Assembly (NCBI RefSeq): GCF_008806325.1
Contig: NZ_WACR01000007.1
Coordinates: 62,001-126,000 of the forward strand
Direction of reading: 5' to 3'
Length of the DNA: 64,000 nt
Origin: Salibacter halophilus
GTDB taxonomy: Bacteria > Bacteroidota > Bacteroidia > Flavobacteriales_G > Salibacteraceae
Shown here: piece after piece, positions 1-64,000 of the stretch
Position numbering within the stretch: the stretch's first letter is position 1
How the letters are laid out: each line of letters starts with the position of its first letter
Position numbers and translations under genes: made by a program
The notes under the pieces: generated by a model
The model's input: the letters and a program-made list of their open reading frames with translations, nothing else
Database searches by the model: none
Told to the model about the DNA's origin: nothing

Positions 1-377
1 AAAGCGTAAGATGCCTGAACTCTTGTTTTTTGAAATGCACCAAACTCATCCTTGGACACCATTATACCAATGCCGTGATGTTGCTTGTATTTGTTGTTAG
101 AATAGTAAAATTGTCTGGCTCTTTTATTTTTGAATGTTTTGTTTTTCTGCTTGTTGATGGGGATGTTCGCTGTTAAGTAGAAGCTTTCGGGAGCGCCCTC
201 TAAATCCAGCCACATTTGTCTGTATCCTGATACTATTTCAGTGTGATCGTCAACTCCGCTCGCAGCCGGGTTGAGCAGATATCGGTTTACCTGGTATTGG
301 GTGAACTGGTAAACTTGCTGGCTCATGGATCTGACCGATAATAATAGCAGAAGAAGGAATAGTATATGTTTCATCAT
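1..377 (-). CDS. PorP/SprF family type IX secretion membrane protein (partial, N-terminus)
   Basis: Only the first 125 or so residues are inside the window; the gene runs off the left edge. The protein begins with a signal peptide (hydrophobic Leu run, then SVRSMSQQ) followed by the family hallmark QFTQYQVNRYLLNPAASG and a GYRQMWLDLEGAP segment, which are typical of PorP/SprF outer-membrane proteins linked to T9SS and gliding. Two ATG codons lie in tandem (377 and 374); the first overlaps the TGA of the upstream secreted protein as ATGA, suggesting translational coupling. In Bacteroidota, PorP/SprF genes commonly sit right after a gene for a protein with a type B T9SS sorting domain, exactly as here, so this is likely the surface partner of that protein. 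The GGATCTGACC element at 327-336 lies in the signal-peptide end. Confidence 0.85.
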   Translation of the reverse strand, partial: MMKHILFLLLLLLSVRSMSQQVYQFTQYQVNRYLLNPAASGVDDHTEIVSGYRQMWLDLEGAPESFYLTANIPINKQKNKTFKNKRARQFYYSNNKYKQHHGIGIMVSKDEFGAFQKTRVQASYA

Positions 378-1372
378 CGCCTGATTAAATTGATGTAACC
401 ACTAATTTTTTCAGCGCGTTCATCCTTTGGATCTATTACATAGTAATAAGCTCCTACAGGAAGGGGTGTTCCGTTCCATGTACCATCCCACGGATTGGAA
501 TAGCCTGTTGATTTGTAAATGACATCTCCCCAGCGGTTGTAGATTTCAACTAATGCATTGGGGTAATACTCGATTTTATCAATCTCAAATTTATCGTTGA
601 TGCCATCACCGTCAGGGGTAAAGGTGTTGTATGGAATGAGGTTTCGGCATTCGCCAACGGTTACTGAATCAAAAGCTTCGCATCCATCCAAATATGCAGT
701 AACTTCATAAGTTCCATTTTTGGTGACTTTTTGCCTGCTTCCCCAGCCCAGAGAAGACCAGAAATACTCTGTTGCATCTCCGCTCGCTACTATCTGAGTT
801 TGCTCACCTTCACAGATGAATTTTTTCCCGTTAATTTCAATACTAAAAACAGGTTTAGGTTTTACAGTAATGCCATAATTTGTGGCATCATTACCGCATT
901 TTGTATTGCTAACAACTGAATAAGTTTGTGAAGTAGTAGGGTTTATTGTTACAACCGCACCAGTATCACCTGTGTTCCACACATAATCGATTCCACCACT
1001 AGCGGTGAGTTGAGCTGTGTCGCCTTCGCAAACTCTTTTTGGTCCGCTTATTTGGAGGTTTGGAGGATCAATGATCAGAACCTGAGCATACTGAGTGTCG
1101 CCAATACAACCATTAGCACTTGTTTCCACCACGCTGATCGGATAAGTTCCAGGAGTTGAGTTCCATGTGACTGAGATTGAATCAGAACCTGAGCCACGAG
1201 TGATCTGACCATCAGGTACAATCCATTCAAATGTACTTCCCGGCCAGCCGTCAACGTGATAGTCACCTGTAGGGTCAGAAACGCAAAGCGTATCAACCAC
1301 CTGGGCTAATACACTTTGCGATCCAACTATACAGATGAAAAGTATCAGGAGTTTATATTGGCAACTTTTCAT
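374..1372 (-). CDS. Secreted protein with type B T9SS C-terminal sorting domain
   Basis: 332 aa. Signal peptide of about 23 residues (ending SQSVLAQ), then Ig/PKD-like beta domains with the 'CEGDTAQLTASGG..YVWNTGDTG' and 'CEGEQTQIVASGDATEYFW' patterns common in Bacteroidota surface proteins. The last 85 residues are a gliding-motility-associated (CHU_C, type B) sorting domain: FTPDGDGINDKFEI, then VEIYNRWGDVIY, WDGTWNGTPLPVGAYYYVID and a terminal INLIRR. Cargo of this type is moved across the outer membrane by T9SS and usually stays at the surface with the help of a PorP/SprF-type protein. The gene overlaps the PorP/SprF gene by 4 nt and follows the 1394-2572 gene by 21 nt, so the genes form one operon. 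The actual binding target of the protein is not visible. Confidence 0.85.
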   Translation of the reverse strand: MKSCQYKLLILFICIVGSQSVLAQVVDTLCVSDPTGDYHVDGWPGSTFEWIVPDGQITRGSGSDSISVTWNSTPGTYPISVVETSANGCIGDTQYAQVLIIDPPNLQISGPKRVCEGDTAQLTASGGIDYVWNTGDTGAVVTINPTTSQTYSVVSNTKCGNDATNYGITVKPKPVFSIEINGKKFICEGEQTQIVASGDATEYFWSSLGWGSRQKVTKNGTYEVTAYLDGCEAFDSVTVGECRNLIPYNTFTPDGDGINDKFEIDKIEYYPNALVEIYNRWGDVIYKSTGYSNPWDGTWNGTPLPVGAYYYVIDPKDERAEKISGYINLIRR

Positions 1373-1393
1373 TCAGGTTGTTAGCTCCGGTTC

Positions 1394-2572
1394 CTAGTTG
1401 TGGAATATTGGAGATGTTGTCGGTTTAGCATTGATTGTAATTGTCATGGTATCAGTTGCGTCACCGCAAGATCCGTTTCCGGTTGCTGTAAGTGTCAATG
1501 TAACTGATCCGTTAGCGATGTCATTTGGACCCGGAGTGTAAATCGGGTTCAAAGTGTTGGCATTATTGAATGATCCATCACCTGAAGTTGTCCATGTTAA
1601 ACCAGCGTTATTACTTGCTGATGGAGTTGTTCCAGAAGTGCTGAGGTCAACTGTTTCGCCTTCACAAATTGTTTGGTCAGATCCTGCATCAGCAGTAGCT
1701 GCCGGGGTAACTTCGATGGTTCCGGTCTCTGTAACTGATCCACAACCGCCCGTCAAAGTGATTGTGTAGTTGAATGTACCCGTAGCTGTTGGAGTACCAC
1801 TGATTGTGATATTTCCTCCGGAGAAGTTACCTGTTACACCAGTAGGAAGACCAGAGAAAGTAGCTCCGGTAGCCCCTGTAGTGCTGTAAGTAATATTTGT
1901 AATCGCTGAGCTTTCACAAACCGTTTGGTTATCTGTTCCGGCAGCTGATGTCAATGAAATTGTGTTGTCAGGAGTAACATCAATAGTTCCTGTTTCAGTA
2001 ACGGTTCCACAGCCTCCAGTCAAAGTAATTGTGTAGTTGAATGTACCTGTTGCTGTTGGAGTACCACTGATTGTGATATTTCCTCCAGAGAAGTTACCTG
2101 TAACACCTGCAGGAAGTCCTGAGAAAGTAGCCCCGGTAGCACCAGTAGTGCTGTAAGTGATATTTGTAATAGCGGTGTTTTCGCAGACTGTTTGGTTATC
2201 GGTTCCCGCTGCCGATGTAAGCGAGATTGTATTTGCTGGTTGGATTTCAACATCGAGGAAGACAGAATCTCCCACACAGCTACCTGCTGAGTCTTCGATT
2301 ACAAAGAGTTCGTAAGTGCCAACGGGAGTTGTAGACCAGTCGAGGCTGATTTCACTTCCCGAGGCGTTCGTTGGAGTAATTGTTCCGGCAAAGCCTGATG
2401 TTGTTACACCCCAGGTGTAGTTTGAACCTGTAGTTCCTGTTGTGTCTACACGATAAGGCTCTACTGATCCTGCACAAATTTGATGAGGATTAGCACTGCT
2501 CGATTGCGCTTTTGCATTGATTGATACTACTAACGCGAAAAGGAAAAACGTAATTTTTGCAATTGATTTCAT
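1394..2572 (-). CDS. Secreted repeat protein, no classical sorting domain, ends in IFHN
   Basis: 392 aa. Signal peptide ends near residue 22 (SINAKAQ). The middle is two tandem 89-residue units starting NTISLTSAAGTDNQTVCE that differ at only a few positions; each looks like an Ig-like beta sandwich (GLPAGVTGNFSGGNITISGTPTATGTFNYTITLTGGCG, close to a putative Ig/cadherin-like fold). A different Ig/PKD-like domain follows (DAGSDQTICEGETVDLSTSGT). The protein stops at KPTTSPIFHN with no type A or type B T9SS domain, yet it sits inside a T9SS cassette. The next gene upstream ends the same way (ITTNIFHN). The small separation (21 nt) and a good signal peptide on the following gene argue that these are separate proteins and not one frameshifted gene. 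Function is unknown beyond probable surface adhesion. Confidence 0.75.
   Translation of the reverse strand: MKSIAKITFFLFALVVSINAKAQSSSANPHQICAGSVEPYRVDTTGTTGSNYTWGVTTSGFAGTITPTNASGSEISLDWSTTPVGTYELFVIEDSAGSCVGDSVFLDVEIQPANTISLTSAAGTDNQTVCENTAITNITYSTTGATGATFSGLPAGVTGNFSGGNITISGTPTATGTFNYTITLTGGCGTVTETGTIDVTPDNTISLTSAAGTDNQTVCESSAITNITYSTTGATGATFSGLPTGVTGNFSGGNITISGTPTATGTFNYTITLTGGCGSVTETGTIEVTPAATADAGSDQTICEGETVDLSTSGTTPSASNNAGLTWTTSGDGSFNNANTLNPIYTPGPNDIANGSVTLTLTATGNGSCGDATDTMTITINAKPTTSPIFHN
1708..2241 (-). repeat. Two tandem 267-bp coding repeats (89 aa each)
   Basis: The same run (for example attgtgtagttgaatgtacc) recurs at 1761-1780 and 2028-2047, a 267-bp period. Protein copies differ by only a few residues (CENTAIT/CESSAIT, LPAGV/LPTGV, GCGT/GCGS). 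The near identity suggests recent duplication or ongoing gene conversion. Boundaries are approximate. Confidence 0.85.
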
Positions 2573-2586
2573 GATTTAGTCTGGAT

Positions 2587-4368
2587 TTAGTTGTGAAATA
2601 TGTTTGTTGTTATTGGACCCGGTTGAATTTTTAGTTGAACAGCAACTGAGAATACCTCACAGCTGCCGTTTGTTATTTTACAGTAGAACTGGTAGTTGTT
2701 TTGGCTGTATGGAATATTACTAAGTGATAAAGTATTTGTTGAAGCTCCTGATGTGTTTGCTCCGTTAGAAACAGCGTTCCAGTTTGTTCCGCTTTTTGGA
2801 TGAACATACCATTGAAATGTATTTCCTGAGTTAGCTGTATTGACTGAGAATGTTGCGGATTCTCCCTCACAAATTATTTCGTCTGTTGGTTGTTGTGTGA
2901 TTGTAATGGAAGGACCAAAAGAAGTGGTGTGACTACCGATGTCGGTGTAGGTTTCAAGGCTAAAAGCCTGCCATTCTGAAAGCGTGAATGTTGTATTTGG
3001 CCCCGTTACTGTTCCTTTTCTTCGATATGTATATCCAGCATTTCCTCCAACTACCCAGCTAGATCCTGAGCAATCTCCCCAAATATCGATGATAGAGCTA
3101 TTCTTAAGGAGCTTTATACAGTCGTTTGTGTTGACTCCTCCGCAAGTATTGAAATAGGCATCTGCTAATCCACCATTTGAACCTGTGCTGATGACATAAA
3201 CATCATTATTGGTCAAGGTTCCGCTGAGTGTTATGTTACAGGTTGGTGAACCATTTCCATTGTTATACTGAGCAATTGAATAATTACTGAGGTTTACCGA
3301 AGATCCTGTTCCGTTAAAGATTTCAATGTAAGAAAGGCTTCCGCTTGAAGCGTCTGTTACTTCAGTGATAAAGAGTTCTGTAGGCGATCCGCTACCTCCA
3401 CCGCAACCTGAAGTTTCAGTAAGCGTGAAGCTTGAATACGTCTCCGGACAATTATCTGTTGTAATTTCAATTGTGTTTCCGGCTCCTGCCGGCACGTAAG
3501 CTTCAATTTGAGTGTTGGATAGAACGATGAACGAATCTGCAGCTACGGAGCCAAATTCGACAGCGGATGTTCCGGTTCCGACTGTAAACCCACTGCCTTG
3601 TATCAGTACTCGAGTTCCAACAGGCCCGTTATTTGGTTGAATCGAACTGATGCTTGGTGGAGTGCACGAGCTTGTCGCGTAAATTTCAATGTGATCAATC
3701 GCTATGTCTTCATCTCCTGAGTTGAGGTTGAACTCAACCTGAATATCAAGCGAGCTACCGGTTCCTGAAATGGGAGCTGTGAATTGTGTAAAGGCGTCTG
3801 TGATGATTGCACCATCACCTGTACCATCAAAGTCTGTATCGATTTGCGGAGCTGTGTTGTAAGTGCTCCCGTCATTCTCAAGCCACAAAAGATTGTTGTA
3901 GCCTGCATTATCAATTTGGTAGTTGAAGTGAACATAGTCAGAGTTATCCCAGTCTTCGTTAGAACCGTCATCATCTTCAGCTAAGAAAACTCTTAATTCG
4001 AGGTTTGTATAACCCGAAATGTTGATTCCGGTTATTGTAAGAGTTTGATTTGGTGAAGCTCCTTCTCCATCTATGTCTTGCGCTCCAAAATAGTAGGCTC
4101 CCTGAATATTTGTGTAGTTTACTCCACCAGATATCGTTCCTCCATTTGTGCGAATAAAATAATCTTCAGAACTATCTGTGAACTCTGGAATTGAAGTTGA
4201 GTATCCTCCTGCCGACTCAAAGTCCTGTAAATATACCTGTGTTTGACCAATTGCTGAAACAATAGCTAGCGAAAAAATGAATGTTACTACTATATTAGTT
4301 AAGGAACATTCAACTTTTTTAGGGGCTTTATTTGAGTTTAGATATAGCTTCAAAACAGCAATTTGCAT
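2587..4368 (-). CDS. Secreted IPT/TIG and lamin-tail domain protein ending in IFHN
   Basis: 593 aa from the ATG at 4368; nine bases further upstream lies a TTG that I do not prefer. After a longish n-region the signal peptide (IVVTFIFSLAIVSAIGQ) precedes a beta-rich region (QDFESAGGYSTSIPEF). An IPT/TIG fold follows (PPSISSIQPNNGPVGTRVLIQGSGF), then a lamin-tail domain (PTELFITEVTDASSGSLSYIEIFNGTGSSVNLSNYSI, with the STGSNGG loop), and an Ig-like domain (ITQQPTDEIICEGESATFSVNT...FQWY). The C-terminus is GPITTNIFHN, matching the end of the next protein. No CHU_C or type A tail is present. The gene is 14 nt upstream of the 1394-2572 gene and likely co-transcribed with it. Role: surface or matrix protein, target unknown. 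Confidence 0.75.
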   Translation of the reverse strand: MQIAVLKLYLNSNKAPKKVECSLTNIVVTFIFSLAIVSAIGQTQVYLQDFESAGGYSTSIPEFTDSSEDYFIRTNGGTISGGVNYTNIQGAYYFGAQDIDGEGASPNQTLTITGINISGYTNLELRVFLAEDDDGSNEDWDNSDYVHFNYQIDNAGYNNLLWLENDGSTYNTAPQIDTDFDGTGDGAIITDAFTQFTAPISGTGSSLDIQVEFNLNSGDEDIAIDHIEIYATSSCTPPSISSIQPNNGPVGTRVLIQGSGFTVGTGTSAVEFGSVAADSFIVLSNTQIEAYVPAGAGNTIEITTDNCPETYSSFTLTETSGCGGGSGSPTELFITEVTDASSGSLSYIEIFNGTGSSVNLSNYSIAQYNNGNGSPTCNITLSGTLTNNDVYVISTGSNGGLADAYFNTCGGVNTNDCIKLLKNSSIIDIWGDCSGSSWVVGGNAGYTYRRKGTVTGPNTTFTLSEWQAFSLETYTDIGSHTTSFGPSITITQQPTDEIICEGESATFSVNTANSGNTFQWYVHPKSGTNWNAVSNGANTSGASTNTLSLSNIPYSQNNYQFYCKITNGSCEVFSVAVQLKIQPGPITTNIFHN

Positions 4369-4450
4369 GAACAGCAAACCTACTGTCTGGTTGTTAACAA
4401 GAATTTACAAGCTTATTATTTGCTTGTTGAATTAATGTTAAGCTCTACGG

Positions 4451-7006
4451 TTATCTAGTAAATAACTGAACTGTTTCGATGAAAGACTTATCGTTGTAAG
4501 AGACCTTTAGAATATAAACTCCGTCAGCGCAAACCGTACCTCTTTTCTTTCCGTCCCAGCTATCCTGAATATCTGTCCATCGAGCCATCTCTTCTCCCCA
4601 ACGGTTAAATACAATAGCTTCAAAGAGCTGAGGTGTTTCCCCTTCAATTTTCAGTCGATCATTAATGCCATCACCATTTGGTGTAAAAGCATTTGGAATG
4701 AAAACATTTCCAATGTTTTGTAGTTCAATCAATACCGTATCAGAAGCATAACAGCCATTTTTGGTTTTGGCCTCAACAATTACTTCGTGTTCACCTGGGT
4801 CAGAAAAAAGGTGTCTAAAATCCGGGTAGGTTTCAACGAGAATATCATCGATGAACCAGCTGTACTCATCATAATTTGACGGCATCGCTTCAAAGTCGTA
4901 TTCTTTGAGTTTAACAGAATTATATTTTATACGAACTTCTGGAGATTCAACTTTTAAAACAGCTTGTTTACTCGTTGATCCACACTCATTTGTAACTGTT
5001 GCAGTGTACTCGCCCGGTTGATAAACGATTATTTGATTTCCGGAAACGCCATTAGACCAGCTTATATCATTGATGTTTGAGCTTGCAGTAATAACAGCTT
5101 CTTCACCTTTACAGATCGTGATTGAGCTTTCATCAAGTGAGAGTTGCGGGTCGTCATAATAACTGAATGAAACTTCTTTTCTTTCAGATCCGCAGTAATT
5201 TTTTCGCTCTGCCCAGTAAGTTCCGGATGTTGAGGCTGTAATTGAGCCTGAATTTGATCCGGTGTTCCACGTGAGCCTGCCATTTCCTGATGCTGTCAAT
5301 TGAGCCGGGCTGCTGTTACAACGAACAGTATCTCCTGAAAACTGAATGTCTACCGATGGATCACCTTCAATGTAAACGATTTGTGTGTCACTCGCATTAC
5401 AAAAAGAAGAGCCTAAGTTATAGACGAGAGTATAAGAACTATCCACATTCAGGTTGCTAATATTAATAGAGTCATCAGCAAGTTGAACGCCATTTAGATA
5501 ATAATTACCTCCCTGAGGAGAAGCACCACCAATGTAGATTTGGTTCTGACCGAAACACAGTGTATCAGGGACAGACCAGTTGACTTGGGGATTGTTGATC
5601 ACGGAAATGGTTTGGTAAGTTGTATCAGCACAGTTCCCGTTGCTCACTGCATAACCGATCGAGTGATTTCCGATTCCGGCTGTAGAAGGATTAAAAGTGT
5701 TATTTGTTACACCGCTCCCGAAAAAAGTTCCTCCACCAGAGTTGTTAAGGCTAATTGGGGAGGCGTTTGCGCAAAAACTAGTTGAAGGGAGTGAAAACTG
5801 AGCATTTGGACTGTTTTGAACTGTTATTGATGCCTGGTCAGATCCTCCGCATGCACCGCTTACAGTGTAGGTCAAGTTATGTGTACCTACTCCGGCTGAT
5901 TGTGGATCAAATGTATTGGAAGAAACACCATTTCCGCTCCAGGAGCCACCCGCAGGTGAGCCGCCCGGTAGCGCGAAAGGCTGTTGGTTTGAACAAACTG
6001 AGTTGAGTGATGGGGCTGTTACTGTTCCTCCCCCTGTGATTGATATTGGGATTGTTCTCTGAATAGAACAACCTGATGGTGTTCCTATTGTTAACACAGC
6101 ATTGAAGCTTCCCGTTGTGGTGTAAGCGTGACTGGTCGTTGAGCCATTTCCAGAGTTATTATCTCCAAAATCCCAGGAGTATGTATAACCTGGAACATTT
6201 GAGTTTGTTGTAAAGTTGACACTCAAAGGTGCGCAACCTTGTGTTGTGTCAGCATTTACGGTCAGAGCCATGCTGGCCAACCAGTTAGCATTAGCCGTAT
6301 TGTTTGGGCTACCCGGACTATCGTTTGAAGATGCATTTCCTGAGCTCCAGTTAGCTTGTAGATTCCATTGATCATTTGTCGTATTGACAAAGCTGTAATT
6401 TGTTCCACTTCCTGACCCGTTGAAGTAAATAGCTGGATTTGGACCACTGATTCCCCCATAACCAACAGCGTGATAAGCAGTAGAAGTATTAGATGGATCG
6501 ATTACCTGAGCTGCATCAGCCCCATTTCCTAAAGCAATGATGCTCCAGCTGCTGGGCGTTGAATAAGGGCCGGTAAATGAGTTACAACTCGAACTCGATG
6601 GAGTACTGTTGTTTCCTTCAAGGTAAGTTCCGGTTGTTATGGGTAAAACATAAACACCATCATTGTTACTGTCAGTAGGGTCATTTGTGAGCGTAATTGA
6701 AGTATTGACATCAGATGGGTTGTAGAGTAAAATAATACTGCCTGCCGGAACACATTGCCAATTTTGATGGTTGGCAAATTTAAGGTGTCCGTTAGCTATA
6801 CCATTACCGCCTCCACATCCATAAAATCCACTGTGGTCATCAATGATCCAGTTTCTTATATCCTGAAAAGAACCGGGGCTGCCTACAACAGCTAACTCGA
6901 AAAACTCTTTTGAGCCAGAGGACCCATTGCTAAACTCATTGATTATGAGCTGAGAGTAGCTGTTGAAACACAACAAAATTGAGCCGATGAAAACGATTAT
7001 TCGCAT
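4451..7006 (-). CDS. Large secreted lamin-tail/PKD protein with type B T9SS sorting domain
   Basis: 851 aa. Signal peptide (MRIIVFIGSILLCFNSYSQ), then a lamin-tail domain (LIINEFSNGSSGSKEFFELAVVGSPG). A PKD domain lies near residues 250-310 (YTYSWDFGDNNSGNGSTTSHAYTTTGSFNAVLTI), followed by several Ig-like repeats with paired Cys (SLNSVCSNQQPFALPGGSPAGGSWSGNGVSSN). The last 85 residues are a type B sorting domain (FIPNAFTPNGDGINDRLKI, VFNRWGEEMARW, SWDGKKRGTVCADGVYILKVSY). This is T9SS cargo expected at the cell surface. It is the first gene of the cassette that runs down to PorP/SprF; its own promoter should lie in 7007-7098. Two copies of the 10-bp element are inside it (5542, 5836). Confidence 0.82.
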   Translation of the reverse strand: MRIIVFIGSILLCFNSYSQLIINEFSNGSSGSKEFFELAVVGSPGSFQDIRNWIIDDHSGFYGCGGGNGIANGHLKFANHQNWQCVPAGSIILLYNPSDVNTSITLTNDPTDSNNDGVYVLPITTGTYLEGNNSTPSSSSCNSFTGPYSTPSSWSIIALGNGADAAQVIDPSNTSTAYHAVGYGGISGPNPAIYFNGSGSGTNYSFVNTTNDQWNLQANWSSGNASSNDSPGSPNNTANANWLASMALTVNADTTQGCAPLSVNFTTNSNVPGYTYSWDFGDNNSGNGSTTSHAYTTTGSFNAVLTIGTPSGCSIQRTIPISITGGGTVTAPSLNSVCSNQQPFALPGGSPAGGSWSGNGVSSNTFDPQSAGVGTHNLTYTVSGACGGSDQASITVQNSPNAQFSLPSTSFCANASPISLNNSGGGTFFGSGVTNNTFNPSTAGIGNHSIGYAVSNGNCADTTYQTISVINNPQVNWSVPDTLCFGQNQIYIGGASPQGGNYYLNGVQLADDSINISNLNVDSSYTLVYNLGSSFCNASDTQIVYIEGDPSVDIQFSGDTVRCNSSPAQLTASGNGRLTWNTGSNSGSITASTSGTYWAERKNYCGSERKEVSFSYYDDPQLSLDESSITICKGEEAVITASSNINDISWSNGVSGNQIIVYQPGEYTATVTNECGSTSKQAVLKVESPEVRIKYNSVKLKEYDFEAMPSNYDEYSWFIDDILVETYPDFRHLFSDPGEHEVIVEAKTKNGCYASDTVLIELQNIGNVFIPNAFTPNGDGINDRLKIEGETPQLFEAIVFNRWGEEMARWTDIQDSWDGKKRGTVCADGVYILKVSYNDKSFIETVQLFTR

Positions 7007-7098
7007 GTGATAGAGTGACTAAATTTTGGTGCGAAAATCGTTCTTCAATATTTTGCTAATGTCCCTAAATAATTAAGGTTCTGTTATCAGAAAGTAAA

Positions 7099-7126
7099 AA
7101 CCCCGCTATCCTTTGATAGCAGGGTT
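7099..7126 (-). terminator. Rho-independent terminator of the sdh operon
   Basis: AACCCCGCTATC / GATAGCAGGGTT form a 12-bp stem with one C-A mismatch and a CTTT loop. On the minus strand the hairpin is followed by TTTTTACTTT, as expected for a terminator just downstream of the sdhB stop at 7152. Confidence 0.8.
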
Positions 7127-7151
7127 CTGAAAATTGTGTTTTATTTGAAAA

Positions 7152-7919
7152 CTACTCTGTAGTAAAGCTCGCTTTTAAGTATTCCTGATTCATTCTCGCA
7201 ATATTTTTGAGAGAAATTCCTTTAGGACACTCAACTTCGCAAGCTCCGGTATTGGTGCAGTTACCAAATCCTTCTTCATCCATTTGTTTCACCATGTTCT
7301 TAACACGTCTGTTACGCTCAACATCACCTTGTGGCAATAGCGAGAGCTGTGTTACCTTGGCTGATACAAACAACATGGCTGATGAGTTCTTACAGGAAGC
7401 TACACATGCTCCACAACCAATGCAGGTAGCGGCATCAAAAGCCCAGTCTGCATTTTCTTTTGGAATAGGAATAGCATTACCATCCTGCGTATTACCGGAA
7501 GTGTTTACACTTACATAACCACCTGCCTGCATGATTCTATCAAATGAAGATCTGTCTGTAACGAGATCTTTCACAATTGGGAAAGCTTTAGATCTCCATG
7601 GCTCAATATAAATTGTTTCACCATCGTTGAATTCACGCATGTGCAACTGGCAAGTTGTAACACCTCTTCCTGGTCCGTGTGCTTCACCATTGATGTACAT
7701 TGAGCACATTCCGCAAATACCTTCGCGGCAATCGTGATCAAATGCAACCGGACCATAATTCCCTTTATCGTCAATGGAGCCATCAATGATACCTTCATTG
7801 AGAACATCGATCATTTCGAGAAACGACATGTCTTCACTGATGTCGCTCACTTGATAATCAACCATTTCACCCTTTTCTTCAGGGCCGTTTTGTCTCCAAA
7901 TTTTAAGCGTTAGTTTCAT
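7152..7919 (-). CDS. sdhB: Succinate dehydrogenase/fumarate reductase iron-sulfur subunit
   Basis: 255 aa from the ATG at 7919 ([12 protein letters not shown]); an in-frame TTG 33 nt upstream is possible but gives an atypical extension. The N-terminal ferredoxin domain has the [2Fe-2S] ligands in [16 protein letters not shown] plus a further Cys in TTCQLHM. The C-terminal domain has [15 protein letters not shown] and [16 protein letters not shown] for the [4Fe-4S] and [3Fe-4S] clusters. The protein passes electrons from the flavoprotein to quinone through the cytochrome b subunit in the inner membrane. It is the last gene of sdhC-sdhA-sdhB; sdhA ends about 40 nt upstream. Confidence 0.95.
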
Positions 7920-7960
7920 ATCGCTCTGTTTTTTATTCACGTTCAGATCCAAAATGAATC

Positions 7961-9961
7961 CTACTTATAACTTCTTGTTTTAAGTTCAATATTATCGAAT
8001 ATAAGCTCTTCTTTATGGAGCTTAGCTTCAGAAGGTTCGCCAGTGTATTCCCATGCAGCTACGTATCTGTAGTTGTCATCATCACGTTTTGCTTCACCTT
8101 CTTCAGTTTGATATTCTTCTCTAAAGTGACCTCCTGCAGATTCTTCTCTGTTCAAAGCATCTACGCACATCAACTCACCGAGTTCTAAGAAATCAGCTAC
8201 ACGACCAGCTTTATCGAGCTCGGGGTTGTACTGATCAGCTTTACCGGGAACTTTAACGTCTTTCCAGAATTCTTCGCGGAGTTCGCGAATTTCTTTAATC
8301 GCTTCTTTAAGTCCTTCAGCATTACGAGCCATTCCGCATTTGTTCCACATGATTTTACCTAATCGCTTGTGGAATTGATCAACAGAGTATTTACCATTGT
8401 TGTTGATCAGTTTATCGATGCGTTCTTTCACTTCTTTCTCAGCTTCTTCAAACTCTTTAGTGTTTGTGTCGATAGCACCGGTTCTAATATCATCAGCGAG
8501 ATAATCGCCAATTGTGTAAGGAAGAACGAAGTAACCATCGGCTAGTCCCTGCATCAATGCAGATGCACCCAGTCTGTTTGCTCCGTGATCTGAGAAGTTT
8601 GCTTCACCTGCTGCATACAATCCTGGAACTGAAGTCATCAGGTTGTAGTCAACCCAAATACCGCCCATCGTGTAGTGAACAGCCGGGTAGATTTTCATTG
8701 GTGTGTAGTAAGGATTATCACCGGTAATCTTTTCATACATCTGGAAAAGGTTACCGTATTTAGCTTCTACAACTTTCTCACCAAGATCTTTGATTTTCGC
8801 TTTGCTCGGGTTGTCGATTCCCTGAACGTTAGCTTCTTCATTACCGTAACGCTCAATTGCTGATGAGAAATCGAGGAAAACAGCTTCACCTGTTTTATTC
8901 ACTCCAAATCCTGCATCACAACGTTCTTTAGCAGCACGTGAAGCAACATCACGAGGTACCAGGTTACCGAATGAAGGATATCTTCTTTCTAAGTAGTAAT
9001 CGCGATTTTCTTCAGCGATTTCTGTCGGTTTGAGCGTTCCTTTGCGAACTGCTTCTGCGTCTTCTTTCTTTTTCGGAACCCAGATTCGGCCGTCATTACG
9101 GAGCGACTCAGACATTAGGGTCAACTTAGACTGATAATCACCTGAAACCGGGATGCATGTCGGGTGGATCTGAGTGTAACATGGATTTGCAAAGTGTGCG
9201 CCTTTACGGTGAGCTTTCCATGCAGCAGATCCGTTAGATCCCATCGCATTGGTAGAGAGGAAGAAAACGTTTCCGTAACCACCCGATGCTAGAACAACAG
9301 CATGACCACCATGGCGTTCGATTTCTCCGGTCACTAGATTTTTGGCGATAATTCCGCGAGCTTTCCCGTCAACTTTTACAACCTCCATCATTTCGTGGCG
9401 GTTATACAACTTCACTTTCCCTTTGGAAATTTGACGTGAAAGTGCAGAGTATGCACCTAATAATAACTGCTGACCTGTTTGTCCTTTTGCATAAAAGGTA
9501 CGGCTAACCTGAACACCACCAAATGAGCGGTTGTCGAGTAATCCACCGTAATCTCTTGCAAAAGGAACACCTTGTGCAACACACTGGTCAATAATATTTG
9601 TAGAAACTTCAGCAAGGCGATAAACATTCGCTTCTCTAGAGCGGTAGTCACCACCTTTTACAGTATCGTAGAAAAGGCGATAAACTGAATCGCCATCATT
9701 TTGGTAGTTCTTTGCTGCGTTGATACCACCCTGAGCTGCAATTGAGTGCGCTCTACGAGGTGAATCCTGAAAACAAAATGATTTAACGTTGTATCCCATC
9801 TCGGCCAGGGAAGCTGCTGCTGAAGCACCTGCGAGCCCTGTACCCACTACAATAACATCGATATTACGTTTGTTAGCCGGGTTTACCAGCTTGATGTTAT
9901 TTTTATGATTTTGCCATTTTTTATCTAATGGACCTTCTGGAATTCTTGAATTTAAACTCAT
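7961..9961 (-). CDS. sdhA: Succinate dehydrogenase/fumarate reductase flavoprotein subunit
   Basis: 666 aa from the ATG at 9961 ([11 protein letters not shown]), preceded by a purine-rich GAAAACGAAAGAG; an in-frame TTG 18 nt upstream is less likely. The FAD-binding Rossmann motif [19 protein letters not shown] is near residue 40, and [14 protein letters not shown] holds the His that binds FAD covalently. Substrate-site segments include HPTCIP and the C-terminal [25 protein letters not shown]. The length and layout match the Bacteroidota b558-type SdhA. The enzyme oxidises succinate to fumarate in the TCA cycle on the cytoplasmic face of the membrane. No copy of the 10-bp repeat lies in the sdh operon. 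Confidence 0.96.
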
Positions 9962-9979
9962 AACTCTTTCGTTTTCCAA

Positions 9980-10747
9980 TTACTTCAAATAAATAATCAC
10001 AGGAATGATGGCAAATAGAAGTGGAATCACAACTGCAAAGGCATATCCTGCTTTTTTAATGATTGGTGTGTATTTGTCATGATTGATTCCTATCGACTGG
10101 AAAGCACTTGAGAACCCATGCCACAAGTGGAATGCGATCGCGATCATACTGATTACATAAACAATGACAATCCATGGAACCTGAAATGCTTCCATAACTT
10201 CCTCGTGTAAATCCTTCATCGCAAGACCAGCAACTTCACCGTTTTTCATCACTTTGGCAGATTCAGAATTGATAACACCATCAACAACCACTTCTCCTGA
10301 TTTAGTGATTGGATGCCCTTGTTCTGAAACCATGTAAGGAATTTCGCCAAACTTGTATTCGTACCAAAAGTCCTGCATGTGAAATACGATGAATACAAGG
10401 ATAATTGTTCCTAAAATCCCCATGTTGCGCGATGACCAAATGCTGTTACGCTGAGGTTTGTTGTAAACATACCCTTGCGGACGAGCTTTTTTGTTAGCTC
10501 TCGTCAACAAGATGCCATCAATAACATGGAAAAGAATTGAAAAGTAAGTGACATAGGAGAGAACTTTGACAGCCGGATTCGTAGTCATGAAAACTGCATA
10601 TTCGTTAAATTGCAACTTTCCTTCATATCCGGGAATTAACAATTGTAAGTTCCCTGAAACGTGTCCCACTAAAAATAAACACAAAAACAACCCTGTGGCT
10701 GCCATCCAATACTTCTTGACTAGTGAACGATTTAGAAATCCACTCAT
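9980..10747 (-). CDS. sdhC: Succinate dehydrogenase cytochrome b558 subunit
   Basis: 255 aa from the ATG at 10747 (MSGFLNRSLVKKYWMAATG). This is the single-chain membrane anchor of the b558 class with about five membrane segments. His residues that could bind the two hemes occur in FLVGHVSGN, SILFHVIDG, VFHMQDFW and AFHLWHGFSSAFQ. A soluble insert between helices (KFGEIPYMVSEQGHPITKSGEVV) is usual in Bacteroidota. It anchors SdhAB and reduces menaquinone. It is first in the operon, with only about 18 nt before sdhA. A TACATTTG promoter element lies 31 nt upstream. Confidence 0.93.
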   Translation of the reverse strand: MSGFLNRSLVKKYWMAATGLFLCLFLVGHVSGNLQLLIPGYEGKLQFNEYAVFMTTNPAVKVLSYVTYFSILFHVIDGILLTRANKKARPQGYVYNKPQRNSIWSSRNMGILGTIILVFIVFHMQDFWYEYKFGEIPYMVSEQGHPITKSGEVVVDGVINSESAKVMKNGEVAGLAMKDLHEEVMEAFQVPWIVIVYVISMIAIAFHLWHGFSSAFQSIGINHDKYTPIIKKAGYAFAVVIPLLFAIIPVIIYLK

Positions 10748-10777
10748 TTTAATTTGGTTTTGAATTGTTTCGAATAA

Positions 10778-10785
10778 CAAATGTA
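10778..10785 (-). promoter_or_regulatory. Bacteroidota -7 promoter element upstream of sdhC
   Basis: TACATTTG on the minus strand matches the TAnnTTTG element of the Bacteroidota primary sigma factor and sits about 31 nt before the sdhC ATG. A clear TTTG -33 box was not found at the usual distance. Confidence 0.5.
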
Positions 10786-10871
10786 AAACACCCGACTAAA
10801 CACGGATAACGATTACTTTAATTAGATTGATTCTTAATAATATTTAAGGGTCTTTTGATATGAGAACAAGT

Positions 10872-10879
10872 TATTTTTG
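10872..10879 (+). promoter_or_regulatory. Bacteroidota -7 promoter element upstream of pepP
   Basis: TATTTTTG matches TAnnTTTG, 36 nt before the ATG at 10915. Together with the element at 10778 it makes 10781-10914 a compact divergent promoter region. The -33 box is not at the expected spacing. Confidence 0.45.
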
Positions 10880-10914
10880 TTTTAGTTTGAAAAAAATCAA
10901 TTTGAATTGAAAAT

Positions 10915-12207
10915 ATGAGATACGAACAAATTCCAAACGAACTGTTCATCCACAATAGAAAACGTTTCATGGATAAAATGGAATCAGGGTCTATTGCGGT
11001 TTTTAACTCCAATGATATTTTTCCATTGAGTGCTGATAGCACAATGCCGTTTAAACAGCACACTGATATTTTTCACTTGAGTGGAGCAGATCAGGAAGAG
11101 TCGATTTTGTTGCTTTTTCCAGATGCACCGGATCCAAAACATCGCGAAGTGTTGTTTGTGATAGAAACGAATCCTGAGATTGCTGTATGGGAAGGGGCTA
11201 AGCTCACGAAGGAAAAGGCCACTGAAGTAAGCGGAATTAAAACTGTTTACTGGTTGAAAGACTTTCATAAAATATTCAATCAACTAATGGCTGATGCTGA
11301 AAATGTATACCTTAATACGAATGAGCATCTCAGAGCTAATACTGAAGTTGAAACGCGTGAAGATCGTTTCATTAAGTGGTGCAAGGAAAACTTCCCTGCT
11401 CATTCTTACAAACGCTCTTCTCCAATCATGCATGAGATAAGAGCTGTCAAGCATCCTGTAGAGTTAGATCTGATGCAAAAAGCCTGTAAGATCACAGAGA
11501 AAGGTTTCCGCAGGTTGCTCGACTTCATTAAGCCGGGAGTTTGGGAACATGAAATTGAAGCTGAGCTATGGCACGAGTTTATTCGGAACCGTAGCTATGG
11601 ATTCGCATATACGCCAATTGTAGCTTCTGGCGGAAATGCCTGCGTGCTTCACTACACTGAAAATGATCAGGAAGTGAATGACGGAGATTTGATCCTGATG
11701 GACTTTGGTGCAGAATATGCAAATTATTCAAGTGACATGACGCGTACAATTCCGGCAAATGGAAAGTACACAGCTCGTCAAAAAGAAGTTTACAGTTCGG
11801 TTCTGAAAGTGAAAAAGATGGCAAACGATATTCTCAAGCCGGGTATCACTTTAAATGAGTACCACAAAGAAGTGGGCAAAATGATGGAGAGCGAGTTGAT
11901 CGATCTCAAGCTTCTTGACAAAACTGATATCAAGAATCAGAACCCAGATTGGCCGGCTTACAAGAAATTCTTCATGCACGGAACTTCTCACTATATTGGC
12001 TTGGATACTCATGATTACGGTTCCTGGTCTAAACCGATTCCGGAAAACAGTGTGTTCACTATTGAGCCTGGTATTTACATTCCCGATGAGAAGATTGGTA
12101 TTCGTCTTGAAGACGATTACGTACTCAAATCTGACAAAGAGAATTTCAATTTAATGGGTGATATCCCAATCGAAATTGATGAAATTGAGGATTTAATGAA
12201 CAGCTAA
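10915..12207 (+). CDS. pepP: Xaa-Pro aminopeptidase (M24B)
   Basis: 430 aa, usual length for aminopeptidase P. It removes N-terminal residues that precede proline, in the cytoplasm. The N-terminal creatinase-like domain (to about residue 175) has FHLSGADQEESILLLFPD. The pita-bread catalytic domain carries all five metal ligands: D263 and D274 in MDFGAEYANYSSDMTRTIP, H359 in HGTSHYIGLDTHD, E384 in TIEPGIYIP and E399 in RLEDD. The stop codon overlaps the next gene's ATG by one base (TAATG), so the two are co-translated. Confidence 0.93.
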   Translation: MRYEQIPNELFIHNRKRFMDKMESGSIAVFNSNDIFPLSADSTMPFKQHTDIFHLSGADQEESILLLFPDAPDPKHREVLFVIETNPEIAVWEGAKLTKEKATEVSGIKTVYWLKDFHKIFNQLMADAENVYLNTNEHLRANTEVETREDRFIKWCKENFPAHSYKRSSPIMHEIRAVKHPVELDLMQKACKITEKGFRRLLDFIKPGVWEHEIEAELWHEFIRNRSYGFAYTPIVASGGNACVLHYTENDQEVNDGDLILMDFGAEYANYSSDMTRTIPANGKYTARQKEVYSSVLKVKKMANDILKPGITLNEYHKEVGKMMESELIDLKLLDKTDIKNQNPDWPAYKKFFMHGTSHYIGLDTHDYGSWSKPIPENSVFTIEPGIYIPDEKIGIRLEDDYVLKSDKENFNLMGDIPIEIDEIEDLMNS

Positions 12208-13004
12208 TGCCTTTTGCTGATTTTAAAAAAGGAAAGATCCATTACTCTGATGATGGAAATGGCCGTGCAGTAGTTTTACTGCACGGCTTTTTAGAATCAT
12301 CAAAAATGTGGGAGAATTATCTACCGCATTTTGTGGGTAAAACGAGACGTGTAGTTTGTATCGACTTGCCCGGTCATGGCGAGAGTGACACATTTGGTTA
12401 TGTCCACGATATGGAGTTGATGGCTGGAGCTATTAAAGCGGTTCTGAAAGAGCTGAATTTACGGAGGGTAGTCCTTGTGGGACATTCAATGGGGGGCTAC
12501 GCGGCTATGGCTTTTGCCGAATTTTTCCCCGATAACGTGAAAGGGATTTGTCTTTTTTGTTCAACAGCTCGTAATGATTCTGATCTTAGAAAAATAGCTC
12601 GTGAGGAGGCCATCAAATTGGTTAAACAGGATCACAAATCATTCATTCGTAAGAGTATTCCGCTTTTGTTCAGACCCGAAAACCGCAAAATTTTCAAGCC
12701 TGAAATTAATGCGTTGAAAAAGGAGGCATTAAAAATGTCGCCTCGTGCAATTGTGGCAGCTTTAAAGGGAATGAAAAACAGAAAAGACCGAGAGATAATT
12801 TTAAGGTTTAACCCTTATCCGGTTCATTTTATAATCGGAAAGGAAGACAGCGTTTTGTTATGGTCAGATCTCATTGCGCAAACAAAACACAGTGATAACG
12901 TCACTTATTCACTTTTTGAAGAAAGCGGTCACATGGGTTTTTTGGAAGATGAACGAGCTTGCAGAGATGATTTAGTCAAGTTTTTCAACTCTCTACATCA
13001 ATAA
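12207..13004 (+). CDS. Alpha/beta-fold hydrolase
   Basis: 265 aa. The canonical fold is visible: oxyanion-loop LLHGFLESSKMW near residue 25, nucleophile elbow VGHSMGG (Ser 94), a late acid in IGKEDSVL and the catalytic His in EESGHMGFLED. The family hydrolyses esters, thioesters or C-C bonds; no specific substrate can be read. It resembles BioH/MenH-like proteins only at the fold level. It starts on the last base of pepP, so it is in that operon, and it converges on the small gene at 12985-13191 with a 20-nt overlap. Confidence 0.85.
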   Translation: MPFADFKKGKIHYSDDGNGRAVVLLHGFLESSKMWENYLPHFVGKTRRVVCIDLPGHGESDTFGYVHDMELMAGAIKAVLKELNLRRVVLVGHSMGGYAAMAFAEFFPDNVKGICLFCSTARNDSDLRKIAREEAIKLVKQDHKSFIRKSIPLLFRPENRKIFKPEINALKKEALKMSPRAIVAALKGMKNRKDREIILRFNPYPVHFIIGKEDSVLLWSDLIAQTKHSDNVTYSLFEESGHMGFLEDERACRDDLVKFFNSLHQ

Positions 13005-13191
13005 CTTTAATTTCAGTCGCCATTTTATCGTTTGTGTAGGCTATTTGAACGGGGTCAAACTCCACTGTATCATTTGTTTTTATTGATTTGTTTGAAGGAT
13101 CGTCAAGATCGAAACCGTAAATAAAGCCATTTTCATTCTCAATGTACCCAATACCTGACTCACGATCAATTTTCTTACATTTACCTATCAT
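12985..13191 (-). CDS. Small cold-shock-domain-like protein
   Basis: 68 aa. The pattern GKCKKIDRESGIGYIENENGFIYGFDLDD...SIKTNDTVEFDPVQ...ATEIKVI follows the five-strand layout of a cold-shock/OB fold: a glycine-rich GIGYIENENG in place of GFGFI, then a polar loop and a TVEF strand. The aromatic RNP motifs are weaker than in true CspA, so nucleic-acid binding is inference. It reads convergently with the hydrolase and overlaps its last 20 nt. The flanking 13192-13280 shows no clear promoter. Confidence 0.6.
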   Translation of the reverse strand: MIGKCKKIDRESGIGYIENENGFIYGFDLDDPSNKSIKTNDTVEFDPVQIAYTNDKMATEIKVIDVES

Positions 13192-13280
13192 TTTTACTCA
13201 CATTTTACTGACAATACTACTTAAGGTTATTGCCCTACAAAGAAATGGTTTATTTTGGTGATTCCTTCGTTGCACTCATT

Positions 13281-15419
13281 ATGATTAAAAGAATTATAGC
13301 CCTATCGGTTCTTTGTATATTATTTTTTCCTGTTATTGGTCAGGAGGGTTTGAATAGTTTGTATCAAAAACTTGAAAACTCGAAAACAGACACAGGAAAA
13401 GTAGAGGCTTTGACCGATATTACGATATACCTCTATCGTCACAATCAATTTCAAAAAACTATCTCCTATGCCGATAGTGCTATTGCGATAGGCAAAAAAC
13501 TTGATAACAGTAAATATATTGTAATCCCTTTATCCTTTAAGTCTTCAGCTTATTACGACCTGGGACAACGCGAAAAAGCAGTAATGGCAGCTAAAGAGGC
13601 CATGGCAGTTGCTGAAAAATGTGAATGTCCAGATGAAAAAGGAAGAAGCCTTATTACGTATGCTGACATCCTGAATAAAGACACACGTTATGATTCATCA
13701 ATAATTTACTACGAAAAAGCGCTTGAAGCATTAGAGGAAGGTTCTATCGATAAGGCTCATGCTTACAACAATATTTCGATTGCCTATGCTGAGAAAGGGT
13801 TTTATTACAAATCACTGGATTATTTATTGAAAGCTCTTGAGTTTTATCGTGAAAAAGAAATGGAGTATGCCCAGGCAACAGCTCTCAATAATCTAGGTGA
13901 AAAATACAGGCAAAATGATGATCACACGAATGCTATCAAATACTTGAAAAAGTCGATTAGCATTTCACGAAATGTTGGGGATACTGTTCAAATGGGGCGA
14001 GCGATGGGAAACCTTGGTCTGGCTTACAGTGAAATTCATAAAAACGACAGTGCATTTAAATATTTGAATGAAGCCCTTGATGTCAATAAGAGTATCAACA
14101 GGCTATACGGGAAAACAGTGGCTCATAGTAACCTGGCTTCTTTTTATTCTGATACTGATCAACCTGATAAAGCTTTCCCGCATTTAGAGAAGGTTCTTGA
14201 ATACTCTCAAAAGTTAGGCGTGAAAAGAGGGCTTTACTATGGTAATTTAGGTTTAGGCAGAGCCTATTACATGAAAGAACAATATGATTCAGCACTAAAA
14301 TATATCAATAAAGCTAAACAAGTTATTCAAGGCTCTACCGATGATGGTGTTAAAATGGGGCTGTATGATGGCTATCACGATATCTACAAAAAGCTAGGTC
14401 AATTTGATAGTTCTCTTTTTTACTACGAAAAGTATGTAACAATCAAAGACAGCTTAGATGATGCCAGCAGGCAAAGCAGAATTGATGAGCTGTCAATGAA
14501 GTTTGAAGCTGAGCAAAAAGAAAAAGAAAATGCTGTTTTAAGAGCTGAGAACTTGAAAGCTCAAAAAGAGTCGAATTATAAAACTTTGATCATATGGGTT
14601 TCAGTTGTATTAGTAGCTGGCCTTATTGTTATGGTGGTTTTGCAGTTTCGATACAATAAGTCAAAAAGTGATTTAAACGAAAGGCTTCTTGCCACAAACA
14701 CTAAAATTGCCCAAAAGAATGAGGAGCTAAAAAAGCTTAATGAGGTCAAAAACCGAATGCTTTCTATTGTAGGACATGATGTGAAAGGTCCGCTCAGTTC
14801 AATTTCCTCCTTGTTGAAACTCATCAACTCCGGTGAGCTGACTGCTGATCAGGAAAAAGAGTTTTTGCAGGATTTGGAATCTGAAACTTCAAAAACTTCA
14901 ATGCTCCTCGAAAACTTACTACATTGGACAAAGTCACAGTTTGACGGGCTCGAAGTTCATCTCGATGAAAGAGAGTTAAAAGGTGCCGTTGATCACATTG
15001 TCTCTCTTTACGAAAATCCTATTCGCAAAAAGAATATTGTAATTGAAAACACGATTGATCCAAACGACAAAGCAGTAGTTGATAAGCAACTTCTCGATCT
15101 TATTTTGAGAAATCTGCTATCAAATGCTATCAAATATGTGTATGAAGGAGGGAAAATCAGATTTGATTGTGAAAAAGAGGACGGTAAAGTACGCTTGAAG
15201 GTTACCGACAACGGTATGGGAATGTCACAGGAGAAAATCGATACGCTTTTTGCTAAAAGCTCATCAACGCTTGGAGCAAACAACGAAAAAGGAACAGGAC
15301 TCGGTTTGGTTCTGACCAAAGACGCTGTGGAACAATGTGGTGGAAGTCTTAAAGTTGAAAGTGAAAGAGGCAAAGGAAGCACGTTCATTCTCGAACTCCC
15401 TTTGCCTGGAAATAATTAA
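13281..15419 (+). CDS. TPR-containing sensor histidine kinase
   Basis: 712 aa from the ATG at 13281 ([21 protein letters not shown], a signal peptide); a longer in-frame start exists upstream but would bury the signal peptide. Residues about 25-400 are tetratricopeptide repeats (for example [31 protein letters not shown]), which would lie in the periplasm. One membrane helix near 433-453 ([19 protein letters not shown]) leads into a coiled coil and the HisKA box [13 protein letters not shown] with the phospho-acceptor His near 499. The HATPase part has [10 protein letters not shown] (N box), DNGMGMS (G1) and [11 protein letters not shown] (G2). No response regulator is adjacent, so the partner is unknown. 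It converges on lysS with a 4-nt overlap. Confidence 0.9.
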
Positions 15420-17146
15420 TCCTTCCCTTCAAACCATTTTTTTACATCTTCTAATTGAAGAGCTGGAATGTCGAGCTTGTTTTTCTTTCTGAAACCATTC
15501 AGTTTTTGATGAACCTGAGTTGATTTCATTTCGAGTAGTTCTTCAACTTTCTTGAAACCTGCTTTTACAATTGTCTCAGCCCATTCTTTTGTGATGTCGA
15601 GTTTTTCCTGAAACTCTTCAGGTGTAGCCTGAGTCGGCTTTTTCTCAGGGCGCATTTGCGGGAAGAATAATACTTCCTGAATGCTTTCCTGGTTTGTGAG
15701 AAGCATGATCAACCTGTCCATTCCAATTCCCATGCCTGATGTTGGAGGCATTCCGTATTCCAGTGCACGAAGGAAATCCTGATCGATAAACATGGCTTCA
15801 TCATCACCTTTCTCGCTCAGGCGAAGCTGTTCTTCAAAGCGCTCGCGTTGATCTATTGGATCATTGAGCTCAGAATAAGCGTTTGCAATTTCTTTCCCGT
15901 TTACAATAAGTTCAAATCTTTCGGTCAGATCCGGGTTTTCGCGGTGCTTTTTACAAAGTGGCGACATCTCTACCGGGTAATCTGTAATGAAAGTTGGCTG
16001 AACGTAATTAGCTTCACATTTTTCGCCAAAGATTTCATCAATGAGCTTTCCTTTTCCAAAACACTCATCAACTTCAATGTCGAGTTTCTTGCACACTTCT
16101 CTCAATTCGGCTGCATCCATTCCGCGAACATCAATGCCTGTATGCTCGAAAATAGCTTCCAGAATTGGAACTCTTTTAAAAGGAGCTGTAAAGTCGATTT
16201 CTTTATCACCAACTTTTACTTTTGAAGAGCCATTCACTTTGTTCACAACAAACTCCAACATTTTTTCAGTGAAGTCCATCATCCAGATGTAATCTTTGTA
16301 AGCCACGTAGATTTCCATCACTGTAAACTCAGGGTTATGTGTGCGGTCCATTCCCTCGTTACGGAAGTCTTTGGCAAATTCATAAACTCCGTCAAATCCA
16401 CCAACGATAAGGCGTTTTAAGTACAGCTCATTAGCGATTCTCAAATACAATGGAATATCGAGTGCGTTGTGATGAGTAACAAAAGGCCGTGCTGCTGCAC
16501 CACCCGGAATTGGTTGAAGAATAGGCGTTTCAACCTCCATGTATCCTTTGCCATTGAAGAATTCACGCATTGCAGCAAAAGTTTGCGTGCGCTTCACGAA
16601 AGTGTCTTTCACTTCACGGTTCACTACCAGGTCAACATAGCGCTGGCGGTGACGCAATTCCGGATCGACAAAAGCATCGTGCGTGTTTCCTTCAGAATCT
16701 GTCTTTACGATTGGCAATGGGCGAAGTGATTTTGACAGTATAGTTAATTCATTAACGTGAACTGTAGTCTCGCCCATTTTCGTTTTAAATACTTTTCCGC
16801 GAATACCTATAAAGTCACCAATATCGAGCAGTCGCTTGAAAACTTCATTGTAAAAAGTGGTGTCTTCACCTTCGCAAATATCGTCACGGGTGATGTAGAG
16901 CTGAATGCGGCCACTGCTGTCCTGTAGCTCAGCAAAAGAAGCTTTTCCCATGATGCGCTTGCTCATGATTCGGCCTGCTATTACCACATTTTCCAGCTCT
17001 TCGCCATCTTCAAACTTCTTCTTGATCTCGCTGGATGTTGTGTTTACATAAAACTGCTCTGCCGGATAAGGATCTATCCCTAACTCGCGCATTCTTTTTA
17101 AACCTTCTCTTCTTACCTGTTCCTGCTCAGATAGTTGTTGACTCAT
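15416..17146 (-). CDS. lysS: Lysyl-tRNA synthetase, class II
   Basis: 576 aa from the ATG at 17146 ([23 protein letters not shown]). The OB-fold anticodon domain covers about residues 55-160 ([31 protein letters not shown]). The class II catalytic core has motif 2 [20 protein letters not shown] and motif 3 [16 protein letters not shown]-terminal extension of about 75 residues after [12 protein letters not shown], ending VKKWFEGKD, is seen in Bacteroidota LysS. It charges tRNA-Lys in the cytoplasm. A TACCTTTG promoter element lies 34 nt upstream. The 10-bp element at 15923 falls in the [10 protein letters not shown] segment. Confidence 0.95.
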
Positions 17147-17179
17147 TATCTGTTTTTTTATCTGTGAAAATTCAGGCCG

Positions 17180-17187
17180 CAAAGGTA
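17180..17187 (-). promoter_or_regulatory. Bacteroidota -7 promoter element upstream of lysS
   Basis: TACCTTTG on the minus strand is an exact TAnnTTTG, followed by GCGGCC and about 34 nt of leader before the lysS ATG. No clear TTTG -33 was seen. Confidence 0.55.
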
Positions 17188-17243
17188 GTGAAAGCATTGA
17201 TTTTACGTTCGCCATTTATCGATTAGTGGATTGCTCGTTTTTT

Positions 17244-17253
17244 GGCTCTGACC
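17244..17253 (-). repeat. Intergenic copy of the GGTCAGANCC element
   Basis: GGCTCTGACC followed by GT, i.e. CGGTCAGAGCC on the minus strand. It lies between the divergent lysS and TonB-receptor promoters, one of only two intergenic copies in the window. Confidence 0.8.
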
Positions 17254-17308
17254 GTAGTGGAACTAACTTGAGCTATTTTACTGATCTTTTTAAGAATTGA
17301 ACTTTTTG

Positions 17309-17338
17309 GTTGCAGCTTGCTAAAATGGCCTATACTTG
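17309..17338 (+). promoter_or_regulatory. Promoter of the TonB receptor gene
   Basis: GTTG (17309-17312), 18 nt, then TATACTTG (17331-17338), close to the Bacteroidota TTTG / TAnnTTTG pattern, 17 nt before the ATG at 17355. Confidence 0.45.
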
Positions 17339-17354
17339 CACGCAAAAATTTGCT

Positions 17355-19328
17355 ATGAAAACCCCCGTTATAGCTTCTATTGGTTTGTTAATTAGTTCTT
17401 TTAGTCTTGGGCAAACTAATGATACGACTCAGCTAAAAGAGTTTACAATAACCGAAAAACGCTCAGCAAAACAGTTTGATCAATCTGCACGGGTTGTCAC
17501 GACAATTGATAAAAAGGAGATAGAGCAGGCACCTGTTCAAACGGTTGATGAGTTGCTGGAATTCGCTCTCAATGTGGATGTCAAGCAACGTGGACCGTAC
17601 AACGTTCAAAATGACATTAGTTTGAGGGGAGCAACTTTTGAGCAAACGCTCATTTTGCTCAACGGAGTTAAACTGTCAGATCCGCAAACCGGTCACCACA
17701 ATATGAATTTGCCGGTTCGTTTAGAGGATATTTCGCGGATTGAAATTCTGCATGGTGGAGCTAGCCGAATTTACGGAACATCAGCCTTTGCCGGGGCGAT
17801 CAACATTATCACTGAAAATGCTGAAGAGAACACCGTTTCAGGGTCTGTAACGGGCGGTGAGTACGGCTTTTATCAGGCAGGAGTGACTGCTACGACAGCT
17901 TTTGAAAATCACTCGCACAGGATATCGGCTAGTAAATCCGGTTCTGACGGATATATTGACAATACTGATTTTGAGCGAACCAATCTTTTTTGGCAGAGTG
18001 AAATCGATTTGAATCGCCTCAGTTTAATGGCGAATGCAGGTTTCATGGATAAAGGGTTTGGAGCTCAAAACTTTTATACATCTGCTTTTCCTCGCCAGTT
18101 TGAGAAAACAAGGACTTATTTTTCTTCACTAACAGCAGAGTACGACTTTGATAAAACACACATCCGTTTGAGATCATACTATCGCCAGCATCACGATCGT
18201 TTCGAGCTCTACCGTGAAGGAATTGACTATTACCAAAGAACAGGAAACGGAAGGTTTGTGATGGGAAATGACACTGTTCCCTCGTGGTACAACGGGCACA
18301 ATTATCACCAAACGGCTGCTTATGGATCTGACCTAAATGTGGCGCATACCTGGAAACTCGGGGAAACAAGTGTGGGTGTTGAATACCGAAAAGAAGAGAT
18401 TTACAGCAATGTGTTGGGGCATGATTTGGCTGAGCCAAAACCTGTTCCGCGTGAACCTTCATACGCGCAATTCACACAATTTGACGAGCGCGAAAATTAC
18501 AGTGCTTATATCGAACACAATTTTAAATGGAAAGATCTTTTCATGTCGATGGGTACAATGTACAACATCAACTCACAGTTTGATGATGAGTGGTTCCCGG
18601 GAGTGGACGTGAGCTATGAAATCAATAAACATTTTCAGCCTTACGCTTCATGGAGCCGGAGTTTGCGTTTTCCATCGTTTACGAACCTCTACTACGAAGG
18701 AGGGAATTCTGTTGGAAGCCTCACTCTTGAGCCTGAGAAAAGCGTGAATTACGAACTCGGGACCAAGTTTGTGTCATCGTGGTTTCGCGGTCACGTGGCG
18801 GCATTCCGCAGAGAGGGGAAAAACCTGATCGATTGGATTCGCTACAACAACTCTGACACAGCATACGCGGCAAATATTACTGAGGTAAATATCAACGGAG
18901 CTGAGCTCAACGGGTTTTTCAATATTCACAAGCTATTGGGAGAAGATTTTCCTGTTTTTTCGGTCAGAGCCGGATACACCTACCTCATGGCAGATACTAC
19001 CAGTCGTAACTTTGAGTCCAGTTACGTGCTCGATTTTCTCCAGCACAAAGCTGATCTTGCTTTGACATCTAAAGAGTATTCCGGATTTCAGTTGACCGCA
19101 AACGCAAGCTATCAGGATCGTGTTGGTGGTTACAGAAACGCTGAAGAAATGAGAGAAACGCCATTTGATCCAGTATTTTTAACGAATTTAAGATTGCGGT
19201 ATCGCTATAAGCAAATCTCGCTTTACAGTGAGATTTCAAATCTGTTTGATCAGGATTATGTGGATATTGGTAATGTTCAACTTCCCGGGAGATGGGTGAA
19301 AATAGGCTTCAGGTTTATTATTCGTTAG
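17355..19328 (+). CDS. TonB-dependent outer-membrane receptor, BtuB-like
   Basis: 657 aa from the ATG at 17355 (MKTPVIASIGLLISSFSLGQ signal peptide). The TonB-box region (TTQLKEFTITEKRSAKQFDQ) leads into the plug domain: VDELLEFALNVDVKQRGPYNVQNDISLRGATFEQTLILLNGVKLSDPQTGHHNMNLPVRLEDISRIEILHGGASRIYG. The rest is a 22-strand-type barrel ending in NVQLPGRWVKIGFRFIIR with the C-terminal aromatic. The plug is most like the BtuB class (COG4206), so cobalamin or another small ligand is possible, but no B12 genes or riboswitch is nearby and the substrate remains open. It carries two copies of the 10-bp element (18324, 18962). Confidence 0.88.
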   Translation: MKTPVIASIGLLISSFSLGQTNDTTQLKEFTITEKRSAKQFDQSARVVTTIDKKEIEQAPVQTVDELLEFALNVDVKQRGPYNVQNDISLRGATFEQTLILLNGVKLSDPQTGHHNMNLPVRLEDISRIEILHGGASRIYGTSAFAGAINIITENAEENTVSGSVTGGEYGFYQAGVTATTAFENHSHRISASKSGSDGYIDNTDFERTNLFWQSEIDLNRLSLMANAGFMDKGFGAQNFYTSAFPRQFEKTRTYFSSLTAEYDFDKTHIRLRSYYRQHHDRFELYREGIDYYQRTGNGRFVMGNDTVPSWYNGHNYHQTAAYGSDLNVAHTWKLGETSVGVEYRKEEIYSNVLGHDLAEPKPVPREPSYAQFTQFDERENYSAYIEHNFKWKDLFMSMGTMYNINSQFDDEWFPGVDVSYEINKHFQPYASWSRSLRFPSFTNLYYEGGNSVGSLTLEPEKSVNYELGTKFVSSWFRGHVAAFRREGKNLIDWIRYNNSDTAYAANITEVNINGAELNGFFNIHKLLGEDFPVFSVRAGYTYLMADTTSRNFESSYVLDFLQHKADLALTSKEYSGFQLTANASYQDRVGGYRNAEEMRETPFDPVFLTNLRLRYRYKQISLYSEISNLFDQDYVDIGNVQLPGRWVKIGFRFIIR

Positions 19329-19338
19329 TTGGAGGTGG

Positions 19339-19368
19339 TTTGATTTTAGCCGGTTTGCGTTGTATTTG
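19339..19368 (+). promoter_or_regulatory. Possible promoter of the first lipoprotein gene
   Basis: TTTG (19339-19342), 18 nt, TGTATTTG (19361-19368), an imperfect Bacteroidota promoter 37 nt before the ATG at 19405. The gene could also be read from the TonB receptor promoter. Confidence 0.35.
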
Positions 19369-19404
19369 ATGAATTCATACATTTACATTCTAAAATCAAA
19401 CCTC

Positions 19405-20619
19405 ATGAATATCAAATCACTAATCAGACTTTCATCAATTCTTTTGATTGTAGCCCTTATTGCCAGCTGCAAAGATGATGACGATTCCCCTCAACCAATA
19501 CAAACAAATCAATTAGTTACCGATACAGTATCATTCGAAAGAATCACATCTGACACTACTCTTGTCAATAGAGGAGAGGGGATTGATTACATTATTTCGA
19601 AGAAGGTCAACATTTACAGAAAACTCACAATTGAGCCCGGTGTAAGGATTGCCTTTACTAATGAAGGTGGCCTGAGTATGAAAGTAAACAGGAACACTTT
19701 AGATTCGGGAATTATTCATGCTGTAGGAACTCCTTCAGACTCTATTTGGTTTCAGGGGTTAAATGGAGCAAAATGGGAAAGTATCGATATAGGGACCCCT
19801 TCTCCTTTGAACAAACTTCACTATTGTGTGGTAAAAGATGCTGCAGGAACCGGAGCTATTACTACTTATGGTGATGGAATGTTTGGTGATTTAGAATTAA
19901 AATATTCCTCAATAAGGAACAATGAAGATTATGGGTTGTATAGTTTTTATCTCAGCTCAATTGAAGGCTTTGAAAAAAATACATTTCATTCTAATGGAGG
20001 CTATCCAATTCACATAGGTTTTAGCTCTCTACCTCATCTTGATGGGCAGCAGAGCAGCTATTACAACAATGGATCGGGAAATGACCCTAAAGACATGATT
20101 TATGTGAGCTCTGATAATCTTTATGATAGACATTTAGTAGGTGGTGATTTTGTGATTAAGAACCCGGGAGTTCCAATCCTTGTAAAGGATCATGTTTATC
20201 TAAGGGATGATGCTAAATTGACAGTTGAGGCAGGAAACGAGATGGTTTTTGATAATTATGAAATTCGTACCGATGGAGCAAATTCGAGCGTTTCAATTGA
20301 AGGTACGGCAAATAATCCTGTAATATTCAGATCCATTGATGATTACCATCATTGGGGTGGGTTTCTTATCACAACAGATAATTCTAACAATAAAATTGAA
20401 CACACAAAAATCATTGATGGCGGAGATCTTGCATTGGGAGATCACAACAGCGGAGCCAGTATAAGTTTGGGGTCGTCATCAGGTCGTGCTCAACTCACAC
20501 TAAACAATGTGGAAATAATCAGCAGTAAAGGATGTGGCATATCTGAATTTGGCCCGACAACACTCGACACGAGTAATGTTACATTCGTCAATAATAACGG
20601 ATCAGACTATTGTGATTGA
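19405..20619 (+). CDS. Lipoprotein with beta-helix-like domain (paralog 1)
   Basis: 404 aa from the ATG at 19405 (MNIKSLIRLSSILLIVALIASC). The lipobox LIASC is followed by KDDDDS, typical of Bacteroidota lipoproteins. The body is rich in regularly spaced Gly/Asn/Ile strands (LTIEPGVRIAF..., IIHAVGTPSDSIWFQG, NKLHYCVVKDAAGTGAITTYG) as in right-handed parallel beta-helix proteins. The C-terminus LTLNNVEIISSKGCGISEF...TSNVTFVNNNGSDYCD is nearly matched by the next gene. It has no T9SS tail. The function is unknown; polysaccharide binding is only a guess from the fold. Confidence 0.8.
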   Translation: MNIKSLIRLSSILLIVALIASCKDDDDSPQPIQTNQLVTDTVSFERITSDTTLVNRGEGIDYIISKKVNIYRKLTIEPGVRIAFTNEGGLSMKVNRNTLDSGIIHAVGTPSDSIWFQGLNGAKWESIDIGTPSPLNKLHYCVVKDAAGTGAITTYGDGMFGDLELKYSSIRNNEDYGLYSFYLSSIEGFEKNTFHSNGGYPIHIGFSSLPHLDGQQSSYYNNGSGNDPKDMIYVSSDNLYDRHLVGGDFVIKNPGVPILVKDHVYLRDDAKLTVEAGNEMVFDNYEIRTDGANSSVSIEGTANNPVIFRSIDDYHHWGGFLITTDNSNNKIEHTKIIDGGDLALGDHNSGASISLGSSSGRAQLTLNNVEIISSKGCGISEFGPTTLDTSNVTFVNNNGSDYCD

Positions 20620-20771
20620 TAGGAGTTCATTTTTTTAGTTGTTTTTTAGTCTGATAAATAATATATTACTTTGTTGTTAATCCTTCCTCTGAACATTTGA
20701 TGTTCAAACCTTCAATACCCGAAAGTTAATTAGCGAACCATAATTAACCAAAACATTAAAAATTAAACATT

Positions 20772-22007
20772 ATGAAAAAGGCTAGTATTGCAATAGCGGG
20801 AATTTCGCTATTTGTCATGGGAGGAATTTCATCGTGCAAAAAAGATGACGATGATAATTCTAATCAACAACCAGTAGCTCAAACTGTAACGCTTGATTGT
20901 TCTACAATCTCTGAACCTAAAACATTAAAGGATTTGGGGTCAGGAGTTGATTATATCGTTCCATGTTACATCGATGTAGAAGCGAGTTTAACTATTCAGC
21001 CGGGTGTGACCATTGAGTTTAAACAGGATGCCGGTTTTGAGATAAATGATTACAGCGATGCTGAAGGAGCTATTCAGGCTGAAGGGACAAAGAGTAAGCC
21101 AATAAGATTTACAGGATCTATAAAAGAAAAAGGAGCATGGGAAGGAATCATTATGTATTCTGAAGATCTTCGTAATAAGATGAATTACTGCATCATTGAA
21201 TATGCAGGTGGACAAGACAATAGCGGTCAGGCGATTTGGATGGATAATGAGACTAAACTTGAATTAAAGAATTCTGTTATCCGTAAAAACAAAGGTCATG
21301 GCATGTACATTAAATCAACTTCAAATATTGAAGGCTTTGCCAATAATAAGTTCACTGAAAACACAGACTATCCTCTCAATATAGCAGCAAGACAAGTTAC
21401 ACATCTTGATGGCGATAATAGTGAATATGAAGGGAACTTAAATGGTGATGGAGATAGCATGGACGAGATCTATGTTTTCTCAAAATCGATTTATAATAGG
21501 GGCCGTGTAATTGGCAGTTCAGTACATGAGTGGCATGATCCAGGAGTGCCTTTTTATGTTAACGAACTCGTTTATGTTGGTGAAACTCAAGAAGGAGCTC
21601 TACAAATTCATGAAGGCTGTACTTTGAGGTTTGGCCAGAACTACGGTTTTTGGGTTGATGAGTACAATGCTTCATTTGAGGTTTTAGGAACATCAGACAA
21701 TAAAGTTGTTATGGAAGGAAGAGAAGGGAAAGGATCGTGGAACGGTGTGTACATCAATACCAACAACGTTAACAACAAGATAGAGAATGCCATAATTAGA
21801 GATGGGGGACAGGCGAAAGCTGGTCACTGGCATGATAATCCAGCTAATTTAAGTTTGGGATATTATGGTGATGAAGTTCAACTCACACTAAAAAATGTTG
21901 AGATTAACAATAGCGCAGGGTGTGGAATATCAGAAACAGGAGATGTAAGTCTCACAACCAGTAATGTTACTTATAGTGGCAATAGTGGTGCAGATATTTG
22001 CAACTAG
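20772..22007 (+). CDS. Lipoprotein with beta-helix-like domain (paralog 2)
   Basis: 411 aa. Signal peptide and lipobox (MKKASIAIAGISLFVMGGISSCKKDDDDN). It is a clear tandem paralog of the upstream lipoprotein: same opening (LGSGVDYIVPCYIDVEASLTIQPGVTIEF versus GEGIDYIISKKVNIYRKLTIEPGVRIAF) and same end (LTLKNVEINNSAGCGISETGDVSLTTSNVTYSGNSGADICN). There is a 152-nt gap between the two with its own AT-rich leader, so this copy may have its own promoter. A strong bidirectional terminator follows. Function unknown. Confidence 0.82.
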   Translation: MKKASIAIAGISLFVMGGISSCKKDDDDNSNQQPVAQTVTLDCSTISEPKTLKDLGSGVDYIVPCYIDVEASLTIQPGVTIEFKQDAGFEINDYSDAEGAIQAEGTKSKPIRFTGSIKEKGAWEGIIMYSEDLRNKMNYCIIEYAGGQDNSGQAIWMDNETKLELKNSVIRKNKGHGMYIKSTSNIEGFANNKFTENTDYPLNIAARQVTHLDGDNSEYEGNLNGDGDSMDEIYVFSKSIYNRGRVIGSSVHEWHDPGVPFYVNELVYVGETQEGALQIHEGCTLRFGQNYGFWVDEYNASFEVLGTSDNKVVMEGREGKGSWNGVYINTNNVNNKIENAIIRDGGQAKAGHWHDNPANLSLGYYGDEVQLTLKNVEINNSAGCGISETGDVSLTTSNVTYSGNSGADICN

Positions 22008-22041
22008 TGTCATTTACCTTAATAAAAATTAGTATAAATTT

Positions 22042-22074
22042 AAAAGCCCGGATCTGGAAGGAGTCCGGGCTTTT
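22042..22074. terminator. Bidirectional rho-independent terminator
   Basis: AAAAGCCCGGA / TCCGGGCTTTT, an 11-bp perfect stem with an 11-nt loop, flanked by A-run and T-run. It lies between the convergent lipoprotein gene and the T9SS type A gene and can serve both. Confidence 0.92.
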
Positions 22075-22079
22075 TGGTT

Positions 22080-24491
22080 TTATTCAACAATCAACTTGTA
22101 AGAATGCTCTTCATTGTTTCTTGAAGTAACTTCAATAATATACATGCCAGAACTCCATGAAGAACAACTGATGTTTTGAGCTCTTGAGGATTCAAAAATC
22201 AAAGCTCCATTCATATTGTAAACGTTTATTCGTTTAGTCTCATTCACATTTTTAATAGAAAAATTACTTTTTGCAGGGTTTGGATATGGTGAAAACTCGG
22301 TAGATTTTTGAGTTGATTCATCAAATCCAGGAATTGGAACAGTATACGCTGAGCGTCTAACAACCATGAAGCTTCTTCCAGATCTTAATGGTCTGTCGAT
22401 GTATGTTCCAACGTTATTTCCACCAAAAGAAATAGCATTAGTAATCAAGCTTTCTGAAGTTTTAAAGTCACCTCCAAAGTAATCGATCATTGCTGTAGAG
22501 GTATTGTTGTCTTCAAATAAAGTTTGGCTGCCATAGAGCTCAACGTATATAAGCCCATTTAATAAATTGTAGTGGTTGTTATTAAAGTCTGTAAAAGAAC
22601 TGATATCACCTGTTAAACTCATGTTTCCTTGATAAACTTCCAGGTCACTGAAGATTCCTCCTTCATTATCGTAATTAAAGAATCGTGTTGTGCCAATTAA
22701 AAAGGTAGTATCGAGCATCAGGTTAACATTATAGACAGATCCAACAGCATGTTGATGACTACCTTCTTCTGTAAAGGCTACAAATAGATCATCTTCGGTA
22801 GGGTGAGCCTCCATTTTAAAGGAAGTGATTTGAGTCAGGGAGCTTGTTTCCTGTGTTTGAACTCTAGTCACAGTATCTGTTAAAGTCAGCGAATTTCGAT
22901 CATATTTAAGTATATGAGCTTGAGTACCAAACATAGGGCCCTCTTCTTTGGTCGCAACATAAATAGAAGATCCCCTAAAAGTTAATCCTGGAACATCTAT
23001 TGTTGGGCCAACATTGAATATTGTAGTATCCATCGTGTTGAGGTCATATGAAATCCACGCGCTGTTTCCACCGGCAATATTAGTTGCTCCGTAGATATAA
23101 ATTCGCTCATTAAAACGGTCGTATTTTGCCAGGTTCCCAGTTGTCATCCAGGTAAAAAGAGTGTCACGGTTACCGGTGTTTAGGTTCATAGCTACGTAGT
23201 ATTGACCTCCTCCGGGAAATCGAACTCTTCCAAATAGCGTATCACCATCAACGTGCTTTTGCTCAATGTCACTTACGTCATGATTGTAGTCAGCTAAAGT
23301 GTTGTTAAGTATGTTATAGAGTAAATTGTTAGCTACAGGAGAACCCAGTTTTTCGAGGTTCTGACCAATAAGAAATGTGTCAGATCCAAAAACTGTGTAG
23401 TGTTTTAAAAGCGAGAATTCACCACTCCAAGAAGGGAGCGTTTTAAGCGGGTTTGAAGCGAGATCTGTCAACACTGGAGACTCGGCCGCGTTTCCGTTCC
23501 ACATTGTAAAATCACCAAGAAATTCAATAGTTGAATCGAGCGAATTAATCGTAGTGATTTCGCCATCAGTCTCAATGTTAAGATCCTGAAAAACACCGTT
23601 GGTCAGATCCAGTTTTACGACCTGTGTTGAGTCGTTGTTGAGTTCAAAACGACCAGCTAAATAAGCACTTGAGGAGTCTTTTTTAGTTAGCTCAGTGATT
23701 GAGCCGGCAATTGTGAAGGTGTTGAGCACAGAGTCGTGATTGATCATGTGGAGTTTTGTTGAATCTGAGCTTGTTGTTTCGGCATAGAGATAGACTGAAT
23801 CAATAACGTTTATCGCTTTGTGGAAATTAGCCAGCGGTGCATTTTGAAGCGTATCCATCGGGTAGCCGTTTTGTCTGTAAAAATAGACAGTTGGGACTTG
23901 CCCGGTCATGTGAAAAAGGGCCAGTTCATCATCGTTTCCGGCATAAATATCAGGGCTGAAATTTGCGGGATAATTATCACTCCACTGAACGTCTTTTACA
24001 AAGTTGTCAAGTTCAAAGCGTTTGATTTCATTTCCTGAGTAGCCTGAGTAAGAAAGTCTGTTATCGTTGAATTCAACTTTAAGTGGTGGAATATCAGGAG
24101 CTAAAAAACTCTCTTCATCAATTTCAATTAGCGTTTTGCTTTGGGAGCTCCCATCAGTAACATTTAGTTTATTGATGAGGATTTTCGTTTTAGTTGCAGT
24201 TATGTAATAAATGAAATTCCCTTTTTTATATACTTCACTTCTTGTAGTGTGAATCCTAGGGTTGTTTTGATAATCCGCTCCACTTTGGTTCAAATGCCAA
24301 ATAGTTGCATTTTGTTCTACTGTGTGTGTTTGGGTTCCGGTTAATATCAGATTACCATTCCAGGGTGTGATGGAGTTGATTGTACCGTTAAAGTCTGGAA
24401 CCGAATCATGAAACCAGTTTTGACTTTGAGAATAAACAGAGCCTCCAAAGCAAATTGCAATAGCGATAATAAGAGTGGTAATAGTTTTCAT
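22080..24491 (-). CDS. Large secreted protein with type A T9SS sorting domain
   Basis: 803 aa. Signal peptide (MKTITTLIIAIAICFGGSVYSQ). The body has many short repeating strands with TLFGRVRFPGGG, ADYNHDVSD and GNRDTLFTW elements, like beta-propeller / delta-60-type repeats, but no catalytic motif was recognised. The last 70 residues are a type A (Por secretion system) tail: PYPNPAKSNFSIKN, INVYNMNGALIFES, SSGMYIIEVTS and KLIVE. The protein is expected to be secreted and anchored by T9SS. It is transcribed alone, from a TATATTTG promoter element at 24530 down to the shared terminator. Copies of the 10-bp element are at 23357 and 23601. Confidence 0.82.
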   Translation of the reverse strand: MKTITTLIIAIAICFGGSVYSQSQNWFHDSVPDFNGTINSITPWNGNLILTGTQTHTVEQNATIWHLNQSGADYQNNPRIHTTRSEVYKKGNFIYYITATKTKILINKLNVTDGSSQSKTLIEIDEESFLAPDIPPLKVEFNDNRLSYSGYSGNEIKRFELDNFVKDVQWSDNYPANFSPDIYAGNDDELALFHMTGQVPTVYFYRQNGYPMDTLQNAPLANFHKAINVIDSVYLYAETTSSDSTKLHMINHDSVLNTFTIAGSITELTKKDSSSAYLAGRFELNNDSTQVVKLDLTNGVFQDLNIETDGEITTINSLDSTIEFLGDFTMWNGNAAESPVLTDLASNPLKTLPSWSGEFSLLKHYTVFGSDTFLIGQNLEKLGSPVANNLLYNILNNTLADYNHDVSDIEQKHVDGDTLFGRVRFPGGGQYYVAMNLNTGNRDTLFTWMTTGNLAKYDRFNERIYIYGATNIAGGNSAWISYDLNTMDTTIFNVGPTIDVPGLTFRGSSIYVATKEEGPMFGTQAHILKYDRNSLTLTDTVTRVQTQETSSLTQITSFKMEAHPTEDDLFVAFTEEGSHQHAVGSVYNVNLMLDTTFLIGTTRFFNYDNEGGIFSDLEVYQGNMSLTGDISSFTDFNNNHYNLLNGLIYVELYGSQTLFEDNNTSTAMIDYFGGDFKTSESLITNAISFGGNNVGTYIDRPLRSGRSFMVVRRSAYTVPIPGFDESTQKSTEFSPYPNPAKSNFSIKNVNETKRINVYNMNGALIFESSRAQNISCSSWSSGMYIIEVTSRNNEEHSYKLIVE

Positions 24492-24529
24492 AAATGAAGT
24501 GTTTTCTCTTTGTTGTGCAACGATTAATC

Positions 24530-24537
24530 CAAATATA
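24530..24537 (-). promoter_or_regulatory. Bacteroidota -7 element of the type A T9SS gene
   Basis: TATATTTG on the minus strand, an exact TAnnTTTG, 38 nt before the ATG at 24491; a TTTC lies 19 nt upstream in the -33 position. Confidence 0.6.
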
Positions 24538-24774
24538 GTGTTTTAATTTCCTGTTTGAAAATCAATTTGTTGTAAAGGTTTCGTGATGCGGGGTGAATTC
24601 TAATGATGGGAAACTTTTTCAAATTGAAACAGGTTTGTTCGTGCCTGTTTTCTAGTTTAATAAAACATTAGAAATATGCTATCTATGAGTACAGATGCAC
24701 GATTTTGTCGATATATTTTTCGGTTCTGACCGTAAAAACATTTTCTTTGCTTTAATCAAAAAACAAAAATCAAG
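24538..24774. other. Divergent intergenic region before the PGI/PMI gene
   Basis: AT-rich region with a 7-bp hairpin AAACAGG / CCTGTTT (24627-24650, 10-nt loop) of unknown role and the GGTTCTGACC element at 24722-24731. No convincing TAnnTTTG element for the plus-strand gene; ATTTTCTTTGC around 24740 is the nearest candidate. Confidence 0.5.
24722..24731 (-). repeat. Intergenic copy of the GGTCAGANCC element
   Basis: GGTTCTGACC followed by GT, 44 nt upstream of the PGI/PMI start codon. CGGTTCTGACCG itself is nearly palindromic at the ends (CGG...CCG). Confidence 0.8.
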
Positions 24775-25758
24775 ATGGAATCCTTAATAGCCGGCTTCAA
24801 CGATCAATTGAAAGAGGCTTTAGCAATTGGACAAAACGCGAGTTTAACACCTTCACAAAAACCTATTGAAAACGTACTAATCACAGGTCTTGGTGGATCA
24901 GGTATTGGCGGAACTATAATTAAAGACTGGCTGAGCGACTCATGCCAGGCTCCAATAATTGTGAATAAAGGCTACGGTGTACCGGGCTTTGTCAACGAAA
25001 ACACATTAGTCATAGCTTCTTCTTACTCAGGAAATACTGAAGAAACACTTTCGGCAACTGAAAAAGCGATTGCTAAAGGTGCTCAAATCGCTGCTATAAC
25101 GAGTGGTGGTGAACTGGAGCAAATGGTTGAAAACGTTGATGGAAATATTATAAAAGTTCCCGGTGGAAATCCGCCACGTGCTATGCTGGCTTACTCGCTA
25201 GTTCAGCAGCTTTTCCTTTTCAATCACTACGGCTTGGCCAATGTAGATATTGAAAAAGAGATCAATACAACACGTGACATTCTCGAGTTCAACGAAAAAG
25301 AAATCAAGCGTGAAGCAAAAGATGTTGCTAAAGGATTAAAGAATACTTCACCTTACATCTACTCACTTGATGGTTACGCAGGAATTGGGACAAGAATGCG
25401 CCAACAACTCAACGAAAACAGTAAAATGTTGTGCAATAGCCAGGTGATTCCAGAAATGAACCACAACGAACTAGTAGGCTGGGCAGGCGCGAAAGGTGAA
25501 ATATCGGTAGTTTTCTTACGCAACGAGGATGAGCTCGATCGCAACAGAACCAGGCTTGATATCAACGAGGAAATTATTCAAAAATACACGTCAAACATTC
25601 ACCATATTTGGAGTAAAGGCGATACGCGTATTCAGCGTTCACTTTATCACATCCACCTCGAAGATTGGTGCTCTCTTTATTTGTCAGAACTAAACGGTGT
25701 TGATCCCGTTGAAATAGAAGTGATCAACCATCTTAAAGGTGAACTTTCAAAGTTGTAA
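24775..25758 (+). CDS. Bifunctional phosphoglucose/phosphomannose isomerase
   Basis: 327 aa. SIS-domain sugar isomerase of the compact bacterial/archaeal PGI/PMI kind, interconverting fructose-6-P with glucose-6-P and mannose-6-P. The phosphate-binding motifs are [13 protein letters not shown] near residue 36 and [13 protein letters not shown] near residue 80; GGNPPRAML is another family segment. The C-terminal half has [12 protein letters not shown] with the catalytic Glu/His region. The stop codon TAA shares its last base with the lipB ATG, so the two genes are co-translated. The product could feed mannose precursors to the glycosyltransferases downstream, which is inference. Confidence 0.88.
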
Positions 25759-26465
25759 TGACAAAAAAAGTCTTATTCAAAAATCTGGAACAAATCGATT
25801 TTAAAGATGCCTGGGATTTCCAGGAGGGCCTTTTCAAAAAGGCGATCGATTTGAAAATGTACAACCGTAAACACGAAAGTGATTCTGCAGGTCAATTACC
25901 TGAGAATCACTTTTTGTTTTGCGAGCATCCGCATGTTTACACGCTCGGCAAAAGCGGTTCGGCAGATAATTTACTCATCGATGATGAAGGCTTAAAACAA
26001 AAACAGGCCACTTATTATAAAATCAACAGAGGCGGAGATATTACATATCACGGTCCGGGACAAATTGTTGGCTATCCTATTCTAGATCTCGACCAGTTTT
26101 TTACAGATATTCATCGCTATTTGCGTACCCTGGAAGAAGTGATCATTAAAACCATGGCTGAGTACGGCCTCAAAGGAGAACGCTACCCCGGCTTTACCGG
26201 TGTTTGGTTAGATCCCGAATCAGAAAGGGCTCGTAAAATTTGCGCTATGGGTGTGCGAACCTCTCGGTGGGTTACCATGCACGGTTTTGCGTTTAATGTG
26301 AATACAGATTTGAATTATTTCAAGAATATTGTGCCGTGCGGAATTGACGATAAGGATGTCACCTCTATGGAACGCGAGCTCGGTGAAAAACTCCCACTAA
26401 ACGAAGTGCAACAAAAAGTCAAAAAACACTTTTCTCAATTATTTGAGGTTGAGTTTGTAGAATAA
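25758..26465 (+). CDS. lipB: Octanoyl-ACP:protein octanoyltransferase
   Basis: 235 aa. It transfers octanoate from ACP to lipoyl domains, the first step of lipoate synthesis. Family motifs are in order: [38 protein letters not shown]...[23 protein letters not shown] with the catalytic Lys, and [20 protein letters not shown] with the catalytic Cys. It overlaps the isomerase gene by one base. No lipA is in the window. Confidence 0.94.
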
Positions 26466-26520
26466 CCAATACCAATCAAATCCTTTTTTACCTTTACCCA
26501 AAACCTGTCATTTCAAGAAA

Positions 26521-27705
26521 ATGAAAAAGCTCATTATTATCGTTTTGGTGTTGGTTGCAGCGCATTTCACGCTAGTGCTAACAAATAACACCTACATCTA
26601 TACCGTTCTTAAAATGACGGTTTTTAAAGGACAAATGAGTCCGTCAATTGATGAATATCCCGAGTTTGTCAACGATACAGTTCGCAATACTAACGGTCAG
26701 ATCCAAAAGTGGCCGCTTGCCCGTGATTATAATTCGAACGAATTAGGAGAGGAATATGCCGAGGCTCACAATAGACTGGGCAGTGTTGCTTATCTAATAA
26801 TCAGGAACGATTCCATTTGCCATGAGCAATACTGGGATGGTTTTGGACCCACTTCACATTCCAATTCATTTAGCATGGCCAAATCAATTGTGGGTGCCCT
26901 CACAGGGATAGCAATTGAAGAAGGTTTTATTGAGGGTGTTGATCAAAAAGTGTGTGACTTTTTTCCGAAATATTGTGAAGGAAAAGCTGCGGATCTGACC
27001 ATTGAACATTTGCTGACAATGAGTGCCGGAATCAACTTTGATGAGAGCTACATCAACCCGTTTTCTTACCCGGGAAGAGCCAATTACGGCCAAGATCTTT
27101 GGGAACTCAACAAGAAGTATGAGGTGACACAAAATCCCGGTGAAGTTTTCAGCTATCAAAGTGGTGTTTCGCAACTTTTAGCTTTTGTTGTAGAGGAAGC
27201 TGTAGGGAAAAGCCTCAGCGAATACGCTGAAGAAAAACTCTGGACACCAATGGGGGCCAAAAACTTTGCTTTGTGGAGTAAAGATCATGAAGGCGGACAC
27301 GTAAAAGCCTTTTGCTGTTTTAACTCTAATGCTCGAGATTTTGCCCGGTTTGGGAAGCTATATGAGCACAATGGAGTTTGGGATGGCGATACGCTTATTC
27401 CGCCACAATATGTCTCAAAATCAGTAAAACCGGCAGATTGGCTCAACGAAACGAATGGCGAACCTAATTACCGATACGGTTATCAATGGTGGACACATCT
27501 CAACTACAAAGAAAGCTTTGACTTTTTCTACATGCGCGGACTAAAAGGTCAATATGTTATCGTCATCCCAGATAAAAACCTGATGGTTGTTAGACTTGGT
27601 AGAGAGCGTCAAAAGCGTGGAAAGTTTGAGTTACCAAAAGATGTTGAATACTGGATTGATTTTGCCTTGGAGAACTACAGTTCCTCGGGCTCCAGTAAGT
27701 CATAG
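26521..27705 (+). CDS. Serine hydrolase of the beta-lactamase class C family
   Basis: 394 aa. An N-terminal hydrophobic segment (KLIIIVLVLVAAHFTLVLTNN) places it in the periplasm or on the inner membrane. The SxxK catalytic motif is SMAKSIVGALTG; the usual YxN is replaced by YQSG, as in many esterase or peptidase members. Late segments HVKAFCCFNSNARDFARFG, GYQWW and RGLKGQYVIVIP fit the family. It is more likely an esterase or D-aminopeptidase than a true beta-lactamase. It overlaps the convergent glycosyltransferase gene by 31 nt. Two copies of the 10-bp element are inside (26695, 26991). Confidence 0.82.
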   Translation: MKKLIIIVLVLVAAHFTLVLTNNTYIYTVLKMTVFKGQMSPSIDEYPEFVNDTVRNTNGQIQKWPLARDYNSNELGEEYAEAHNRLGSVAYLIIRNDSICHEQYWDGFGPTSHSNSFSMAKSIVGALTGIAIEEGFIEGVDQKVCDFFPKYCEGKAADLTIEHLLTMSAGINFDESYINPFSYPGRANYGQDLWELNKKYEVTQNPGEVFSYQSGVSQLLAFVVEEAVGKSLSEYAEEKLWTPMGAKNFALWSKDHEGGHVKAFCCFNSNARDFARFGKLYEHNGVWDGDTLIPPQYVSKSVKPADWLNETNGEPNYRYGYQWWTHLNYKESFDFFYMRGLKGQYVIVIPDKNLMVVRLGRERQKRGKFELPKDVEYWIDFALENYSSSGSSKS

Positions 27706-29093
27706 ATTTCAAAATGCTTCCCGGTATAAGCTTTACTGTAGTTGTACTCAGTTGACGAAAGATGCTTGTCTATGATGAGTTTTTGAGCTCCAAGAGATCT
27801 TAATGAGTCGATATTTCCATTTTTGTTGATCAACCTGGTTGGCGCTGTCCAGCCGGTTCTGTCAGTGAAGTAAATAAGCTGCGGATTATAGCCGCCATTG
27901 ATGAGAATGAGTTCATCTTCTTCAATGTGTTCAGCTGCAATATTTTCTATCTCTAACTTGTAGAGTTGATCCTCATCGATAAAGAAATCATGTTGTTGAT
28001 TGGCAATAGACTCAGCAATAATCAAAACTGCAATTATTACAGCATACTTTATTGGTATTTGGCTCATTCCATAGCCTGCTACAACGGCCATTATAGGAAC
28101 AAATGGAACGATGTAATAATTATGCGTTGGGAAGATAGCTCCAGTTTTAATGATAAACACAGCAAAGATCACGACAGATGCAACAAAACCAGATAGAACC
28201 AATTTTTTTCGCTCCTTAATAAGGAAAAACAAACCGGTAAGGAAAATACCAAACCCAACGAATGAAGAAAGAGCATTGAAATAAAATTGTGAGAGGAGCT
28301 CTGGAATATAACCCTTAATCTCGTTTAGACCTTCTGTGAAACTTTTGGGATAGAAAAGTCTGAATCCATAAGTATCGATTAAATGTGGAACCCAGTAGAA
28401 GTACCATACACCAATTGCGCAAACAATCAATGCTGTGGCGATTGAAATTGAAACCTTTATTCTGAGCTTTAGAGGCAAAAGGACAGGAACAATCAACAGT
28501 GATAAAAGCGTGAGTGCCGGTATTTTACTCAAACACCCAACCGAGGCAAATAAAAAGAAGAGAATTAAGTTGATTAACTTCTCTGTTTTGATATAGCGAT
28601 AAATGAAGTAAAGGCCAATCATGACAAGCGATACACTAAAAGTATCAGGCATTATCTTTCTCGAAAAAGCGAACCATATAGAACTGAGGAGAATTAAAGT
28701 AGAAAAATATGCTGTCTTGTAATTAAAAAGTGACTTGAGAACTTTATAGAAAAAATATATTCCAATTGAACTAACTGTCAGGTTAATCAGCCTGCCATAC
28801 CAGTGGTCAAAACCAAATAGCTCAAAAAACAAATAAACGATAAAGTTGAAGATCGGGAATTCAGAACCAATGATTCCAGTGAGCGTGCCAGCAACATCAA
28901 CTTTTGGATAAAGAATAGAAGGATTTCCCTGATAAAAGTTGCGGGCAATCATGTTGGTCAGAGTCTGGCGCCAATTGTGACCAATTTCCAGTGGAGGGTT
29001 TGTAATACCAACCAGCCTGATAAGAAAAAATACTAAAATTATCCCTTCGCCCTTTTTGATAAACGAAGAAAGACTGCCAAAAAGGTTTTTCAT
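27675..29093 (-). CDS. GT39-like polytopic glycosyltransferase
   Basis: 472 aa with about ten membrane segments. The first periplasmic loop has the pattern NPPLEIGHNWRQTLTNMIARNFYQGNPSILYPKVDVAGTLTGIIGSEFP, like ArnT/PMT-type enzymes that use polyprenyl-phosphate sugars, although the classic DE motif is not obvious. A short soluble C-terminal domain (EDQLYKLEIENIAAEHIEEDELILINGGYNPQLIYFTDRTGW) ends the protein. It probably transfers a sugar to a lipid or protein on the periplasmic side. It stands alone, convergent with the hydrolase. Confidence 0.75.
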   Translation of the reverse strand: MKNLFGSLSSFIKKGEGIILVFFLIRLVGITNPPLEIGHNWRQTLTNMIARNFYQGNPSILYPKVDVAGTLTGIIGSEFPIFNFIVYLFFELFGFDHWYGRLINLTVSSIGIYFFYKVLKSLFNYKTAYFSTLILLSSIWFAFSRKIMPDTFSVSLVMIGLYFIYRYIKTEKLINLILFFLFASVGCLSKIPALTLLSLLIVPVLLPLKLRIKVSISIATALIVCAIGVWYFYWVPHLIDTYGFRLFYPKSFTEGLNEIKGYIPELLSQFYFNALSSFVGFGIFLTGLFFLIKERKKLVLSGFVASVVIFAVFIIKTGAIFPTHNYYIVPFVPIMAVVAGYGMSQIPIKYAVIIAVLIIAESIANQQHDFFIDEDQLYKLEIENIAAEHIEEDELILINGGYNPQLIYFTDRTGWTAPTRLINKNGNIDSLRSLGAQKLIIDKHLSSTEYNYSKAYTGKHFEIYDLLEPEEL

Positions 29094-29235
29094 ATTTTTA
29101 ATCTGTTGCCGGAGACTAGCAAAGGCAAATCTAAGTTAAAATGAAATTGAAAGAACATTTCGTTTCCTATGGATTTCACTTAACAGATTAATCCATTAGT
29201 TTTGATCTATATGCTACACCTGATAGTTAATTGAG

Positions 29236-29637
29236 ATGAAAAAAGACATTCACTTTCCAAAAGATGATGAAGTACACATGGCTATTGTCAGTGAAAAAGA
29301 CGAAGGAGAAAATGTGTGGAACGCTTACGTCATTAATACCCGAAACTCAAAAATCGATACGCTTCTACTTACATCTAAAGGCTACAGCACCAGGCAGGAT
29401 GAAGATGTCAAAACATCAGTGCTGCGCAGGCAGCTATTGAATATGGAGCCCAACACAGCTCAAAAAGTAGAAGAAATACCTGAAGAACTTCACAAACTCA
29501 CCAATGAATTTTGGTTGAGCTTTTACGATGGAAACACGCTTTACGATAAAAAATTCACCTTTTCGAGTCACACATTTGAAAGTGATGAGCGAGTAAAAGT
29601 ACCCGTTCTCGAAAAAGAAGGTATCCTCATCAAATAA
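29236..29637 (+). CDS. Conserved hypothetical protein
   Basis: 133 aa, acidic-basic mixed, no signal peptide or membrane segment. Features: HMAIVSEKDEGENVWNAYVINTRNSKIDTLLLTSKGYSTRQDEDVKTSVLRRQLLNMEP and FWLSFYDGNTLYDKKFTFSSHTFESDERVKVPVLEKEGILIK, suggesting a small all-beta fold. I do not recognise a family with known function. It is 6 nt upstream of the exonuclease gene, so the two are co-transcribed and may act together. Confidence 0.8.
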   Translation: MKKDIHFPKDDEVHMAIVSEKDEGENVWNAYVINTRNSKIDTLLLTSKGYSTRQDEDVKTSVLRRQLLNMEPNTAQKVEEIPEELHKLTNEFWLSFYDGNTLYDKKFTFSSHTFESDERVKVPVLEKEGILIK

Positions 29638-29643
29638 CCGCTT

Positions 29644-30360
29644 ATGTTAGAAAATGTCGACATTACAAACATCCTGTTTCTCGATATTGAAACAGTTCCA
29701 CAAGAAAAAACATTCGATTCACTGTCAGATTCGGCAAAAGCACTGTGGACCAAAAAAGCAAACAGACTCAAAACCGATGAAGAAACACCAGATGAGCTTT
29801 ACGATAGAGCCGGAATTTACGCAGAGTTCGGGAAAATTGTATGCATCTCTGTTGGTTTTATGCGCAACACAACAAACGGGAAACGTTTGAGAATAACTTC
29901 ATTCTCTGGCGATTCAGAGACAGATTTTCTACAAAACTTTGCCGATTTGTTAAACAGTCACTTCAACGAGCCACAACATTTACTGTGCGCCCACAACGGA
30001 AAGGAATTCGATTTCCCTTACATCGCCAGGAGAATGCTCGTCAATGGCGTAAAGCTTCCCAACCTGCTCGATATTGCAGGAAAAAAGCCCTGGGAAGTTC
30101 GCCATCTCGATACTATGGAACTCTGGAAGTTTGGCGATTGGAAAAGCTACACTTCACTGGAATTGTTGGCGCATATTTTCAATATCCCAACTCCAAAAGA
30201 CGATATTGACGGAAGCGAAGTGAGAGGCGTTTATTACGAGGAAAATAACCTCGATAGAATTGTGGAATACTGCCAAAAAGATGTGGTAACAACAGTTCAG
30301 TTGTTTCTGAGATTCAAGGGAGAAAACCTTATAGAGGAAGAAAACATCGACTTCGTTTAG
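29644..30360 (+). CDS. PolB-type 3'-5' exonuclease
   Basis: 238 aa. DEDD-type exonuclease fold: FLDIETVPQE (first Asp and Glu), LLCAHNGKEFDFPYIARRML (second Asp) and YCQKDVVTTVQLFLRF (third Asp, Y/C variation). HLDTMELWKFGDW and the TSLELLAHIFNIPTPKDDIDGSEV segment match the predicted 3'-5' exonuclease related to the PolB proofreading domain (DNA_pol_B_exo2). It would degrade single-stranded DNA ends in repair; the exact substrate is not known. It is convergent with the glycosyltransferase gene (4-nt overlap). Confidence 0.82.
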   Translation: MLENVDITNILFLDIETVPQEKTFDSLSDSAKALWTKKANRLKTDEETPDELYDRAGIYAEFGKIVCISVGFMRNTTNGKRLRITSFSGDSETDFLQNFADLLNSHFNEPQHLLCAHNGKEFDFPYIARRMLVNGVKLPNLLDIAGKKPWEVRHLDTMELWKFGDWKSYTSLELLAHIFNIPTPKDDIDGSEVRGVYYEENNLDRIVEYCQKDVVTTVQLFLRFKGENLIEEENIDFV

Positions 30361-31736
30361 CGGTCTCCGCGTTTTGCAGCGTCATAATCAGGTCGATCGA
30401 TGTACGAGTCGTAATTTGGCGGGTAATTGTCGTGCCAAAAAACAGCCTTGTACGCCTCTTTTGTCATGCCATCCCAGTGAATAATCCCTTTCCTGTATTG
30501 ATAAGTTTGCCACTGGTTGAGACCAATTCCAATAACAATTAATGCGTAAAAATTTACGGTCAGAACCGTTTTCCTCTGGTTCAGTACCCAATGGATAGCA
30601 GCTGCCAGCCCAAGAGCTAAAAACGGATACATGTCAATCATTGCCCGCATTCCAAAAGAGCCGCCATACCACCAGCACCACCAACTGAATATCACATACA
30701 TGTAAATCGGTAAAATCACGATGGTTGGAACAGCCAATGCTCTGTGCTTTTTGTAGAGCGGTATCAAGCCGATTAACCCTAAAATCATCAATGGCGTGTA
30801 AATGAGCCAGCCCTTTCTAAAGCTGAATAGACCTTTTAAGAACTGGGGATCTGACAGGAAAAAACCTTCTTCGTTATAAGAGTAATAGATCCAATCTCCG
30901 GTTGCTGCTTTCCAGTAAATGAGTTGAGGTAGTATTCCCAAAAAACCACCCAGAAAAGCAGGGAAAAGCACTTTGGGTTCCAGTAGTGAATCAAAAGACT
31001 GCTTAATACCTCCTGATTTGACCATGAAATAGAGAATTGGGAAAAGAACCACGAGACCATTTATGGGTCTGACCAAAACGGCCAGGCCGCAAAGCAAGCC
31101 GGTTAAAAAAGTGCGTTTGATGTTAATTGAGTCGCTCCATTTGAGGGTTGAGTAGATGATAAGTGTAATGATGAAAACGCTGTAATTGTGACTCATTGCG
31201 CTTTCGTTCATGATGTAATAAAAGAGATTTGTACCGGCATAGAGAATTGCTATGGTAGTGGCCGAGGTTGTATCGCTGAAAAATCTCAAAAGGATTGCGC
31301 GCATGACAAACATGCTTAGAATAGCATAAAAAACGGAGGATAATGTTAACGCGAGTTGGTAAGGAGGAGAATACCCATTTGGGTCGTAACCGAATGACCC
31401 TGCGGTGGCGTGTGCCACAAAAAAGAAGGGTGAGTAAAGAAGCGCTAATCCGCTCGACATTTTTTGAACCGGTTCTCCATCAGCTGTTTCGAGATACCAG
31501 AGATTGTTTTTGACTACATCTGGAGTGTCTTCCTCGTACTTGTACTGAAATGAGAGGTCATCGTAGATGAAGATTGCCGGTAGATAAGAATAGTACGATT
31601 GAATATCAGAAACAATGACACCGCCACGCTTCCAGTGCCCGATGTTGAGTACTGTGAATACAAGAAGAATACTCATGATCAGAACCACTGAAAATGAGCG
31701 GGGAGCTTTACTGATGTTTGAAAACTTTCTTGTCAA
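30357..31736 (-). CDS. Polytopic glycosyltransferase-like membrane protein
   Basis: 459 aa with about ten membrane helices. The N-terminal helix [20 protein letters not shown] is followed by a periplasmic loop ([35 protein letters not shown]) in the position of a GT39/GT83 catalytic loop ([12 protein letters not shown]). The start is uncertain: the longest reading uses TTG at 31736, overlapping the upstream GT2 gene by 29 nt; GTG near 31688 or ATG at 31676 are alternatives. The overlap with a polyprenyl-phosphate sugar synthase-like GT2 gene suggests that the GT2 enzyme makes the lipid-linked sugar that this protein uses. Confidence 0.75.
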
Positions 31737-32439
31737 ATATGTTGTATTTTAAGATGCAGTAGATTGCTCTAAAGCCGTCTTTCCATCCTATTTTTTTCCC
31801 TTCTTCGTAAGTCCTACCGTAATAAGAAATTCCCACTTCGTAAATTCTGATTTTAGGAACTCTCGATATTTTAGCTGTCACTTCAGGTTCAAAGCCAAAA
31901 CGCTTTTCTGTGAGGTTTAATTGCTTGATCGTTGAAGCTTTAAAAACTTTGTAACACGTTTCCATATCTGTTAGATTGAGATTGGTGAACATGTTTGAGA
32001 GGAAAGTGAGAAACTGATTTCCAAGTGAGTGCCAAAAGAACAGAATACGATGAGGTTGGCCTCCCATAAATCTGGACCCGTAAACAACATCAGCAAAACC
32101 ACTTAGTATGGGTTTTAGTAAAATATTGTATTCTTCAGGATCGTATTCTAAATCAGCGTCCTGAATGACAACATAGTCGCCCTGTGCTTCATCAATAGCT
32201 CTGTGAATCGCGGCACCTTTACCCATATTGTAAGGCTGGTTGTAAAGCTTGATGTCAAAGTCTGTATGTTTTTCGATATACGCCTCAACAACATCAGCAG
32301 TGTTGTCCTTTGAAGCATCATTCACAATAACGATTTCCTTTTCAACATCACCTTTTAGTTTCACTTCTCTAACCTTGTCGAGAATGATGTGGATCGTTGC
32401 GGCCTCGTTATATGCGGGAATTAAAACGCTTAATTTCAC
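31708..32439 (-). CDS. GT2 family glycosyltransferase, DPM1-like
   Basis: 243 aa, GTG start at 32439 ([23 protein letters not shown]). GT-A fold motifs: [30 protein letters not shown] and the DxD-type [15 protein letters not shown], then GSRF. The protein lacks C-terminal membrane helices, like soluble dolichyl/polyprenyl-phosphate mannose synthases. Likely it transfers a hexose from a nucleotide sugar to polyprenyl phosphate on the cytoplasmic face. The 3' end overlaps the membrane glycosyltransferase gene. Confidence 0.88.
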
Positions 32440-32477
32440 AGGGTAATTTTAAAGGTTAAACGGCAAAGAAAATAAAA

Positions 32478-32501
32478 AAGGTGTATTTCGAAATACACCT
32501 T
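32478..32501 (-). terminator. Terminator hairpin after scoB (24-bp perfect palindrome)
   Basis: AAGGTGTATTTCGAAATACACCTT is its own reverse complement over 24 bp and on the minus strand is followed by TTTTATTTTC. It lies 27 nt after the scoB stop and before the GT2 gene, so it most likely ends the sco transcript. Confidence 0.75.
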
Positions 32502-32527
32502 AATCAAATTCAATTTTTTGTGGGGAT

Positions 32528-33184
32528 CTATACTTTCATTTCAGGAATGTCTCCTTCAACAATTAGCTTGCCTTCAGTAGCTTCCTGAATTTCCTCTACT
32601 GATACACCTGGAGCTCTTTCTACAAGCTTGAAACCACCTTCAACAATATCGATTACAGCTAAGTTGGTAACAATTCTATTCACGCAACCTACACCGGTAA
32701 TAGGAAGAGTACAAGCTTTGAGAAGTTTTGAATCGCCTCGTTTATTGGTATGCATCATCGCAACAATGATGTTTTTAGCTGAAGCTACTAAATCCATAGC
32801 TCCACCCATACCTTTAACCATTTTTCCGGGGATTTTCCAATTTGAGATATCGCCATTCTCAGCGACTTCCATAGCTCCCAAAACCGTAAGGTTCACGTGC
32901 TGACCTCTAATCATCGCAAAACTCGTTGCAGAATCAAAAAATACAGCTCCGGGTTTTGTCGTAATGGTTTGTTTACCGGCATTGATTAAATCAGCATCAA
33001 CTTCCTCTTCAGTGGGGAAACGCCCCATTCCTAAAACACCATTTTCTGATTGAAATTCCACGTTGATTTCATCAGGTACGTAATTGGCTACCAGGGTAGG
33101 AATACCAATTCCCAGGTTGACATACATTCCGTTTTCGAGCTCTTGTGAAATTCGTTTAGCTATACCGTGTTTATCTAAAGACAT
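32528..33184 (-). CDS. scoB: 3-oxoacid CoA-transferase subunit B
   Basis: 218 aa. Family I CoA-transferase beta subunit. It has the GIGIPTLVANYVP opening and EFQSENGVLGMGRFP, whose Glu forms the CoA thioester intermediate, then LGAMEVAENGDISNWKIPGKMVKGMGGAMDL. With subunit A it moves CoA from succinyl-CoA to acetoacetate (ketone body or branched-chain amino acid breakdown). Normally it follows subunit A directly; here an 1.8-kb membrane protein gene separates them, on the same strand. Confidence 0.93.
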   Translation of the reverse strand: MSLDKHGIAKRISQELENGMYVNLGIGIPTLVANYVPDEINVEFQSENGVLGMGRFPTEEEVDADLINAGKQTITTKPGAVFFDSATSFAMIRGQHVNLTVLGAMEVAENGDISNWKIPGKMVKGMGGAMDLVASAKNIIVAMMHTNKRGDSKLLKACTLPITGVGCVNRIVTNLAVIDIVEGGFKLVERAPGVSVEEIQEATEGKLIVEGDIPEMKV

Positions 33185-33231
33185 AAGTTTTTTGCTTTTC
33201 TGTTGCGAACTACGAATTTACGCAATTTCGC

Positions 33232-35055
33232 CTATTGAGCATGAATATTTTCAGTTTCGTTTAAGGTGTAAAGAGAAGCTTTGAGGTCAACGATTTCAAA
33301 ACTTCTTTTGTCTTTGTTGAGAATGTAAAAACCGCTTTTGGTCGGATCCGTGACCTGCGGAATGTACATGCTTAACCTAACCGTTTTACCATTCTGCATT
33401 TCACCAGCGGTGAGGTCGAATGGAAGACCTTCAAAATAGCTGATTTCTCCACTGGGTTTTTGTGCACTTGCAATTACTTGTAAATCTGTTGGGAAAGTGT
33501 TTGTTTTCAATGTGATTTCTGCTTCCAATAACACGGCTTTGCCGAGCGTTGTACTGTCAATTCCCTTGAAAATATCAGTGTAAATTTCCTCGCGTTTTAC
33601 ATTTGAATAGGTAGTATCCTGTACAAATGATTTAGCAAGAGGCTCGGTTCGTTTGAGAAAAGATAAACCTGATATTGAATCGTGATCAATAACAGAGTAG
33701 TGATCAAGAACAGACGGGTACTCATTTGTATCGGCAAGTTGATAAGTTGCAACTGAGTCTGGATAAAGTCCCATATTTCCCGATTGTAAATCTGTGACAT
33801 ATTTAGTGTTTTGTGGAGCTGAAATAGACCAAACAGTAGCTAAAATTGACTTCCCTCCAATTGAAGGTGGAAAACCGTCATTCTCAATAGAATTGTCAAC
33901 TATTTTATGAAATGAAGGCTTAATTCTTTCCTGTTTCCAAAAAAGTGAATGAGTTGTATTCATATTCACGATTAATGAAAGAGGAAATAAAAGAGAAGTA
34001 GTAAAAATCGAGATGTTTAAAATGTTGTAGCTGAATTTCTGTGCAATAAAAAATAAACTTCCGGTGAATAACGGGAAGAAATAAAGCAAAGCACGATCAG
34101 AGGGTAGTTTTACATCGAGTATTAGGTTAGCTAAAAGAATTGAAATCACTGCTCCTCCTAACAAAACCGGTAATGCTACAGTTGGCAGGCTTTTCAGGTT
34201 CTGACCGATATTCCCTTTCAACAAATGTGCTACAGCGAAGATGAAAACAGCTGTAAATAAGATGACAAAAATCCACAACACAACTGGATCATTTGTGAAT
34301 GCAATTAGCTCGCTCAATGATCTCAGGCTGTTATCCACAAAACCTTTTGTGTAGCCGTAGTAGAGCTTTTCAATGTTTTTTAATTGAAGACTGTACCAAA
34401 TAGCCCATCCGGTTGTAACCCCGAATATCATAAACTGTAAGAAAAGTTGTGAGTGGCGTTCTTTTTTTGAGGCAAACCATTGAAAGGCGATGAGTCCAAA
34501 TGCAATGATGACAATGAAAATTAGTGTGAGGTTTGAGTAAAGCGCTAGGGTTAAAAAAAGCAGTGAGAGATACGATTGATGGATTTGAAAATGACGTAAA
34601 AATTGGAGCAGGTAAAAAATACCGGCTATGAGAAATGCCATCGATAATCCGTATCCTCTACCAAGAGCAAAGAACTCAATGAAATAAGGTGCAGTGGCGA
34701 GCGGAATTATGAAAAGCCATCGGTTAAAAACTGATCCACCAAAGCACTTTGCAATTTTCCATGTGTAAATTGCAAGGACAGGAAATGCTAGCAGAGATGG
34801 TATTCGTGGAGTAAGTGGGAGTTGATGACCAATAATTGAGGAAAATAAATTCCCCAGTGCTGAAAAAAGCAAGTGGTTATTAGCATCCACGTATCCTTTG
34901 AATGGCCACCAGCTTCCATGATGCATGTAAATGAAATAGGTCACCACTTCATCGTGGACCAGTTGAACATTCACAGCCCGAATAATCAGGTAAACGAAAA
35001 CCGATGCAAATAGAGCAAATGCTAAATAGCGCTCAATCTTTGATATGCTTTGCAT
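33232..35055 (-). CDS. Large polytopic membrane protein, glycosyltransferase-like
   Basis: 607 aa. About ten membrane helices in the first 400 residues, with a first loop VNVQLVHDEVVTYFIYMHHGSWWPFKGYVDANNHLLFSALGNLFSS whose acidic DE pair is placed as in GT39/PMT-type enzymes (HDEVVT). The C-terminal 200 residues are soluble and beta-rich (LGKAVLLEAEITLKTNTFPTDLQVIASAQKPSGEIS). No enzyme class is certain. It is inserted between scoA (10 nt upstream) and scoB (48 nt downstream) on the same strand, so it is probably transcribed with them although no functional link is apparent. Confidence 0.7.
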   Translation of the reverse strand: MQSISKIERYLAFALFASVFVYLIIRAVNVQLVHDEVVTYFIYMHHGSWWPFKGYVDANNHLLFSALGNLFSSIIGHQLPLTPRIPSLLAFPVLAIYTWKIAKCFGGSVFNRWLFIIPLATAPYFIEFFALGRGYGLSMAFLIAGIFYLLQFLRHFQIHQSYLSLLFLTLALYSNLTLIFIVIIAFGLIAFQWFASKKERHSQLFLQFMIFGVTTGWAIWYSLQLKNIEKLYYGYTKGFVDNSLRSLSELIAFTNDPVVLWIFVILFTAVFIFAVAHLLKGNIGQNLKSLPTVALPVLLGGAVISILLANLILDVKLPSDRALLYFFPLFTGSLFFIAQKFSYNILNISIFTTSLLFPLSLIVNMNTTHSLFWKQERIKPSFHKIVDNSIENDGFPPSIGGKSILATVWSISAPQNTKYVTDLQSGNMGLYPDSVATYQLADTNEYPSVLDHYSVIDHDSISGLSFLKRTEPLAKSFVQDTTYSNVKREEIYTDIFKGIDSTTLGKAVLLEAEITLKTNTFPTDLQVIASAQKPSGEISYFEGLPFDLTAGEMQNGKTVRLSMYIPQVTDPTKSGFYILNKDKRSFEIVDLKASLYTLNETENIHAQ

Positions 35056-35064
35056 TTGCTTGCG

Positions 35065-35763
35065 TTATTTTTCTCTTACAGTCCTTTGCTCAATACGTTT
35101 TTCGTAATTAGTTCCTTCAAAAATGCGTTGTACGAAAATTCCGGGAGTGTGAATTTCATTAGGATCGAGTTCACCCGGTTCAACGAGTTCTTCTACTTCA
35201 GCGACAGTGATTTTTCCTGCCATTGCCATAATTGGGTTGAAGTTACGAGCAGTTGCCTTGAAAATCAAGTTTCCTGCTTTGTCACCTTTCCATGCTTTAA
35301 CAAAGGCGAAATCTGCGGTCAGAGCCGATTCCAGTATATGCGGTTTTCCGTCAAACCAGCGAACTTCTTTGCCTTCAGCTATCTCTGTTCCGTATCCGGT
35401 TGGAGTGAAAAAGGCCGGAATTCCGGCACCTCCTGCTCTTGTGCGTTCAGCTAGAGAACCTTGCGGAACGAGATCTACTTCGAGTTCGCCACTCAACATT
35501 TGTTTTTCAAATAAGTCATTCTCGCCTACGTAAGAAGAAACCATTTTCTTGATTTGCTTGCTCTGCAACAAAAGTCCGAGGCCAAAATCGTCAACACCCG
35601 CATTATTTGAAATACAGGTAAGATCCTTGACTCCCTCTTTTTTGAGTGCGGTAATTGCATTTTCCGGAATTCCGCAGAGTCCAAAACCTCCGAGCATGAG
35701 CGTCATTCCGTCCTTGATTCCTTTTACTCCTTCTTCAGCGTCTTTAACAACTTTATTGATCAT
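35065..35763 (-). CDS. scoA: 3-oxoacid CoA-transferase subunit A
   Basis: 232 aa. Alpha subunit of succinyl-CoA:3-ketoacid CoA-transferase. CoA-binding [13 protein letters not shown] is near residue 30, then [44 protein letters not shown] and [21 protein letters not shown]. The partner subunit B is at 32528-33184. It starts just downstream of the PBP1A stop (3 nt), so read-through from the holB-ricT-gldH-PBP1A operon is possible. Confidence 0.94.
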
Positions 35764-35766
35764 ACA

Positions 35767-38094
35767 CTATTTATTGAATCCTTGATTATCTGAATCACCA
35801 AATATATCGACATTTGATTGATTGTACTTATCACAATCCAAAATCATGTCATAATTATCGGGTTTTTTAAAATCTCCTGTGCTTATTCCAAGTGCAGAAT
35901 CGGCCCAAACCTTATTCATATAATAACCCCAAATTGGAAGAGCAGTATTTGCTCCCTGACCTTTTGAAGTGTACCTGAAGTGAACACTTCTGTCTTCAGC
36001 ACCAACCCAAACGCCTGTAACTAAATCAGGAGTTGAGCCCATGAACCAACCGTCAGAGTTGTTTTGAGTGGTACCTGTTTTTCCGGCTATCGGTCGATCC
36101 CACGGGATATTTGCATAAGGTCGGTCAAAGTGAAGCCTGATTCCTGTACCTCTTCTGCGGCCATCTGGAGCTTCGGCTCCCATTGTTACACCTTTCATCA
36201 ACTCGAGCATCGTATAAGCGTTTTGTTCGCTCATGGCTTCTCGTGTTTTGGGCATGAACTCTTTGATTACGGCTCCGCTCTTGTTCTCGATTCGCGTAAT
36301 GTAAAGCGGCTTTTGCCAAATACCTTCATTCACGAATGTGGCGTGGGCTCCCACCATTTCATAAAGTGAAATATCAGCAACCCCTAGTGCAAGTGAAGGA
36401 ACTGTATCGAGCGGACTCGTAATGCCGAGTCTTCTACAGTATTCAATTACTGCTACAGGGCCGTATTGTTTCATTACCCATGCGGTAATGTTGTTCATGG
36501 AATTTGCCAACCCGAATTTGAGGGTTACCATTTCTCCTTTGTAAGTTGTATCAGAGTTGGAAGGTGTCCAATCACTGAGCATATTCCAGGTTCCCTTTTT
36601 GAAGGTTACGGGAATATCAGGAACTTTTTTACACGGACTCAAGCCATTTTCAATCGCAAGAGCGTAAACGAAAGGCTTGAATGTGGAGCCAACCTGGCGC
36701 CTTCCCTGAACCACATGGTCATAAGCGAAATAGTTGTGATTGATTCCGCCAACCCAGGCTCTCACTTCGCCTGATTGTGGATCGAGGCTCATGAGCCCGG
36801 CATGGAGGAAACTTTTGTGGTAACGGATCGAGTCCATAGGAGTCATGATTGTGTCGATTGGGCCATCCCAGCTGAACACTGTCATTTCAACGGGTTGGTT
36901 GAAATACCATTCGATAGAGTCTTTTTCAACACCGCGCTGATTCAAATGATAATAGCGATCACTCCAGCGCACACCTTGTTGAAGAATCCTGTTGATTTGG
37001 CTCTCGCTTACATTATTGGCAAAAGGAGCTCTTTTCACTCTTTTCAAATCATTCCAAAAATCAGGTTGTAACTCTCCGCTCAAATGCTCTTCAACAGCCC
37101 ACTCAGCATATTCCTGAAGTCTGCTGTGGAGCGTTGTGTAAATTTTTAATCCATCGCTGTAAATGCTGTATGGATCTCCGTTTGGCTTTGCTATTTTGTA
37201 GTTGCCATCTTCATTTTTTTCGTTGAATAGTTCTTTGAGCTTTAACCTCAGAACCTCTCTGAAATACGGAGCCATACCCTCAGAGTGATCGACACGTTTG
37301 AATCTCAATCCCAGAGGGAGCTGAGCCAATGAATCGAATTGTTGTTGAGTAATAGCATTATTACGGAGCATTTGACCAAAAACAACATTTCTCCTGAAAA
37401 CAGTTGTGTCAGGTCTGCGATTTGGATTGAAAAGTGATGGGTTTTTGGCCATTCCCACAAGTGTGGCTGCCTCGGGCAATGAGAGGGAATCTGCTGAGGT
37501 GTCGAAATAAACTTCAGCGGCCGACTCAACGCCAACTGCATTATTCACGAAGTCGAATTTGTTGAGGTACATCGTGATGATTTCCTCTTTTGTGTATTGG
37601 CGTTCCAGCTGGGTTGCAATAACCCACTCCATTGTTTTTTGCTTGAGACGCTCTATGATAGTTGCTGCCGGCTCATGGTAGAGAAGCTTTGCTAACTGTT
37701 GCGAAATAGTTGATGCACCACCTCGTGTCCCGAGGAATGCTACGGCTCTGACCGTACCTCTTACATCAATTCCTGAATGTTCGTAGAAACGTTCATCTTC
37801 AGTTGAGATTAGGGCCTCAACCATGTGATCGGGAATGTTTTCAAAGTCGATGCGTGTTCTGTTCTCTCTAAAATATTTCCCGATAAGCTCACCATCAGTG
37901 GAGATAATTTCACTGGCGAGGTTTGTCTGCGGGTTTTCGAGTTCTTCAAAAGAGGGAAGTTCCCAAATCATGTCTCGACTCAAGGCGAGGAAATACCCGG
38001 CTGTTACGGCAAAACCTGTAAAATAGATCAACCAAAAAGCGAGGATGTATTTCCCGTAACTACTTTTCTTTTTTTCTTTCTTTTTCTCTGTCAT
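35767..38094 (-). CDS. Penicillin-binding protein 1A (bifunctional)
   Basis: 775 aa. A cytoplasmic Lys-rich tail and one membrane helix (YILAFWLIYFTGFAVTAGYFLAL) anchor it. The GT51 glycosyltransferase domain has ALISTEDERFYEHSGIDVRGTVRA (catalytic Glu), GASTISQQLAKLLY and KEEIITMYLNK. The transpeptidase domain has the SxxK serine in RQVGSTFKPFVYALA, SMNN as SxN and KTGTTQNN. It polymerises and cross-links peptidoglycan in the periplasm. Its ATG overlaps the gldH stop (ATGA), giving a gldH-PBP1A pairing that is common in Bacteroidota. Confidence 0.93.
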   Translation of the reverse strand: MTEKKKEKKKSSYGKYILAFWLIYFTGFAVTAGYFLALSRDMIWELPSFEELENPQTNLASEIISTDGELIGKYFRENRTRIDFENIPDHMVEALISTEDERFYEHSGIDVRGTVRAVAFLGTRGGASTISQQLAKLLYHEPAATIIERLKQKTMEWVIATQLERQYTKEEIITMYLNKFDFVNNAVGVESAAEVYFDTSADSLSLPEAATLVGMAKNPSLFNPNRRPDTTVFRRNVVFGQMLRNNAITQQQFDSLAQLPLGLRFKRVDHSEGMAPYFREVLRLKLKELFNEKNEDGNYKIAKPNGDPYSIYSDGLKIYTTLHSRLQEYAEWAVEEHLSGELQPDFWNDLKRVKRAPFANNVSESQINRILQQGVRWSDRYYHLNQRGVEKDSIEWYFNQPVEMTVFSWDGPIDTIMTPMDSIRYHKSFLHAGLMSLDPQSGEVRAWVGGINHNYFAYDHVVQGRRQVGSTFKPFVYALAIENGLSPCKKVPDIPVTFKKGTWNMLSDWTPSNSDTTYKGEMVTLKFGLANSMNNITAWVMKQYGPVAVIEYCRRLGITSPLDTVPSLALGVADISLYEMVGAHATFVNEGIWQKPLYITRIENKSGAVIKEFMPKTREAMSEQNAYTMLELMKGVTMGAEAPDGRRRGTGIRLHFDRPYANIPWDRPIAGKTGTTQNNSDGWFMGSTPDLVTGVWVGAEDRSVHFRYTSKGQGANTALPIWGYYMNKVWADSALGISTGDFKKPDNYDMILDCDKYNQSNVDIFGDSDNQGFNK

Positions 38095-38570
38095 AACGCG
38101 TGTTGAACTCGTAACCCAATACTGTGAACTGCTTTCAAATTATCGTTTCTCATCCCGTGCCTGATTGAAACTTTGTAATCACCAGCTTTGGGAAAACGGA
38201 CGTCTTGCTTGAACATCACGAGATTGTCCACAACATCACCAATTCCCGATCCTATCCATTCGCCATTTGAGTAAGCGAGCGGGCATTCAACTGTATCAGT
38301 AAACACGGAATCGTTAGGATACTCATAAGTGACAAATAGCCACATATTGTTATAAGCGTAATCTGTTCCGTTCCTAATGTTCACCAACATATCATAATGG
38401 TTGATGGAGTCTTTCATAGAAAACTCAAATTCAGCAGGTTCATTGTAGTGCCAAACGGTTTTTTTCATTTCAACACTATCCTGAAAAACAACATTATCGT
38501 TACAGCTCGTAATGGACAGAGCCAAAACAACACTGAGCAAGCTTAATACCTTATTTCTTGTTCTCACCAT
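38091..38570 (-). CDS. gldH: Gliding motility lipoprotein GldH
   Basis: 159 aa from the ATG at 38570 (MVRTRNKVLSLLSVVLALSITSC); a much longer in-frame reading exists but only because it runs against the Lys-rich tail of ricT, so it is not real. Lipobox ITSC. The body DNVVFQDSVEMKKTVWHYNEPAEFEFSMKDSINHYDMLVNIRNGTDYAYNNMWLFVTYEYPND matches GldH, with the C-terminal VMFKQDVRFPKAGDYKVSIRHGMRNDNLKAVHSIGLRV. GldH is needed for gliding and T9SS-related surface functions in flavobacteria. It overlaps ricT by 20 nt and PBP1A by 4 nt. Confidence 0.92.
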   Translation of the reverse strand: MVRTRNKVLSLLSVVLALSITSCNDNVVFQDSVEMKKTVWHYNEPAEFEFSMKDSINHYDMLVNIRNGTDYAYNNMWLFVTYEYPNDSVFTDTVECPLAYSNGEWIGSGIGDVVDNLVMFKQDVRFPKAGDYKVSIRHGMRNDNLKAVHSIGLRVQHAL

Positions 38571-39858
38571 TTGGTTTGTTGTTGCGGCTTTTTCCTTTCG
38601 GGTTATTGCCTCGGCCTTTGTTGTAGGGCTTCTTACCGCCCTTTTTGCGATTTTCGGGTGGCTTATTGCCGCCTTTATTTTGTTTTGGGTTTCCCTTTGC
38701 TTTTTGTTGAGGCTTGCCTCCTTTTCGGTTTCCTTTTTTTCTCCTGTTTTTGCCTCCGCGTTTTTTGTTTTTATCGAAGCGAGTAAGGCTGTCTTGTCCA
38801 ACAACATTTGCGTAATCAACCTCTGAGGTCTTTTCCTCAACAACTAATTCAAAGTCGGTTAAATCAGCAGGTTTTTCACCTTTTTTGTTGAGTTGAATAA
38901 TTTCCTTTACGCGTTCTTTGGTGAGGCAGTAAAACTTTCCCGGATCATCTGGATAATTGTACCACATGATGCCTTTGAAGATGTCGCTTTTTTGGTGTTC
39001 AGCGAGTCCTCTTTGTGTTTCGAGTTTTGTCTCTGTTGAAGGAAAATCTTTGAGAGCATCGAGGTAAGCGTCAAGTTCGTAATTGAGGCAGCACTTGAGT
39101 TTACCACACTGGCCCGCCAACTTCATCGGGTTGATGGATAATTGCTGGTAACGCGCTGCATTTGTCGATACACTTCTAAAGTCTGTAAGCCATGTTGAGC
39201 AACACAGTTCGCGTCCGCATGATCCAATTCCGCCCAAACGGCCGGCTTCCTGCCTGGCTCCAATTTGGCGCATTTCTATACGTAGCTTGAATTGATCAGC
39301 TAAAATTTTGATCAACTCGCGAAAATCGACACGATCGTCAGCGGTGTAAAAGAAAGTCGCTTTAGAACGATCAGCCTGGTACTCGACATCACTGATTTTC
39401 ATTTGAAGCTTGAGCTCTTTGGCGATTGAGCGCGACCTCAACATTGTTGGACGCTCTTCTTTTTGAGCTTCTGTCCATTTGTCTAAATCGGCCTGGCTTG
39501 GCTTTCTTATCACGTTTTTGACATCGCGCGAATCAGGCTTAATGCCTTTCTTCTGCATTTGAATGCGAACGAGTTCGCCCGTCAATGAAACTGTACCTAT
39601 ATCGTATCCTGATGCAGCTTCCACCACAACAGGCTCTCCGTAACTGAGCTCTAACTGCTTCGAGTTCCTGATGAACTCTTTGCGTGTGTTTTTGAATTTT
39701 ACTTCAATTATATCGAATTGGTTCTGACCATTAGGCAACTCCATTCCTGAGAGCCAGTCAAAAACCTCTAATTTTCCGCAACTTCCGGTAACACACGAAC
39801 CATTGCTTCCACAACCTGCCGGAGTTCCTCCGCCAGATGAACAACTTCCACATCCCAT
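38551..39858 (-). CDS. ricT: RicT-like PSP1-domain protein with basic tail
   Basis: 435 aa. The PSP1 core has the N-terminal Cys-rich MGCGSCSSGGG...CGSNGSCVTGSCGK and the diagnostic IGSCGRELCCSTWLTDFRSVS...MKLAGQCGKLKCCLNYE, whose Cys residues match the Fe-S/FAD-binding YaaT/RicT family. In Bacillus this protein works with RNase Y; the role in Bacteroidota is less clear. The last 70 residues are extremely rich in Lys, Arg, Gly, Asn and Pro (KKRGGKNRRKKGNRKGGKP) and would bind nucleic acid; this tail is absent from Bacillus RicT. It follows holB by 60 nt. Confidence 0.9.
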   Translation of the reverse strand: MGCGSCSSGGGTPAGCGSNGSCVTGSCGKLEVFDWLSGMELPNGQNQFDIIEVKFKNTRKEFIRNSKQLELSYGEPVVVEAASGYDIGTVSLTGELVRIQMQKKGIKPDSRDVKNVIRKPSQADLDKWTEAQKEERPTMLRSRSIAKELKLQMKISDVEYQADRSKATFFYTADDRVDFRELIKILADQFKLRIEMRQIGARQEAGRLGGIGSCGRELCCSTWLTDFRSVSTNAARYQQLSINPMKLAGQCGKLKCCLNYELDAYLDALKDFPSTETKLETQRGLAEHQKSDIFKGIMWYNYPDDPGKFYCLTKERVKEIIQLNKKGEKPADLTDFELVVEEKTSEVDYANVVGQDSLTRFDKNKKRGGKNRRKKGNRKGGKPQQKAKGNPKQNKGGNKPPENRKKGGKKPYNKGRGNNPKGKSRNNKPNGENKK

Positions 39859-39918
39859 AATGAGTTCGTATTTTATTAATCGTAATCAAAGGTAAGGCAT
39901 TCGGTTTTTACACCAAAT

Positions 39919-41037
39919 CTAAGCCTTCACTCTTATTAGTTTCATCGACTTTAACGATAGGTCGGTGAAAACTATTTTGGCATTCACATTTCGCTCAATG
40001 TGATAAATAGCCTCTTCAAATTCTGATGCAAACGACAGTGCATTTCCTGCATGAATAAAGGGAGAGAACTTTTCAACGAAGTTGGCTTCATCACCACTTG
40101 TGCGAACTAATTCTTTGGTGGCGTAGTTCGTCATTAAGCTCTCTCGAAAAATGTGTAATCCGTATGTTAAAAAATGTTTTTGTCTCTCGCGACCCACTCG
40201 TGCTATTTGCTCAACGAAGTCCATCACCTCGTAAATGTCTTTCGTGTAAAGCGAGCGCATCCAGTTTTGAAAAGTCGTTTTAAACGACATCTCTTCTTTG
40301 TTGCTGTTGAGGATCCTCAATGCTTCCAAATAGTTTCCCTCAGAGAGAAAAGCAGCACTTTGAGCACTTGCTTCATCCATGTTGTGACGCTTTATGAGAG
40401 CATCTTTGAGTTCCTCAGAACTTAGCCTGGGAACGCGTGTAATTTGCGTCCGGGATATAATTGTTGGCAAGAGCAACTCTGCATTTTCACTAACGAGGAT
40501 GAAAAGAGTTTTTTGGGGTGGTTCTTCAATGATTTTGAGCAACTTGTTAGCCGCTTTTTCGTGGAGCTTTTCCGGCATCCACAAAATCATGATTTTATAA
40601 CTCGCCTCAAAAGCTTTGAGTGCCAAATCCTGCTGAATTTCTTCAGCTTGCCTAACAGCGATGATCCCCTGTTTATTTTCAATCCCCAACTTGTTCAACC
40701 ACTGGTAAAGGTTGAGGTACGGATTTGTCAATAAAGCCTCACGCCATTCTTTCAGAAAATGACTCGACCTGGGATCTTTTTTAACACTTTTAGTCGTGTT
40801 TACAGGAAAGCAAAAATGTAAATCGGGGTGTGTGAGTTTTTCGCATTTTTTGCGCGTTGCTTCAGGGTTTTGACTGTTTTCGGTCAGAACCTGACAGGCA
40901 TACGCTACAGCCATCGGTAATGCTCCGCTTCCTTCAGGCCCAACAAAAAGTTGAGCATGACTGATTCGGTTTTCACGTACCGATTTTTGAAGGCGTTCCT
41001 TCAACTCACTTTGCCCGATTATCGCATCGTATTGCAT
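39919..41037 (-). CDS. holB: DNA polymerase III delta-prime subunit
   Basis: 372 aa. AAA+ clamp-loader protein. It has the sensor segment [40 protein letters not shown] and the [12 protein letters not shown] arginine-finger region. The Walker A motif is degenerate ([12 protein letters not shown]), as is usual for delta-prime. It takes part in loading the beta clamp. It is the first gene of the holB-ricT-gldH-PBP1A operon and diverges from pgk, 78 nt apart. Confidence 0.9.
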
Positions 41038-41115
41038 GGGGTCAAAAGTAACATTTTAGAAGAGCTTAATAACTCAAAGATTTTTGCAATTTTTGCCCCC
41101 ACAATTTTGTACGCT

Positions 41116-42300
41116 ATGCAAACAATGGACTCTTTCAATTTTTCAGGTAAAAAGGCACTCATACGTGTCGATTTTAACGTTCCACTCAACGATCAGTTCA
41201 AAATCACTGATGACACCCGAATTCAGGCTGCATTGCCAACAATCAAAAAGATTTTGAGCGATGGCGGATCGGCAATTTTGATGTCACACCTGGGCAGACC
41301 AAAAGACCAGGAAGAGAAATTCTCGCTAAGACATTTAGTAAATCACCTCGAAGAATTGCTGGATACAAATGTTCATTTTGCTAGTGATTGCCTCGGTTCT
41401 GAAGCTGAAGAAAAAGCAGCTCAACTGAAATCGGGCGAGGTTTTGTTACTCGAGAATTTGCGTTTTCACGATGGTGAGAAAAAAGGATCTGACCAAATGG
41501 CTGAGCAACTTTCAAAACTTGGTGATGTTTATGTCAATGATGCTTTTGGAACAGCTCATCGCGCACACGCTTCTACAGCGATTATCGCAAAGTATTTTGA
41601 CGACAAGCTCTTTGGTTATCTGATGGACAGGGAGCTCAAAAGCGTGGCGAAAGTCATGAAAGAGCCGAAAAAACCATTTACCGCTGTTATTGGAGGAGCT
41701 AAAGTTTCTTCAAAAATCGGGATAATCGAGAATCTCATGAATCGTGTCGATAACCTGATTATCGGTGGTGGAATGGCTTACACTTTTGCTGTGGCTCAGG
41801 GCGGAAATGTAGGGAATTCGCTCGTTGAAAAAGACTACATTTATACTGCTAAAAAGATTTTTGATTTAGCTGATGAAAAAGGTGTGAGAATTATCATTCC
41901 GGAAGATACGGTTGCTGGAGATGATTTCTCAAATGACGCCAACAAGAAAACGGTTCCTACAAATAATATTCCTGATGGTTTCATGGGGCTCGATATCGGC
42001 CCGGAGGCAATTGAAGATTGTAAACTTTGCCTTGAAGAATCGAAAACAATCCTCTGGAATGGCCCAATGGGCGTTTTTGAGTTTGAAAACTTCAGCGAAG
42101 GAACGAAGCAGGTTGCTTACGCGATCGTTACGGCCAGTGAGCGAGGTGCTTTTTCGCTCGTGGGCGGTGGAGATTCCGTTGCAGCAGTGAATAAATTCAA
42201 ATTGAAGGAACACGTGAGCTACGTTTCTACCGGGGGCGGAGCTTTACTCGAGCTTATCGAAGGAAAAGAACTGCCGGGCGTAAAAGCGATCAGAGGCTAG
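41116..42300 (+). CDS. pgk: Phosphoglycerate kinase
   Basis: 394 aa from the ATG at 41116 ([24 protein letters not shown]); the longer upstream reading crosses holB and is rejected. Motifs: [53 protein letters not shown] and the ATP-binding [11 protein letters not shown]. It makes ATP from 1,3-bisphosphoglycerate in glycolysis. The 10-bp element at 41485 encodes part of [11 protein letters not shown], a variable stretch of the family. The 3' end overlaps cvpA by 11 nt. Confidence 0.96.
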
Positions 42301-42841
42301 TTTCTTCCTCAACTTTTTCTTTTGCATCATCAATTTTGCCGGTCAGATCCAGATCTCTGTACCAGGAACTTTCGGTGATAATTGGCATTATCGTAGGTCC
42401 AACTGTGGCTACGGGTCCGTATAAATACGATTCAGATTTGGTTTCTTTTGGCAACACCCCCAGCAAAGATGAGTTGAGGAAAACGAGAATGAAACTCATA
42501 ATAATAGTGGCTTTAAGCAGTCCAAAAACAGCTCCTGCAATTCGGTTTATGAGTCCGAGTGCTGCCATTTTCAAAATACCCTGAATCACTCTTGCCAAAA
42601 GATGAATCCCCACAACAATCCCGAGGAAAGTAACCGCAAAAGCTGCAAGAGGCAAGTAGCTCTCATCTAAATTTGTTTGATCTTTTAGCAGTCCCTCCAC
42701 GTAAAATGAGAACTCAATTGCTCCGTAAATTCCAAGTACAAGCGCCAGGATAGAGGCCATTTCAATGATCAATCCGCGTTTGAAACCCTTGAATCCCATG
42801 AATGCTAAAATGATGAGAATAATGATGTCGAGAAAATTCAT
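42290..42841 (-). CDS. CvpA family membrane protein
   Basis: 183 aa with four membrane helices: [40 protein letters not shown], then [60 protein letters not shown]. The GFKRGLI and GxxFGLLK signatures match CvpA/colicin V production proteins, widespread inner-membrane proteins of uncertain function tied to envelope homeostasis. It converges on pgk. Confidence 0.9.
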
Positions 42842-42916
42842 GTTTCAAAAATAGACTTAAAGCGAGGCAGGTTTTATTGTGAGCGTTAGTTTTGTGAACG
42901 CAAAAATGTGAATTAG

Positions 42917-43276
42917 ATGAGTGACTTAATGCAAGAATGGCAAGGTGTTGTTGATTTTTTTGAAAAGCGGTTTGGTGGCGGACTCGACATCGATGCTATT
43001 ATCTTTTTAATTGGCATACAGGAATTGGGAATGGGACATCGCAAACTTTCAAAAGATGAAAAGGTTGATGTGATGCATATCTCAGTTTGCACACTCCTTG
43101 AGCCATATGGTTACTACGAGTTCATGGGTAGAGACGAGGACGGTTGGCCTCATTTTGAGCGCAAAAAAAAGCTCCCCCACTTGAAAGCGGGAGAGCAAAA
43201 TAAATTAATGCGTGAGGCTATTGTTAATTACATTCGTAAAGAACAATTGACTGACGACTCTTTTCGTTGGCGATAA
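42917..43276 (+). CDS. Conserved hypothetical protein
   Basis: 119 aa, soluble. Notable segments: WQGVVDFFEKRFGGGLDIDAIIFLIGIQELGMGHRKLSKDEKVDVMHISVCTLLEPYGYYEFMGRDEDGWPHFER and LKAGEQNKLMREAIVNYIRKEQL. The helix-rich pattern with conserved-looking GIQELG and PYGYYE stretches looks like a real protein family in Bacteroidota, but I do not know a function. It diverges from cvpA (75 nt apart) and its end overlaps the convergent lipoprotein gene by 53 nt. Confidence 0.78.
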   Translation: MSDLMQEWQGVVDFFEKRFGGGLDIDAIIFLIGIQELGMGHRKLSKDEKVDVMHISVCTLLEPYGYYEFMGRDEDGWPHFERKKKLPHLKAGEQNKLMREAIVNYIRKEQLTDDSFRWR

Positions 43277-43667
43277 TCGAAATATACGCTTCACCACAAA
43301 TTGAATCATACGTTACCGTAACATTTGTATCGGGGAAAACACCCGTTACCTGAGTGTCTGAAAGTACTTTGTAAGCATTCACTTTCAATACTTTTGGTAA
43401 TTCAAACTCTCTGGTGTAAATACCATTTTGATTCGTTTTTCCTTCAATTTCAATATCACATGGACGGTTTACAGAACTTTCACAAGTAAGTAATACTGTT
43501 GCATCAGCTACAGCCTCACCGTCAGTATTGAGCGTACGGATTTCAGCAATTGTGGGAGCATCATCCTCATCGTCATCATTTTCGCAGGCTACAAATCCAA
43601 TCAAAAGCGCCATCGCAAAGATTGAAGCTAACCAGTTTTTTGCTATTTTCACTGCCATTCTTTTCAT
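43224..43667 (-). CDS. Small lipoprotein
   Basis: 147 aa from the ATG at 43667 (MKRMAVKIAKNWLASIFAMALLIGFVACE). Lipobox GFVAC followed by ENDDDEDDA. The body IAEIRTLNTDGEAVADATVLLTCESSVNRPCDIEIEGKTNQNGIYTREFELPKVLKVNAYKV reads as a carboxypeptidase-regulatory-like (Ig-like) beta domain that could bind at the surface. No enzyme signature. It diverges from the cyclophilin gene with only about 25 nt between starts. Confidence 0.8.
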   Translation of the reverse strand: MKRMAVKIAKNWLASIFAMALLIGFVACENDDDEDDAPTIAEIRTLNTDGEAVADATVLLTCESSVNRPCDIEIEGKTNQNGIYTREFELPKVLKVNAYKVLSDTQVTGVFPDTNVTVTYDSICGEAYISIIANEKSRQSIVLYECN

Positions 43668-43692
43668 AATTAGAAATCCAAATTTATAAATA

Positions 43693-44514
43693 ATGCGCAC
43701 ATCTAATCTAAAATATTTTTATCTGCTCATTTTTTTAGCTGTTTCGGTCAGATCCATGGCTCAGGAACAGCGATTGGTTCTGATCGAAACTACCATGGGT
43801 AACATGAAAGTTGCTTTGTACAATGAAACGCCAAAACACCGCGATAATTTTATTGCGCTCGTTAAAGACGGATTTTACGACAGTACGTTGTTTCATCGTG
43901 TTATTGATGATTTTATGATTCAGGGCGGAGATCCTGAAAGTATCAATGCAAAACCGGGTAAGAAATTAGGTGATGGCGGACCCGGTTACAAGATTGAGGC
44001 TGAATTTGTGGATTCAATTTTTCACAGGAAAGGTGTGTTGGCTGCTGCCAGGGAAGGAGACAGAATCAATCCGGAACGTAAGAGTTCAGGTTCTCAATTT
44101 TACCTCGTTGAAGGAAAAGTTTTCACTAAAGAAGAACTCGACAAAATGGAGCAGATGCGCATGAAAAAAGCCTTTAATAATGCTATTACGAATTATTTGG
44201 CAAAACCTGAGAACGATAGCTTGCGGATGAAGTACAAATCTATTCAGCGCTCGCAAAATAGGGAAATGATGAAATCTTTTTACGATACGCTCAAACTACA
44301 GGTTGAAGATAAAGTTGCACATTTTCGCTACAGTGAAAAGCAGATTGAAACCTACACAACGGTTGGTGGAACTCCCCACCTCGATGATATGTACACGGTT
44401 TACGGGAAAATTGTAGAAGGTATAGAAGTACTGGAAAAAATCGCATCTGTTGAGGTTGATGGAAATAATCGGCCAAAAAAAGACATTTGGATGCGCATGA
44501 AAATGCTGAATTAA
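43693..44514 (+). CDS. Peptidyl-prolyl cis-trans isomerase, cyclophilin type, secreted
   Basis: 273 aa. The signal peptide MRTSNLKYFYLLIFLAVSVRSMAQ carries the 10-bp element in VRSMA. The cyclophilin core is split: LVLIETTMGNMKVALYNETPKHRDNFIALVKDGFYDSTLFHRVIDDFMIQGGDP, then SGSQFYLVEGK, an inserted helical region of about 80 residues (KEELDKMEQMRMKKAFNNAITNYLAKPENDSLRMKY...), and DDMYTVYGKIVEGIEVLEKIASVEVD. It helps fold exported proteins. It lies 35 nt before pheS. Confidence 0.92.
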   Translation: MRTSNLKYFYLLIFLAVSVRSMAQEQRLVLIETTMGNMKVALYNETPKHRDNFIALVKDGFYDSTLFHRVIDDFMIQGGDPESINAKPGKKLGDGGPGYKIEAEFVDSIFHRKGVLAAAREGDRINPERKSSGSQFYLVEGKVFTKEELDKMEQMRMKKAFNNAITNYLAKPENDSLRMKYKSIQRSQNREMMKSFYDTLKLQVEDKVAHFRYSEKQIETYTTVGGTPHLDDMYTVYGKIVEGIEVLEKIASVEVDGNNRPKKDIWMRMKMLN

Positions 44515-44549
44515 AAGGGGAATATTAATTTCGCGCAAAGCTTTTGTCC

Positions 44550-45575
44550 ATGATCGAGAAAATTGACGAGTATTTAGAAGAAATAAAATCGTTTGAAACC
44601 CAAAGCCCAGAGGAGCTGGAAAAGTTCCGCATCAGGTTTTTGGGGTCAAAAGGTCTTATCAAAGAGTTGTTTGGAGAATTTAAAAATGTGCCAAACGATC
44701 AAAAAAAGGCTTTTGGACAAAAGCTGAACGGACTCAAGCAAGCGGCTCAGGAAAAGTTCGATTCGTTGAAAAGCGGTTTAGCTTCAGGTGGATCTGACCG
44801 AAAAGCAAAGGAAGATTACACGAGACCGGGGTATCCTTTTGAATTGGGAGCGAGACATCCAATTTCTGTTATTCGGAATGAGATTGTCGATATTTTTTCG
44901 AGAATCGGGTTTACAGTAGCTGAAGGGCCTGAGGTAGAGGATGACTGGCACAATTTCACTGCTTTGAACTTTCCTGAAGAACATCCGGCTCGCGATATGC
45001 AGGATACTTTTTTCGTTGAAAACGAAGGTGATGAGAAGTTGGCATTGCGGACGCACACATCATCGGTTCAGGTGCGAGTGATGGAAAATCAAAAGCCACC
45101 TATCAGAATCATCGCTCCGGGTAGAGTTTTTCGAAATGAAGCTATTTCATCTAGGGCGCACTGTATTTTTCACCAAATTGAAGGTTTGTACATTGATGAG
45201 AATGTCTCTTTTGCCGATATGAAGCAAACGCTCCAGTATTTTACGAAAGAGTTTTTTGGTAAAACGAAGATCAGGTTGCGACCTTCTTATTTTCCGTTTA
45301 CTGAGCCAAGCGCTGAGATGGATGTTTACTGGGGGCTGGAAACGGAAGCTGATTACCGCATGACAAAAGGAACCGGATGGCTCGAAATTATGGGCTGTGG
45401 AATGGTTGATCCTAATGTTCTTGAAAACTGCGGAATCGATTCTAAGAAATACTCTGGCTTTGCCTTTGGAATGGGCATCGAGCGAATTGCAGCTCAACGA
45501 TACGGAATTGGTGATTTACGTTATTTCTTTGAAAATGATGTGCGTTTTCTGAAGCAGTTTAAGGCGGCTTATTAA
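44550..45575 (+). CDS. pheS: Phenylalanyl-tRNA synthetase alpha subunit
   Basis: 341 aa from the ATG at 44550 (an in-frame TTG lies 6 nt upstream). N-terminal coiled coil, then the linker FDSLKSGLASGGSDRKAKEDYTRPGYPF, which holds the 10-bp element. Class II motifs: GFTVAEGPEVEDDWHNF, VFRNEAISSRAHCIFHQIEGLYID (motif 2) and GFAFGMGIERIAAQRYG (motif 3). It charges tRNA-Phe with the beta subunit, which is not in the window. Convergent with the TlpA-like gene, 4-nt overlap. Confidence 0.95.
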   Translation: MIEKIDEYLEEIKSFETQSPEELEKFRIRFLGSKGLIKELFGEFKNVPNDQKKAFGQKLNGLKQAAQEKFDSLKSGLASGGSDRKAKEDYTRPGYPFELGARHPISVIRNEIVDIFSRIGFTVAEGPEVEDDWHNFTALNFPEEHPARDMQDTFFVENEGDEKLALRTHTSSVQVRVMENQKPPIRIIAPGRVFRNEAISSRAHCIFHQIEGLYIDENVSFADMKQTLQYFTKEFFGKTKIRLRPSYFPFTEPSAEMDVYWGLETEADYRMTKGTGWLEIMGCGMVDPNVLENCGIDSKKYSGFAFGMGIERIAAQRYGIGDLRYFFENDVRFLKQFKAAY

Positions 45576-46657
45576 TTCAATAATACCTCAAGTCTCTTTT
45601 TTAAATCCGGGCCAAAACGGTTTTTATCGATGATCATTCCGTTCTCATCTATGAGGAAATTAGCCGGAATACTCGAAATATTGTAATCTTTTGCTGTTTT
45701 TGATTTATACCCTTTTAAGTCAGAAAGTTGAGCCCAGTCTAAACTGTCTTGTTCGATGGCGCTAATCCAAAGGTTTTTGCGAGTGTTAAGCGACACAGAA
45801 ACAATGTTTAAGCCTTTGTTTTTATAGTTTTTATAAACTTCCACTAATTCTGGGTTGAATCGCCTACACGGTCCGCACCAACTCGCCCAGAATTCAATCA
45901 ATGTATACTTTCCTTTTAGTTTATTAAGCGTGTGGATTTTTCCATATTGATCAGGTAATTCAATGAAAGGTGTTTTTTGACCGATTGCAACTCGTTCAAA
46001 ATTTTTGATGCGTTCATCAAGTGCTTCTAATGACGGATTTCGAGGATATCGCCCCGCTAATTTATCGCGCAGTTTTTTGATGTTTTTCAATTCTTCGTCT
46101 CCTTTCCACCTCAATGCAGCATAATAAATGGCAATAGAACTGTCTAACTCGTTGAGCGCAAACTGAATGAGTTTCTTTTTATGACTGTCATAAGCGTTTT
46201 GCTCTTTCACGGTCAGAGCCACCGCAAGCGAATCGTTTTCATTTCTGAAAGCCTCTGCTGCCCGCTTGCGAAGAGGTTTTACATGCTGCTCAAAATCGTT
46301 TTCTCTATACGATTCATAAGCCTGCATTTTACTTGTCCCATTACTACCATAAACGGTCACTTTTCCTCCTCGCTCATGAATAACGAGAGAATCACCTCGA
46401 TCGAGAGCGACTTGTAATTTTGTGTTCCCTCCAATTTTGATCAGATAGAGAAATGGAGATAAGTTGAGTTGATTATCGGCTTTTCCTTCAGAGTTGAGTG
46501 AAAAAGAAACTTCTATTTCTTTGGTTTGATTGAGAACATCCCAGCGCTGGATTTGAACTTTGGCATTTGGTTGTGACGGAATGTCGGCTTTGAAGTGGAT
46601 CTGACCGAAAATGAAATGAGAAATAAATAATGTGAGAAAAGTCAATATTGCTTTCAT
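45572..46657 (-). CDS. TlpA-like thioredoxin-domain protein
   Basis: 361 aa. Signal peptide (MKAILTFLTLFISHFIFGQ). The N-terminal half is a DUF4369-type beta domain (IHFKADIPSQPNAKVQIQRWDVLNQTKEIEVSFSLNSEGK) and a helical linker. The C-terminal redoxin domain has TPFIELPDQYGKIHTLNKLKGKYTLIEFWASWCGPCRRFNPELVEVYKNY with the CGPC active site, and the SIPANFLIDENG cis-Pro loop. It is a periplasmic thiol-disulfide protein; partner unknown. It carries two element copies (46211, 46597), the latter in the signal-peptide junction. Confidence 0.88.
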   Translation of the reverse strand: MKAILTFLTLFISHFIFGQIHFKADIPSQPNAKVQIQRWDVLNQTKEIEVSFSLNSEGKADNQLNLSPFLYLIKIGGNTKLQVALDRGDSLVIHERGGKVTVYGSNGTSKMQAYESYRENDFEQHVKPLRKRAAEAFRNENDSLAVALTVKEQNAYDSHKKKLIQFALNELDSSIAIYYAALRWKGDEELKNIKKLRDKLAGRYPRNPSLEALDERIKNFERVAIGQKTPFIELPDQYGKIHTLNKLKGKYTLIEFWASWCGPCRRFNPELVEVYKNYKNKGLNIVSVSLNTRKNLWISAIEQDSLDWAQLSDLKGYKSKTAKDYNISSIPANFLIDENGMIIDKNRFGPDLKKRLEVLLN

Positions 46658-46714
46658 GCTTCAAAATTGACAAAAGCAGCTGAAAGCAAATGTTAACTAG
46701 TTGACAAATGTGGT

Positions 46715-47572
46715 TTAGCTAACCTTCATGAGGTTGAATTCTTCCACAAGCTTTTCGAATAAGTGATCGGTTTCGAGGATGAGATCTTCTTCAGGATCGG
46801 GTTTGATCTTTGGTAGTTTTTGGAACAACTCCTCGTGATTTACGAGTTTCCATGTGTTTTCATGGTATTCGAGAGCAGAGAGGTTTTCGATCCAATCACC
46901 GCTGTTGAGGTAATTTACTGCTCCTTTTTCGTTTTCGATTACCCGTTTTTGAGGTTGGTGGATGTGTCCGCAAATTACGTATTCGTAGTTGTTGTCAATA
47001 GCGATATCAGCAGCGGTTTGCTCAAAATCATCGATGAATTTTATAGCACCTTTTACGCTGTTCTTAATCTTTTTGGACAGTGAAATACGGCCTTTCCCCA
47101 GTTTTTTCAAACACCAGTTGACGAAGATGTTGATCATGATTAGCGTGTCATAACCGACAGCTCCAAGCTTTGCAAGCCATTTTGAATATTTCATCGTTAC
47201 ATCGAATACATCTCCGTGAAAAATCCAGGCCTTGCCATCAGGAAGGTTGAGCATGACTTTATTGCAAATTTTGAATGAGCCCAGCTCAAATCCATTGAAT
47301 TTGCGGAGCATCTCATCGTGGTTTCCCGTGATGTAATCTACCTGAACGCCATCAGCAATCCAACTCATGAGCTGCTTGACCACTTTCATGTGTGTTTTGG
47401 GGAAGTAGCTTTTCTTGAATTGCCAAATGTCAATAATGTCTCCGTTTAGAATGACGCGTTTCGGTTTCACGCTTTTCATGTATTGGAGTAGTTCCTGGGC
47501 TCTGCAACCGTAAGTGCCCAGGTGGAGATCAGAAAGAACGATTAGGTCAACTTCTCTTGTGTGTTTAGGCAT
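46715..47572 (-). CDS. UDP-2,3-diacylglucosamine diphosphatase-like metallophosphoesterase
   Basis: 285 aa, no signal peptide. Calcineurin-like motifs in order: LSDLHLGTYG (DxH), LNGDIIDIWQ (GDxxD), YITGNHDEML (GNHD), WIFHGDVFD and CGHIHQPQKR (GHxH). The length and the SWIADGVQ / SGDWIENLSALEY segments resemble the LpxH/LpxG-type lipid A phosphatases of Bacteroidota. It likely hydrolyses UDP-2,3-diacylglucosamine in lipid A synthesis, but a phosphohydrolase with another substrate cannot be excluded. The promoter would be in 47573-47686; a CATCTTTG close to the -7 consensus is 16-24 nt upstream. Confidence 0.82.
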   Translation of the reverse strand: MPKHTREVDLIVLSDLHLGTYGCRAQELLQYMKSVKPKRVILNGDIIDIWQFKKSYFPKTHMKVVKQLMSWIADGVQVDYITGNHDEMLRKFNGFELGSFKICNKVMLNLPDGKAWIFHGDVFDVTMKYSKWLAKLGAVGYDTLIMINIFVNWCLKKLGKGRISLSKKIKNSVKGAIKFIDDFEQTAADIAIDNNYEYVICGHIHQPQKRVIENEKGAVNYLNSGDWIENLSALEYHENTWKLVNHEELFQKLPKIKPDPEEDLILETDHLFEKLVEEFNLMKVS

Positions 47573-47686
47573 ATCATCTTGGTTTGCACAAAGATGATAT
47601 GTTGCTTTTAGCGCAGTATTAGATCACTCTTAAGTTGGTGTGAATGAATGACGGGGAATATTAACTGTGGTTTATTTGAGTGTGAA

Positions 47687-49132
47687 CTATGAAGTTTCAG
47701 TTTTTAAAGCCTCTTCGATCAGATCCTCGGCCTTTCCACTTGGCCTGGGAGCATTAGCGTCAATGATATTGCCTTCAGAATCGATCATGATGAAACGCGG
47801 GATACCTCTTATTTTGTATTCTTCCACAAATTTAGATTTCCACGCTTTTTCGTTGTGGATCTGAATACCTTGCAGATTTTCATCTTCAACGTAGCTGCGC
47901 CAATCTATCTTGTTATCGTCAATCGAGATACTGAGGAAGTGAATGTCATCTCTGTATTTTCGTTCGAGTTTTTTGAGGGAAGGAATTTCCTCTTTACACG
48001 GACCACACCATGTTGCCCATACATCAATATAGACTGGCTTCCCACTCAAATCTGAAAGAGCAATTTCTTTACCTATTGTGTCAACGCCCTTAATGTTTGG
48101 AGCTACTTTCCCTTTTGTGAGTCGTTGCCAATCGGTATAGGTTTCATCAAATGCTTTTGCGTAAGCTTTGTCTGTAATGTTTTTGCGAATGACGGTAAGT
48201 GTTGAATCGCTTATATCAGGACCTATGAACATAAAAGCCTGGCGCCCTATAGCGTAGCTCATGTAGCTTTTTGTTTCAGGAGCATCGAGCATTTTCTCGA
48301 TCATGTAAAATTGAACGGGTACTATTTGCTCTGGCTGAACTTTACCTTCAATATTCTGCAGACTGTCATTCACTTTTAGACTCACTGCAGATTGAACAAA
48401 TTCAAGGTATTCCTTATTGTTAGCCGCTCTGTCATTATTGATATCAATTTTATCAAGCATCTTTTTGGTTGATGGTTTTAGCTCGTCAGCAGTTTCGCGG
48501 TATTCGTGAAAACGGATGTAGTCTAAAAGTAGATTTGAGGCATAATAATAAGCTGTAAACTGTTCATCCTCAAGGAAAGTCTTGTCAAAAGAGGGCTTGT
48601 TTGTGATGAACTCCACAACATTGGTGTCGAGTGATTTTCTTGCACTGTCTAAAAAGCCTAAAAACAAGCTGTCAGGAGCTCCCAAAAGCGAGTTGGCCTG
48701 TTGTTGAATTTTGCTCTGTAAGTTTCTTCGCTCTTTTAAAAATACGTTTGGTTTTTTGGAAGAACCTGAAAACTTGAGCGATTCACGAGGCGATTGAGCG
48801 TTGAAGTTGATATTCAGTGTTTTGCCTTCTTGCATGTAAATCGGGACCTCAAAATCGTTGTATTCGAATACGTACATCCCGCTATCGAAAACAGCGTCAG
48901 ACAGGAAAAGACCTTTTTGATCAAAGTGAACGGTATCGAAAGGCGTTTGGCTCTGACCGAGAATCGCTTCTTTGGGAGTTGGGCGTTTCCAAACAATCGC
49001 AAATGAATCGCGCGCATTGAAGATTTGTCCGCCAAGCTGAATCTTGTGATCAATTCCGGTATCAATACAGCTCGTAATGGTCAGAGCCATATATAGCCCA
49101 GCCAGAAGGTTCAAAAATGATCTCGTTTTCAT
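47687..49132 (-). CDS. TlpA-like thioredoxin-domain lipoprotein
   Basis: 481 aa from the ATG at 49132 (MKTRSFLNLLAGLYMALTITSC); an upstream in-frame TTG gives a worse signal peptide. Lipobox TITSC. A DUF4369-type beta domain (IQLGGQIFNARDSFAIVWKRPTPKEAILGQ) precedes a helical middle of about 200 residues. The redoxin domain has KPVYIDVWATWCGPCKEEIPSLKKLERKYRD with CGPC and IRGIPRFIMIDSEG. It is a periplasm-facing thiol-disulfide protein, the second such gene within 3.5 kb. Two element copies are near its N-terminus (48949, 49079). Confidence 0.88.
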   Translation of the reverse strand: MKTRSFLNLLAGLYMALTITSCIDTGIDHKIQLGGQIFNARDSFAIVWKRPTPKEAILGQSQTPFDTVHFDQKGLFLSDAVFDSGMYVFEYNDFEVPIYMQEGKTLNINFNAQSPRESLKFSGSSKKPNVFLKERRNLQSKIQQQANSLLGAPDSLFLGFLDSARKSLDTNVVEFITNKPSFDKTFLEDEQFTAYYYASNLLLDYIRFHEYRETADELKPSTKKMLDKIDINNDRAANNKEYLEFVQSAVSLKVNDSLQNIEGKVQPEQIVPVQFYMIEKMLDAPETKSYMSYAIGRQAFMFIGPDISDSTLTVIRKNITDKAYAKAFDETYTDWQRLTKGKVAPNIKGVDTIGKEIALSDLSGKPVYIDVWATWCGPCKEEIPSLKKLERKYRDDIHFLSISIDDNKIDWRSYVEDENLQGIQIHNEKAWKSKFVEEYKIRGIPRFIMIDSEGNIIDANAPRPSGKAEDLIEEALKTETS

Positions 49133-49160
49133 AGCAGAACTTTTGCTCAAAGTTAGCAGA

Positions 49161-50918
49161 TTATTCTTCTTTTTTTTCTTCGATTTTGAGGTGCAATTCT
49201 TCGAGCTGATCTGTTGAAACTATTGAAGGAGAATCGATCATCAAATCGCGACCAGCATTGTTTTTTGGGAAGGCAATGAACTCGCGAATATTGTCACGAC
49301 CACCGGCAAGTGCTGCCAGTCGATCAAATCCGAATGCGATTCCACCGTGCGGAGGAGCTCCGTATTTAAAGGCATCGAGCAGGAATCCAAATTGCTTTTG
49401 CGCTTCTTCTTTTGTGAAACCGAGCGCATCAAACATTTTTTGCTGGAGCTCATTGTCGTGAATACGAATTGATCCGCCACCAATTTCAACTCCGTTGATT
49501 ACCATGTCGTAAGCATTTGCGCGGACTTTCTCAGGAGCTGATGTGATCATTTCCATATCTTCTTCGATTGGAGAGGTGAACGGGTGATGCATCGCGTGGT
49601 AGCGCTCTGTTTCTTCGTCCCATTCGAGGAGCGGGAAGTCCACAACCCAAAGTGGTACAAACTTTTTAGGGTCGCGAAGTCCAAGTCGATTTCCCATTTC
49701 AAGTCTCAACTCGTTCATCGCTTTGCGCGTGTGATTGGTTTCGCCACTCAAGATGAGGAGTAAGTCGCCCGGTTGAGCATCTGCTTTTTCGAGCATTTTT
49801 TTGAGATCATCTTCGCTGTAAAATTTATCAACTGCCGATTTTACTGAGCCATCTTCATTGTACTTGACCCAAACCATTCCTTTAGCACCGATTTGTGGAC
49901 GCTTCACGAAATCAGTGAGTTTGTCGAGGTCTTTACGTGAATAATTCGCACATCCTTTTGCACAAATCCCTACAACCAACTCGGCAGAGTCGAATACTTT
50001 AAATCCTTTGTTTTGCGTGAGCTCGTTGAGCTCGATGAACTCCATTCCAAAACGCAAGTCGGGTTTGTCAGATCCGTACAGACGCATGGCATCATCATAG
50101 GTCATGCGCTTGAAATCAGGGAGTTTGACGTCAATCGTGTTCTGAAAGAGACTTTTTGTCAAACCTTCAAATGTGTTGAGAACATCCTCGCGATCGACAA
50201 ACGTCATTTCGCAGTCTATTTGGGTAAACTCCGGCTGTCTGTCTGCACGCAGATCTTCATCTCTAAAACACCTCACGATTTGGAAATACTTATCGTATCC
50301 CGAAACCATCAAAAGTTGTTTAAAAGTTTGTGGAGACTGGGGTAGCGCATAGAATTGGCCTTCGTGCATTCTCGATGGAACAACAAAATCTCTTGCTCCT
50401 TCAGGCGTAGACTTGATGAGGTAAGGCGTTTCAATTTCTAAAAAGCCCTGATCATCGAGATACTTGCGGGTTTCAATCGCCAACTTGTGGCGGAGCATCA
50501 TGTTGTTTTTGAGCGGGTTTCTCCTCAGATCCAAATAGCGATACTTCATGCGGAGCTCTTCTCCGCCATCAGTGTCGTCTTCAATCGTGAATGGAGGCAC
50601 TTCGCTTTTACTCAAAACGTTGAGAGAAGAAACGCTGATTTCCACAGCACCGGTTGGAATGTTGTCGTTTTTACTGCTGCGCTCAATGACTTTTCCTTCG
50701 ATCTGGATCACAAACTCCCGACCCATTTTGCGTGCTTTTTCGCATAAATCAGCATTTTGTTCCATGCTAAACGCGAGTTGGGTAACCCCGTAGCGATCGC
50801 GTAGATCGATGAATGTCATTCCGCCCAGGTTACGAGTGCGCTGTACCCATCCGGCCAGTTTTACTGTTTGGTCAATGTGTTCGCTTCTTAGTTCTCCGCA
50901 AGTATGAGATCTGTACAT
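49161..50918 (-). CDS. aspS: Aspartyl-tRNA synthetase
   Basis: 585 aa. OB-fold domain near residues 15-110 ([26 protein letters not shown]). Class II motifs: [20 protein letters not shown] (motif 2) and [17 protein letters not shown] (motif 3), and a bacterial GAD insertion near residues 290-400. The N-terminus [16 protein letters not shown] is the standard bacterial start. It lies 28 nt before the TlpA-like lipoprotein gene and follows a TAACTTCG promoter-like element around 50941. Confidence 0.96.
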
Positions 50919-50993
50919 TTTCGTGCTTTTTTCAGAGCCGCGAAGTTATGTTTTTTTGAAGGTATTTATTGAATACGGGAAGATTGTAATTTG

Positions 50994-51761
50994 CTATTTA
51001 ACCACTCTTCCTTCAAAGTAATCATGAACATATTCACCTACATCAGGTGGAATGTAGGAAAAGTCGACAAAGACAGAGTCGCCCTCGACATAACCATACG
51101 CTTGAAGGCCGTGACAGTTCCTGTCTCCTGCACTCTCCCTTGCATCTGTGAAAAAGAAGTAATTGTAACCATATGAAGTTATGCCAGTTGGACGAAATTC
51201 ACAATAAGGATGGATTCCAATCCATGATTTATTTGATGTCATGTAAAAGGTGACAGTGTCATTTGGGTTGCTCTCTCTAAATCCTTTGTATTTTTTTTCA
51301 GAGTAAGGTCGTTCACTAGCACTGTAAAAAGTTTTAACTACGCTATCAACATGTGATGCATTTGGGAAGCATTCTCCATTTGGCTTTTTGTAAACATAGA
51401 GCTTGATAGAGACATTTTGATTGGGAGGAAAACCCTTTCTTCTAACAGTGCGGGTCCTCAGTGTTTCAGCTCCCACAATCCATTTTAAGCTGTCGTAACT
51501 TTCCTGAACTGGAGTAAATTCAATAAAGTCATGGCGATACGCTGTATCTACTTCAATTAGAGTATCTACTTTTTCAGGCTTTGCAGTCACTATTTGGTGA
51601 ACCTCTGAAATAGTGAAATCTGCATTGGCTTTAGAAATAAATAAGCAAGGGTTAAAGTTGACACAACCGGATTTTTTAGGGTCATAACAATCAGGGAAGT
51701 CTTTAGTACAGCTTGACCCAACTATAACTAAGAAAACTAAAAGAGAAGTAAGTTTATTCAT
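50994..51761 (-). CDS. Lipoprotein of unknown function
   Basis: 255 aa. Signal peptide and lipobox (MNKLTSLLVFLVIVGSSC) followed by TKDFPDCYDPKKSGCVNFNPCLFISKANADFTI. The body has several beta-strand stretches (AETLRTRTVRRKGFPPNQNVSIKLYVYKKPNGECFPNASHVDSVVKTFYSASERPYSEKKYKGFRES), and the last part EGDSVFVDFSYIPPDVGEYVHDYFEGRVVK. It has four or more Cys that may form disulfides. I do not recognise a family. It sits alone on the minus strand between aspS and the methyltransferase gene. Confidence 0.8.
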   Translation of the reverse strand: MNKLTSLLVFLVIVGSSCTKDFPDCYDPKKSGCVNFNPCLFISKANADFTISEVHQIVTAKPEKVDTLIEVDTAYRHDFIEFTPVQESYDSLKWIVGAETLRTRTVRRKGFPPNQNVSIKLYVYKKPNGECFPNASHVDSVVKTFYSASERPYSEKKYKGFRESNPNDTVTFYMTSNKSWIGIHPYCEFRPTGITSYGYNYFFFTDARESAGDRNCHGLQAYGYVEGDSVFVDFSYIPPDVGEYVHDYFEGRVVK

Positions 51762-51828
51762 GTGTTAGTTGGTTTGTGAAATTACTTTTGGGGATTGAAC
51801 TACTAAAGTAGAAAAAAAGAAATTACAC

Positions 51829-52269
51829 ATGCCAGATAACGTTAAATCATATCTTTTCATTTCAATACAATTTGCCTGTATTGGCTATCTGCTATTTTCA
51901 GGACCGCTGTTCGCGAACAACAGTTGGTTGTTTTTATTAGAAATCCTGGGAATTGGGTTAGCATTTTGGGCTGTTGTGTCGATGAGCCAATCAAAACTCA
52001 ATGTTCTTCCGGATGTTAAAAACGGAGCTACCTTAATTCAAAGCGGTCCTTATAAAAAGGTTCGTCACCCGATGTATTCTGCATTGATCGTAATCTTTTT
52101 GACTCTGATTGTTGATGAATTCTCGGTTGTGAGGTTGTTGGTTTACTTGGCTTTGACTGTGACACTTGTTGCCAAGCAATTCTACGAGGAAGGGCTGCTC
52201 AAAAAGGAATTTGGGCAATACAAATATTATCAGGAAAACACCTGGCGGATTATTCCATTCGTTTTTTGA
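51829..52269 (+). CDS. Isoprenylcysteine carboxyl methyltransferase-type membrane protein
   Basis: 146 aa with about four membrane helices. The C-terminal methyltransferase signature is clear: LIQSGPYKKVRHPMYSALIV (RHPxY for SAM binding), then VAKQFYEEGLLKKEFGQYKYYQENTWRIIPF (EE..L....G..Y..Y......R..P). The family (ICMT/PEMT) methylates lipids or small molecules at the membrane; the substrate is not evident. It is 28 nt upstream of the Nudix gene and is probably co-transcribed with it. Confidence 0.85.
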   Translation: MPDNVKSYLFISIQFACIGYLLFSGPLFANNSWLFLLEILGIGLAFWAVVSMSQSKLNVLPDVKNGATLIQSGPYKKVRHPMYSALIVIFLTLIVDEFSVVRLLVYLALTVTLVAKQFYEEGLLKKEFGQYKYYQENTWRIIPFVF

Positions 52270-52297
52270 ACTTTACACTTAACAAAAATTGATCAAG

Positions 52298-52864
52298 ATG
52301 GATTTCAAAGTCATATCAGAAAAGCTGAAATACGATTCTTTCTTAAAAATCAAAGAAGGTACAATTGAAATGATTGATTCAGGGAAAAGGCACAATCGTG
52401 AACGTGTCGACAGGCCCGATGCATCAGTAGTTTTGATCAGGAATATTGACCAAAATACAATTGTTTTAGTGGAGCAGTTTCGTTATCCAACGGGTAAAAA
52501 GATCCTGGAGGCTATGGCAGGGAAGGTCGATAAAGGTGAGAGTCCGCTCGATGCTGCAATTCGAGAAACACGCGAGGAATGTGGTTACAAAGTGAAGCCT
52601 AAAAACATCAAACATCTACATTCCAGCTTTTCTACTCCGGGTTATTCCAGTGAGAAATTTCACCTATTTTATGCCGAGGTAACGAATAGCGATAAACTCA
52701 AAAATGAAGGTGGCGGACTCGATGATGAAAATGAATACATCAATGTGGTGGAGTTGCCCGTTGAAGTTTTTAAGGAAAAAGTCGACAATCTCGAATTAGA
52801 AGATACCAAGACCTTGTTGTTAGGGATGTTTTTGAAGAGTAATCACTTCTCCTCTTTGTTGTAA
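52298..52864 (+). CDS. Nudix hydrolase, ADP-ribose/ADP-sugar pyrophosphatase-like
   Basis: 188 aa from the ATG at 52298 (MDFKVISEKLKYDSFL). The Nudix box is GKVDKGESPLDAAIRETREECGYKV with the REEC-type REUxEExGU core. Upstream VVLIRNIDQNTIVLVEQFRYPTGKKILEAMAG and downstream SFSTPGYSSEKFHLFYAEV fit the ADP-sugar pyrophosphatase (NudF) class, which hydrolyses ADP-ribose. The convergent outer-membrane protein gene overlaps its last 22 nt. Confidence 0.9.
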   Translation: MDFKVISEKLKYDSFLKIKEGTIEMIDSGKRHNRERVDRPDASVVLIRNIDQNTIVLVEQFRYPTGKKILEAMAGKVDKGESPLDAAIRETREECGYKVKPKNIKHLHSSFSTPGYSSEKFHLFYAEVTNSDKLKNEGGGLDDENEYINVVELPVEVFKEKVDNLELEDTKTLLLGMFLKSNHFSSLL

Positions 52865-53670
52865 ATCCTGAAAGACACACCCAGATTGCCGTAAACGGAT
52901 CTGAATGAAGTGAGCACATCGTCAAATCCAAAATCAAAATCGAATTGTAGGTTGGGCGTTGCCTGGTAATAAAAGCCGACCTCGGCAATTCCGCGCCATT
53001 TATCTTCGATGTCATTATAACCTGCAGCACCAAGGAAAATACCTCCTTTGGTCAGAACCGGAATCGTGAAGTTTAATGATCCTTTCAGATTTGGAGTTTC
53101 ATAGAGACTGGTGTAGAAAACAGATATGGTTGGGTTCAGACTGTATTTTCCGGCAACGGAGTGGTTACTGGTAATGATAAGTTCGGGCAGGTTGTCAGTG
53201 TATTCAAAGCCGTCAGATACCCACGGAGTGTGGTATATTAATCCTACAGCTAAGTCTGGTCGCCAACCTTTTTGTTCGAGAATATTTGCCCTTACTCCAA
53301 TTCGCCATGCGCTGAGTGAATTTGTTAAATCAGTGGTTTCGGCTGTGCTCGTTTTGTTGGTTTGACGGTAAGTGACTTCGTTCCTCAGCAGTGAGAAATC
53401 GGTAGAGACTTCAACTCGTTCAGCAATGCCGAAACGGATAGAACTGACAAAGCCCGTTTTTTGATCGCGGTTTCCAAGGAAGTTTTCATAACCCGGCTCT
53501 TCGTACATGGAGCCAAAAAGACCAGATTCAAACTGAAAAACATTTTTACCAACTGTAAGGGCGTTATAAGACTGACCGGGTCTGTCAGTTTGAATTGATT
53601 CCCGGAATTGAGCCTTTACTTCAGTTATGGCGATAAGTAAGAAAATTACAGTGAGTAGTTTTTTTATCAT
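52843..53670 (-). CDS. Outer-membrane transporter-like protein (Phenol_MetA_deg type)
   Basis: 275 aa. Signal peptide (MIKKLLTVIFLLIAITEVKAQ). The opening FRESIQTDRPGQSYNALTVGKNVFQFESGLFG (TDRPG, then QFE.G) is diagnostic for the Phenol_MetA_deg family of outer-membrane beta-barrel proteins, and the rest alternates strands to the end LGVSFRIYNKEEK. The family name comes from a pathway in Pseudomonas, and no such role is implied here; the cargo is unknown. Its start overlaps the MscS gene stop by 4 nt. Confidence 0.82.
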   Translation of the reverse strand: MIKKLLTVIFLLIAITEVKAQFRESIQTDRPGQSYNALTVGKNVFQFESGLFGSMYEEPGYENFLGNRDQKTGFVSSIRFGIAERVEVSTDFSLLRNEVTYRQTNKTSTAETTDLTNSLSAWRIGVRANILEQKGWRPDLAVGLIYHTPWVSDGFEYTDNLPELIITSNHSVAGKYSLNPTISVFYTSLYETPNLKGSLNFTIPVLTKGGIFLGAAGYNDIEDKWRGIAEVGFYYQATPNLQFDFDFGFDDVLTSFRSVYGNLGVSFRIYNKEEK

Positions 53671-55460
53671 TTTTTATCTCCTTTAGGCACAGTGCTTTCA
53701 TTTCCGTCTCTCATAGCACGATAATGAGGCGACAGGATTTCTACATCGGCTTCGTTGAATGAGTCGAGGATGTTTTGATGCAGGTTGCTGTAGGTCACAG
53801 CCATTTTTTTGGGTTCATCAGTGTAGGCGTTGAGTTCATAGTGAATATAAAAGTCATCGAGCTTTGTTTGTAGCACAAATGGTGCTCTGTCCTCCATTAT
53901 TCCGTCCGTTTTTTCAGCGGCAGCTATCAGCAATTGATGTACTTTTTCCCAGGGGATGTCATATCCAATACTCACAGTCGTGTGGAGTAGTAGCCCCATC
54001 TCATCAGTATTTTGAGTGTAATTTACTGTATGGCTTGCCAAAATACTTGAGTTTGGAACTGTGATAATCTCATTTTTGATCGTTTTAATTCGGGTTACGA
54101 GCATGTTTTTTTCATACACATCGCCTGATATTTCACCGGTTTTGATTCGGTCTCCTACGCGGAACGGACGCATGTAAGTAATAACCAATCCGGCTACCAT
54201 GTTGGAAATCGCACTACCGGATCCGATCGAAACTAAAAGTCCTAAAAATACAGAAACGCCCTTGAAAACAAGACTGTCGCTTCCCGGTAAGTACGGGAAT
54301 ATAACCACGACAGCAAATGCGAGTAAAAGTATGCGAATGATGTTGAAAGTTGGTTTGGCCCAATCTGGATAAAAACCCGGAATTTTGAGGTGTTCCTGTT
54401 TTACTTCATCAGCCAGATATTTGATTCCTTTGAGGATGTAATGTGTGAAAATCACAATCACAATCACAGTCAATAAGTCTGGAATATAGCTAATGATTGA
54501 TGAAAAAATATCTTTGATTGGAGTGAGTGTCCACTCGATTAGCGAATCGGCAATGCCCTTGGTCCAGGGGAAAATTGCGAAAATGGCGGGCAGTGATATG
54601 TAGAGTCCAACAATGATAACGACATAGCGAAACAAACTAGTGACTTTTGCCAGGGCTCGAATAGCCTGCGAGGCATCTAAAAGTTGGTAATTCTTAATTT
54701 TTAAACCGTTAGCGAGTTTATCATGCGATTTTCGCAGTTTCAAAACCACTTTTGAGTAACCTAAATTTACGAGTTTTATGAACCCGTACAACAATCCTAG
54801 CACGAGTAAAGCCCACAAAATACGAAGTGAAATTGCCCAAATATTGTGTGATTTGTGATGTTCAGCTGTTGAGCGTGCTATGATTTGGTAGTACTCCTGA
54901 GCTAATGCGCCCATTTCAGCTTTAGCCCAAAGTGCATCTTCATCAGTAACGGAGAAAATAATGAAATCGCGGTAGTAAATGTGAATTGAAGCTTCATTGG
55001 TATCGAGGGAAAAAAGGTTTTCGCTGAACTGCCAGTCTTCAACAACTTTGTTCAACTCTTCTTCAGTTCGTTTGGCTCTGTCTGATGCTGAAAAAGGACC
55101 AATATCAGCGTAAATCGTAAATAGCGTATCGTGGTTCAATACAACCGGGGCACCATCATTACTCTCACGAAGCGATTCAATTTCCTGGATATGTCCATTT
55201 ATTCGGGCAGAGTCTGCTCGTTTAAGTGCTTTGAGTTCCTGAACGAGTTCTTTGGTATTCGTGTCTTTCGTCCTTTTTAATTGCTCGATCTCTCTTTGCA
55301 GCTCAACCATTCTAAGCGAGTCTGAAAGTCGCTGGCGTTCTTGCTTCACAAGCAATTGAAAAGCATTCCTCAAAGAAGAATCAGAAGGCTGGTTACTCTG
55401 TGAGAAAACAGGCTTCACAAAAATCAAAGCCAAAACAAAAACGCAAATGAAATTTTTCAT
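53667..55460 (-). CDS. MscS-family mechanosensitive channel with coiled-coil N-terminus
   Basis: 597 aa from the ATG at 55460 (MKNFICVFVLALIFVKPVFSQ). The signal peptide is followed by a long coiled coil (residues about 25-110; LVKQERQRLSDSLRMVELQREIEQLKRTKDTNTKELVQELKALKRAD) and a soluble periplasmic domain. Several membrane helices then lead to the conserved MscS core with SGSAISNMVAGLVITYMRPFRVGDRIKTGEISGDVYEKNMLVTRIKTIKNEIITVPNSSILASHTVNY. It opens under membrane tension to release solutes. Its stop overlaps the start of the outer-membrane transporter-like gene, so the two are co-translated. Confidence 0.9.
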   Translation of the reverse strand: MKNFICVFVLALIFVKPVFSQSNQPSDSSLRNAFQLLVKQERQRLSDSLRMVELQREIEQLKRTKDTNTKELVQELKALKRADSARINGHIQEIESLRESNDGAPVVLNHDTLFTIYADIGPFSASDRAKRTEEELNKVVEDWQFSENLFSLDTNEASIHIYYRDFIIFSVTDEDALWAKAEMGALAQEYYQIIARSTAEHHKSHNIWAISLRILWALLVLGLLYGFIKLVNLGYSKVVLKLRKSHDKLANGLKIKNYQLLDASQAIRALAKVTSLFRYVVIIVGLYISLPAIFAIFPWTKGIADSLIEWTLTPIKDIFSSIISYIPDLLTVIVIVIFTHYILKGIKYLADEVKQEHLKIPGFYPDWAKPTFNIIRILLLAFAVVVIFPYLPGSDSLVFKGVSVFLGLLVSIGSGSAISNMVAGLVITYMRPFRVGDRIKTGEISGDVYEKNMLVTRIKTIKNEIITVPNSSILASHTVNYTQNTDEMGLLLHTTVSIGYDIPWEKVHQLLIAAAEKTDGIMEDRAPFVLQTKLDDFYIHYELNAYTDEPKKMAVTYSNLHQNILDSFNEADVEILSPHYRAMRDGNESTVPKGDKK

Positions 55461-55625
55461 TTCAATATCTTGACGAGAAATTAACAATTCAAACTAATCC
55501 TAACTTCATTTGTTTCCCGTGGGATTGCTAATTTAGCCCACTTTGGAATCAAAGGTGGTAAAATTCGTCTTTTGTAACGAGAAAACATAACGGTTTCAAT
55601 AGCTGACGAAATCAATCATAAACAT

Positions 55626-58109
55626 ATGAAAAAATTAATCTTTTTCTCTCTGGTCATTTTTGCACAATCTATTTTCGGTCAGAACCCGGAGTGGGACGCG
55701 GCACGCATCAGGCATGAAATGGAAAAGCTGAATACTGTTGGCAATGTCCTGTATTTGGCAGCACATCCCGATGATGAAAATACACGCCTTATCACCTGGT
55801 TGGCCAATGAGAAAAAAGTGCGAGCAGCATACCTTTCGCTTACCAGAGGAGATGGCGGCCAAAACCTAATCGGTGATGAAAAAGGACCGCTCATGGGCTT
55901 GGTCAGAACCCAGGAGCTGATGGAAGCCCGCAACAACGATGGAGGAGAACAGTTTTTTACACGAGCACTCGATTTCGGATACAGCAAAACAGCCGAGGAA
56001 ACATTTGAAAAATGGAACCGAGATAGTATTCTGGCAGATGTCGTTTACACTATTCGCCAGTTTAAGCCTGATGTGATTGTGACGCGTTTCCCACCAAACG
56101 GATATGCCGGTCACGGACACCACACAGCATCGGCAATGTTGGCAGATGAAGCTTTTAAAGCAGCAGCTGATCCAACTCAGTTTTCGGCATCGGCTGAGAA
56201 GTTTGGAGCCTGGCAGGTGACACGCCTATTCTTCAACGCGAGTTCGTGGTGGGATGAAGACATCGCAGATCGAGCTGATGAATACGTGACCGTTAATGTT
56301 GGAAAATACAATCCGCTTCTCGGGAAAGAATACACTGTGATTGCAGCTGAAAGTCGAAGTCAGCACCGTAGCCAGGGGTTTGGCGATGCGCGTGATCGCG
56401 GTGAGTCGATCGAGTACCTCGAATTGCGCAAAGGCGAAGAAGTAAAATCAAACTCGATGTTCGATGGTATTGACTTAACCTGGGATAGAGTAAAAGGGAG
56501 CAGACAGGTTCAAAAAATGCTCAATAAAGCGCTTGCCAGCTACGATCCGCAAAACCCTGATGCCAGCATTTCGGCTCTGATCGATATTTATTTTGCGATT
56601 AAAGAATTACCGGATTTTTATCAAAAAGAATACAAACTCAATCAGTGCAAAGAACTCATTGCTGCTTGTGGTGGATTTTGGTTTGAATTCCTGGCTGAAG
56701 AAGACAAAGTCGCAGCAAACACGGAGGTCCCCGTTAAGTTTGAAGCTATTTCACAGCTTAACACACAACAAAAGCTCAAAGAAATCAAGGTTGGCGAAAA
56801 GTCGTGGACTGTCAACGAAGAACTCGGCAATGAGGTCACGGCTCTGAACGATACACTCAAAGTAGCAGATCAAAAAACAGTGCCTTATTGGCTTTGGTCA
56901 GACCCCGAGCACAACATGTTCCCCATTCCTGTTCCGGAGTGGCGCAACATGCCTGAGACTCCGGCAGTTTTTCAGGCAGATTTCATCATTGAAACCGAAA
57001 AAGGCGATATCCCATTTACGCGTGATATCCGCTACAAGTGGGTGAGCCGAAAGGACGGAGAACTTTACAAACCGTTTCATATCATTCCGCAGGTTACCGT
57101 TACGCCCGATGAAAAAACAGTGCTTTTTGGCAGCATGGAGCCAAAAGAGGTAACGGTAAAAGTGAAAACGTACAATGCATCTAAAGAAAAGGTGATTGTA
57201 AAACCACAATTACTTAAAGGCTGGACTGCAGAGCCGGAATACGTTGAAAAGAAAAACGTTGAAAAAGGACATACTTTCTTCGCAACTTTCACTCTTTTCC
57301 CAACTGAGGATCAGGGTAATTTTGAAATGAACTTTTTGGTGAATGGCGAAAAAGCGCACGATATCAAAGAAATCGATTACCGACACATCGAAAATCAACT
57401 CGTGACACCAAAAGCTTCAATCAATCTTGTGAGAGCTGATATCAAAACTGTAGGTGATAGAATTGGTTACATCATGGGATCTGGTGATGAGGTGCCAACT
57501 GCCCTTGAACAAATGGGATACAGTGTAGATATCCTCGACCCCGAGCGACTAACATTCGATGTGTTGAATGATTACAGCTCAATCGTGTTGGGAGTTCGTG
57601 TTTACAATACCACACCGGCTATTGTCGATCTTCACGGAACGTTGAACAAGTATGTGAAACAAGGTGGAAACCTGGTTGTGCAGTACAACAAGAGTTATGG
57701 ATTAATCAGTGACAAAATTGGTCCTTATGACTTAAAAATTGGTCGTTCTCGCGTCACAGTTGAAGAAGCTCCGGTAGCTTTTCTGAATCGCGAACACGAG
57801 TTATTCAATACGCCAAACAAAATCACCGAAAACGATTTTGACGGCTGGGTGCAGGAACGCGGACTTTACTTCCCTGAAGAATGGAGCGATGATTACGAAG
57901 CTTTAATCGGGTGGAACGATCCCGGAGAAGATATGAAAAAGGGAGCGTTACTCGCTGCCGAATATGGGAAAGGCCGCTTCGTTTATACCGGAATTAGCTT
58001 CTTTAGAGAGCTGCCGGCTGGAGTTCCGGGAGCATTTAGGCTTTTCGCGAATATCGTGAGTTATGCTCCGCAAAATACTAATGGTCAGAACCAAACGAGC
58101 GATGAATAA
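55626..58109 (+). CDS. Secreted PIG-L family deacetylase
   Basis: 827 aa. Signal peptide (MKKLIFFSLVIFAQSIFGQ) whose end holds the 10-bp element. The PIG-L/LmbE zinc deacetylase domain (residues about 40-330) has AAHPDDENTRLI (His and Asp ligands), TRGDGGQN, RTQELMEARNNDGGEQFFTRALDFG and the HGHH ligand in YAGHGHHTASAML. The C-terminal half (about 380-827) is Ig-like and ends in a glutamine-amidotransferase-like fold (VDLHGTLNKYVKQGGNLVVQYNKS). PIG-L enzymes remove N-acetyl groups from amino sugars; here the site is the periplasm or surface. Four element copies occur in this one gene. The 3' end overlaps the 44-aa membrane peptide gene. Confidence 0.9.
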   Translation: MKKLIFFSLVIFAQSIFGQNPEWDAARIRHEMEKLNTVGNVLYLAAHPDDENTRLITWLANEKKVRAAYLSLTRGDGGQNLIGDEKGPLMGLVRTQELMEARNNDGGEQFFTRALDFGYSKTAEETFEKWNRDSILADVVYTIRQFKPDVIVTRFPPNGYAGHGHHTASAMLADEAFKAAADPTQFSASAEKFGAWQVTRLFFNASSWWDEDIADRADEYVTVNVGKYNPLLGKEYTVIAAESRSQHRSQGFGDARDRGESIEYLELRKGEEVKSNSMFDGIDLTWDRVKGSRQVQKMLNKALASYDPQNPDASISALIDIYFAIKELPDFYQKEYKLNQCKELIAACGGFWFEFLAEEDKVAANTEVPVKFEAISQLNTQQKLKEIKVGEKSWTVNEELGNEVTALNDTLKVADQKTVPYWLWSDPEHNMFPIPVPEWRNMPETPAVFQADFIIETEKGDIPFTRDIRYKWVSRKDGELYKPFHIIPQVTVTPDEKTVLFGSMEPKEVTVKVKTYNASKEKVIVKPQLLKGWTAEPEYVEKKNVEKGHTFFATFTLFPTEDQGNFEMNFLVNGEKAHDIKEIDYRHIENQLVTPKASINLVRADIKTVGDRIGYIMGSGDEVPTALEQMGYSVDILDPERLTFDVLNDYSSIVLGVRVYNTTPAIVDLHGTLNKYVKQGGNLVVQYNKSYGLISDKIGPYDLKIGRSRVTVEEAPVAFLNREHELFNTPNKITENDFDGWVQERGLYFPEEWSDDYEALIGWNDPGEDMKKGALLAAEYGKGRFVYTGISFFRELPAGVPGAFRLFANIVSYAPQNTNGQNQTSDE

Positions 58110-58236
58110 ACCCGACATTGAAGATAAGGTTAAATCACCACCGGTTTTCAAAAGCTGGAAGGGACTGTACATTTTTGTACTTGCTTTTCTTCTGGTTCAG
58201 ATTGTAGCGTACTGGTTCATTTCAAATATTTGGTAA
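58102..58236 (+). CDS. 44-residue single-pass membrane peptide
   Basis: Starts at ATG 58102, overlapping the PIG-L stop by 8 nt, and ends at TAA 58234-58236, 10 nt before the symporter ATG. It reads MNKPDIEDKVKSPPVFKSWK, then a hydrophobic helix LYIFVLAFLLVQIVAYWFIS. The overlap, the tight spacing and the downstream SSS-type symporter argue for a real small membrane protein, possibly a symporter partner like the small subunits known for some SSS transporters. No homolog can be named from the sequence alone. Confidence 0.65.
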   Translation: MNKPDIEDKVKSPPVFKSWKGLYIFVLAFLLVQIVAYWFISNIW

Positions 58237-58246
58237 AACACTTTGC

Positions 58247-59959
58247 ATGACACTCACCGATTGGATTGTACTCGCAGGAACTCTTTTGCTCATCGTTGGA
58301 TACGGTGCGTGGAAAACGCGGAAAAACGAGAGTATTTCCGGGTTTTTGAAAGGAGATAACCAGCAAAACTGGTGGACAATCGGGTTGTCGATAATGGCCA
58401 CACAAGCCAGTGCGATTACTTTTTTGAGTACGCCCGGGCAGGCATTTGAAAGTGGGATGGGATTCGTCCAGTTTTATTTTGGATTGCCCATTGCAGCTGT
58501 GATTATCTCGGCAGTTTTTATTCCCATTTACTACAAACTCAATGTTTACACAGCTTACGAATATCTCGAGAGTCGTTTCGGATTGCCGACCCGGCTTTTC
58601 ACGGCTATGCTGTTTTTGATTTCACGTGGGTTAGCGGCCGGAATCACCATTTACGCTCCGGCAATTATTCTTTCGACTTTGCTCGGTTGGAATCTCTATC
58701 TCACTAATATTCTCGTTGGTGTTTTAGTTATCGTTTACGTTGTTTCGGGAGGTACACGTGCCGTGAGTCTCACACAAAAGTGGCAAATGGGTGTGATCAT
58801 GGGTGGGATGTTCCTCGCATTCGGTTTAATCATTTCCTATCTACCTGACGAACTCGATTTTGGCGAAGCCGTCAATCTTGCCGGGGAAATGGGGAAAATG
58901 GAAATTGTTGATACTTCTTTTAATCTCGAAAACCGCTACACCTTGTGGACCGGTCTTTTGGGAGGTTTCTTCCTGGCGCTCTCGTATTTTGGAACAGATC
59001 AGTCTCAGGTTCAGCGTTATTTGGGTGGGAAATCAGTTGCTGAATCCCGGTTTGGGTTGTTGTTTAACGGTCTTTTAAAAGTCCCGATGCAACTTTTCAT
59101 CCTGTTTGTGGGAATTATGGTTTTCGTGTTTTTCCAGTTCAATGAGCCACCTGCATTTTTCAATCGACCCGGGATGAAAGAAGCTCTTCAAACTGAGCAC
59201 GCACAAAAGATCAAAGATTTGGAAAGCGAGTACAGTTCACTCTATTCTGAAAAAGAAACTGCGCTTACAACTTACATGCTTGAAGAAGGATCTGAAAAAG
59301 AGCAGGCCTTAGAGAAAGCGAAAAATATTCAGAACCAATCGGATGAGGTGCGGTCAGAACTCAAGCAAACCCTCAAAAAAGCTGACCCGCTAATCGAGAC
59401 CAAAGACACCGATTATGTTTTCCTTACATTCATTTTAGGCTACATGCCGCAGGGAGTTGTGGGGCTCTTGCTCGCGGTGATTTTATCTGCAGCCATGTCG
59501 AGTACAGCCGGAGAAATCAATGCGCTTTGCTCCACGACAATGGTGGATTATTACAAGCGATTGTCGGGTAAAACGAGCAGTGAAGTGAATGAAGTTCGCA
59601 TGTCGCGATTGTTCACCTTGATTTGGGGTGTTTTGGCGATAACCGTTGCGCTCTCGGCAAGTTTGTTTGAGAATTTGATTCAGCTCGTGAATTTGCTCGG
59701 TAGTTTATTTTACGGAACGATTCTCGGGATTTTCCTTGTAGCTTTTTTCCTGAAAAAAATTGGAGGAAAGCCAACACTTTGGGCCGGAATTTTGGGTGAA
59801 ATCGTTGTGCTGACCTGTCACTTTTTAACTGTTTACGAAGTCATCGAGATCGGATATTTGTGGTACAATCTCATCGGTTGCGGAGCAGTGATTATTTTTG
59901 CTGTATTATTCAATCAAATATTTCCATCCGATGAGCGACCAAAAGTACAACACCAGTAA
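58247..59959 (+). CDS. Sodium/solute symporter (SSS family)
   Basis: 570 aa with about 13 membrane helices. The family motifs are in the N-terminal half: SIMATQASAITFLSTPGQAFESGMGFVQFYFGLPIAAVIISAVFIPIYYKLNVYTAYEYLESRFG and GGTRAVSLTQKWQMGVIMGG. A soluble Glu/Lys-rich cytoplasmic stretch (residues about 305-375) sits between helices, and ILSAAMSSTAGEINALCSTTMVDYYKR is a further family segment. It imports a small solute with Na+; the cargo is unknown but may be the product of the secreted PIG-L enzyme. Its end overlaps the ridA-like start by 29 nt. Confidence 0.88.
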   Translation: MTLTDWIVLAGTLLLIVGYGAWKTRKNESISGFLKGDNQQNWWTIGLSIMATQASAITFLSTPGQAFESGMGFVQFYFGLPIAAVIISAVFIPIYYKLNVYTAYEYLESRFGLPTRLFTAMLFLISRGLAAGITIYAPAIILSTLLGWNLYLTNILVGVLVIVYVVSGGTRAVSLTQKWQMGVIMGGMFLAFGLIISYLPDELDFGEAVNLAGEMGKMEIVDTSFNLENRYTLWTGLLGGFFLALSYFGTDQSQVQRYLGGKSVAESRFGLLFNGLLKVPMQLFILFVGIMVFVFFQFNEPPAFFNRPGMKEALQTEHAQKIKDLESEYSSLYSEKETALTTYMLEEGSEKEQALEKAKNIQNQSDEVRSELKQTLKKADPLIETKDTDYVFLTFILGYMPQGVVGLLLAVILSAAMSSTAGEINALCSTTMVDYYKRLSGKTSSEVNEVRMSRLFTLIWGVLAITVALSASLFENLIQLVNLLGSLFYGTILGIFLVAFFLKKIGGKPTLWAGILGEIVVLTCHFLTVYEVIEIGYLWYNLIGCGAVIIFAVLFNQIFPSDERPKVQHQ

Positions 59960-60365
59960 AGCACCCAAGCCTGTTGGCTTATATCCTCACGCACGCAAAG
60001 CAGGGAACTTGTTATTCCTTTCGGGAGTTGGTCCGCGCACAGCCGGATCTGACCAAAACGACAGCGGTGTTCCCGGTTTGAAACTCGACCACAACGGAAA
60101 CTTTGAAGAGTTCGACTTTGAGGCTCAGGTTCACAGCGTGTTCAACAATGTGAAAGAGATTTTGGAAGCCTCAGGATCTGACTGGAATCAACTGGTTGAT
60201 GTAACGGTTTTTTTAACGAACATGAAGCGCGACTTCAAGACGTTCAATAAGATTTACGCTGAGTATTTTAAGGATAATCAGCCATGCCGCACAACAGTGG
60301 AAATAAGCTCTTTGCCAACGCCAATCGCAATCGAATTGAAGTGCGTGGCGAGTTTGGAAGATTAA
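59931..60365 (+). CDS. RidA/YjgF family protein (2-aminomuconate deaminase-like)
   Basis: 144 aa from the ATG at 59931 (MSDQKYNTSKAPKPVGLYPHARKAG). The fold has LLFLSGVGPRTAGSDQ (near residue 30), VHSVFNNVKEILEASGSDWNQLVDVTVFLTNMKRDF and the catalytic-site loop PCRTTVEISSLPTPIAIELKCVA, where the Arg binds the carboxylate. PHARKAG and SGVGPR resemble the branch that includes 2-aminomuconate deaminase, but the main role of the family is hydrolysis of reactive imines and enamines. The 10-bp element at 60045 encodes the GSDQ loop, and a one-mismatch copy is at 60174. Confidence 0.85.
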   Translation: MSDQKYNTSKAPKPVGLYPHARKAGNLLFLSGVGPRTAGSDQNDSGVPGLKLDHNGNFEEFDFEAQVHSVFNNVKEILEASGSDWNQLVDVTVFLTNMKRDFKTFNKIYAEYFKDNQPCRTTVEISSLPTPIAIELKCVASLED

Positions 60366-60376
60366 TTTGATGCCTC

Positions 60377-61177
60377 ATGACACAGTTTAAAAATAAAAAT
60401 GTCCTCATTACCGGAGGAGCCGGAGTGCTTGGCGGTTTGTTTGCAAAGCACGCTATTGAGCGAGGAGCTCAAAAAGTTGTGTTGTGGGATGTTGATGAAA
60501 AAGGACTTGAGAACAAGCAAAAAGAAATTCCAGCTGTTCTGATCAAAAAAGTGGATCTATCTGACAGAAGTAAAATTGAAAACGCTGCTTCGGAACTTTT
60601 GAAAGAGTTGGGCTCAGTTGATATCGTTTTCAATAATGCAGGAATTGTTGCCGGAAAACCATTTGAAGAGTGTAGTCAGGACGAAATTGAAAAAGTGATT
60701 CAGGTCAATGTGCTCGCTGTAATGCATGTTACGCGTGCTTTTTTACCGGAGATGGTCAAAAATAAAAACGGACACATCATCAATATTTCATCAGCTGCTT
60801 CGTTGATCGCAAATCCGCGAATGAGCGTTTATGCAGGGAGTAAGTGGGCTGTTACCGGCTGGAGTGAGTCGCTCAGGATTGAGCTTGAAAAAATGAAAAA
60901 GGGAGTGCAGGTGACAACTGTACAGCCCGGCTACATTGATACAGGCATGTTTGAAGGAATTAAGGCTCCGCTCATGACTCCAATTCTCAAACCGGAGAAA
61001 ATAGCTTTGAAAATCATCAGAGCCGTAGAAAAAAACAAGGTCACGATCAGATCCCCATTCATGGTTAAGTTGACTCCATTTCTCAAAGGCGTTTTACCAC
61101 AACGAACTTTCGACTTTGTAGCCGGAAAAATATTTGGTGTTTATTCTACGATGGATTCGTTCACAGGCAGAAAGTAG
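60377..61177 (+). CDS. Short-chain dehydrogenase/reductase (SDR)
   Basis: 266 aa. Classical SDR: cofactor motif VLITGGAGVLGGLFAKH (TGxxxGxG variant), VDLSDRSKIENAASELLKELGSVDIVFNNAGIVAG (NNAG), then catalytic ISSAASLIANPRMSVYAGSKWAVTGWSESL with Ser, Tyr and Lys (YAGSK). The DVDEK segment after the first strand suggests NAD preference, which is only a hint. It begins 11 nt after the RidA gene and is the last gene of the operon started by PIG-L. The substrate is unknown. The one-mismatch element near 61045 is inside. Confidence 0.88.
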   Translation: MTQFKNKNVLITGGAGVLGGLFAKHAIERGAQKVVLWDVDEKGLENKQKEIPAVLIKKVDLSDRSKIENAASELLKELGSVDIVFNNAGIVAGKPFEECSQDEIEKVIQVNVLAVMHVTRAFLPEMVKNKNGHIINISSAASLIANPRMSVYAGSKWAVTGWSESLRIELEKMKKGVQVTTVQPGYIDTGMFEGIKAPLMTPILKPEKIALKIIRAVEKNKVTIRSPFMVKLTPFLKGVLPQRTFDFVAGKIFGVYSTMDSFTGRK

Positions 61178-61183
61178 TCAACA

Positions 61184-62248
61184 CTACTTCGCCATTTCAA
61201 CCTCCCACTGCGGAGATTTTATTTGTTCAACGATGATAGGGTCTAAAGTCGATCTAAGCTCGCTCCCTTTTGGGAACATAAAGCTGTAATAATCAGTCTT
61301 GAGTGTTTTATCGACTATCACTAACTCGTCATTGTAGCCATTAGTTTTGATGAAGTGATTGAGGATAGGTTTGTCATAAACGAAGAAATCCAGTTCGTCA
61401 TTTTTAAGCGCTTCCAAACCACTTTCAACATTTGCGTATTCTTCAAATGAAACTCCGTTTTGAGTCAGCGTTTTTGAAGTGCTTGTATTTTTAACAGTTC
61501 CCACTGAAAACTTTTTCAGATCGCTAAAGTTTTGAATTTGCGCATCGAGCGATTGTACGGTTAATGAACTGGCTATACTCGCTGTTAAACCACTGATGAG
61601 AATGATAGCAGCAAACATCCAAATAAACCCGATGATTCTACCACCAAAAGTGCGAGGTGCTTTATCTCCGTAACCAACTGTAGTCATCGTCACAGCACTC
61701 CACCAAAAACCATCGCCAATTCCTTTTGAACCTTTTCTAAACTCTTCGTTTTTGCCTTTTTCGAAGACCCAGATCAGCAGTCCGAATATGAAAATGACAA
61801 CCACTAGCACGAGCGTAGCCGAAAAGAAATCGGCACTAAAAAGGTTTTTGATCATCTTGAGCATTTCGTTTTCATCGCGCTGAGCCAGGGTCGTTGATGA
61901 AATGTAGTAAGGCTGAGAGAAATCCAATTTCTGCATTCTTTGCGAGGTCACTGTTACGGGGTTTATACTCAAATCTACTTCGCCATTTGCTGTTGCGTCA
62001 ATGAGCTCATCAATTGTTTCGTATTTGACGTACTCATATTCAGATCCGAGCTGGCCATCAACTAATTGCCAAAGCTCTACGCTCAACCCCTGAATGGTGC
62101 CCTGTTCTTCATACACAAACGGAGGAGCCGGCTTGATGCCAACCTTTATCGTTTGTTTTTTTGAATTGAGAGAATCAGCCTCCTGGCTGAATCCAACTGT
62201 TGAAAAAATAGCTAGAAGAGGAATCAATAATAACTTGAAGATTTTCAT
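61184..62248 (-). CDS. GluR0-like ligand-gated potassium channel
   Basis: 354 aa. Signal peptide (MKIFKLLLIPLLAIFSTVGFSQ). The ligand-binding lobe S1 (residues about 33-135) has KVGIKPAPPFVYEEQG and TVTSQRMQKLDFSQPYY, where the SxxR Arg (104) is placed as the carboxylate-binding Arg of glutamate receptors. Helix M1 (about 141-163) is followed by a pore loop TMTTVGYGDKAPR with the full K+ selectivity filter TVGYGD at 190-195, then helix M2 with SGLTASIASSLT. Lobe S2 (235-350) has VYDKPIL with an acidic residue at 292. This is the order S1-M1-P-M2-S2 of prokaryotic ionotropic glutamate receptors such as Synechocystis GluR0. It is convergent with the SDR gene, 6 nt apart. Its ligand is not known. 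Confidence 0.88.
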   Translation of the reverse strand: MKIFKLLLIPLLAIFSTVGFSQEADSLNSKKQTIKVGIKPAPPFVYEEQGTIQGLSVELWQLVDGQLGSEYEYVKYETIDELIDATANGEVDLSINPVTVTSQRMQKLDFSQPYYISSTTLAQRDENEMLKMIKNLFSADFFSATLVLVVVIFIFGLLIWVFEKGKNEEFRKGSKGIGDGFWWSAVTMTTVGYGDKAPRTFGGRIIGFIWMFAAIILISGLTASIASSLTVQSLDAQIQNFSDLKKFSVGTVKNTSTSKTLTQNGVSFEEYANVESGLEALKNDELDFFVYDKPILNHFIKTNGYNDELVIVDKTLKTDYYSFMFPKGSELRSTLDPIIVEQIKSPQWEVEMAK

Positions 62249-62286
62249 ATGCTGCGTTTTGGATAACTCAAATCTAATAAAATGGA

Positions 62287-62928
62287 TTATTTTGATGTTA
62301 CGTCTATCACTTCATCGTTTGTCGTGACAAAAACGCGATCACCAGTCTTTGGCTTTAAAATATACTTTCCCGTTAAATCACTGAAAGCCGGCAAAATCCC
62401 ATGGCTCTGACAGAAATAAAAACAAGGCAACTTAACGGATTGTTTTCCTTTTCCTTTAAGTCTTACACCCGGATGAATGTGTCCGTAAATATTGTAATGG
62501 TCAGATCCTGAGTCATCAGGCTCATGCGTGAATAACAGTTCATCAGTGCGTATTTCAGGAGTGGTTTTGATGTTGTATCGGGCATAATGATGCGGTTTTA
62601 GTATGTCGTGATTTCCCTCAATCAACGTGAATTCAACATTTTCAAATGCTGAGATGAACTTTCCAAACTCTTCCCACTCAAGGTTGTAAGTGCTGTGGAA
62701 TAAATCTCCAAGAAACCAAACTTCTCGAGGTTGATGTTTTAAAATGAGTTTTTCAAGCTGAACCAAATTGTTAAATCGAGCAGAGCTTGGAATCCCGATT
62801 CCGTTTTTCCTAAAGTGACTGATTTTTCCAAGATGCAAGTCGCTGATGATTAGTGTCTTTTCACTTTTCCATAAAAGAGCTCTTTCGGGAAGCAGGTCAA
62901 AAGTTTGTGATGCAACAGTTACACGCAT
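62287..62928 (-). CDS. pdeM: PdeM-like metallophosphoesterase
   Basis: 213 aa from the ATG at 62928 (MRVTVASQTFDLLPERALLW). Motifs: LIISDLHLGKISHFRKNGIGIP (DxH), WFLGDLFHSTYNLEW (GDLFHS), IEGNHDIL (GNHD) and IYGHIHPGVRL (GHIHPG). The opening and the RNGIGIPS / CFYFCQSHGILPAFS segments match the ligase-associated DNA damage response endonuclease PdeM. No partner ligase or exonuclease is in the window. It ends about 40 nt upstream of the channel gene. The 10-bp element is at 62499. Confidence 0.87.
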   Translation of the reverse strand: MRVTVASQTFDLLPERALLWKSEKTLIISDLHLGKISHFRKNGIGIPSSARFNNLVQLEKLILKHQPREVWFLGDLFHSTYNLEWEEFGKFISAFENVEFTLIEGNHDILKPHHYARYNIKTTPEIRTDELLFTHEPDDSGSDHYNIYGHIHPGVRLKGKGKQSVKLPCFYFCQSHGILPAFSDLTGKYILKPKTGDRVFVTTNDEVIDVTSK

Positions 62929-63044
62929 TTTACAAAGATTACAACATGTAATCAATTGATAATTATAAATGTTGAGTTTGAAGAATCAACAAAGCTGTGT
63001 GCATAAGTTGTGGTGTTCGTATAGATGAGTGATTTTAAGTAAGG

Positions 63045-63052
63045 TAAATTTG
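63045..63052 (+). promoter_or_regulatory. Bacteroidota -7 promoter element
   Basis: TAAATTTG matches TAnnTTTG, 22 nt before the ATG at 63074 of the secreted protein. No -33 TTTG is at the expected spacing. Confidence 0.5.
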
Positions 63053-63073
63053 AAGAGTTAAAATAGGGAACTT

Positions 63074-64000
63074 ATGGATAATCGTACAAAAAATTACGCG
63101 AGTTTATTTCTAACTCTTTCTTGCCTTTTTCTTTTATCTGGAGTTTTAAAATCTCAAACTCCTGGTGGTGTAGCAACAACAACTGAAGTTCGTTTTTGGT
63201 ATGACGTTGCGGAGTTTTCTTCGGCTTCAAATAATACCTCAATCAGTACCTGGACCAACAAAGGAGGAAACTCTGAAGATGCAACTCAAAGTTCCGGTTC
63301 TGAGCAACCAACACTCAAAAACAATGCTTCAAACCAGGTTAATGGTTTTCCTGTGATTCGTTTCGATGGAAATAACGATGCATTAGGTATTGCAAATAAT
63401 GGTGATCTCAATGATGGAGGCCCCTGGGACGAGAGAACTTTTAATCTTGTTTTTAAAACTGGAAGTAATACGTCAACACAGCAGGTTTTGTATGAGGAGG
63501 GTGGAACAACAAGAGGTTTTTCATTCATTATTGAAGGTGGACAATTGCATATAAACGCCTGGAATATGAATAATGATGGAGCTGCTTCTCCATGGGGTCT
63601 CGAATCAGAGAACTTCAATATATCATCAAATCAAGAGTATATTTTATCTGTTGTTTACGATGGTGGTACCAGTAGTTCAAACGGGACTATTGATTGTTAT
63701 TTAAATAGTACTCAAACGAAACAACTCAATTCAATAGGTACTTTGTATAATCACACTGATAATGTTGAATTTGGAAACTCTTCATCTACGCTTGACCAAA
63801 ATAGTTCAAGTGTGAACTCTGCCCCTTTTTCAGGAGATATTTTGGAGTTTATTGTTGCTGATTATGAAGTTTCAACAAGTGAAAGAAAAATCATTGAAAA
63901 CTACCTTTCTTCAAAATATGACATCAACATTGGAGCAAATGACTACTATGCTTATGATGGTAGTGGCTATTATTTTGACTTAATTGGTATAGGTCAGGAA
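63074..64000 (+). CDS. Secreted LamG/concanavalin-like protein (partial)
   Basis: At least 309 codons with no stop, running off the right edge. Starts MDNRTKNYASLFLTLSCLFLLSGVLKSQ (signal peptide). The segments EVRFWYDVAEFSSASNNTSISTWTNKGGN, FDGNNDALGIANNGDLNDGG, SVVYDGGTSSSNGTIDCYLN and ISERK-like STSERKIIENYLSSKYDINIG are typical of LamG-like domains in Bacteroidota T9SS proteins, so a sorting domain can be expected beyond the window. Its function is unknown. Confidence 0.75.
   Translation, partial: MDNRTKNYASLFLTLSCLFLLSGVLKSQTPGGVATTTEVRFWYDVAEFSSASNNTSISTWTNKGGNSEDATQSSGSEQPTLKNNASNQVNGFPVIRFDGNNDALGIANNGDLNDGGPWDERTFNLVFKTGSNTSTQQVLYEEGGTTRGFSFIIEGGQLHINAWNMNNDGAASPWGLESENFNISSNQEYILSVVYDGGTSSSNGTIDCYLNSTQTKQLNSIGTLYNHTDNVEFGNSSSTLDQNSSSVNSAPFSGDILEFIVADYEVSTSERKIIENYLSSKYDINIGANDYYAYDGSGYYFDLIGIGQE

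Follow-up and report, generated by a model that had tools for sequence, protein, structure and literature searches.

A conserved single-helix membrane peptide encoded before a Bacteroidota sodium:solute symporter, a candidate auxiliary subunit

Results

Between the genes for a large PIG-L family deacetylase and a sodium:solute symporter of Salibacter halophilus lies a small reading frame that we find to be conserved, under selection as a coding gene and associated with this symporter subfamily. We regard it as practically certain that the 44-residue frame is a real protein-coding gene. Our preferred reading of its product, to which we give a probability of roughly three in four, is that of an auxiliary subunit, with one helix, of the SSS-family Na+ symporter encoded next to it, on which it would work as MAP17 does on SGLT2.

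The peptide gene and its neighbours

The window analysed here is a stretch of 64,000 nucleotides. The peptide gene occupies positions 58102..58236 on the + strand, with its ATG at 58102 and its TAA at 58234-58236, and the translation of this window ORF is MNKPDIEDKVKSPPVFKSWKGLYIFVLAFLLVQIVAYWFISNIW (44 residues). Upstream on the same strand, 55626..58109 encodes the large PIG-L family deacetylase (827 aa; Pfam PF02585, E 9.6e-14), putatively secreted as judged by eye from its N-terminus MKKLIFFSLVIFAQSIFGQ. Downstream, 58247..59959 (+) encodes the proposed partner, a sodium:solute symporter of 570 aa (SSF, Pfam PF00474, E 1.9e-42; TIGR00813) whose nearest solved structures are SiaT, SMVT, SMCT1, NIS and SGLT. 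An earlier note, made from the letters of this DNA, had placed the peptide between a deacetylase and a symporter, and the Pfam results agree; its spacings are also exact, with 8 nt of overlap between the PIG-L ORF, which ends at 58109, and the peptide ATG, and a gap of 10 nt from the end of the peptide TAA at 58236 to the symporter ATG at 58247. The next gene, for a Rid/YjgF family protein (59931..60365, +; Pfam PF01042, E 8.2e-27), has a start that overlaps the end of the symporter gene, and a Rid gene was found by tblastn 3' of the symporter in some relatives as well (L003, L004 and L009).

The description of the peptide as unannotated holds in one sense only, that no family in Pfam or NCBIfam matched the window peptide at E <= 1. 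When 39 relatives were scanned singly against the same two collections, scattered weak matches appeared, each family in at most four members; we rejected these single-member matches (E ~0.001-0.1) as chance similarity on a hydrophobic helix.

Conservation in place and at the codon level

The earlier note had pointed to the syntenic position in related genomes as the place to look for the same frame, and there it is kept. Our first survey covered 42 symporter loci in 41 genomes (relatives of the window's genome, the window included); 37 of these loci have a small one-helix frame whose end lies at the symporter start or beside it, and the remaining five (G001, G002, G048, G050 and the second copy of G042) lack it in place. 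The second survey took 80 loci of named genomes, fetched with the symporter alignment alone, and a profile built from 39 peptides was searched against all six of their frames. The best profile match falls just upstream of the symporter and on the correct strand in 79 of the 79 testable loci, where even the weakest matches (E 0.15) are correctly placed. The 80th locus, L118, begins 7 nt before the symporter match, so its upstream DNA is not readable and it was left out of the 79. Peptide and symporter are separated by at most 60 nt at 77 loci, by 61 nt at L098 and by 190 nt at L076; in many relatives the two genes share a 4-nt ATGA stop-start overlap, and in others the gaps are very short. At least one genome is common to both surveys, the peptides of L028 (G054) and L137 being identical, and G000 and G054 belong both to profile A1 and to the 296 genomes described below.

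Selection on the codons, which the earlier note had named as a second thing to look at, is purifying. From 116 peptide genes we chose 50 disjoint pairs by symporter distance (up to 0.35); pN was lower than pS in 48 of them, and the members of the other two were identical or one change apart. The pooled pN/pS was 0.34 and dN/dS ~0.15, at a pS of 0.69, meaning that synonymous sites are near saturation. Non-synonymous changes made up 1030 of 1800 against an expected 80% (P ~1e-103, with changes treated as independent). A previous dN/dS of 0.10 from 31 pairs was set aside as biased, because those pairs had been picked by lowest peptide pN, and is superseded by the 50-pair figure.

A few loci carry additional copies. 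At L076 the peptide frame occurs again ~1.9 kb upstream of the symporter, in a copy that diverges at its end. The operon occurs twice in G351 (C1:19431-23216 and C1:3843198-3847483), with the peptide frame intact in both, three stops in one symporter copy and PIG-L broken up. A collection of plasmids gave no symporter match at E 1e-80.

Anatomy of the peptide

AlphaFold2, supplied with an alignment of 59 relatives, predicts one helix at residues 19-43, where block pLDDT exceeds 90, in line with the single membrane helix claimed earlier from the letters. A Trp and a Tyr four residues apart (W19 and Y23 in the window) are each ~99% conserved over 118 aligned rows, and after them recur V/L, L/I, I, F/Y, I/L, T/S and a terminal aromatic. 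The column entropy (117 distinct rows, Neff 59) has a strong 100-degree helical period, matched by 0 of 20000 shuffles, and this period persists without the W and Y (P 0.0003). One side of the helix is held fixed along its whole length, as would be expected if it packs on protein. Over 117 sequences, lysines and arginines number 353 before the helix and 53 in the last six residues, and this concentration suggests by the charge rule that the head is inside (N-in); the call is a soft one, because the head is also acidic, with 258 D/E.

Might the frame instead be a leader, whose translation merely opens the start site of the symporter and whose sequence is irrelevant? The 4-nt stop-start overlaps and very short gaps suit such translational coupling, but a leader would have to accommodate the residue-level selection, the near-invariant W and Y and the conserved helix face, as well as the unlinked copies of G001 and G002 and the one that G111 keeps ~15 kb from the symporter. 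From these we conclude that the peptide product matters, and we consider the leader explanation highly improbable, although translational coupling may exist in addition to a function of the product.

Co-occurrence with the symporter

We searched 296 genomes of the phylum with cut-offs of E <= 1e-90 for the symporter, E <= 0.001 for the peptide and E <= 1e-60 for the large PIG-L. The symporter was found in 114 genomes and the peptide profile in 87; both occurred in 85, the symporter only in 29, the peptide only in two and neither in 180 (Fisher P 5e-46). Despite the many SSS candidates in these genomes, there is usually one peptide-profile match per genome, and 81 of the 88 matches lie directly before the symporter. 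The seven others belong to G086 and G180, which have no symporter, to G332, and to G085, G097, G111 and G157, where the peptide lies ~15 kb from the symporter. Judged by open-frame length, none of the 88 matches is a natural peptide-symporter fusion. The G180 match, sitting inside a 504-codon frame, was taken as false; a separate match in G056, with neither symporter nor PIG-L around it, was put down to chance.

For the 29 genomes of the symporter-only class, every upstream region was then inspected. A wider profile found the peptide in 16 of them (E up to 0.0016); another nine have a small one-helix hydrophobic frame in place, judged by eye and beneath the reach of the profile (E 0.07 in G331); and the remaining four (G219, G170, G193 and G201) have no peptide upstream of the symporter. 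With G048, G050 and the second G042 copy, this makes seven cases of a symporter lacking an adjacent peptide, and the peptide is therefore not strictly required.

The same survey bears on another idea, in which the peptide would be a small membrane protein in its own right, of broader function (inhibition or stress regulation, for instance), and would affect the symporter only indirectly. An unlinked copy behind a SPOR-domain gene (G002) and the orphan copy in G086 fit such a role, yet nearly all matches in the 296 genomes adjoin this one symporter and genomes without the symporter are almost always without the peptide; we judge an independent role to be quite improbable.

Small hydrophobic frames also precede more distant symporters (37-42% identity) at L170, L176, L177, L179, L180, L182, L184, L185 and L187. 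The profile detects them at best marginally, and they are perhaps diverged members of the family, or make up another family built alike.

Symporter or deacetylase as partner

A possible objection to a symporter subunit is that the peptide serves PIG-L, as its membrane anchor or partner, and that its position before the symporter merely reflects the operon. In most loci PIG-L does adjoin the peptide or lie close to it (a PIG-L match is present in 64 of the 79 named loci), and the two genes often overlap. Moreover, G086, a genome rated 100% complete, has PIG-L and then the peptide (C19, L188 993-3540) and no symporter at E <= 1e-20. We nevertheless think this objection unlikely to be correct, for the peptide and symporter are both kept in the 15 named loci without a PIG-L match. 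Of the 296 genomes, 87 have large PIG-L and 82 of these 87 also have the symporter; among the 32 genomes that have the symporter but lack large PIG-L the peptide profile still matches in 18. Conversely, G170, G193 and G201 keep PIG-L and symporter and have no peptide. Some room for the deacetylase is left by G111, where a small PIG-L lies close to the symporter.

Genomes in which the operon has come apart speak to the same question. PIG-L is on a separate contig in G010 and G042, with peptide and symporter still together, and G001 and G002, of the window's genus, retain all three genes, each on a contig of its own. These last two assemblies are fragmented (290 and 410 contigs, respectively), but the separation is real because the flanking genes differ: the peptide gene of G002 comes after the SPOR-domain gene and before an acetyltransferase/FemAB-like gene. 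The earlier note's interpretation of the peptide as linked to the symporter draws support from these genomes in which PIG-L is missing or elsewhere. Five genomes with no close symporter match (G030, G034, G035, G059 and G047) yielded neither PIG-L at E <= 0.001 nor a peptide better than E 0.1.

Evolutionary rates were compared over 61 loci that have all three genes, a PIG-L match being required. Peptide distances correlate with those of the symporter at 0.83 and with those of PIG-L at 0.78; the partial correlation is 0.50 for peptide and symporter given PIG-L (bootstrap 0.36-0.61) and 0.27 for peptide and PIG-L given the symporter (0.10-0.44), and the symporter is ahead of PIG-L in 95.8% of bootstraps. 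This co-variation favours the symporter and would be compatible with a tie to both. It replaces a first run of 67 loci, in which any long upstream frame had been counted as PIG-L and 7 of the 67 were without the HPDD motif; the 61-locus correlation is weaker, with the same sign.

By eye, the relocated symporters of G002 (L198) and G001 (L199) stand beside genes resembling rhodopsin and carotenoid genes. At L197, from a genome without large PIG-L, a short PIG-L of 287 aa (14731-15597, -; E 1.9e-25) is divergent to the symporter.

Comparison with known small partners of SSS transporters

PMC10803289 describes MAP17 (PDZK1IP1) as packing on TM13 of SGLT2 and calls it an essential auxiliary subunit. 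The peptide resembles MAP17 in having a single transmembrane helix, according to AlphaFold2, and in its neighbour: MAP17 partners an SLC5/SSS symporter, and the window symporter shares that fold family. The peptide's link to its symporter is a genetic association, where MAP17 binds SGLT2, and a counterpart of TM13, the MAP17 contact in SGLT2, is hypothetical in the window symporter. The two also differ in length and orientation, MAP17 having roughly 114 residues and lying N-out, against the 44 residues and predicted N-in orientation of the peptide. In a search of PDB chains that included the SGLT-MAP17 entries, the best E for the peptide profile was 0.27, and none of the seven matches up to E 10 was named MAP17.

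DUF4212 and DUF485 are two-helix families that adjoin other SSS transporters. We take DUF4212 (PF13937) to be the small subunit encoded with VC_2705-type symporters. Like the peptide, it is a small protein of the membrane for which an SSS symporter has been proposed as partner, and it has a W near the start of its first helix, but it is a 79-position domain with two hydrophobic stretches in the members found, whereas the peptide has its one helix. The window peptide has no PF13937 match at E <= 1, and DUF4212 is absent from the matches of the 39 relatives at E <= 0.1. Homology to the first DUF4212 helix, which is alike by eye, was rejected as chance, the hhalign value of 14.7 being reached by 20 of 150 column shuffles. 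DUF4212 matches occur in 33 of 99 genomes, G000 not among them.

DUF485 (PF04341), presumably the family of YjcH, next to ActP, has ~88 positions and matches in 3 of the 99 genomes (2 over its cut-off), again not in G000. It too is a small membrane protein from an operon with an SSS transporter, given in PMC6498577 as acs-yjcH-actP. The peptide has no PF04341 match and no alignable profile similarity to DUF485.

By these profile comparisons, the peptide is without detectable homology to MAP17, DUF4212 or DUF485. In common with the auxiliary small subunits of SSS transporters, its gene is linked to the symporter gene and conserved with it. We file the peptide as a new, unnamed family within a kind of part that is already known, the auxiliary small subunits of SSS transporters. 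Full-text literature searches listed no paper describing such a partner for this operon; small-protein catalogues such as PMC11364881 may hold the sequence.

Discussion

As an auxiliary subunit, the peptide would work as follows. The frame would be translated into a short cytoplasmic head, one transmembrane helix starting at the cytoplasmic face and an outer end of a few residues, and coupled or closely spaced translation (the 4-nt stop-start overlap of many relatives) would produce peptide and symporter together. One helix face would then pack along the symporter within the membrane, and the peptide might help the symporter to fold, to remain in the membrane or to cycle. We infer the binding, its stoichiometry, the N-in topology (from the charge rule) and the effect on transport.

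A broader proposal, for which we see the chances as evenly balanced, is that SLC5 symporters of the Bacteroidota type in this clade consist of two components, with an ancient single-helix peptide of ~35-50 residues as an obligate or near-obligate part, and that they represent an independent and widespread bacterial counterpart of the MAP17 type.

Peptide and symporter are in the same frame at 16 loci, and by reading the stop as glycine we could fold the pair as one chain. In the fused AlphaFold model of one such locus the symporter fold is good (pTM 0.79), with SiaT (5nva) as the top match and further matches to SMCT1, SGLT2 and NIS. The model places the peptide helix poorly, with a block pLDDT of ~46-66, and for that reason we claim no docking.

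A one-helix protein kept beside this symporter clade across much of the phylum, and lacking a Pfam or NCBIfam entry, is a component that studies of transporter function would omit. If it is a needed subunit, the symporter expressed alone would fail or mislead, and the two proteins would offer a simple bacterial pair in which to test how an extra helix stabilises or tunes a carrier of the SGLT fold.

Other features of the window

Profile matches of the window symporter to solved SSS structures break off near residue 300 and restart near 391. The insert missing from these matches (residues ~303-390, window ~59153-59416) is helical with good confidence in the fused AlphaFold model, and it is likely a soluble helical hairpin of this subfamily. 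Further along the window, the 354-residue product of 61184-62248 (-) combines a solute-binding domain (SBP_bac_3) with ligand-gated channel and ion-channel domains, and its filter reads TVGYGD; judging from these features, it is a bacterial ionotropic-glutamate-receptor-like channel.
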